From Cystobacterineae bacterium (GTDB lineage Bacteria > Myxococcota > Myxococcia > Myxococcales > Myxococcaceae), in NCBI GenBank assembly GCA_009782175.1, contig WRKR01000037.1, positions 1 through 32,419 on the forward strand: a stretch of DNA of 32,419 bases. Direction: 5' to 3'. A model generated the notes under the pieces. That model did no database searches and was not told where the DNA came from. It saw only the letters and a program-made list of their open reading frames with translations. Shown here piece after piece: positions 1 through 32,419 of this stretch (its first letter is position 1; every line of letters begins with the position of its first letter). A program made the translations under genes and the position numbers.

Positions 1-33
1 TTGCGTTGAATTTTTTCAACATTGCAACTTTAT

Positions 34-107
34 GGTTGGGGGAAGTTTTTCGAGCCTCAACGTTTTGGAATGAAGGGGAGTTGAGGCTCGAAAAACTTTC
101 ACCAACC
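34..107. repeat. Long inverted repeat (19-bp stem plus 6-bp outer stem)
   Basis: AAGTTTTTCGAGCCTCAAC at 43-61 is exactly complementary to 80-98. Outer arms GGTTGG (34-39) and CCAACC (102-107) extend the stem. The 18-base loop is purine-rich. It could be an RNA structure or the remains of a mobile-element end. No gene overlaps it. Confidence 0.75.
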
Positions 108-171
108 TACGCGCCAACGTTTTGTCTGCCCATGATGCAGGCTGTTGGGCAGAGAGTTTCCGAGTCTGCAA

Positions 172-253
172 GCCCCAGGGAGGTTTTAATTCCGAGTTGC
201 GCTTAGAGAGTTTAAGTCGCCGACGGTTGCTCGTATTAAAACCTTCCTGGGGC
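172..253. repeat. Inverted repeat, 19-bp arms
   Basis: GCCCCAGGGAGGTTTTAAT (172-190) and its complement at 235-253 differ at one position. The 44-base loop holds no gene. The AT-rich inner and GC-rich outer ends resemble terminal repeats of a very small element, or a long RNA hairpin. I cannot tell which from one copy. Confidence 0.7.
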
Positions 254-287
254 CGCTCGTGAGCCCCCGGCAGGGTGGTTTTTTTTG

Positions 288-372
288 GTTACTTTTTTTG
301 TCCAGACAAAAAAAGTGACTTGCCGAAGGCAAGGTGCGCCCGCAGGGCGAAAAAACCCTTCGCCGGAGGCGA
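288..372. repeat. A/T-armed hairpin followed by three GNA-loop mini-hairpins
   Basis: At 288-302 and 305-319 a 15-bp stem (one mismatch) has arms of seven T and seven A and a 2-base loop. Three compact hairpins follow directly: CTTGCC-GAA-GGCAAG (319-333), CGCCC-GCA-GGGCG (337-349) and TCGCC-GGA-GGCGA (360-372). Each is closed by a C-G pair around a G-N-A triloop. A fourth of the same form lies at 440-452. The recurring form suggests an evolved repeat or RNA, not chance. Confidence 0.6.
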
Positions 373-427
373 CACTCCCCCCCTGGAAGGGAAAAAAACA
401 AAAACCCCCCACAAAAAACTTATTCCT

Positions 428-455
428 TTAAAAATAGCCGGGCCGCAGGCCCCCT
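428..455 (-). terminator. Candidate terminator for the vWA lipoprotein gene
   Basis: On the minus strand, about 60 bases past the stop at 513, a GGGCC-TGC-GGCCC stem (440-452) is followed by GGCTATTTTTAAA. A GC stem followed by a short T-run is the form of an intrinsic terminator. The T-run begins five bases after the stem and is short, so this is tentative. Confidence 0.35.
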
Positions 456-512
456 CTGCAAAACAAACCCTGCCCGGGAGGGCAAACAAAACCCTTTCTA
501 CAATGGGCTGGG

Positions 513-2915
513 TTATTTCCCCCACGCTTCCCAGCTGCGGTAGGAAATGTTTATGGGCGTGGCATATACGGGGCGGCAATCCCCAAAGAAGGAGACGGTT
601 TGCGAGGGGCCAAAGTCAAAACCGTGGACTCGGCTTCTGGGGACATGGGCACCGTTGCATGGGCCGATGGGGCTTGGAATGGCCACGCGCAGAGAAGCAC
701 CAATAAAGGGCTTTTGGGTTTGAATGCTTTCTTCTGCTCCGGGGGCAATAACCTGCCTAACCATGTCTGCCATGGTATTTTCAACAGCACCCGGGCTCCT
801 AATGTCCGTCAAAACACCGCCTGTCGTTTCCACTATACGTTGAATGCGCGTGGGGACAACGGGCGGAACACGGTCGTCACCACAACTTTCGCCTGCCGGA
901 CAATAAATGGCATGCACCCCAACGGTTTTTCCTTCGAGAATGGGCGGAACATTGCCCGTATAGCCAGGTGCCGTTGAGGAGCGTCCTTGGAAAAACTCAA
1001 CAAAATTTAAAATCTCTTCCCAGTTATTGGGGGTGCTGGAGGAAGCACGCCAGCCAGCGGTTTGGTCTTCTGCATCGCTTAAAATCACCACAACCATGTC
1101 GGCTTCCTCTCTAAAGCGGATGCGCTCCTCTGTGGCCCCAACCATATTCATCAACGCCAAGCGTGCAGCACCCAACATGCCTTCAAAGGCACTGCCCGTA
1201 CTGCCCACCCAACAACCGCCGTTATAGCCGCCGCCATTGCAAAGCGGCGCCTCTCCAACCCACGCGGAGCCTGAGCCGGCAGAGCACCTCCCCTCGGAGC
1301 AAGTGCTTCTGGGGCGCAACCAGGCTTGGAGTTGTTGAATGTCCCGGGTGAAGCCGCGGATAATGCCGGCATTGGGGCCGGCATTGGAGCCGCCATCAGC
1401 CGTGAGGTGATAAGAGGAGGTCACCAAAGCCGCGCGCCAATCCAAGCCGCTGTTGCTGAGCGTTGTGGCCATGACGGCGCTGGCCTCTGCCAGCTGAGCG
1501 TGCCAGATCGTCATGGAGGCCGAGTCATCCACAACAAAGAGAAAATCCACGAGGCGGCGGGGGAGTTGAGGCTGCTCACACTGCACCACTGTCCAGTCAA
1601 AATAGCGTGCCAGGGCAGCACTGCCGGCCAGCTCAGCCAAAGCAAAAGCGGCAGCATTTCCGGGGGTGTTTTCCAGGGCAACGGCCATGAGCACCACCAC
1701 CTCGCCATTGTCCCTGAGTATATATTGCGCGCGTATATGTTGAGTGCTTCCGGGGGTGCCCTCTGGGGGCAAGCTGTCACTCCCCTCCCCTGCGCCCAAA
1801 AGCGTTTCGGCAATGTTATTGGCGCGCGCTGCGGGGCTCATGCTGCCTGAAACGTGGAAGCTCAGCTCCAGCGCATGGGCCTGCGCTGAAGCACCATCCC
1901 AGGCGGTGAAGGGCTCAACAAGCAGGTTTTGCGCGGACAAGCGCGCGGCATGTTGCTGGCTTAAAGCCACCAGGCTGCTCAGGCTTCCCGCGTGCCGCCA
2001 AGCTATAAAGGCAACATTTCTCTCCACATCAACCCCCATGAGGCCATGGGTGCCGCCGCGCTCAACCTCTATGGTGTTGTTTTCAAACCCCACGGGCAAA
2101 GCCAGTGCTATTTGCGCAGCCCCATGTCGCCTCATGTATAGGGGGGCCAAATGCTCCTGCATACAAGCGGCCAGCGCCTGTGGAATGCTGCCCAGTGGGT
2201 TGGCAAAAAGCGGGTCCGTCTCTCCCAGGTTTGACTCAAAACAGCCATTGCGGTTCAAATCCTCCAGGCCATCTATGAGGCCATCTCCATCGCTGTCGGC
2301 CTTAAAGGGGAGCGTAAGGCTGCGGCGGGCCCCATTCAGGCATATGTCCGCATAGCGCGCATGAGGGCAATGCTGCGGCTCTGCTGCTGTGGCTTGCGTC
2401 ACCCCCAACTCTATGCCATCCCAAATACCATCTCCGTCACTGTCCACTTGGGTGGGGTCCGTCTCTTCCAACTCCGGCTCAAAGCGACCATTTTTATTTT
2501 TGTCTTCTTCCCCATCTGCAAGGCCGTCGCAGTCCGTGTCTTTGCGCAAGGGGTCCGTCCTGTGTGTAGGCGGCAAGAGGTTTGGGGGGAAATAATTTTC
2601 GCACAGCGGATCCACGGAAGCATAGCGCCCCACCTCTATGCCGTCCCAAACACCATCCCCATCCGTATCGCGGTTTCGCGGATCTGTCCCCCACTCGGCC
2701 TCCTCCCAATCTGGAATTCCGTCACAATCCACGTCGTGGTTGGGGTCTTCCTCTTTGCTTTTAGGCTCGCGCGGTGGCGGCAAAGGCATGCTGTCAAAGG
2801 CATTCCCCTGCAACTCTATGGGCTCGTTTTCAGAGGGGCCGCCTTTAACCGCTCCTCCGTTTGAGCAAGCCGGAGAAAGCAGCAACATAGAAAGCAAGAA
2901 AAATAAAACTCTCAT
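513..2915 (-). CDS. vWA-domain lipoprotein with TSP type 3 calcium-binding repeats
   Basis: An 800-residue exported lipoprotein. The ATG at 2915 is preferred over upstream starts because it has GGAG six bases ahead and opens a signal peptide with a lipobox (LSPAC, lipidated Cys17). Residues about 55-240 hold Asp-rich thrombospondin-type-3 repeats (DTDGDGVWDGIE and relatives), which bind calcium in known families. A von Willebrand A domain follows in the C-terminal half. Its MIDAS motif DxSxS is D463, S465, S467, and a second acidic strand (ILSDAED) lies near residue 615. Many cysteines in the C-terminal half suggest disulfides. The family role is metal-dependent adhesion at the cell surface. 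The layout recalls myxobacterial CglD-type gliding lipoproteins, but that match is from memory and function here is inferred. The twin-CX3C gene lies upstream on the same strand, 511 bp away. Confidence 0.85.
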   Translation of the reverse strand: MRVLFFLLSMLLLSPACSNGGAVKGGPSENEPIELQGNAFDSMPLPPPREPKSKEEDPNHDVDCDGIPDWEEAEWGTDPRNRDTDGDGVWDGIEVGRYASVDPLCENYFPPNLLPPTHRTDPLRKDTDCDGLADGEEDKNKNGRFEPELEETDPTQVDSDGDGIWDGIELGVTQATAAEPQHCPHARYADICLNGARRSLTLPFKADSDGDGLIDGLEDLNRNGCFESNLGETDPLFANPLGSIPQALAACMQEHLAPLYMRRHGAAQIALALPVGFENNTIEVERGGTHGLMGVDVERNVAFIAWRHAGSLSSLVALSQQHAARLSAQNLLVEPFTAWDGASAQAHALELSFHVSGSMSPAARANNIAETLLGAGEGSDSLPPEGTPGSTQHIRAQYILRDNGEVVVLMAVALENTPGNAAAFALAELAGSAALARYFDWTVVQCEQPQLPRRLVDFLFVVDDSASMTIWHAQLAEASAVMATTLSNSGLDWRAALVTSSYHLTADGGSNAGPNAGIIRGFTRDIQQLQAWLRPRSTCSEGRCSAGSGSAWVGEAPLCNGGGYNGGCWVGSTGSAFEGMLGAARLALMNMVGATEERIRFREEADMVVVILSDAEDQTAGWRASSSTPNNWEEILNFVEFFQGRSSTAPGYTGNVPPILEGKTVGVHAIYCPAGESCGDDRVPPVVPTRIQRIVETTGGVLTDIRSPGAVENTMADMVRQVIAPGAEESIQTQKPFIGASLRVAIPSPIGPCNGAHVPRSRVHGFDFGPSQTVSFFGDCRPVYATPINISYRSWEAWGK

Positions 2916-3264
2916 AACACACGCTCCGCGCAGCTTCGCTTTTCCAAAGCCGCTGAATATGCCCCACCCCAAGCCCAACACTCTGTCCTTTTGCTCTGTC
3001 CTTCCGCTCCAACAACCCCCGAGCGCCCTCGTGGCAAAGCCAGGGCCGCTCAAAGAGGCCTCTGCCTCCCTGGCACCCCTCCTGCCATTGCCGTCGGCAG
3101 CTTATGCCTATGTGCTGGCCTGCCACAAGGTCGTTGTGTGCTGTTTTTGGCATGCCCCCCGGGGGAGAGAGCGAGGCTTTGGCGGTGGAAAGGCGTGCAC
3201 TTCAGGTGCATGGGTTTAAGCCCAAACACAGCCTGAGGCAGGAGCGCTGCCCAGAGGAAGCGCT
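2916..3264. other. Intergenic region upstream of the vWA gene
   Basis: No gene is seen. Short structures are CCCCCGGGGG near 3160, a TGCAC-TTCAG-GTGCA hairpin near 3200, and GAGCGC...GCGCTC immediately before the inverted-repeat element at 3265. The last could end transcription from either side, but it has no T-run. The promoter of the vWA gene should lie here; I could not identify it with confidence. Confidence 0.5.
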
Positions 3265-3430
3265 CTAGGGCCTGTTAACACTACCCGGCATACCCATCTT
3301 TTGATGCATTTTCCGCAATCCATCGTTGCTCGTCGGTTGAATATCGACAAATATTCGCCCTCCTCGCGCCTTGTCTTGCGAAAAATTCATTCAAAACCTG
3401 GGCATCCCGGATAGTGTTAACAGGCCCTAG
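3265..3430. mobile_element. MITE-like element with CTAG-bounded inverted termini
   Basis: The 166-bp unit has CTAGGGCCTGTTAACACTA at its left end and the exact complement at its right end. Weaker pairing continues inwards (CCGG and ATGCCC segments). It encodes no protein. Terminal inverted repeats, small size and lack of coding match a miniature inverted-repeat transposable element. Because CTAG is itself a palindrome, it could be either a 4-bp target duplication or part of the terminus. The right-hand CTAG contributes the stop codon of the neighbouring minus-strand gene. Confidence 0.7.
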
Positions 3431-4062
3431 TTAGGGTCCCACTCATCAATGGGGCGCTCCCTGGGTTTTTTCTCAGGAGGAGGCGTCCAGGGTTTCCAGT
3501 TGTCCTCAGCAGGCGGTGGCGCAGGCCTCTGTGCGGGTAGGGGCTGCTCTTTGGGGCTCGTCTCCACAGGCGGGGTTTCCGTGGGGGGTGGCTCAGCGGG
3601 TGCGCGGTATTCCCGTGGGGCAGGCTCCGCAGGTGCCTGGTGTTCCCGTGGAGGTGGGGCCTGGGGGCCCACAAAAACAGGCTCCGCGGCAGGCTCCTGG
3701 GCTTCTCTGGGGGTTATGCGGGGTGGAAGCTTTTTGGGGGCGGGCTCTCCCATATGCACAGGCTCCGGGGGTTTTTCTGGCTGCTCCGGAGGCTTCTCCC
3801 AATCCCTGGCCCCCGTGGGCGCATAGGCAGCGTCGCTTTTGGCGCGCTCCCTGCAGCCTTGCACCGTGGTTTGGCATTTGGCAAGGCAGTTGTTCAGGCG
3901 AGGGCCGGCAATGCCCTCACGGCCATAGTCCACATTGCACATGGACCTGCAGCGAGCAAGGGCATCCTCACACTCCCAATATACAGGGGCCGCTTGTGCA
4001 AGCCCCCAAAGAGACAGCATATAAAAAGGCATACTCCACATGGGGGTGGATTTTGACGACAA
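3427..4062 (-). CDS. Secreted twin-CX3C, proline-rich protein (unrecognised)
   Basis: A 211-residue protein, taking TTG at 4062 as start because AGGAG lies six bases upstream; the ATGs further in (4041, 4032) have no usable ribosome site. From this start a signal peptide runs to about residue 24 (ending AQA). The mature N-terminus has six cysteines in a mirror pattern: C31-x6-C38-x3-C42-x16-C59-x3-C63-x6-C70. This suggests a helical hairpin stapled by disulfides. From residue 75 on it is proline- and glutamate-rich with irregular PAEP repeats, probably disordered, and ends IDEWDPN. The stop TAG falls in the terminal CTAG of the adjacent inverted-repeat element, so the original C-terminus may have been changed. 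I do not recognise the family. Confidence 0.7.
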   Translation of the reverse strand: MSSKSTPMWSMPFYMLSLWGLAQAAPVYWECEDALARCRSMCNVDYGREGIAGPRLNNCLAKCQTTVQGCRERAKSDAAYAPTGARDWEKPPEQPEKPPEPVHMGEPAPKKLPPRITPREAQEPAAEPVFVGPQAPPPREHQAPAEPAPREYRAPAEPPPTETPPVETSPKEQPLPAQRPAPPPAEDNWKPWTPPPEKKPRERPIDEWDPN

Positions 4063-4068
4063 ATTTTG

Positions 4069-4073
4069 CTCCT
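4069..4073 (-). promoter_or_regulatory. Ribosome binding site fixing a TTG start
   Basis: AGGAG on the minus strand, six bases before TTG at 4062. No Shine-Dalgarno sequence sits at a working distance from the in-frame ATG codons downstream, so this site decides the start of the twin-CX3C protein. Confidence 0.6.
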
Positions 4074-4170
4074 GTGAAGGGGTATTTGTATTTTTAGCAC
4101 CTATAAAGGCCACCCCCTCAGGGGAGGCACCGTTTGACTTTTATAGGTGGAGCCCCCATTGTCTGTTGTT

Positions 4171-4220
4171 TTCTTTTCTACCGTTTTGTTTTCTACCGTT
4201 GTGTTTTCTACCGTTGTGTT
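4171..4220. repeat. 15-bp tandem direct repeat upstream of the epimerase gene
   Basis: TTTTCTACCGTT recurs at 4174, 4189 and 4204, an exact 15-bp period, in the gap between two divergent genes. It may be an operator array or a chance minisatellite. The same 15-bp period is seen inside the barrel gene, in pepN and before the Wzz paralogue. Confidence 0.8.
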
Positions 4221-4247
4221 GGCCACATTCACCCTGAAGGAGACGCC

Positions 4248-4661
4248 ATGAGGACCAAAGCAGCCAAAGGCCTGGAGCATATTGCCATTGCCGTCAAAAA
4301 CCTGGAGGCCGCCATCCACACCTATAGAGATGTGTTGGGTTTGGAGTTGGCGGAGCTGGAAGAAGTGCCGGAGCAACAAGTAAAAGTAGCTATTTTTGGC
4401 CATGGGCTTGGGCGGGTGGAGCTCATCTGCCCCACCACCTCGGAGAGCGGGGTGGCGCGGTTTTTGGAAAAGCGCGGCGAGGGCTTGCACCACATTTGCA
4501 TTGAGGTAGAAGACATTGAGGCCACCCTGGCTGAGTTGAAAGCCCAGGGCGCCCCCTTGTTGGACGAAGTGCCCAAACCAGGCGCAGGGGGGGCCAAGGT
4601 GGCTTTTATACACCCCAAAGGTGCGTGCGGGGTGCTTGTGGAGTTGCGCCAAGGCCCCTAG
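4248..4661 (+). CDS. mce: Methylmalonyl-CoA epimerase
   Basis: A 137-residue cytosolic enzyme of the vicinal-oxygen-chelate (glyoxalase) superfamily. It interconverts (2S)- and (2R)-methylmalonyl-CoA between propionyl-CoA carboxylase and methylmalonyl-CoA mutase. The ATG at 4248 has AAGGAG about seven bases upstream, and the resulting length is normal for the family. Two beta-alpha-beta modules are visible. H11 (LEHIAIAV) and a second His in LHHICIEVEDI are the expected metal ligands, with the closing Glu in VELRQ near the C-terminus. It starts the plus-strand run that continues into the barrel and dap genes, although a promoter may separate them. The biotin-dependent carboxylase subunits at 17.8-19.9 kb would supply its substrate. 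Identification is firm. Confidence 0.92.
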   Translation: MRTKAAKGLEHIAIAVKNLEAAIHTYRDVLGLELAELEEVPEQQVKVAIFGHGLGRVELICPTTSESGVARFLEKRGEGLHHICIEVEDIEATLAELKAQGAPLLDEVPKPGAGGAKVAFIHPKGACGVLVELRQGP

Positions 4662-4662
4662 G

Positions 4663-4690
4663 TTGAGGGCTTGCACCTGGCCTTTATAAA
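4663..4690 (+). promoter_or_regulatory. Candidate sigma70 promoter for the barrel-dap genes
   Basis: TTGAGG (4663-4668), a 16-base spacer and TATAAA (4685-4690) lie in the 132-bp gap between the epimerase stop and the barrel gene. This would give a leader of about 95 bases. It is a pattern match only. Confidence 0.35.
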
Positions 4691-4793
4691 AAATTCTCTT
4701 AGGCGTTGCGCACGTTGCATATATAAGCACGCCCTGAAAACACCTGCGCTGGCTCCCCTGGCAGCAAAACAACTCGTCGGCTTCGGAATTTTT

Positions 4794-6911
4794 ATGAAAA
4801 AAGCGCTATACCCCATGCCTAACCCCATACGTTGTTTGTTGCTTTTAAGTGGACTGTGCGGGAGTGGACTTTGTGCCTTCTATGCCTTCCCTGCCTGGGC
4901 CCAAGAGGCCAAAACAAACCCTGCCAAGCCCCCAACACCTCCCCCTGCCACAACAGCTGCGCAGGCCGAGCCTACCTCCACGGCTTCTGCCTCAACAGAG
5001 CCCTCTTCCACGGCCTCCGCTCCAACGGAGCCCTCTCAGGCAGAGTCCTCTCAGGCAGAGTCCACCCAGGCAGAGCCCTCCCAGGCAGAGTCTACCCAGG
5101 CAGAGTCTACCTCCCTGTTGACGGCGCCTCCCATGGCACCGGCGCTGCCCTCAGGCCTTGCGGCCTCTGGGGAAATGGAAATTCTCCGCAGGGAGTTGGA
5201 GGAAGCCAGGCAGGAGCTTTCTCAACTCAAAACAGAAGTACGCGCTCAGCTGACAACCCAGTCCGCTCTCCAGGGTTGGCAGGAGCCTTGGGTTGAGCAA
5301 AAACAAAAACTCAAATTTCTCGTTATGGACGGCTATTTCCGTGTGCGACCGGAGTTGTTCCACCAGTTAACCCTGGGCCGCGCGGCCGACCCTTCAGGCT
5401 ATACGCTGTTTCCCACCTATAAACCAGGTGCACAGGACAAAACTTTTGCCGGCATTAACATGCGCATGCGCATGGAGCCCACCTTTAATATTACGGAGCA
5501 AATACGCATACGCATGCTGGTGGATACCTTTGACAATGTCATGTTTGGCTCCACCCCGGACTATGCCTTCAGCCGCAATGCCGCCAACGGCTATGCCTGG
5601 GACAGGGATGTGTTTGGCGTGTTTTCCAACTCCCAGGCCCCCCTCAACTCCGGCATCAACTCCCTGGGCAGCTCCCTCGTGGTGAAAAGGGCTTGGGGAG
5701 AAATTTCCACACCCGTGGGGGTGTTTTATTTTGGACGCATGCCCTCCAACTGGGGCTTGGGTATGCTGCACAATGACGGGAGTTGTTTGGACTGCAACCT
5801 GGGTGATACGACAGATCGCCTCCTCTTTGTTGTGGAGCCTTTCGCCGGTTGGTATGCCGCCTCACTGTTTGAAATAAATGTTTCAGGCGTCTCCTCCTCC
5901 AGCGGGGCAGGCAGCGGCCAACCCGTGGGCTTGAGCACCAAGGATACCAGCTATTCCGTGGGCGCTGTGCTCGCTCGCAAGGACACCCAAAGCCAACGCA
6001 AGGCCAAACTCGCCGCCGGAGAGTCCTTTTGGAATTATGGCGTGCACTTCATCTATCGCAGCCAACGCTATGATGCGGTGGACTATTATGGCGACGCCTT
6101 CTCTGAAAACGGGACCAGCATTGCGGGCTTTGTCCCTCGCAAAGGCCAACTGTTTATGCCCGACATTTGGCTGAAATATGAGCGCCCCCAGTTTCGCCTT
6201 GAGCTTGAAGCGGCGGCCGTTTTGGGCTCCATTGACAACCGCGCGATGACATTTGCCGACGCCAGTGTGCCCGGCAGAAACCAACCTTTAAAAGTGGTGC
6301 AGTTTGGCGCCGTGTTGCAGGGGGAATACCTCTTTTATAAGGGAGATTTAAGCCTTAAGGCCGAGCTGGGTTTTGCCTCGGGTGACAAGGCCTCCGGTTT
6401 TGGCAACCATCCGCGCCGAAAAACCGCCGGCGCCAACAACACCACCCAGCCCGGAGACATAGACGGACCCCAATATGCCTGCCAGGACACCGGCGGTTGC
6501 TCAGACAACGCCATTCGAAACTTTCGCTTTAACCGGGAATATGCGGTGGATATGCTTTTGTTCCGGGAAATTATAGGAGGCGTTACGGATGCCTTCTATA
6601 TAAAACCCACCGTTAAATACCGGATTGTAGATGGTTTTGATATTTTTGGGTCGATGATCTACTCCCGCGCCATTTATGGAAGCTCCACCCCCTCTGCCAC
6701 CCTAGGCGCGGATGGAAAAGTGACAGGCAACGCGGGCTTGGGCATTGAGTTTAATGTGGGCGCCCGCTATGAGTCCGAAGGGGGCTTTTTTATGCAACTG
6801 GCCTGGGGTATTCTCTTCCCATTGGCCGGCTTTGAAGACGCTCGCAAGGACGGAACACAAAAAGCCAAAACGGCCAATGCCCTGCGTGGCGTGGTGGGAA
6901 TACGCTTTTAG
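4794..6911 (+). CDS. Large outer-membrane beta-barrel protein (TIGR04551-like)
   Basis: A 705-residue protein. The ATG at 4794 (GGA about eight bases upstream) opens a signal peptide ending near WAQE. Residues about 60-110 are low-complexity, with two 30-bp repeats and then five 15-bp repeats encoding QAEST/QAEPS. A short coiled coil follows (EILRRELEEARQELSQL). The rest is amphipathic, aromatic-rich beta-strand sequence ending GVVGIRF; a terminal Phe is the usual barrel-assembly signal. A conserved-looking motif, GRMPSNWGLGM followed by a CxxC-type segment (CLDC), sits near residues 313-335. It resembles an uncharacterised myxobacterial family I recall as TIGR04551. The substrate is unknown; a porin-like or surface-anchoring role is inferred. 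The LptM-like gene starts nine bases after its stop. Confidence 0.75.
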   Translation: MKKALYPMPNPIRCLLLLSGLCGSGLCAFYAFPAWAQEAKTNPAKPPTPPPATTAAQAEPTSTASASTEPSSTASAPTEPSQAESSQAESTQAEPSQAESTQAESTSLLTAPPMAPALPSGLAASGEMEILRRELEEARQELSQLKTEVRAQLTTQSALQGWQEPWVEQKQKLKFLVMDGYFRVRPELFHQLTLGRAADPSGYTLFPTYKPGAQDKTFAGINMRMRMEPTFNITEQIRIRMLVDTFDNVMFGSTPDYAFSRNAANGYAWDRDVFGVFSNSQAPLNSGINSLGSSLVVKRAWGEISTPVGVFYFGRMPSNWGLGMLHNDGSCLDCNLGDTTDRLLFVVEPFAGWYAASLFEINVSGVSSSSGAGSGQPVGLSTKDTSYSVGAVLARKDTQSQRKAKLAAGESFWNYGVHFIYRSQRYDAVDYYGDAFSENGTSIAGFVPRKGQLFMPDIWLKYERPQFRLELEAAAVLGSIDNRAMTFADASVPGRNQPLKVVQFGAVLQGEYLFYKGDLSLKAELGFASGDKASGFGNHPRRKTAGANNTTQPGDIDGPQYACQDTGGCSDNAIRNFRFNREYAVDMLLFREIIGGVTDAFYIKPTVKYRIVDGFDIFGSMIYSRAIYGSSTPSATLGADGKVTGNAGLGIEFNVGARYESEGGFFMQLAWGILFPLAGFEDARKDGTQKAKTANALRGVVGIRF
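4977..5111 (+). repeat. In-frame 30-bp and 15-bp tandem repeats in the barrel gene
   Basis: Two 30-bp units (4977-5006 and 5007-5036) are followed by five 15-bp units starting CAGGCAGAG at 5037, 5052, 5067, 5082 and 5097. They encode a flexible Ser/Glu/Ala/Gln tract between the signal peptide and the coiled coil. Gain or loss of units would keep the frame. Confidence 0.85.
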
Positions 6912-6920
6912 GAAGGCCCC

Positions 6921-7103
6921 ATGCGTTGTTGTTTGCTTTATTTAGGCTTGTTGCTTGGCCTCTTGGCCTGCGGCATAAAAGGCCCCCCTCGCCCCCCTCC
7001 CAAGAGGCCTGCCTCCCCCGGCATGGACAACCCCTTGGAAGAGAAAAAAGAGTGGAAAGGCCCCATGGAAGAGAAGCTGAATTTTGAAGAGGAGTTGCAA
7101 TGA
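6921..7103 (+). CDS. LptM/YifL-like small lipoprotein
   Basis: A 60-residue lipoprotein with a short hydrophobic signal and the motif LLACGIKGPPRPP. The lipidated Cys is followed by G-x-K-G-P, the hallmark of the LptM (YifL) family. In E. coli LptM helps the LPS translocon LptD mature, and its gene lies beside dapF. Here the gene lies directly before dapA, so the link with diaminopimelate genes is kept in another arrangement. AGGAAGG precedes the ATG. The tail is charged (KEWKGP, EEKLNFEEEL) and longer than the minimal family. Its stop overlaps the dapA start (ATGA, 7100-7103), so translation is probably coupled. Confidence 0.8.
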   Translation: MRCCLLYLGLLLGLLACGIKGPPRPPPKRPASPGMDNPLEEKKEWKGPMEEKLNFEEELQ

Positions 7104-7984
7104 AAACATTTGAAGGCGTTTTGACAGCTTTGGCCACACCCTTTCGCAACGGCAAACTCGACGAGGCCGCCTATGAGAAATTGGTGGACTACCAACTGGC
7201 CAATGGCATTTCCGGCCTCGTCCCCATAGGCACAACGGGTGAAGCCCCACTGCTTTCCGAGGCAGAAAAAGAAAAGCTGGTTTCCATTTGCGTGAAAAAA
7301 GCCAAGGGGAAAATACCCGTCCTCGCTGGCACCGGCAGCTATTCCACCGAGCAAACCACCCTCAACACAAAACGCATGCGCGACCTGGGCGCGGACGCGG
7401 CTTTGGTCGTTACACCCTATTATAACCGCCCAACACAGCGCTGCCTCATTGAGCACTATACCGCTGTGGCCAAGGCGAACAAAGGCTTTCCTCTGGTGGT
7501 GTATAATGTGCCCACGCGCACAGGTACGGATATTTTGCCTGACACGCTGAAGGCCTTGTGTGAGGTGGAAGAGGTGGTGGCCCTCAAAGAGGCCCTGGGC
7601 TCCGCCGCGCGTGTTTTGGAGCTTATGGAGAAGTGCGGCAAGCGGTTGACCGTGCTTGCCGGGGATGACTGGTTTGTATGGCCCTGCATGGCCTGTGGCG
7701 GCCGCGGTGTTATTTCCGTCTCTTCCAACATAGCCCCCCGGCAGATGGGAGAGTTGGTGAAAGCGGCGCTGAAAGGCGAGGTGGAGCGCGTGTTGGAGCT
7801 GCACATGGCCATGGCACCCTTGCACCGCGCGCTGACACAGGAAAGCAACCCCATTCCCGTGAAGAAGGCCTTGCACTGGATGGGCCTTTTTGCGGATGAG
7901 TTGCGCCTGCCCCTCTCCCCGCTGGCGCCGCAATTCCACGCCCCCTTGCGTGAAGCCTTGCAAGGCCTGGGGCTGCTCTCATGA
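7100..7984 (+). CDS. dapA: 4-hydroxy-tetrahydrodipicolinate synthase
   Basis: A 294-residue TIM-barrel aldolase that condenses pyruvate with aspartate semialdehyde, the first committed step to lysine and meso-diaminopimelate. Catalytic residues are all in place: T45-T46 in PIGTTGE, Y108 in TPYYNRP, Y135 in VYNVPTRTG, and the Schiff-base lysine K163 in VALKEA. R140 fits the carboxylate-binding Arg. Length matches the family. It overlaps the LptM-like gene upstream and dapB downstream by ATGA, so the three are almost certainly one translational unit. No leader is available for a lysine riboswitch because the start lies inside the previous gene. Confidence 0.97.
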   Translation: MKTFEGVLTALATPFRNGKLDEAAYEKLVDYQLANGISGLVPIGTTGEAPLLSEAEKEKLVSICVKKAKGKIPVLAGTGSYSTEQTTLNTKRMRDLGADAALVVTPYYNRPTQRCLIEHYTAVAKANKGFPLVVYNVPTRTGTDILPDTLKALCEVEEVVALKEALGSAARVLELMEKCGKRLTVLAGDDWFVWPCMACGGRGVISVSSNIAPRQMGELVKAALKGEVERVLELHMAMAPLHRALTQESNPIPVKKALHWMGLFADELRLPLSPLAPQFHAPLREALQGLGLLS

Positions 7985-8781
7985 GCATTCGCCTAGCGGT
8001 TGTGGCTGCCTTGGGTCGCATGGGCCAGGCCATTGTTATGCGTATACGGAAGGAGGGCAATGCCCTCTTGGTGGGAGCGACGGTGGAGCCAGGCTCCGCC
8101 TGGGTGGGAAAGCCCCTGGCAGAGGCCTTGCCGGGGGCAGGGGAGGTGGTGCTGACAGACAGCTTAGAGGCCTTGTTGTCCACCACAAAGGTAGATGCTG
8201 TTATTGACTTCAGCACCCCTTTGGCCACGGCCACTCATGCAGCTTTGTGTGCAAAAGCAGGCATAGCCTTGGTGGTGGGCACAACAGGCCTCTCAGAGGC
8301 GGAGCATGCGGCCCTGGCAACAGCGGCAAAGCGGGTGCCGGTGTTGTGGGCACCCAACATGTCCGTGGGCATTCAGGTGCTTTCCTTGGCCATAAGGGAG
8401 GCAGCGCGGCGCCTGGGGGCAGGGTGGAATGTGGAGGTGTTAGAAATACACCACAAGCGCAAGAAGGATGCGCCCTCGGGGACGGCATTAAAGCTGGCGG
8501 AGGACGCAGCGGGGGCTTTGGGGCTCTCCAGGGAGCATTTGCGTATGGAGCGCTGTGGCCTCATTGGGGAGAGGCCCGAGGGAGAAATTGGCATACAAAC
8601 ATTGAGAGGCGGAGAAGTGATAGGCGAGCACACGGTGTTTTTCTTCGGCGAAGGAGAGCGCCTGGAGTTTAAGCATGGTGCACAAAGCAGAGAGCAGTTT
8701 GCCCAAGGCGCTTTGCGCGCTGCGCGCTGGCTTCAGGCAAAACCGGCAGGCCTCTATGGCATGGGAGACGTGCTCTCATGA
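7981..8781 (+). CDS. dapB: 4-hydroxy-tetrahydrodipicolinate reductase
   Basis: A 266-residue NAD(P)H-dependent reductase, the step after DapA. The family signature EIHHKRKKDAPSGTAL is complete (H157 and H158, lysines 161-162, DAPSGTA 163-169), and the GTTG of the substrate domain is at 100-103. The N-terminal dinucleotide loop reads VVAALGRMG. The glycine normally three residues before GRMG is alanine, and the residue just before GRMG is leucine, so the fold may bind cofactor slightly differently. The start overlaps dapA (ATGA, 7981-7984) and the stop overlaps the next gene (ATGA, 8778-8781). Confidence 0.96.
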   Translation: MSIRLAVVAALGRMGQAIVMRIRKEGNALLVGATVEPGSAWVGKPLAEALPGAGEVVLTDSLEALLSTTKVDAVIDFSTPLATATHAALCAKAGIALVVGTTGLSEAEHAALATAAKRVPVLWAPNMSVGIQVLSLAIREAARRLGAGWNVEVLEIHHKRKKDAPSGTALKLAEDAAGALGLSREHLRMERCGLIGERPEGEIGIQTLRGGEVIGEHTVFFFGEGERLEFKHGAQSREQFAQGALRAARWLQAKPAGLYGMGDVLS

Positions 8782-9545
8782 AACGCTTTGCCCGCATTCA
8801 AACCTCTGTTGGCCCGCGCTATGCGTTGGTAGAAGGCAGAAGCTTTGAAGTCCTCACAAATGCCCCCTGGACAGGCCTTCAAAAGACGGGCCTCAAGCTG
8901 CCCTTTTCCGAGGACATTATTTTGGTGCCTTCAGAGGCAAGCAAAGTGGTGGCTGTGGGCCAAAACTACAAAAAGCACGCCGCTGAAATGGGAAAAAGCA
9001 CGCCACCGGAGCCGCTTATTTTTCTCATTTCCCCGAGCGCACTCAACGGCCACAAACAGCCCATTGTTTTGCCTAAGGCAAGCCATGAGGTGCAGCACGA
9101 GGCAGAGTTGGCCCTCATTGTGGGGAAAGAGCTTAAAAACGCCACAGAGCAGGAGGCCTCGGAAGCCATTTTTGGGTTGACCTGCTTCAACGATGTGACG
9201 GCGCGTGACATTCAAAAGCGTGAGCACCATTTTTCGAGAGCCAAAAGCTATGACAGCTTTGCTTGCGTAGGCCCTTTTATGGTGACGGAGCTCCCCTGGG
9301 AGGATTTATATGTGCGCTGCCGCGTCAACGCAGAGTTGCGTCAGGACGGCAACACCTCGGAAATGACATTTTCTCCACCCGCCCTGGTCGCTTTTATTTC
9401 TCAGATAATGACGCTTTTCCCCGGGGATGTGGTGACAACGGGCACCCCCGCAGGCGTTGGCCCCATTCTCCATGGGGATGTGGTGGAAATAGACATTGAA
9501 AACATAGGCGTTTTGCAAAACCCCGTTGTGCGCCCGCAACCCTAG
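8778..9545 (+). CDS. Fumarylacetoacetate hydrolase (FAH) family protein
   Basis: A 255-residue member of the FAH fold, which cleaves C-C bonds in acylpyruvates or decarboxylates oxaloacetate, or hydrates related diketo acids. The metal site is visible as E108 and E110 in HEAELAL with D139 in CFNDVTARDIQ, and the GTPAGVG turn lies near the C-terminus. Length is typical of YcgM/FAHD1-like acylpyruvase or oxaloacetate-decarboxylase members. Its ATG overlaps the dapB stop, so it is translated with the lysine genes. Oxaloacetate or pyruvate balance at the entry of the aspartate pathway would be a sensible job, but this is inference; the substrate cannot be read from sequence. Confidence 0.9.
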   Translation: MKRFARIQTSVGPRYALVEGRSFEVLTNAPWTGLQKTGLKLPFSEDIILVPSEASKVVAVGQNYKKHAAEMGKSTPPEPLIFLISPSALNGHKQPIVLPKASHEVQHEAELALIVGKELKNATEQEASEAIFGLTCFNDVTARDIQKREHHFSRAKSYDSFACVGPFMVTELPWEDLYVRCRVNAELRQDGNTSEMTFSPPALVAFISQIMTLFPGDVVTTGTPAGVGPILHGDVVEIDIENIGVLQNPVVRPQP

Positions 9546-9581
9546 ACCCTTGCGGCACCCTGCTGCTCTGCTGGGCTTGCC

Positions 9582-12449
9582 TCATGCCACCCCTTGCAGG
9601 CTTTCAACAGCACTCCGGCAGCGCATGCACAGCGCGCCCTCCTGCGCTATTTCCTCAAAATACATCCAACACCGCGGGCAACGCAGCCCCTTTGCCAACT
9701 CTACTGCTGCCTTTCCGCCCCAAGCCAGAGGCGCTGCCTCCTTGGCCTCCGCTTCAGAAGCAAACCATTGTACCTGACTTACAATAAAAACCTCCGCCAG
9801 CAGGGCCCCATGCTTCTCCAACACAGCGCGCTGCTTGCCTTCGGCCCACAGCAATACGCGCGCATCAATGGATTTGCCCATGAGGCCAGCGCGCCGCTTG
9901 GCCTCAAGCAAAGGCAATATGGCCGCACGCAAGCTGAGCAACTGCGCAAACTCCTGGCGCAGCACCTCGTCAAGCAAAGGCTTTGGCGTTGGAAACTCCT
10001 CAAGAAATACCGACGCGGGTTTGTCGCCAGGCACATGCTGCCACGCTTCTTCCGCAGTGAAACTCATCAGTGGCGCAAAGGCCACCAACAAGTCTTTGGC
10101 AATGTGCCACAAGGCCGTTTGTGCCGAGCGGCGCCTTGGGGAATGGGGGGGCAACACATAGAGGCTGTCCTTGAGTATGTCAAAATAGACGGCCGACAAG
10201 TCCGTTGTGCAAAAATCCACCAACGCGCGGAAGGCGTGGTGGAACTCATAGGCCTCAAAAGCGGCTTTGACGCGAGAGAGCACCTCGGAAAGCCGCGTCA
10301 GCGCCCACTGGTCCAAAAGGCTTAAGGTTTGCAGGGGGAGGGCATGTTTTTCCGGGGAAAAGTCAAAGAGGTTGGAGAGGGCATAGCGCAGGGTGTTGCG
10401 CACCTTGCGGTAGTTTTCAGAAAGGCCCTCCAAAACGCCCATGGAGAGGTTGACGTCGTCTCTATAGTCACTGGAGGCCACCCACAGGCGCAAAATTTCT
10501 GCGCCATATTTTTTGAAAACCTCTGCAGGCTCTATGCCGTTGCCCAGGCTTTTGGACATTTTTTTGCCCTCGCCATCCAAAATAAACCCGTGCGTGAGGC
10601 AACTCTCAAAGGGCGGCGCGCCGCGCGTGCCCACAGCAATCAGCAAAGAGGACTGAAACCACCCGCGGTGCTGGTCTGAGCCCTCCAAATAAAGCTGCGC
10701 GGGGAAAGGCAGCCCCATGCGCGGCAAAGAGGCAAAGCTGCTGCCCGCATCAAACCATACGTCCAAAATGTCGGTTTCGGGTTTAAAGCGTGTGCCCTGG
10801 CATTTTGTGCAGGCATAGCCCTCGGGCAGGAGTTGTTGCATGGGTGTGGAATACCAAAGGGCGACGCCCTCCTTCTCCACCATGTCGGCCACCCGCAGCA
10901 TGAGAGCCTCGTCCACCACCGGCGTTTGGCAGTCCTCACACAAGGGCACCACCACCGGCACCCCCCAGGTACGCTGGCGGCTGATGCACCAGTCCGGGCG
11001 CGAGGCCACCATTCCGCGGATGCGCTCCTTTCCCCATGCGGGCACCCATTGAATGCTGTTTTCAATGTGGTGCAGGGCCTTCTCTCTGAGGCCGTTGGCG
11101 TCTATATCTATAAACCACTGGTGGGTGGCGCGGAATATAATGGGGTGGCGGCAGCGCCAGCAATGCGGGTAGCTGTGTTTGAGTTTCTCGCCCTTTTTAT
11201 TCAGCAAAGCCCCCTTCTCCAAAAGCCAGTCCACCACCACCTCGTCGGCCTGGGTTATTTTCATTCCCTGCAGGCGCTCGCCCACGGTGGCGTCAAAGCG
11301 GCCGTCGTCCAGAACGGGGTTATATATGTCCAGGCCATATTCCAAGCCCACCTCAAAGTCCTCCTGGCCGTGCCCCGGCGCCGTATGCACAAGGCCTGTG
11401 CCGGCTTCCAGGCTGACGTGTTTTCCCAAAACAACGGGGCTTTCCCTGTCCAAAAACGCGTGGCTATAGCGAAGTTTTGAAAGCATGTCGCCTTTAAGGC
11501 CCCCTTGCCATTTTTGGGGGAAGGCCAAGTCCTCCTTGCGGAAGGTGCCGGGGGAGGCCTTCACATCGGCCTTCAACTCGCCGGGGGCCACGGCTTCCAA
11601 AAAAGCGCATAGCAAGCCTTCGGCCACCACCACCTGTTTTTCTCCAAGGGCATAGAGGCCATAGTCCAATTCCGGGTGTACACAAATGGCGAGGTTGGCG
11701 GGCAAAGTCCACGGGGTGGTGGTCCAAATGGCCAGGGCCGCAGGGAGGGCGGGGTGAAGGGAGGAGGGAGGCAGCACCTCAGGGTTGAGTATGTCAAAGG
11801 CGACATAAACAGAGGAGGAGGTATGCTCTGCATATTCCACTTCAGCTTCGGCCAGGGCCGTCAAGTCATGTATGCACCAGAAGACGGGTTTCTTTTTGCG
11901 ATAGAGGAGGCCCTGTCTGGCAAAGGCCGAGAGGCGGCGAATTTCTTCGGCCTCATAGGCAAACTGCAAAGTGAGGTAGGGCTCCTCCCAGCGGCCCCAT
12001 ATGCCCATGCGGCGAAAACCGTCCCTCTGTATGTGGACATATTCCATGGCATAGGCGCGGCAGGCTTCCAAAAACGCGGCGCGCGTCATGTCCTGGCGTT
12101 TTTTCTTTTTGGCCAGAAGGCGTTTTTCCACAGCGCGCTCAATGGGCAGGCCATGGCAATCCCAACCGGGGACATATTCAGCATGCCAACCGGCGAGGTT
12201 TCGAAATTTAACAACAATGTCCTTCAAAATTTTGTTGAGGGCATGCCCGGCATGCAACTCGCCATTGGCATAGGGGGGCCCGTCATGCAGGCAAAAAACA
12301 GGGCGGCCTTTGTTTTTTTCAAGTTGCTTTTCATAAATGCGCTGCTCCTCCCAAAAGGCCAACATTTTGGGCTCCAGGGTGGAGAGGTTTCCCTTCATGG
12401 GGAATGCTGTTTTGGGCAAGTTGAGTGTTGCCTTATAGTCAACCGTCAT
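9582..12449 (-). CDS. ileS: Isoleucyl-tRNA synthetase
   Basis: A 955-residue class I synthetase that charges tRNA-Ile. The HIGH-type motif is [11 protein letters not shown] (HAGH 66-69) and the KMSKS motif is at 630-634. The CP1 editing domain shows TTPWTLPAN and the downstream [13 protein letters not shown]-terminal zinc knuckle has C924, C927, C941 and C944, which places it with the standard bacterial type. The 5' leader holds a CCTCCA-GG-TGGAGG hairpin, but no T-box is seen. The ATG at 12449 lacks a close Shine-Dalgarno sequence (GGAGG lies 17 bases away, inside the hairpin). It converges with the dap operon, with 36 bases between stops and no obvious terminator. Confidence 0.97.
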
Positions 12450-12467
12450 GGGCTGTTGCTAAAACAC

Positions 12468-12481
12468 CCTCCACCTGGAGG
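12468..12481 (-). promoter_or_regulatory. Hairpin in the ileS leader
   Basis: CCTCCA and TGGAGG pair around a 2-base loop, about 18 bases before the ileS start. On the minus strand the right arm contains GGAGG, so the stem could hide a ribosome-binding sequence. Its spacing from ATG is too long for a normal site. Confidence 0.3.
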
Positions 12482-12543
12482 CAAGGGGAAAAATTAAATT
12501 CCACAGTATTTTTAAATAATTAAATGAGAGCTTGGCGGGCTTA

Positions 12544-12574
12544 TTGAATAACAGTGCTCAAAAGTCGTATATAA
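12544..12574 (+). promoter_or_regulatory. Candidate promoter placing the mRNA start at the ATG
   Basis: TTGAAT (12544-12549), 18 bases, then TATATAA (12568-12574), with ATG at 12579. If this is the -10 box, transcription would begin within a base or two of the start codon, giving a leaderless mRNA. No Shine-Dalgarno sequence is present, which agrees. It is a pattern match only. Confidence 0.35.
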
Positions 12575-12578
12575 AGTT

Positions 12579-13397
12579 ATGTACTCGAGAATTTTTTGGT
12601 TGCCGGTTCTTCTTGGTTTGAGTTTTCTCCCCTTCAGTTTGTCAGGCTGCTCACGTGCCCCCAAACAGGTGCGCTATGTGGAGCCGCCTCCCCCTTCTCC
12701 TGAAATATATGAAGCCCCTGAGGAATATGAGGCCCCTGAGGCCTATGAAGAGGCTCCACCCGTTGAGGTTGAGGTGCCGCCACCTGATCCTGTGGTCTAT
12801 GTAACGCCGCCTTCTCCGCCTGCCGTATATGTGGAACCACCTTCTCCTCCCGTCGTATATGTACGCCCGCCACCACCACCCGTTGTTGTGGTGCCGCCGC
12901 CGCGCGTTGTGGTGCCGCCGCCGCGCGTTGTGGTGCCACCGCCGCGCGTTGTAGTGCCGCCGCCGCGCGTTGTGGTGCCGCCGCCACGTGTTGTTGCGCC
13001 GCCGCCGCGCGTTGTAGTGCCGCCACCGCGCGTTGTGGTGCCGCCACCGCGTGTTGTTGCACCCCCACCGCGTGTTGTAGTGCCGCCGCCGCGTGTTGTT
13101 GCGCCGCCGCCACGTGTTGTTGCGCCGCCGCCGCGTGTTGTTGCGCCGCCGCCGCGCGTTGTTGCGCCGCCGCCGCGCGTTGTTGCGCCGCCGCCGCGCG
13201 TTGTTGCGCCGCCGCCGCGTGTTGTTGCACCACCGCCGCGTGTTGCTGCGCCGCCGCCGCGTGTTGCTGCGCCGCCGCCGCGTGTTGCTGCGCCGCCGCC
13301 GCGCGTTGCTGCGCCGCCGCCGCGTGCTGCACCGCCTTCTGCAAAAAAGGAAAAGCCTTCTTCCAACTCTAAAGAGGATCGCTCCAGGCGCCGCTAA
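12579..13397 (+). CDS. Lipoprotein with about 21 PPPR heptad repeats
   Basis: A 272-residue lipoprotein (lipobox SLSGC at about residue 24). After a Glu/Tyr/Pro region (residues 30-100) come about 21 tandem heptads of form V-V/A-V/A-P-P-P-R, then a short basic Ser/Lys tail. The heptads change type along the array, from VVV to VVA to VAA. The chain would form an extended polyproline rod with one Arg per turn-pair, suited to spanning the periplasm or binding acidic polymers; this is inference. Every PPP needs EF-P for efficient translation. I do not recognise a family. The strand and frame are supported by the signal peptide, lipobox and a stop directly after the basic tail. Confidence 0.7.
   Translation: MYSRIFWLPVLLGLSFLPFSLSGCSRAPKQVRYVEPPPPSPEIYEAPEEYEAPEAYEEAPPVEVEVPPPDPVVYVTPPSPPAVYVEPPSPPVVYVRPPPPPVVVVPPPRVVVPPPRVVVPPPRVVVPPPRVVVPPPRVVAPPPRVVVPPPRVVVPPPRVVAPPPRVVVPPPRVVAPPPRVVAPPPRVVAPPPRVVAPPPRVVAPPPRVVAPPPRVVAPPPRVAAPPPRVAAPPPRVAAPPPRVAAPPPRAAPPSAKKEKPSSNSKEDRSRRR
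12889..13330 (+). repeat. 21-bp tandem repeat array encoding VVxPPPR
   Basis: About 21 copies of a 21-bp unit (consensus GTTGTKGYGCCGCCGCCGCGY). Early copies carry GTGGTG, middle ones GTTGCG and the last ones GCTGCG in the Val/Ala positions. Blocks of one type sit together, as expected from stepwise local duplication. The array is a multiple of three throughout. Confidence 0.9.
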
Positions 13398-13578
13398 GTG
13401 TGGGGCCTGGGGGAGGTTCCCCTCCGCTGGGCCACAAAAAATGCTGTTAAAACGCCAAGGGAAAAAGCTTGCAATTGAAGCTGGAGGCCTTGTTCAACTC
13501 TAAACAGAAGCCGTTGTTTTTCGCTGTGGGGTTTGGGGGTTGCCGAGCATAAACACCGTTGTTGCGCCTATAAAAACC

Positions 13579-13815
13579 ATGTCACCTAGCACACTTCGAG
13601 TTATAGCCTTTCTTGCCTTGCCGCTGGCCTTGTTGTTGGGGGGCTGTGTCCCCGTACCTGTACCTGTGCCGACCCCTGTCAGGCACCACCACCCTGAGCC
13701 TCATTATCACCACCATGGGCATGGGCATCCCCCCGTACATTATAGGGCCCCTGCCCCTGCCCCTGTTCATGTGCATCCGGCCCCTGCAAGGCCCCATGGG
13801 GGCGGGCACCGCTAG
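13579..13815 (+). CDS. Small His/Pro-rich lipoprotein
   Basis: A 78-residue protein with a signal peptide and lipobox (LLLGGC, Cys23), then VPVPVPTPV and a tail rich in His, Pro and Gly (HHHPEPHYHHHGHGH). The His clusters could bind Ni, Zn or Cu at the outer membrane or in the periplasm; that is inference from composition. ATG at 13579 is preferred because it directly precedes a standard signal peptide; a TTG at 13540 would add 13 residues. Neither has a good ribosome site. Its TAG stop (13813-13815) overlaps the TAG of convergent pepN (13812-13814) through the palindrome CTAG. Confidence 0.6.
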   Translation: MSPSTLRVIAFLALPLALLLGGCVPVPVPVPTPVRHHHPEPHYHHHGHGHPPVHYRAPAPAPVHVHPAPARPHGGGHR

Positions 13816-16679
13816 GCCGCTGTGAGGCTGCGGCATATCAGCTCGTTCAAGTCCGGTGAAAGTTTGGGGGCTTTGGCGAGGCGCTCCAACTGTGCATACA
13901 TGGCCTCTTTCTGGGGGGAAACGTGTTGTTGCCACCTGGCCAATGCGCTGGCGAGGCGGGAGGACATTTGAGGGTTTTTGGCATCCAGGGCCAAAATGTG
14001 TTCTGTCAAAAAGGCATAGGCCTGTGCATCGGCTTTGTGGAAACAGCCGGGGTTTTGGTGGGCGAAGGCGCCCAGCAAGGCGCGTATGCGGTTGGGGTTT
14101 TCAGGGCGAAAGGCCGGGTGCAATATCAGCTGTTGTACATTTTTAAGCGTATCCTCGCGCAGTGAGGTTGCCTGCAGGGAAAACCATTTATTCACCACCA
14201 AATCCTCCTGCTTGTTGCGCTCAAAAAACATCTGCAGGGCCTGCTCCCTTCCCTTCCAGGGGCTTGCCTCAATCAGCCGGAGCGCGGCCAATGTTTCTGT
14301 TAAATTGTCGGCCTTTTGAAAGCGCTCCCATGTCCATGCTTCTGCTTCGGGGTGCTCCCCCAACACGGCATAGCTCAGGCAGGTGTTATAAAAACCACGC
14401 CGCGCCGCCTGTGCGCCGCTAAATTGGAAGGGCTCCCTGCTTGCAAAGGCTTCAACATTTTGGGCCCACAACGGCAAAAGGGCTTGCGCCAATTTTTTTC
14501 GCAAACGCTCCCTCGCTTGGCGCAGGGCCGGGGCATCTATGGGCAACAGTGCAGCACTCAGTGCCAACTCTGAAGGCAAAACCACCAGCAGTTGACGCAT
14601 GGCCAAATCCAAAGTTTCACTCTTCAAAACGCGCTCAAAAGCCCCCCTCAAGGCTTCCCAAAGCTCCGTGGGCACATGCCCTTGCATTTCTGCAAACACG
14701 GCGGCAAAGGCAAGGCGCTCTGTCGCCTCCCAGCGGTTAAACTCATGGGTATCTTTTTGCGCCAAAAAACTGAAGCGCTGCAAATCCTCCCCTTGTACCT
14801 TCAGCAACAGGGGTGCAGAAAACCCGCGCAGTGCTGACAAAACGGGTTTTTGGGGAATGTTGAAAAAACAAAAACTCTGCCTCCACGCTTTCAACTCCAA
14901 AACCCTCTCTGTGGGTGCATGCCTTTCCGGAAATGGCCCCTCCGGGTCATTCAACTGCAAGGGCAACGCTTTGCCTTCTTCGTCCAGCAAGGCCATGCGC
15001 AGGGGAATGTGCAAAGGTTTGGCCTCTCCCTCTCCTCCGGCTTCTTCTTTTGTTGCATGCCCCTCTGTGGTTTTGCCTGTTTCAACATTGCCTGTTTCAA
15101 CATTGTCGGTTTCAACATTGGCTGTTTCAACATTGGCTGTTTCAACATTGTCGGTTTCAACATTGTCTGTTTCAACATTATCGGTTTCAGGCTTTTTTGT
15201 TGAAGCGTGGGCTGCTGTGGCGTTTTCTGTTTTAGCCTTTTGGGTTTTGGCATGGCCTGTTGCCACAGGGTCTTTTTGAGAGGGCAGTTGCTGCTGAAAA
15301 GTCAAAGTGAGGGTTTGTTTTTCTGCATTAAACTGTTCTTCGACCAGGAGCGTGGGCGTCCCTTTTTGGGTATACCAATGCATAAACGAGGAGAGTTTTT
15401 CACCCTTCACCTCTTCCATGGCTGCCAAAAAATCCTCGCATGTGGCGGCTTGTCCGTCGTGGCGTTGCAAATACAGTTTGAGGGCTTTGTCAAAATTTTC
15501 TGGGCCCAGCAACGTTTCAAGCATGCGGACCAGCTCTGCGCCTTTTTGGTAAACCGTTGCCGTATAAAAATTGTTAATTTCGGAATAATGGCTTGGGCGG
15601 ACAGGGTGTGAGAGGGGGCCTGCGTCCTCAGCAAATTGTATGGCCTTGAGGTAGCGCACATCATAAATCCGCTGCTCTGTTTTGGAGTGCATGGCTGCTG
15701 AAAATTCCTGGTCTCTAAAAATGGTCAGCCCTTCTTTGAGGGAAAGCTGAAACCAATCCCTCAGCGTCACGCGGTTGCCTGTCCAGTTGTGGAAAAACTC
15801 GTGTGCAATAACGCTTTCAACCACGCGAAAATCAGCATCGGTGGCAATGTGTTGGTCTGCCAAAATGCATTGCGTGTTAAAAATGTTCAGCCCCTTGTTT
15901 TCCATGGCTCCCATGTTGAAGTCCGCAACCGCAACAACCATATATTGCTCTAAGTCATATTCGAGGCCGAAGCGCTCTTCGTCCCAGCGCAAAGCGCGCT
16001 TGAGTGCGTGCATGGCATAGGAGAGGCGACCCAAGTCTTTGGGGGCGGAGAAAAACCGAAGGGCAATCTGGCGGCCGGAGCGCGTTATAAAAACATCCTC
16101 AAGCACAGCCAGGTTTCCCGCCACCAAAGCAAACAAATAGGTGGGTTTGGGGAAAGGGTCTTCCCAAACGGCCCAATGCCGTCCCTCTGCGTGTCCTTGC
16201 TCAATGAGGTTGCCGTTGGAAAGCAGCACCGGAAACTGCAGGGCATCGGCAACCAGGGTTACTTTAAAACGCGAAAGCACATCAGGCCTATCCAGGGAAA
16301 ACATTATACGCCTAAAACCCTGGGCTTCGCATTGTGTTAACAGGCAGCCATTGGAGGCATAGAGTCCTTCAAGCGCCGTATTTTTTTTGGGGCAAAGCCG
16401 GGTTGTCATTTCCAACACAAAGAGGTCGGCAAGCGGACGCGTGAGGGAGAGTTTGTCTTTTTCCAGGAGAAAGGCCTCTTCTCCCAGTTTTTGTCCGTTA
16501 TAGCGCAGCTCCCTCAACTCCAAATGTTCCCCATGGAAAACCAGCGGCCCAGGGCCTGCGCGCTCCATGTGGAAGCGCGCGTGCACCCAGGTTTCTTCAA
16601 GGCCCAACTCAAAGCGCAACTCTATGTTGGGAATTTTCCAGCTGGAGGGGCAATAGTCCTTCAAATAAACGGCTTGCAT
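13812..16679 (-). CDS. pepN: Aminopeptidase N, M1 family, with a repeat insert
   Basis: A 955-residue zinc metallo-aminopeptidase that removes N-terminal residues from peptides in the cytosol. The exopeptidase motif GAMEN is at 257-261. The zinc site is HEFFH (293-297) with E316, the correct 18 residues further on (KEG). The order of domains matches E. coli PepN, which is about 870 residues. The extra length is mostly a low-complexity insert at about residues 465-560 containing seven NVET(D/A/G) pentapeptides, before the beta-sandwich domain that opens LHIPLRMALLDEEG. The frame stays open through the insert. No clear ribosome site precedes the ATG. The PilZ gene lies 50 bases upstream on the same strand. 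Confidence 0.96.
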   Translation of the reverse strand: MQAVYLKDYCPSSWKIPNIELRFELGLEETWVHARFHMERAGPGPLVFHGEHLELRELRYNGQKLGEEAFLLEKDKLSLTRPLADLFVLEMTTRLCPKKNTALEGLYASNGCLLTQCEAQGFRRIMFSLDRPDVLSRFKVTLVADALQFPVLLSNGNLIEQGHAEGRHWAVWEDPFPKPTYLFALVAGNLAVLEDVFITRSGRQIALRFFSAPKDLGRLSYAMHALKRALRWDEERFGLEYDLEQYMVVAVADFNMGAMENKGLNIFNTQCILADQHIATDADFRVVESVIAHEFFHNWTGNRVTLRDWFQLSLKEGLTIFRDQEFSAAMHSKTEQRIYDVRYLKAIQFAEDAGPLSHPVRPSHYSEINNFYTATVYQKGAELVRMLETLLGPENFDKALKLYLQRHDGQAATCEDFLAAMEEVKGEKLSSFMHWYTQKGTPTLLVEEQFNAEKQTLTLTFQQQLPSQKDPVATGHAKTQKAKTENATAAHASTKKPETDNVETDNVETDNVETANVETANVETDNVETGNVETGKTTEGHATKEEAGGEGEAKPLHIPLRMALLDEEGKALPLQLNDPEGPFPERHAPTERVLELKAWRQSFCFFNIPQKPVLSALRGFSAPLLLKVQGEDLQRFSFLAQKDTHEFNRWEATERLAFAAVFAEMQGHVPTELWEALRGAFERVLKSETLDLAMRQLLVVLPSELALSAALLPIDAPALRQARERLRKKLAQALLPLWAQNVEAFASREPFQFSGAQAARRGFYNTCLSYAVLGEHPEAEAWTWERFQKADNLTETLAALRLIEASPWKGREQALQMFFERNKQEDLVVNKWFSLQATSLREDTLKNVQQLILHPAFRPENPNRIRALLGAFAHQNPGCFHKADAQAYAFLTEHILALDAKNPQMSSRLASALARWQQHVSPQKEAMYAQLERLAKAPKLSPDLNELICRSLTAA
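15079..15189. repeat. 15-bp tandem array inside pepN
   Basis: Seven copies of GTTTCAACATTGNCN (plus-strand sense) start at 15079, 15094, 15109, 15124, 15139, 15154 and 15169, with a partial copy at 15184. In pepN they encode NVETD, NVETA and NVETG. Copies differ at only a few positions, so the expansion looks recent. Confidence 0.9.
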
Positions 16680-16729
16680 AATGCTTTAGGCTGCAAATGT
16701 TTCTCTGCTCATGCAAGCAATATGCGCTT

Positions 16730-17113
16730 TTATTTTCTCTTGTCGGCTTCTTCGTCTTCGAGAATTGGCTCAAGCAGCTCCATCTCCTTGGGGCTTATAT
16801 CCACAAAGCACAAACCCATTTCCCATTTGGGGCCCTTGTGGGTATCCTCTTCATGGGTTTGCTCCTCATGGTTTTCTCCTTCATAGGTTGAAAGCCAAAC
16901 CACTTTGGCCGGCAGAGACAAAAAGGTCTGGTCAGGCAACAGCAGCTCCAAGTCCATGCGTTGTCCAACCTCATATTTCTCATCTGAAAGTACGCGAATG
17001 CCACCGCGGCTGATGTTTCTGGTTTTATAGCGCAGCGAGCTGAGAGGGCCCGTAGCCCTACAAAAAATGGGGGCCTGCACGCGCCTAAATTTTCTTCTTT
17101 CGTGAATGCACAT
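16730..17113 (-). CDS. PilZ-domain protein (c-di-GMP receptor)
   Basis: A 127-residue single PilZ domain. The c-di-GMP binding motif RxxxR appears as RRKFRR at residues 6-11, and the second motif (D/N)xSxxG is NISRGG near residue 35. The beta-strand GLCFVDIS closes the barrel. A Glu/His-rich insert (HEEQTHEEDTHKG) is made of two 18-bp near-repeats. PilZ proteins pass the second messenger to motility or polysaccharide systems; several genes in this window are of those kinds, but no direct partner can be named. AAGGG stands about five bases before the ATG. pepN follows on the same strand after 50 bases. Confidence 0.88.
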   Translation of the reverse strand: MCIHERRKFRRVQAPIFCRATGPLSSLRYKTRNISRGGIRVLSDEKYEVGQRMDLELLLPDQTFLSLPAKVVWLSTYEGENHEEQTHEEDTHKGPKWEMGLCFVDISPKEMELLEPILEDEEADKRK

Positions 17114-17820
17114 AGAAACCCTTGGGGCTCTCCTTTTTCAACTCAGCCTTTTTGGGGTTTAGCTTTTTAGGCTGGTCTTTTTTTGCGGGGTCTTTTTTGG
17201 GTGAAGACCGCTTTTAAGTTCCAGACTGGTTTCAATGGAGACAAGCCAAAGTTTGCTTGCACTCCGCTCCATGAAGGAAAAAAGCGCGCTTTTCTTCCCT
17301 CTCTCTCCGCTTGAGACAAGCCAAAGCTCGCCTGCACTCCGCTCCATGAAGGAAGAAAAAACATGCTTTTTCTTCCTTCTCTCTCTCCGCTCCGCTTGGA
17401 CATGAGCTCAATGGGGGCGAGGATTCCGTGAGGGGAGTGCACCCAAGTGCCCTCCCTTCGCGAAACCGGAGCCCAATGAAGAGACCATGTCAAAGTGAAA
17501 CCGGTCTAGTCTTTTTTTAACCTGCTCCTTGGCGAAATGCTTCTCAATTTGAGCATTTCCAACAGAGCTTCCTCTGGGAGTATTGGGTTTCGTATTTCAA
17601 AATGCCTGTGGCCTCGTCGCGGGAGAGGGCCTCAAAACAAAGGGCCCCAACCGGGGCCAAAGCAAGGGGGGCAAAATGCTAATGCAAAGTGCTCCCATGC
17701 TTCCAGCTCTTTTTTATTTGGGTATGTCGTTTTCGTGTCCTTTCTCACAACTTTTAAAACCTCGTGCATTTTTTTGGTGTTTTGCCACACAAAACAGCAC
17801 GCTTGAGTTAAGCAAGAGGT
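17114..17820. other. 707-bp intergenic region with a structured repeat and hairpins
   Basis: No gene is convincing here. The left half holds the repeat at 17221-17509. To the right are a hairpin GAAATGCT/AGCATTTC (17534-17541 with 17552-17559) and GGCCCC-AACC-GGGGCC (17643-17658), neither followed by a T-run. The AT-rich last 120 bases should hold the carboxylase promoter; I cannot place it exactly. Confidence 0.6.
17221..17509. repeat. Structured dispersed repeat, copy 1
   Basis: The right end (17486-17509) is CATGTCAAAGTGAAACCGG plus TCTAG, and its complement matches 32176-32199 at 23 of 24 positions. The left end (17221 on, CCAGACTGGTTTCA) is a decayed inverted copy. Inside, a 75-bp module starting GAGACAAGCCAAAG is repeated at 17238 and 17313. 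Each module ends in an A/T-armed hairpin; the second has a 12-bp stem (17349-17360 with 17367-17378). After it come CTCCGCTCCG and a GTGCACCCAAGTGC near-palindrome, in the same order as in copy 2. No protein is encoded. Confidence 0.75.
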
Positions 17821-19323
17821 ATGTCTCGCATAAAAAAAGTTCTTGTCGCCAACAGAGGTGAAATTGCCATGCGCGTCATGCGCACGTGCCGGGAATTGGG
17901 CATTGCCACGGTGGCAGTTTATTCAGAAGCGGACCGTTCGGCCCTGCACGTTGTGCGCTTGGCCGACCAAGCCTATTGCGTGGGGCCGGCTCCCTCGCGA
18001 GAAAGTTATTTGGTTCAGGAGAAAATAATAGAAGCCGCCCAAAAATCCGGGGCGGATGCCATTCACCCCGGCTATGGCTTCTTGTCAGAAAACCCGGACT
18101 TTGTCCGCGCCGTGGAAAAGGCCGGCATTGTTTTTATCGGCCCTTCCGCACAAGCCATGGAAACCATGGGCAACAAAACGCGCGCGCGCGCGCATATGGT
18201 GAAGGCCGGCGTTCCTGTCGTCCCGGGCTCCACAACGCCTTTTACCTCTTTTGAGGAGGCCAAAGCCTATGCCGACAAAATAGGCTACCCTGTTATGTTG
18301 AAAGCAGCGGGGGGTGGCGGCGGCAAAGGCATGCGCAAGGTGGATGAGGCCAAGGACATTCAATCCGCGTGGACAACGGCCAAAAACGAGGCCATGGGGG
18401 CTTTTGGCAATGACGATGTTTATATTGAAAAATTTGTCGAAGAGCCTCACCACATTGAAATTCAGGTTTTTGGAGACACGCATGGAAACGTCATTCATCT
18501 GAATGAGCGAGAGTGCTCTGCGCAGCGCCGAAACCAAAAAGTTATAGAAGAGTCTCCCTCGCCCATTGTCAGCGCTGAGTTGCGCGCCCAAATGGGTGAG
18601 GTGGCCGTGAAGGCGGCCAAGTCCGTCAATTATGTAGGCGCGGGCACCATTGAGTTTCTCGTCGACAAACACCGGAATTTCTATTTCCTTGAAATGAATA
18701 CGCGCCTTCAGGTTGAGCACCCCGTCACCGAGTTGACGACGGGCGTCGACCTGGTCAATTGGCAAATACGTATTGCCAATGGGGAGAAGCTTCCTTTCTT
18801 TAAACCCCTCTTCCCGCGCGGGCATGCCATTGAGGCTCGCATTTATGCAGAAAACCCCAACAACAACTATATGCCTTCGCCTGGCCGCATTACGTATATG
18901 CGGGTGCCGGGGGGGCATAACGTGCGAAACGACACGGGGGTTTATGCGGGTTATACCGTAACCAACCATTATGATCCGATGGTTTCCAAGCTGTCTGTCT
19001 GGGCTCCCACGAGAGAGGAGGCCATTGCCCGTCTGCAACAAGCCCTCAAGGAATATGTCGTCAAGGGGATTACGACGAACATTCCCTATTTGCTCAACAT
19101 CATCGAGCACGCTGAATTCCGAGGCGGCAACTATGACACGGGTTTCCTCTTGCGGCAGCATGAAGAGCTGGTGACAAAGAAGAGTCCGGAGGATGTGAAG
19201 ACGGCTCTCTTGGCGGCGGCTGTCTATGCCCACCAGAAAAACGAAACCCTTGCCCAGAAATTTGTTCCACCGAGAAAAGAAAAAGGCTTCATTCCGGCCT
19301 GGCGTGCAAGAAGGAGAGCATAA
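17821..19323 (+). CDS. Biotin carboxylase subunit of an acyl-CoA carboxylase
   Basis: A 500-residue ATP-grasp enzyme that carboxylates biotin on a carrier protein using bicarbonate. The N-terminus is typical (KKVLVANRGEIA). The ATP loop GGGGGKGMR is at 164-172, the catalytic segment ERECSAQRRNQKVIEE starts at 229, and EMNTRLQVEHPVTE is at 291-304. It is about 50 residues longer than E. coli AccC, with a basic tail. The carrier gene follows two bases later. With the epimerase in the window, a propionyl-CoA carboxylase is a good guess; acetyl-CoA carboxylase cannot be excluded because no carboxyltransferase gene is present. The ATG has a weak AAGAGG just upstream. Confidence 0.93.
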   Translation: MSRIKKVLVANRGEIAMRVMRTCRELGIATVAVYSEADRSALHVVRLADQAYCVGPAPSRESYLVQEKIIEAAQKSGADAIHPGYGFLSENPDFVRAVEKAGIVFIGPSAQAMETMGNKTRARAHMVKAGVPVVPGSTTPFTSFEEAKAYADKIGYPVMLKAAGGGGGKGMRKVDEAKDIQSAWTTAKNEAMGAFGNDDVYIEKFVEEPHHIEIQVFGDTHGNVIHLNERECSAQRRNQKVIEESPSPIVSAELRAQMGEVAVKAAKSVNYVGAGTIEFLVDKHRNFYFLEMNTRLQVEHPVTELTTGVDLVNWQIRIANGEKLPFFKPLFPRGHAIEARIYAENPNNNYMPSPGRITYMRVPGGHNVRNDTGVYAGYTVTNHYDPMVSKLSVWAPTREEAIARLQQALKEYVVKGITTNIPYLLNIIEHAEFRGGNYDTGFLLRQHEELVTKKSPEDVKTALLAAAVYAHQKNETLAQKFVPPRKEKGFIPAWRARRRA

Positions 19324-19325
19324 CA

Positions 19326-19871
19326 ATGCCTACAAGGACCATGCGCTATATTGCCACAAACAAAAGTGTTAAAAACGCCGAGCCTGTCGCCATTGACGTC
19401 GAAACGCTCGGCAACAACCGCTATGCCATCACCATGGACGGCGAAAAATTTGAGCTTGAGTCCCTGGTGTTGCCCACCTTGCCTCAAGGGGCCGTCTCGC
19501 TCCTCATTAACGGCCACTCCCACTGCATTGACATTACGCAGGCGGATGAAGATGAGCTCGTTCACGTCAACATCAACGGCTTGCCTATACTCGTCGACGT
19601 TGCGGATGAGCGCCGCATGCGCTTGCGCAGCATTGCCCCTGAGCACTCCAAAGAGGGCAAACAAATACTCTGCGCACCCATGCCAGGCAAAATAGTGCGC
19701 CTCCTGGCCGCCATAGGTGACGAGGTTACAGAGGGCCAAGGCCTCATTGTCGTCGAAGCCATGAAAATGGAGAATGAGCTTAAAAGCCCCAAAGATGGAA
19801 AAGTGGTGGAAATTTTCGCCCAAGAAGGCCTGGCCGTAGAAATGAATGCCAAACTGGTGGCCGTCGAATAG
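19326..19871 (+). CDS. Biotin carboxyl carrier protein of the acyl-CoA carboxylase
   Basis: A 181-residue carrier. The C-terminal biotinyl domain has APMPGKIV (117-124) and the biotin-attachment motif EAMKMEN, with K147 as the modified lysine. The first 100 residues form a beta-rich region (NRYAITMDGEKFELE, VSLLINGHSH) like the interdomain piece between BC and BCCP in fused propionyl-CoA carboxylase alpha subunits, not the Ala/Pro linker of AccB. This supports a split alpha subunit. AAGGAG lies about nine bases before the ATG, inside the end of the carboxylase gene. The GT4 gene converges 41 bases beyond its stop. Confidence 0.92.
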   Translation: MPTRTMRYIATNKSVKNAEPVAIDVETLGNNRYAITMDGEKFELESLVLPTLPQGAVSLLINGHSHCIDITQADEDELVHVNINGLPILVDVADERRMRLRSIAPEHSKEGKQILCAPMPGKIVRLLAAIGDEVTEGQGLIVVEAMKMENELKSPKDGKVVEIFAQEGLAVEMNAKLVAVE

Positions 19872-19912
19872 CTTTGCCAAACGGCTTTTAGCGTCAAATG
19901 GCTTGGGGTGAG

Positions 19913-21094
19913 TTAAGCCCTAAGCCACGCCTCATATGCAGCCAGGAGGGTTTGGCCAATGGCTTGCCAGCCCAGTTTTTCCACAGCCATGTGGAAGGCT
20001 GCTTCGGCCAGCTGTTTTTGCAAGGCTGTGTTTTCGGCCAGGCGAATGCAGGCCTGTGCAAAGCCTTCAGGGGAGTCCTCGAGGAGGGCTGTTTTCTCGT
20101 GCACAAGCCCAATGCCTTCGCAGCCTATGCGTGTGGTTACCAGAGGCCTCTTCATGGCCATGGCTTCAGCAATTTTAAGGCGCGTTCCCCCCCCCATGCG
20201 CAGGGGCACCACATAAATGCTGGCCTCTTCCACATAAGGGCGTATGTCCTCCACCGTACCGGTCACCCTGACGTTTTCGCTTTGGCGCGCAAGCACATGA
20301 GGTGGAGGGTTTTTGCCGACAATGCTGAAGCGTGCCTTGGGGTGTTTTTGCAGAATGCGTGGCCAAATGGAGTCCAAAAACCAGCCTATGCCATCATGGT
20401 TGGGGACATAGGCCATCATCCCCGTAAAAACAAAGTGCAAAGGTTTGGGCTCTGTGGGGGAGGGGCGAAAATATTCCAGGTCCACGCCATTGGGCACCAC
20501 CGCACCGCGCAAGCCGGGAAGGCATTGGGAAAACAGCTCCAAATCCCTCGCGGAGGTGCTCACAATGCCATCATGCGCAAGGCAGGTTTTTAACTCATCG
20601 GCGCGTTGTTTTTTATATTCCGCCCAATAGTGCAGCTTTTTGAGGCCCCATGCAGAGGCCTCATACATGCGCCGGAAGTTGTCCCATTCAACGTTGTGGG
20701 CATCCAACACTTTGAGGGCTTTGGTGTGGAGTTTGAAGGGGCCCAGGTGAGAAAACTCGGTATGCACAACATCAAAGTGCTGCTTGGCAAGCAGGCCATT
20801 GAGGGCCCGCTCATAGCGGGAGTTTGTCACGGACTGCTGAAAAAAGCTGTGCCGCGTAAAGCTGGAATAGAGTTGCCCCAGGCGGCGGTGGCGGTGTTTC
20901 CACGCATAGGGCAGCATATGTATCTCTTTGAGGGGCAAGGCTTCTTGCAAGCGTTGTTTGTCTTCGGCGTTGCCATAGCTCAGCACGCTCACCTCGTGGT
21001 GCAAAGCCACGTGTTTCAGCAGCTGAAACATGCGTATGGCGCCGCCAAAATCCGCAGGCAAAGGAGGGAAAGGCAGTGCAAAGAGGACTTTCAC
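19913..21094 (-). CDS. GT4-type glycosyltransferase
   Basis: A 393-residue GT-B glycosyltransferase, cytosolic or membrane-associated. The N-terminal domain opens MKVLFALPFPPLPADFGG, a loop that binds the acceptor in this fold. PNGVD (201-205) and GGGTRLKIAEAMAM (301-314) are family 4 donor-site motifs, with E310 in the EX7E position. The start is GTG at 21094, which overlaps the stop of the GH44 gene (GTGA, 21091-21094), so the pair is translationally coupled. The sugar is unknown. With the polysaccharide block that diverges from it, a role in building the same polymer is likely. It resembles the sugar transferases linked to exosortase systems, but no exosortase is in view. Confidence 0.9.
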   Translation of the reverse strand: MKVLFALPFPPLPADFGGAIRMFQLLKHVALHHEVSVLSYGNAEDKQRLQEALPLKEIHMLPYAWKHRHRRLGQLYSSFTRHSFFQQSVTNSRYERALNGLLAKQHFDVVHTEFSHLGPFKLHTKALKVLDAHNVEWDNFRRMYEASAWGLKKLHYWAEYKKQRADELKTCLAHDGIVSTSARDLELFSQCLPGLRGAVVPNGVDLEYFRPSPTEPKPLHFVFTGMMAYVPNHDGIGWFLDSIWPRILQKHPKARFSIVGKNPPPHVLARQSENVRVTGTVEDIRPYVEEASIYVVPLRMGGGTRLKIAEAMAMKRPLVTTRIGCEGIGLVHEKTALLEDSPEGFAQACIRLAENTALQKQLAEAAFHMAVEKLGWQAIGQTLLAAYEAWLRA

Positions 21095-22881
21095 TGTTTT
21101 TCTCCACCCACATGCAACTCCACCACGGCCAGGGAAAAAGGTGGCAACCGCAGTGTGCCGCTGGGCTCTGTTTGGGCTTGCACCAGGCCTGCGGCATCAA
21201 AGCGCGTCACAAATTGGCGGCTTTGTTTGACGGCGCCACAGTTTTGGAGCTCCAATGCCAAGCTTTGGGGTTTGGAGGCATTGAGGTTCAGCACCACCAT
21301 GACGAGTTTGTCCTTGGCTGTGTTGGTGGAGACGAAGGCGGACACCTCTTTAGGGGTTGTGCTGGGCAAAAAGTGGTTTAAAAACTGTGCGCCTTTGCCA
21401 TCATAGTTGCGAAAGGCGTGGAAGCCCTGGGCGGCGGCGCTGCCTTTTTTAGGGTAATACCAGGCGAAGGCATAGTCCAAGCCCTCCTGGGCAAAGCGGC
21501 CCAGTGCCTCTGCTTGTGCAAGCCCGCCGGAGGGGTGGTTTTCGGCGCCGAAATTATATTCGCCTATGGAGAGTTTGAGGCCTGGATAATTTTCTGCAAC
21601 CCACTCGCGCATCAGCGGAATCAACCGCATTTTTTCATTCACCCAGGACTCTTCTGTATAGCTGGGATCCCACAGGGAGCGTGTCATGCGCAAGCGCAAG
21701 GCGCTGGTTTGCGCGTCGGTGCCACCCTCTTCACCTATGCCCACCCCTTGGCCCTGGGGGTAGTGGTGCAAATCCAACACATCCAACATGCGCTCTCCGG
21801 TTTTTTGTTGGTGCTCATAGAGTTTTTTCAAATACCAGGGGACGAGGGGCACATTCCCATGGGCACGTCTGTCCGGTGCCAGGCGGGGACCTCCTTCCGC
21901 AATGTCCTTGGCGGACCAGAAGAAGTTGGTCCACCCCCACTCGCAGGGGCCCGCAATAATGGCTTCCGGGTCGGCCTTTCTAATGGCGCGTATGGTGGCA
22001 ATGGTTTTTTCCAGCAAGCCCTCATAGCTGAGGGGCTCAGGGTATACGTCCCGGTGTGTTTGGTTCCACAGGTTAGGCTCATTGTCCAAAAAATAGAGGT
22101 GTACAGAGCGACCATGCCCTTTGGCTTTGTCCTCCTTTATAATGGCCTTCACCCATTCCCCCATCATTTCAGGGGGCGCTGGAATGGAAGTCAACGTGGG
22201 GGACCCAGCCTTCAGGGGTTTTCCATTAAGCCCCATGCCATTGCCAAATTGGGGGTGGTGTGGCTCAAAAGCTTGTTGCTGTGGAAACTGGCTGCGCGGA
22301 AACCCTCCGGAGCTCGTATCTTTGGCTACCCAACCCAACATGGGAATGGTTAAGGCCGTCTGCATCCCCCACTGGCGTTGCTGCTTTAAAAACACATTAT
22401 AGTGCCATTGGGGGTTGCCCGTATAGTTGACATTCCTGAAATACCAGTCAAAAGCCGTGTTCCATGCATTCCCCAGTTTCCAATTAAAACGAGTGCTTAG
22501 GTTTCCACCCCATCGACGTGCCGTCGCCTTCAAATGGTGGGCTGTATCATCACCTGCCCGCTGTGGATCAAAAGCCACCCCATAAATGTTTGGGTTAATG
22601 GGCCTGGGGCTGGCCTGGCAATCCACGGCTATGGAGGTGGTGGCCAGGGGTTTTGCTTCTGCGGCAGTGCTGGGCCATGCAGGGGCAGAAGGCTTTGCAA
22701 AAGTATTTTCGGGGGTCTCTTGCGGAGTGCTTGCAACCTGGGGCTTGCATGCGCAAAATAGCAGGCTGGCACCCAGCATAAGGCCGATGGTGCTTGGGGC
22801 TACCACTGTTTTTTTGAGTGTTTGTTTTCGTTTTTTTGGGTTTGTCATGGAAAAGGTTTTGTTGCTCTCCGTCATCGTCAT
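21091..22881 (-). CDS. GH44-family glycoside hydrolase, lipoprotein
   Basis: A 596-residue exported enzyme. The ATG at 22881 is chosen because AGGA lies five bases upstream; the ATG at 22848 has none. A basic N-region and hydrophobic stretch lead to a lipobox-like LFCAC (Cys45). The catalytic domain has the GH44 start NPNIYGVAF, then RRWGGNLSTRFNW. The likely acid/base is E268 in FLDNEPNLW and the nucleophile E441 in SIGEYNFG. GH44 enzymes cut beta-1,4-glucans and xyloglucan. Here the link to a glycosyltransferase (GTGA overlap) and to a divergent exopolysaccharide block suggests polymer trimming or release during secretion rather than foraging; that is inference. A C-terminal beta-sandwich follows the barrel. 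Confidence 0.88.
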   Translation of the reverse strand: MTMTESNKTFSMTNPKKRKQTLKKTVVAPSTIGLMLGASLLFCACKPQVASTPQETPENTFAKPSAPAWPSTAAEAKPLATTSIAVDCQASPRPINPNIYGVAFDPQRAGDDTAHHLKATARRWGGNLSTRFNWKLGNAWNTAFDWYFRNVNYTGNPQWHYNVFLKQQRQWGMQTALTIPMLGWVAKDTSSGGFPRSQFPQQQAFEPHHPQFGNGMGLNGKPLKAGSPTLTSIPAPPEMMGEWVKAIIKEDKAKGHGRSVHLYFLDNEPNLWNQTHRDVYPEPLSYEGLLEKTIATIRAIRKADPEAIIAGPCEWGWTNFFWSAKDIAEGGPRLAPDRRAHGNVPLVPWYLKKLYEHQQKTGERMLDVLDLHHYPQGQGVGIGEEGGTDAQTSALRLRMTRSLWDPSYTEESWVNEKMRLIPLMREWVAENYPGLKLSIGEYNFGAENHPSGGLAQAEALGRFAQEGLDYAFAWYYPKKGSAAAQGFHAFRNYDGKGAQFLNHFLPSTTPKEVSAFVSTNTAKDKLVMVVLNLNASKPQSLALELQNCGAVKQSRQFVTRFDAAGLVQAQTEPSGTLRLPPFSLAVVELHVGGEKQ

Positions 22882-22897
22882 GATGATTGTCCTACCG

Positions 22898-23062
22898 ATG
22901 CGCGCAGCAAAAACCCCCCAGCCCGGGTTGGCTTTGCGCAAAGCCTTGTTCAGCTTTTTTGCCTATAATATTTTTTATTGGGTTGCGGTCGTTTTTATCT
23001 ATTTTTTCCTCATTCAGGGCAGAGACCCTCAGGAAGTGCTTTCCAGGTCTGTTCATGACTAG
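22898..23062 (+). CDS. Small single-pass membrane protein
   Basis: A 54-residue protein with a basic N-terminus (MRAAKTPQPGLALRK), one clear membrane segment (residues about 17-39, rich in Phe, Tyr and Val) and a short polar tail (RDPQEVLSRS). I do not recognise a family. The start is uncertain: ATG at 22847 would add 17 hydrophobic residues but would run inside the GH44 gene on the other strand. With ATG at 22898 only 16 bases separate the two divergent starts, leaving almost no room for promoters. Its stop overlaps an ATG at 23055 of the next reading frame. Confidence 0.45.
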   Translation: MRAAKTPQPGLALRKALFSFFAYNIFYWVAVVFIYFFLIQGRDPQEVLSRSVHD

Positions 23063-23078
23063 GCCATGCCACCACACA

Positions 23079-23120
23079 TATGTGAAAAAAATATATGTGA
23101 AAAAAACACAGGTGAAAAAC
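23079..23120 (+). repeat. 15-bp direct repeats before the Wzz paralogue
   Basis: TATGTGAAAAAA at 23079 and 23094, then CAGGTGAAAAAC at 23109: three units with a 15-bp period. They lie in frame with the next gene if that starts at 23055, encoding YVKKI-YVKKT-QVKNH. Confidence 0.7.
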
Positions 23121-23168
23121 CATGCCCACCTCAAGGGTGAAGCACCCCTAACCCTGGGGGGCTTTCTC

Positions 23169-23759
23169 ATGCTCTGTCGCCTCATGTTGTTGTGGATGGG
23201 CTCTTCGCTGCGCTTTGCGCTAGACCACCTTTTTGCAGCACGCTTTTTCTGTGTTGTGTCCTTTGCTTCATCTTTTGCTCTGTCCTTGGTTGCGTCTTTT
23301 GCCATGGCCTTGTGGCCCTCTGCACAGGCTCAAACAAGCGCCGACGCGCTTTTGCAGCCTGCTTCAGAAAACGCCCCAGCGCACAGGCTCCAGCAGCTGA
23401 GCGCTGACATCCGCATTCAAACAAGGGCCCTTGCAAAGCTCGAAAGAGGCCGCGACCGGAAACTGTATAAAGGGTTAAGCTCCTTGAGAGAGGCTCGCCG
23501 GGTTTATGCGGAGAGCCACCCCCGTATTATAGAGCTGAAACGCCGACTTCGCGAGATGGGTGAAGACACGCCGAGGATGGCTGCTTTGAGACGCGAAATG
23601 GTTTTGTTGGAAGAAGAATACCGAAATGCAAACGATGGAAACCCTCCTCTCCTGGTGGATGACAAAGCTTTTGTTTTTTCGCCACGCGAAAAACTGTACA
23701 TGGCTGCTGACAAACTCATGCACCTTGTTTTTATCCGCCTTCAAGAACTCCTCTATTAA
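23169..23759 (+). CDS. Short paralogue of the Wzz-like protein that follows
   Basis: A 196-residue protein; ATG at 23169 has a G-rich site eight bases upstream (an alternative at 23055 would add 38 residues). Its N-terminus RLMLLWMGSSLRFALDHLF mirrors RLIFLWMGFILRSVNRHRL of the Wzz/PCP protein encoded 30 bases downstream. Its coiled coil with YAESHPRI, EDTPRMAALRREM and EEEYRNA mirrors YAENHPEV, EDSPQMASLKREM and LDEYRSA there. It lacks the periplasmic Wzz core and the second membrane segment. It therefore looks like a tandem copy cut down to one membrane anchor (or a signal peptide ending AQA) plus the coiled coil. It may co-assemble with the full protein; that is inference. Confidence 0.7.
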   Translation: MLCRLMLLWMGSSLRFALDHLFAARFFCVVSFASSFALSLVASFAMALWPSAQAQTSADALLQPASENAPAHRLQQLSADIRIQTRALAKLERGRDRKLYKGLSSLREARRVYAESHPRIIELKRRLREMGEDTPRMAALRREMVLLEEEYRNANDGNPPLLVDDKAFVFSPREKLYMAADKLMHLVFIRLQELLY

Positions 23760-23789
23760 GTCCTCCCTTAACTGTATTATGACTCAGCC

Positions 23790-25301
23790 ATGCAAGCACC
23801 ACAGCCTCTGCCTCCTAAAGAACATGTAGATGTTGACACCTCTGCAGCCCTCTTTGACTATCGCCTCATTTTCCTGTGGATGGGTTTCATCCTCCGCTCT
23901 GTCAACCGCCACCGGCTTGTGGCCCTGCTCTCCTTTATTATGCTTTCCATTATGGTGTTGGCGGTGGTTTTGGTGATTCCTCCTAAATACCACTCTGAAG
24001 CCGTGCTGCTGGCCAACCGGAATACCATGCTGGCCAACCTCGGTAACCCCCACCGCAACATGACTCAGGACATGGAAGGGCCCACCCAGGCAGCCCGAGA
24101 AACCGTCCTGGCCCATGAAAACCTCGTCACCATGGTTAAACAGTTGGAGCTTGTTGAAGAGTGGAAAAAAACGCGCAACCCCATATTGAGCCTCAAAGAC
24201 AAGGTGATGGGAATTTTGGCAAAACCGCCTACGGAGGAGGACAAAATTGATGGCATGGTGGACATACTCGAAAGGCGCCTGGTGGTATATACGGGGCCCA
24301 ACGGAACGGTGACCATTGAGGTATATTGGCCCGAAGCGCAAATGGCTCGCCGCATTGTAGAAACAGCACAACAAAATTTTTTGGAAACACGCCATTGGGC
24401 AGAGGTGTCGGCCATCCCCGAGGTTATTTCCATTCTCGAAAACCACGTCACCAACAACGAGTTGTCCATTGAGCAGTCCATTTCCAACATGGAAAAAGCC
24501 GTAGAAGAAAGACGGGCCAAAGGCAAAGGACGCTCCTCTTCTTCCACCTCTTCCGCTTCCGCAGAGCCCCGTGCCCCCAGGACGGCGGCCAGGCCTTCCT
24601 CGGAAACCACCAACGCACAAATGTTGGCACAACTGCGCTTCCACATCCGCTCCCGCGCAAGGGCCATTGAGGATTTTGAAGAGGCCCGCGGCCGAAGGCT
24701 TGCTGAGTTGCAAAACCAATTGACAGAACGCCGCGTGCTTTATGCGGAAAACCACCCCGAAGTGAAGGATTTTGTGCACCGCATTCGCGTGGCCAAAGAA
24801 GACTCGCCTCAAATGGCTTCTCTCAAACGCGAAATGACTCAGCTCCTGGATGAATATAGAAGCGCAGGGGGAAAGGACCCTGAAACCGACTCCTTCTCCT
24901 CGACCACCACCAGACGCTCCGGCGTCAACCGCGCCAATGAGCTTTTGGAGTTGCTGCCTGACATGGATGATGACCCTTCTGTGCTTGTGGCCAGAGAGCA
25001 GCTGCGCATGTCCATTGCCAAAGTCCAAGAGTTGCAAATGCGCTTGGACTCGGCACGCATTGAGTTGGATGCGGCAAGGGCTGCTTTCAAATACCGCTAT
25101 AGCGTTGTTAAGCCTGCGCAAATGCCCAAACGCCCCATCTCCCCCAACCGCCCCCTCATCAGCATTGCTGGACTGATGGTGGGCGCCCTCCTCTCCGTTT
25201 TTATTTGCTTCCTCTTTGACTTTTTGGGCGGACGCATCATCGAAGCCTGGCAGGTGGAACAGAGACTTAAATTGCCTGTGCTCTCCGAATTCCGCACCTG
25301 A
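23790..25301 (+). CDS. Wzz/GumC-type polysaccharide co-polymerase
   Basis: A 503-residue inner-membrane protein that sets chain length or couples polymerisation to export of a surface polysaccharide. The first membrane segment (about residues 44-63) leads into VIPPKYHSEAVLL, the usual PCP entry. A long periplasmic coiled coil follows (EDFEEARGRRLAELQNQL, then YAENHPEV), broken by a Ser/Ala-rich tract near residues 245-275. PAQMPKRPISPNRP precedes the second membrane segment (about 455-480), as in this family. There is no tyrosine-kinase domain; the C-terminal cytosolic tail is short. The preceding gene is a shortened relative, and the GT2 fusion starts eight bases after its stop. Confidence 0.9.
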   Translation: MQAPQPLPPKEHVDVDTSAALFDYRLIFLWMGFILRSVNRHRLVALLSFIMLSIMVLAVVLVIPPKYHSEAVLLANRNTMLANLGNPHRNMTQDMEGPTQAARETVLAHENLVTMVKQLELVEEWKKTRNPILSLKDKVMGILAKPPTEEDKIDGMVDILERRLVVYTGPNGTVTIEVYWPEAQMARRIVETAQQNFLETRHWAEVSAIPEVISILENHVTNNELSIEQSISNMEKAVEERRAKGKGRSSSSTSSASAEPRAPRTAARPSSETTNAQMLAQLRFHIRSRARAIEDFEEARGRRLAELQNQLTERRVLYAENHPEVKDFVHRIRVAKEDSPQMASLKREMTQLLDEYRSAGGKDPETDSFSSTTTRRSGVNRANELLELLPDMDDDPSVLVAREQLRMSIAKVQELQMRLDSARIELDAARAAFKYRYSVVKPAQMPKRPISPNRPLISIAGLMVGALLSVFICFLFDFLGGRIIEAWQVEQRLKLPVLSEFRT

Positions 25302-25309
25302 CTCTCCTC

Positions 25310-28300
25310 ATGAATTTTTTGGACTTCCTCCTGTGCACTGCGGCAAGCCTGGTCGCCCTTCCCTGCCTCTATTTGGCAGCCCTCACACTGCTGTCCGCAC
25401 GCCTCCGCGCACCTTCTATTAAACCCTCTCCGCTGCGCTTTGACATTTTAGTCCCCTCCCACAATGAAGAGACGGGCATTGCTCGCACCGTCGAAAACCT
25501 GCTCAAACAAAGCTGGCCCAAAGGCTTGTTCCGCGTCATTGTGGTTGCCGATAACTGTACAGATAATACGGCACCCCTTGCCCAAAAAGCAGGCGCCACC
25601 GTTTGGGAGCGCCACAGCCCACAGCGCGGCAAAGGCCATGCCCTGGAGTTTGCCTTCCAAAAAAGCCTCGAAGAAGGTTTTGCCGAAGCGGTGGTGGTGG
25701 TCGACGCTGACAGCCTCCTCTCTCCCAATGCACTCAAAGCCTTTGCGGCACGCATAGACATGGGCGCCATGGCCGTGCAGGCACACTATGGCGTCCTCGA
25801 AATAAACAGCACATGGCGCACACGCCTTATGCGCATTGCCTTTGCCACTTTCCACGGCGTCCGCTCCCTGGCCAGAGAGCGCCTCGGCCTCTCTTGCGGC
25901 TTGCGCGGCAACGGCATGTGCTTTTCAGCAGCCCTCATCCGCAAAATACCTCACCAGGCACACTCCGTGGTGGAGGACTTGGAATATGGAATTTTGCTGG
26001 GGCGTGCCGGCTACCGCGTTTTTTATGCCAGCGAAGCCGAGGTGCTGGGGGAAATGACAGGCAATGAGAAAGCCTCCCGCTCCCAAAGGCAACGCTGGGA
26101 AGGGGGACGCTTTGCCCTCATGAAAACTTTCGGGCTCCCCCTGCTGAAACAGGGCCTCTCCCAAAGAAAACTCCTCCTTTTGGACTTGGCTTTGGATGTG
26201 CTTGTCCCCCCCTTAAGCTGGTTGGCGATGGCCACCTCGCTTGGCCTGTCTCTCGCTTTTCTGCTCAGCCTCCTTGGGGGCCATTGGCTTTTCTCCACCT
26301 TCCTCTTCGGCACAGGGGCCTTTTGCCTATTTGCTTATGTGCTGCGCGGATGGCAACTCTCGGGAGCAGGCCTTAAAGGCCTCCTGGACTTGGCCTGCGC
26401 GCCTTGGTTTGTGCTCTGGAAACTGGGCTTGACTTTGACAGGGAAAAACAAAGCCCCCCAAAGCTGGGTGCGCACCCAACGCGAAGCAGAAGGGGATGCC
26501 CCTCCTGTGGACACCTCAGAGCCTGCACCACCAGAGGCTGCTCCACAACAAGAGGCTGCACCGCTGCAAGAAGCTGCACCACCGCAAGAGGCTGCACCAC
26601 TAGAAGAAGTTGCACCACCGCAAGAGGCTGAACCGCTAGAAGAAGTTGCACCACCGCAAGAGGCTGCACCACTAGAAAAAGTTGCGCCACCGCAAGAGGC
26701 TGCACCACTAGAAGAAGTTGCACCACCGCAAGAGGCTGCACCACTAGAAGAAGTTGCGCCACCGCAAGAGGCTGCGCCACCACAAGAGACTGCACCACTG
26801 CAAGAAGTTGCGCCACCACAAGCCTCTGAAAAACCCCTGACCCCACCCACAGATGAGAGCCCCTGGGCCGACGAGAGCCTGGAGGCTATTTTTGCTGAGC
26901 CCACCAACCCCCTTATTTATGCGCCGCCGCCGCTGCCTGTGCCGCTCCCAGGCCCCATGCCACCCCTGGCTCCACCCACAGATGAGAGCCCCTGGGCCGA
27001 CGAGAACCTGGAAGCTATTTTTGCTGAGCCCACCAACCCCCTTATTTATGCGCCGCCGCCGCTGCCTGTGCCGCTCCCAGGCCCCACACCCCTGGCCCCA
27101 CCCACGGATGAGAGCCTCGGGGACCACAGCTTAGAGGCTGTTTTTGCTGAACCTACCAACCCCCCTATTTATGCACCGCCGGATGAGCTGCCCACGCCAC
27201 CACCTGTGCTGCTGGATGAGCTGCCTACGCCACCACCTGCGCTGCCGGATGAGCTGCCTACGCCACCACCTGCGCTGCTGGATGAGCTGCCTACGCCACC
27301 GCCTGCGCTGCCGAGTGAGCTGCCTGTGCCACCGCCTGCACCACCACCCGTGCTGCCGGATGAGCCACCTACGCCACCACCTGCACCACCGCCTGTGCTG
27401 CTGGATGAGCCACCTGTGCCACCACCTGCACCACCACCTGTGCTGCCGGGTGAGCCGCCTGTGCCACCACCTGCACCACCACCTGTGCTGCCGGGTGAGC
27501 CGCCTGTGCCACCACCTGCACCACCACCTGTGCTGCCGGACAATGAGGTGGAGGAGCTTTTGCCCTCTGCCTCCTCCGGGCGTTTCTGGGTGGAGGAAAA
27601 AACGCAAGTGGACATTCCTGCTTTTTCGCGCTCAACCCTCTCTGTGGCCCCCCTCGCCGCCGCTTTGAAGGCCAAGGCCTCTGCACCTGGGGCTGCCGAG
27701 GTGGAAGCAGAGCCGCATATTTCTCATTATACTCAGGTGGTTAAACTTCCCCTCTTGTCAGAGCCCCCCAAAACCCCAAGCCGCTCCTCGTTTTGGCGCA
27801 TGGCCCTGTGGGTTTTGTTTGCACTGGGCCTTGTCGCGGCAACAGCGCTGACCACCGCCCTGAGCAATGGCAACCCCGTGGTAGCGGCTTTGCCCATACT
27901 CGTGGGGGCTTTGCTTATTTTGCTTTTTCGCCTGCCCCTGCGCACCAGCAGCCTGTGCCTTTTGTTCCTCATGCTGGTTTGTGACTATCTCCCCGAGGGC
28001 CCTTTTGAAGGCTTGTGGGCTTCACCCTTTATGCCTTTGGCACGCCTCCTCTTTCTCAACCTCTCGGCCACCACGGGCATTTCTGTTTTGCGTCTGACGG
28101 GGTTGGATGCAGCCGTCCTCATGCTTTTGTTTGTAGGCGTCTGGCGCAGGGCTTTTCGCGTGGAGCATTTGGATCCGCCGGGCACGCCTTCTGTGCGCCA
28201 GCTCAACTTCCTCCTGGTGCTGCAATTTGTCACCGTCATCGCCTTGGACTTATGGGGAATTATCAGAGGCGGGGACTTCAACGAGTCCCTGTGGCAAATG

Positions 28301-29302
28301 CGCCAAATGCTGTTGTTCCCCATGATGGGGTTTTTCTTCCTGCACTCCATTCCCGGACGCACGGGGGACTTCATTCTCATTGCCCGCGTCCTGGTGGCCG
28401 CAGCACTCATAAAAGCCCTGCAGAGTATTTATTTTATGCGCTTTGTCGCCTGGCCCATGGGGGTAGATGTGGAATTTACTACCTCACACTCGGACAACTT
28501 GCTGTTTGTCCCCGTACTCACCATGGCCGTGGCCTTGGCCTTTGAGCGCCCTATACTCAAAACCTTGTGGCACTTGCCCTTATGGGTGCCCATTGTTGCC
28601 CTTGGAATGAAATACAATGACAGGCGATTGGCCTATGTCGCCTTGGGCGCCTCCATGTTTGCCCTCATGGCCATGCTCCCCTGGAGCCGCTTAAAACGCC
28701 GCGCCCTCCAAGCCGCCGTGGTGCTTGCACCCCTGGCCACGCTGTATATGGCCGTGGGCTGGAAAGTGAACCCCTTTGACACCAACCCCCTGTGGGCCCC
28801 CGCCCGTTTGGTAAAATCCCTCATTAAGGGAGATCCAACCCAAACCGGTGCGGACTATAGGGATATGGAAAACTTTAACGTGCTTTATACGTGGAGCGAA
28901 AACGCCTTTGTCCCCTTAGGCTTTGGCCACCGCTTTGAAGAGCCTATTGTGCTGCCGGACATTTCCTTTGTTATGCCCACCTACCAATTCCACCCCCACA
29001 ACAGCATTATGTGGATGTGGGCCATTGGTGGCCTCCTGGGGTTTACGGCCATGTTTTTGCCCGTCATTGCCTTGGTATTTTTCGCCGCACGCTCCTACCC
29101 TTTGGCCAAACACCCCGTGGACAGGGTTGCCGTTTTTACGGCCTTGTCCTTTGTTATTACTTACCTCTTCCAATGCTGGGGGGACATGGGTACCCGCTCC
29201 TATTTCAGCTCCATGGGGCTTGCCCTCGCCCTCACCGTCATCAGCAAACTGGCCGTGCGCACCGGCGCCTGGCCCGCCCCTAAAAAACACTCTCTATTAT
29301 GA
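25310..29302 (+). CDS. GT2 glycosyltransferase fused to a Wzy/WaaL-like membrane domain
   Basis: A 1330-residue protein in one open frame. After an N-terminal membrane helix (5-30) comes a GT2 domain: DILVPSHNEE (45-54), DAD (132-134), EDLEYG (222-227) and QRQRW (259-263), then membrane helices to about 375. Residues about 390-820 are a proline-rich linker with several repeat types. From about 826 come some ten membrane helices with HPHNSIMWMWAIGG near the C-terminal end, the region where O-antigen ligases and polymerases carry their conserved His. It may both add a sugar on the cytosolic side and polymerise or transfer the chain on the other. Such a fusion is unfamiliar to me. The acyltransferase gene follows after 139 bases. 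Confidence 0.85.
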   Translation: MNFLDFLLCTAASLVALPCLYLAALTLLSARLRAPSIKPSPLRFDILVPSHNEETGIARTVENLLKQSWPKGLFRVIVVADNCTDNTAPLAQKAGATVWERHSPQRGKGHALEFAFQKSLEEGFAEAVVVVDADSLLSPNALKAFAARIDMGAMAVQAHYGVLEINSTWRTRLMRIAFATFHGVRSLARERLGLSCGLRGNGMCFSAALIRKIPHQAHSVVEDLEYGILLGRAGYRVFYASEAEVLGEMTGNEKASRSQRQRWEGGRFALMKTFGLPLLKQGLSQRKLLLLDLALDVLVPPLSWLAMATSLGLSLAFLLSLLGGHWLFSTFLFGTGAFCLFAYVLRGWQLSGAGLKGLLDLACAPWFVLWKLGLTLTGKNKAPQSWVRTQREAEGDAPPVDTSEPAPPEAAPQQEAAPLQEAAPPQEAAPLEEVAPPQEAEPLEEVAPPQEAAPLEKVAPPQEAAPLEEVAPPQEAAPLEEVAPPQEAAPPQETAPLQEVAPPQASEKPLTPPTDESPWADESLEAIFAEPTNPLIYAPPPLPVPLPGPMPPLAPPTDESPWADENLEAIFAEPTNPLIYAPPPLPVPLPGPTPLAPPTDESLGDHSLEAVFAEPTNPPIYAPPDELPTPPPVLLDELPTPPPALPDELPTPPPALLDELPTPPPALPSELPVPPPAPPPVLPDEPPTPPPAPPPVLLDEPPVPPPAPPPVLPGEPPVPPPAPPPVLPGEPPVPPPAPPPVLPDNEVEELLPSASSGRFWVEEKTQVDIPAFSRSTLSVAPLAAALKAKASAPGAAEVEAEPHISHYTQVVKLPLLSEPPKTPSRSSFWRMALWVLFALGLVAATALTTALSNGNPVVAALPILVGALLILLFRLPLRTSSLCLLFLMLVCDYLPEGPFEGLWASPFMPLARLLFLNLSATTGISVLRLTGLDAAVLMLLFVGVWRRAFRVEHLDPPGTPSVRQLNFLLVLQFVTVIALDLWGIIRGGDFNESLWQMRQMLLFPMMGFFFLHSIPGRTGDFILIARVLVAAALIKALQSIYFMRFVAWPMGVDVEFTTSHSDNLLFVPVLTMAVALAFERPILKTLWHLPLWVPIVALGMKYNDRRLAYVALGASMFALMAMLPWSRLKRRALQAAVVLAPLATLYMAVGWKVNPFDTNPLWAPARLVKSLIKGDPTQTGADYRDMENFNVLYTWSENAFVPLGFGHRFEEPIVLPDISFVMPTYQFHPHNSIMWMWAIGGLLGFTAMFLPVIALVFFAARSYPLAKHPVDRVAVFTALSFVITYLFQCWGDMGTRSYFSSMGLALALTVISKLAVRTGAWPAPKKHSLL
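26530..27545 (+). repeat. Repeat linker of the GT2 fusion (36-, 129- and about 45-bp units)
   Basis: Three repeat types follow one another. From 26530 to about 26825 a 36-bp unit encodes APPQEAAPLEEV about eight times. At 26846, 26975 and 27101 three 126-129-bp blocks share SLEAIFAEPTNPLIYAP; the first two are almost identical in DNA. From about 27175 to 27545 shorter units encode LLDELPTPPPAL and then PGEPPVPPPAPP. All keep the frame. The tract is probably disordered. Confidence 0.9.
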
Positions 29303-29308
29303 GCGCCT

Positions 29309-29342
29309 CCAGCTATATATACCCAACCAGCTATATATACCC
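29309..29342 (+). promoter_or_regulatory. Direct repeat of CCAGCTATATATACCC
   Basis: Two identical 16-base copies (29309-29324 and 29327-29342), spaced 18 bases start to start, lie in the 139-bp gap before the acyltransferase gene. TATATAT in each could act as a -10 box, or the pair could be an operator. A small hairpin CCAAA-GGGG-TTTGG lies just before the ATG at 29442. Confidence 0.5.
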
Positions 29343-29441
29343 GCATTGCCACCGGGCTTTGGGCTTGGGTGGCCCCGAGGGGTGGCACCTCCTTCCCCTG
29401 TTGAGGGCGCCCTTTGAAAAAAACCAAAGGGGTTTGGCACC

Positions 29442-30647
29442 ATGAAAAATGCCTTCCGAGGGCACATTCCAGCGTTGGACGGCGTCCGCGGCTTGGCCAT
29501 TGGCCTGGTTTTGGCCGTACACCTTTTTTCAAACCTCATGCCCGGAGGGGGCTTTTTCCACAACGCCCTCAAACAGCTGCTCTCCTATGGCGCCCTGGGT
29601 GTGGAGGTGTTTTTTGTTTTGTCCGGTTTTTTAATTACGGGCATTTTGTATGACACCAAAACCAAAGCCCACTTTTTCAAAAACTTTTATATGCGCCGTT
29701 TTTTGCGCATATTTCCACTCTATTATGGCGTGCTGGCCCTCATTGCCCTCGTGGCTTTCGGCCTTCCCCAATGGGTGGCGCTTGAGCCCCAAACCCTGAA
29801 GGAAATGCACAACCTCCAAGGCATACAAGGGTGGCTGTGGAGTTATGGCCTCAACTTTTATATTTGGCTGCGCCACATAACGGACTGGGCCCAACTCCCC
29901 TATGTCAGCCACTTTTGGTCGCTGTGCGTGGAAGAGCATTTTTATATGTTTTGGCCCATTGTCGTCTTCTGCCTTCCGCGCAAACCCCTCATAGGCGTGG
30001 CCATGGGCCTGGTGGCTTTTTCCATGTTTATGCGCATGGGCATGTATTTTGCGGAACTCAACCCCCTGGCCATTTATGCGCTGACATTTTGCCGCTTTGA
30101 TGCGCTGTGCCTGGGCGGCATTTTGGCCCTGGTGGTGCGCAGCAACCATAGCGCCGAGCACCACCTCCGGTGGATGCGCAAAGCCGCCCTTTGGCTTTTG
30201 GGCATAGGCGCCCTCTTTGTACTCCTCTCTTTCCTCCTCACCTGGGGACAAAAAGACACCCCCCTCTGGAATTTTTTCAGGCCCTTAAGAGAAACCGCTT
30301 TTAATGTGGTGTTTGCAGGCATTCTCGCCGGCGCCCTCGTCGCCAAACCCCACTCCCTGGTTGCTGGGTTTTTCTGCTCCACCTTTATGCGCTTTTTGGG
30401 CCGCTACTCCTATGGCCTCTATGTTTACCATGCCATGCTGGCCTATTATTTTGTCAGCCGAAATACCCTGGAGTTTGTACAGCAATGGGTGCCCCATGCC
30501 TTGGCTGCCACCCTCCTCCTGGGCAGCCTCGGCTGCGCCCTAAGCTGCGCCATGGCCGTGCTGAGCTACCACATTTTTGAAAAACACTTCCTCAAACTCA
30601 AAAGCTTTTTTGAGGCCAAACCCGATAAAGCCCCAAAAGCCAACTGA
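29442..30647 (+). CDS. Acyltransferase-3 family membrane protein (OafA/YrhL-like)
   Basis: A 401-residue inner-membrane enzyme with about ten helices. The family start HIPALDGVRGLAI is followed by the active-site His in VLAVHLF (about residue 27), then GVEVFFVLSGFLITG and FYMRRFLRIFPLYY, where the RR motif binds the acyl donor. Relatives move acetyl or other acyl groups onto surface sugars. Its place directly after the GT2 fusion and Wzz genes points to modification of the same polysaccharide. Length fits the plain membrane type without an SGNH tail. AAAGGGG lies within the hairpin before the start, about 12 bases away. Confidence 0.93.
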   Translation: MKNAFRGHIPALDGVRGLAIGLVLAVHLFSNLMPGGGFFHNALKQLLSYGALGVEVFFVLSGFLITGILYDTKTKAHFFKNFYMRRFLRIFPLYYGVLALIALVAFGLPQWVALEPQTLKEMHNLQGIQGWLWSYGLNFYIWLRHITDWAQLPYVSHFWSLCVEEHFYMFWPIVVFCLPRKPLIGVAMGLVAFSMFMRMGMYFAELNPLAIYALTFCRFDALCLGGILALVVRSNHSAEHHLRWMRKAALWLLGIGALFVLLSFLLTWGQKDTPLWNFFRPLRETAFNVVFAGILAGALVAKPHSLVAGFFCSTFMRFLGRYSYGLYVYHAMLAYYFVSRNTLEFVQQWVPHALAATLLLGSLGCALSCAMAVLSYHIFEKHFLKLKSFFEAKPDKAPKAN

Positions 30648-30805
30648 AAACCCCATGGAGCCACGTCCCATGAAGGTGTTCCCCTAAGTTGCTAACTGCG
30701 CGAAAACAATGGGGTTTCTGGATGCGGCCGTTCTGGAAAAATTCAATAAAATCAGCGCATTAAAGTTCTCAAGCCTATACCCTCTGGGGTGCTATAGGGG
30801 GCTTT

Positions 30806-32179
30806 ATGGACAAAGAGGAAGCGGTGGCAGAGAAGCGGCTTTTTTTGGAGTGCATTGGCGGCATTTCCGGGGACATGTGCCTGGGGGCCCTTCTGGAGTT
30901 GGGCGTAGACTTGGAGGTTTTGCTGGCGCAACTGAAAACCTTGCCCCTTGAGGGGTGGAGCCTGCACCGGGAGACGCAACAGCGCCACCACCTGGTGGGT
31001 ACACGGGTGGTGGTGAAAACCCAGGAAGAAGCCCCCAGGCAAAGCCCTCAGCCCCCAAGCATAGAGGGAGAAGGCACCACCCCCTTTGGCTTGCCCAAGC
31101 AGAAAGAGGCGCACCGCCGCCTTGGGGATATTGAGGAGGTGGTGAAGGCCTCAGGCCTCTCGCCAAAGGCCAAGGAGCTCTCCTTGAGTGTGTTTGGCCT
31201 TTTGGCCAGGGCCGAAGGAAAAATACACGGAATGCTCCCCTCGGAAGTACACTTCCACGAGGTGGGGGCGGTGGACTCCCTCATTGATGTTTGCGGTTTT
31301 GTGGTGGCCTGGGAGTGCCTGGGCTTTCCCAAAATACACTGCACCCCACCCCCCATGGGGCAAGGCAGTATACAAGCGGCCCACGGCGTGTTGCCCGTGC
31401 CGGCGCCGGCGGTGGTGGCCTTGCTGCAAGGCAAACCCGTGCGCTATGAGGGGCAAGGGGAGAGGACAACCCCCACGGGGGCGGCTTTGCTGGTGGCCTT
31501 TGCGGAGTTTTCACCGCCGCCCGAGTGCGCCCTGCTATACACAGGCCATGGCCTGGGGCAGCGCGACACGGCAGATTTGCCCAACCTGCTGCGCGCAAGC
31601 CTTGTGGAGCTGCAAACCCGACAAGCGGCTTTGTGCCAAATAGAAACCAACCTGGATGATGCCTCCCCTGAAATGCTTTCCGCGCTGGCCGACAAGCTGC
31701 GCACCCAGGGGGCCCTGGACGTATGGCAAATACCCTGCGTTATGAAGAAGGGACGCCTGGGCGTATGCCTGGGCTTGCTGTGCGAAGCAAGGCGTGTAGC
31801 GGACATAGAGAAGTTTTTGTTCCGCGAGTCCACAGCCCTGGGCATCCGCCGCTGGCCCATAGCGCGCCAGGTACTCTCCCGCAGGACGGTGCAAACGCAA
31901 ACGGAATATGGCATTATCCGCGTTAAACAAAGCTTTTTGGAAGGCAAGTTTATTCAGGCCAAACCCGAGTTTGACGACTGCCTCATGGCCGCCCAAAAAT
32001 GCAACCTCCCCCTGGCCGTTGTTATGGTAGCCGCCATCAACGCCTGCACCCCCAAGGAAAACCCCTCGCCCAAAAGCACTCCCGCCCCAACCCCCTCTCC
32101 AGAAGCTACGCCCATCCAAAACCCCTGGCCAGGGGGGCCCCGCAAAGCCAAAGCCCCCAAGAGCAAAACCAGAGGCTAG
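30806..32179 (+). CDS. larC: LarC nickel-pincer cofactor cyclometallase
   Basis: A 457-residue protein (DUF111 family) that inserts nickel into the pyridinium bisthiocarboxylate nucleotide, the last step of the cofactor made by LarB, LarE and LarC for lactate racemase and relatives. GGISGDM is at 18-24, HFHEVGAVDS at 149-158 and TTPTGAA at 221-227; IETNLDD opens the second half. Both halves are in one frame; in Lactobacillus plantarum a ribosomal frameshift joins them. The ATG follows GGGGG. From about residue 415 there is a Pro/Lys-rich tail outside the conserved family. Its TAG stop is part of the CTAG that begins the structured repeat. larB and larE are not in the window. Confidence 0.93.
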   Translation: MDKEEAVAEKRLFLECIGGISGDMCLGALLELGVDLEVLLAQLKTLPLEGWSLHRETQQRHHLVGTRVVVKTQEEAPRQSPQPPSIEGEGTTPFGLPKQKEAHRRLGDIEEVVKASGLSPKAKELSLSVFGLLARAEGKIHGMLPSEVHFHEVGAVDSLIDVCGFVVAWECLGFPKIHCTPPPMGQGSIQAAHGVLPVPAPAVVALLQGKPVRYEGQGERTTPTGAALLVAFAEFSPPPECALLYTGHGLGQRDTADLPNLLRASLVELQTRQAALCQIETNLDDASPEMLSALADKLRTQGALDVWQIPCVMKKGRLGVCLGLLCEARRVADIEKFLFRESTALGIRRWPIARQVLSRRTVQTQTEYGIIRVKQSFLEGKFIQAKPEFDDCLMAAQKCNLPLAVVMVAAINACTPKENPSPKSTPAPTPSPEATPIQNPWPGGPRKAKAPKSKTRG

Positions 32180-32419
32180 ACCGGTTCCACTTTGACATGA
32201 TCTCTTCGTGAGACGAGCTAAAGCTCGTCTACTCCACTCCGTGGATGATCTGAAAAAGCTTGCTTTTTCAGATCATCCCCTCCGCTCCGTTGGGACTCGT
32301 TTTTGTTCGGGTCATGCACTTAAGTGCACTCCCTACCACCTCCCTTCCGTCAGCAAGCTCCACCGGAGCTTGCTCCTCACAAAAGCCTCGTCCGCCTCGA
32401 CCTCATGTCAAATTGAAAC
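32176..32419. repeat. Structured dispersed repeat, copy 2 (runs off the window)
   Basis: It begins CTAGACCGGTTCCACTTTGA and ends at the window edge with CATGTCAAATTGAAAC (32404-32419), the inverted form of its start, so only about eight bases are missing. Inside are four hairpins or palindromes in a row: 32211-32218 with 32223-32230; 32244-32259 with 32262-32277 (16 bp, perfect, 2-base loop); TGCACTTAAGTGCA at 32315-32328; and 32352-32361 with 32365-32374. The modules GAGACGAGC, CTCCGCTCCG and AAGTGCACTCCC occur in the same order as in copy 1. No gene is seen. Confidence 0.8.

What the first reader, a model, noticed from the sequence alone, without database searches (positions are those of the whole stretch)
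32176..32419. A structured dispersed repeat family with inverted ends and serial hairpins
The element at 32176 and the one at 17221-17509 share their ends (23 of 24 positions for 32176-32199 against the complement of 17486-17509) and the same internal order: a GAGACRAGC module, an A/T-armed hairpin, CTCCGCTCCG, an AAGTGC half-palindrome, then the inverted end. The hairpin stems differ in sequence while the fold is kept (16 bp here, 12 bp there), which suggests selection on structure. Copy 1 has a 75-bp internal duplication. Neither encodes protein. I know no named family with this build.
Basis: partly seen in the sequence, partly recalled or inferred. Interest (0 to 1): 0.75.

Follow-up and report, generated by a model that had tools for sequence, protein, structure and literature searches.

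The report
Hairpin-module MITE sitting on stop codons
The repeat is one of roughly a hundred copies of a small, non-coding, jumping-DNA family, built from interchangeable hairpin modules, in a reduced-genome termite-gut myxobacterium; many copies sit exactly on gene stop codons and re-make the stop with their own first base, so the gene is left intact.

Summary
Both window copies belong to a genus-specific family of miniature inverted-repeat elements: 181 terminus-like sites in the 2.7-Mb genome (reversed control 3), 50 and 31 in its two congeners, and none confirmed in 144 other genomes of the class. The host is a termite-gut relative of Cystobacterineae.

Elements are flanked by TA, mostly as C-TA-GACC…GGTC-TA-G, and run from 29 bp (ends only) to about 400 bp by adding hairpin modules on either arm in mirror orientation. 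Compensating arm changes are real (6 covarying pairs), but DNA palindrome repair could also produce them. Orthologous sites in relatives lack the window copies.

Orthologous genes mostly stop at the same residue without the element, so insertion preserves the stop codon.

Best reading: a TA-target (IS630/Tc1-mariner-like) MITE, mobilised in trans by a transposase not found here, most like pneumococcal BOX/RUP, where stop-codon overlap is already reported. It is a new family of a known kind. The left-end bias at stops is unexplained and hints at a 3'-UTR role.

The parts
32176..32419 (+). Copy 2 of the element, left end plus body, truncated at the contig end
32176..32199 (+). Left terminal inverted repeat, C-TA-GACCGGTTCCACTTTGACATG
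32177..32179 (+). TAG: the element's terminus and at the same time the stop codon of larC (ORF 30806-32179)
32211..32230 (+). Module M hairpin 1, AGACGAGC-TAAA-GCTCGTCT
32243..32278 (+). Module M hairpin 2, 16-bp A/T-rich arms, flanked by CTCCACTCC and CTCCGCTCC
32291..32333 (+). 5' half of the core arm, with palindrome TGCACTTAAGTGCA at 32315-32328
32334..32375 (+). Optional module b, hairpin GCAAGCTCCACCGGAGCTTGC at 32353-32373
32376..32403 (+). 3' half of the core arm (CTCACAAAAGCCTCGTCCGCCTCGACCT), pairs with 32291-32310
32404..32419 (+). Start of the right inverted repeat CATGTCAAATTGAAAC; the contig ends here
17204..17509 (-). Copy 1, complete element on the minus strand with two tandem right-arm modules
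17486..17509 (-). Left terminal inverted repeat of copy 1, CTAG at 17506-17509
17238..17312 (+). Module M, first tandem copy (75-bp period)
   Evidence: sequence
17313..17397 (+). Module M, second tandem copy
   Evidence: sequence
17204..17237 (-). Double right end of copy 1: outer AAGACCGCTTTTAAGTT and inner CCAGACTGGTTTCAATGG

Best explanation
A non-autonomous transposon family (MITE). SHOWN: ends flanked by TA, target preference C-TA-G, terminal inverted repeats GACCGSTTYCAMTTTGA, dispersed non-orthologous positions, orthologous sites without the element, and bodies built from 0 to about 4 hairpin modules added next to either inverted repeat. SHOWN: in about a third of copies the left-end TAG coincides with a stop codon at the native end of an upstream gene. 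INFERRED: an IS630/Tc1-mariner-like transposase acting in trans cut and pasted the elements into TA; because the element starts with G, insertion into the TA of a TAA or TAG stop codon regenerates TAG, so such insertions are nearly harmless and persist. CTAG is rare inside genes (1 per 4.8 kb against 1 per 1.0 kb between genes), so its use as a target also steers insertions to gene ends. INFERRED: modules arose by nested insertion and recombination between elements; transcripts carry them as folded 3' UTRs.
For: Copies: 70 end hits against 0 control; 181/31/50 CTAGACCGSTTYMA sites against 3/3/2 control in the three congeners, below control in five other genomes. Range: 3 of 147 genomes of the class, all one genus. 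TA at 54 of 63 left and 22 of 26 right ends; base before the left TA is C in 54 of 63, base after the right TA is G in 19 of 26 but also A or T while the left G never changes with it, which favours a 2-bp TA duplication over a 4-bp one. Empty orthologous sites: window copies; clpX stop codon empty in G002, 34-bp mini-element in G001, full element in G000; HAD-family gene likewise. Stop codons: 23 of 63 left ends, 6 of 11 in G002. No truncation: orthologous ClpX, NadA, FabI, YbeY and L106-gene proteins end at the same residue. Only 12 of 54 CTAG sites outside gene interiors lie at stops, against 16 of 34 complete elements (binomial p 0.001). Near-identity across species, 124 of 125 bp between G002 L074 and a G000 copy, where window genes are about 73-87% identical, fits recent movement.
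Against: No transposase was found that uses these ends: no IS630 DDE_3 domain in G000 or G002, only a decayed fragment in G001 without inverted repeats nearby, and IS630s of the family have other ends. One paralogous site (C9) shows the element in place of about 105 bp rather than a clean insertion. The clpX mini-element leaves TATAG, one TA more than a simple duplication. The strong left-end bias at stop codons (13 against 1 discordant among complete elements, p 0.002) is not predicted by a symmetric, purely neutral insertion model.
Confidence: 0.82

Rival explanations
1. The elements are host-domesticated 3'-UTR structures (mRNA stabilisers, RNase substrates, or insulators between convergent genes), kept by selection at gene ends in one orientation.
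For: Left end at stop codons 23 of 63 against right end 3 of 34; convergent gene pairs are frequent neighbours, and one 56-bp copy has both ends as the stop codons of two convergent genes; different members occupy the same orthologous stop codon in two species (fabI, rsfS); compensating stem changes.
Against: Many copies are not at stops; occupancy is not conserved at most orthologous gene ends; no terminator-like site lies within the elements; no expression data. Near-palindromic elements should fold much alike in either orientation.
Confidence: 0.22
2. REP/REPIN-type repeats moved by a RAYT (Y1 transposase).
For: Serial hairpins, many copies, intergenic.
Against: No Y1_Tnp domain in any of the three genomes; true terminal inverted repeats with TA flanks; length up to about 400 bp.
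Confidence: 0.03
3. Independent structured RNA genes or riboswitch-like elements under selection, not mobile DNA.
For: Strong fold and covariation.
Against: No Rfam match; positions differ between species; TA-flanked inverted ends; ends-only forms of 29-58 bp exist.
Confidence: 0.04

Closest known systems
BOX elements of Streptococcus pneumoniae (PMC3049150)
   Same: MITE-like, terminal inverted repeats, variable number of internal modules (67-637 bp), fold into stem-loops, enriched between convergent genes, and 36 copies encode the stop codon at a gene's extreme 3' end without evidence of truncation.
   Different: No sequence relation tested or evident; here the extra modules are hairpins mirrored on both arms; the exact stop-codon TAG is the element terminus, with a strong left-end bias; different phylum.
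RUP (repeat unit of pneumococcus; PMC2229807)
   Same: About 107 bp, inverted repeats, TA target, proposed to be moved in trans by an IS630-family transposase.
   Different: RUP shares ends with IS630-Spn1 in its own genome; no such partner was found here. RUP is not modular.
ERIC and Correia/NEMIS elements (PMC2229807, PMC10969869)
   Same: About 100-150 bp palindromic MITEs with optional internal segments, often co-transcribed at gene 3' ends, affecting mRNA through RNase E or RNase III.
   Different: Unrelated ends and hosts; RNase processing not testable here.
IS630 / Tc1-mariner transposons (ISY100, PMC2170065)
   Same: Insertion into TA with TA duplication; 24-30 bp of each end are thought sufficient in cis, so 29-58 bp ends-only elements would be plausible. 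The CTAG preference of IS630 is from my own knowledge (Tenzen and Ohtsubo 1991).
   Different: No coding copy with these ends was found in the three genomes.

Membership tests
MITE (bacterial miniature inverted-repeat element) | Short, non-coding, terminal inverted repeats, many dispersed copies | tested here: met
MITE (bacterial miniature inverted-repeat element) | Presence/absence at orthologous sites | tested here: met
MITE (bacterial miniature inverted-repeat element) | Identified autonomous partner with the same ends | tested here: not met
   No DDE_3 in G000/G002, fragment in G001; not required for all named MITEs
IS630/Tc1-mariner-derived MITE (RUP-like) | TA target duplication | tested here: inconclusive
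   TA at both ends in most copies, but filled/empty pairs are not perfectly clean
IS630/Tc1-mariner-derived MITE (RUP-like) | Ends match an IS630-family element | tested here: not met
   (30 IS630 loci of the family examined)
BOX | Modular body with variable module number between fixed ends | tested here: met
BOX | boxA/boxB/boxC sequences | not tested
   Not aligned to BOX; similarity is of organisation only, so not filed as BOX
REP/REPIN | RAYT (Y1) transposase in the genome | tested here: not met
Rfam RNA families | Match above gathering score | tested here: not met
   window

The most novel reading that the evidence does not exclude
A stop-codon-targeting MITE family whose orientation at gene ends is selected or imposed: the left end, which regenerates TAG, is placed on stop codons and the hairpin modules serve as exchangeable 3'-UTR devices, with members replacing one another at the same stop codons across species.
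Probability: 0.22. Interest if true: 0.72.

Novelty: new member of a known kind. Interest (0 to 1): 0.5.

Why it matters
It gives a clear sequence-level example of how a mobile element can become nearly harmless: its end restores the stop codon it lands on, and its preferred target CTAG is rare inside genes. It supplies a second, unrelated case of the stop-codon overlap noted for pneumococcal BOX, with orthologous empty sites and a measurable orientation bias, so the parasite-or-3'-UTR-function question for modular repeats becomes testable. It also shows a repeat expansion in a reduced myxobacterial genome (2.7 Mb, against 3.9-13.8 Mb in the non-congener genomes of its family that were sampled), and near-identical copies in species whose genes differ by about 20%.

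Tried and rejected
IS630 partner search: none with matching ends; the decayed G001 fragment L168 has no such ends nearby. RAYT: none. Rfam: none. Intrinsic-terminator function: no terminator-like site inside either element. Autonomous long copies: 20 further end sites fetched; no transposase-bearing pair was evident, though only end spacing was inspected and ORFs there were not annotated. Spread outside the genus: BLAST in 147 class genomes and the pattern in 84,980 species gave only the genus, apart from a Zixibacteria hit whose sequence looks like chance inside a coding region. Viral contigs: 0. Weak hits in order-level relatives (E 0.0002-0.009) are 20-27-bp coding matches. A 4-bp CTAG duplication (IS701-like) was considered and rejected because the base after the right-hand TA varies while the left G does not. 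A paralogous empty site in a multicopy locus turned out to be a replacement of about 105 bp, not a clean insertion.

Full report
WHAT WAS CHECKED. The two window copies exist as described. The window is the whole of contig C37 of a 2.70-Mb, 65-contig genome; the 32176 copy is cut by the contig end inside its right inverted repeat. The genome's two congeners are MAGs labelled Cystobacterineae bacterium Emb289P3bin65 and Proteobacteria bacterium Co191P4bin16. That these come from termite guts (Embiratermes, Coptotermes) is my own knowledge of that MAG series, not a tool result. Other sampled genomes of the same family are 3.9-13.8 Mb.

FAMILY. The 17-mer end is found 70 times with at most 1 mismatch, 0 in the reversed control; the shorter end CTAGACCGSTTYMA 181 times against 3. 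With most elements having two ends, this is roughly a hundred elements; I did not make an exact count. Congeners have 50 and 31 such sites; five other genomes of the family have fewer than their control. BLAST of the core found it in 3 of 147 genomes of the class, all one genus. No Rfam family matches.

ANATOMY. Left end C-TA-GACCGSTTYCACTTTGACATG; right end CATGYCAAATTGAAACCGGTC, in the window genome usually followed by a second outer end ...CTAAGTAAAAGCGGTC-TA-G. Minimal core forms are about 125 bp between the inner ends; 70-81-bp forms carry one hairpin; 29-58-bp forms are little more than the two ends. Longer forms add module M (hairpin 1, CTCCRCTCC, hairpin 2, CTCCGCTCC) next to the left repeat, its reverse complement next to the right repeat, and module b in the core.

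FOLD AND COVARIATION. The elements fold far better than shuffles (z -5 to -8). On 18 distinct core sequences of three species, 6 of 40 pairs change on both sides; the covariation score is 0.099 against 0.053 in shuffles and at most 0.051 in slid controls. Hairpin 2 of module M occurs with clearly different arm sequences that stay complementary. It does not prove selection: most double changes are shared within subfamilies, and template-switch repair of DNA palindromes can produce the same pattern.

INSERTION SITE. Of 63 left ends, 54 follow TA and 54 have C before it; of 26 scored right ends, 22 are followed by TA, then G in 19, A or T in the rest. The left G belongs to the element. This pattern suits a TA duplication with CTAG preference, as in IS630/Tc1-mariner elements (PMC2170065 for TA). 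The orthologous intergenic region of copy 1 and the larC 3' flank of copy 2 lack the element in both congeners. At the clpX stop codon G002 is empty, G001 has a 34-bp mini-element and G000 a full element; a HAD-family gene shows the same three states. The junctions are not perfectly clean (an extra TA in G001 clpX), so the TA duplication is strongly suggested rather than proven.

STOP CODONS. In 23 of 63 left ends the TAG of C-TAG-ACC is the in-frame stop of an upstream open frame of at least 100 codons with coding composition; right ends 3 of 34 (Fisher p 0.004). larC in the window is one of them. In G002 it is 6 of 11 left ends. Orthologues of ClpX, NadA, FabI, YbeY and the L106 gene end at the same residue with a stop of their own, so the elements did not truncate these genes; one tested gene (L153) does end 40 codons earlier than its orthologue. 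Among CTAG sites outside elements and outside gene interiors, 12 of 54 are stop codons, against 16 of 34 complete elements. CTAG is about five times rarer per base inside genes than between them. Gene calls are my own composition-based calls, not a curated annotation.

MECHANISM. The simplest model: a transposase of the TA-target class inserts the element into TA. When that TA belongs to a TAA or TAG stop codon, the element's first base G gives TAG, the protein is unchanged, and the insertion survives. The left-end bias (13 against 1 discordant complete elements, p 0.002) is not explained by this and may reflect selection on the transcribed strand or an orientation preference of insertion. At fabI and rsfS, G002 carries a different member at the same stop codon: either repeated insertion at a favoured site, or an old insertion whose interior was exchanged.

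MOVEMENT BETWEEN SPECIES. A G002 copy and a G000 copy agree at 124 of 125 bp, while the alignable window genes are 73-87% identical between the species. Recent transfer between species, or unusually strong constraint, is needed; I cannot separate them.

MISSING PIECE. No transposase with matching ends was found. The draft assemblies break at these repeats, so an autonomous copy could be hidden.

COMPARISON. Organisation and position are closest to pneumococcal BOX: modular, inverted ends, between convergent genes, and 36 copies encoding a stop codon at a gene's 3' end without evident truncation (PMC3049150). TA target and IS630 link resemble RUP (PMC2229807). Hence a new family of a known kind. 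The paper library holds only open-licence papers, so an earlier description elsewhere cannot be excluded.

Noticed in passing
L228-L247 (G000 contigs C4, C9, C14, C17, C23, C30, C46, C49): A separate multicopy locus with about ten copies: a small membrane-protein-like frame next to what looks like an ArsR-type regulator; in three copies the MITE replaces the 5' end of the small frame.
   Followed up: partly
G002:C1:2063-2248, G002:C3:101706-101891: A second element of about 185 bp with related ends (CTAGACCGATTCAA), apparently another MITE subfamily in G002.
   Followed up: no
L087, L103, L250, L254 (G001): Another dispersed repeat in G001, GGGCCTGCGGCCCGGGCC...TTTTTTGAAA...CGCCCTCCGGGCG, near gene ends.
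   Followed up: no
L168 (G001:C219:17826-17921): Decayed IS630-type transposase fragment (DN..HK..LPPYSPDL) in a congener otherwise without DDE_3 hits.
   Followed up: partly
L093 near 2818 (G002): An element broken exactly within its central palindrome (ATGCAC) and followed by unrelated sequence; a rearrangement or an assembly chimera.
   Followed up: no
window 32050-32179: LarC has a proline-rich C-terminal extension in this species that is absent in both congeners and ends at the element's TAG.
   Followed up: partly
L273:2829-3014 (C43) and L090 near 1860: Elements with the same ends but a different internal body (CGGCCCTCCCTTCGG...CGGCCGAAGGAGG), a further subfamily shared by G000 and G001.
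   Followed up: no
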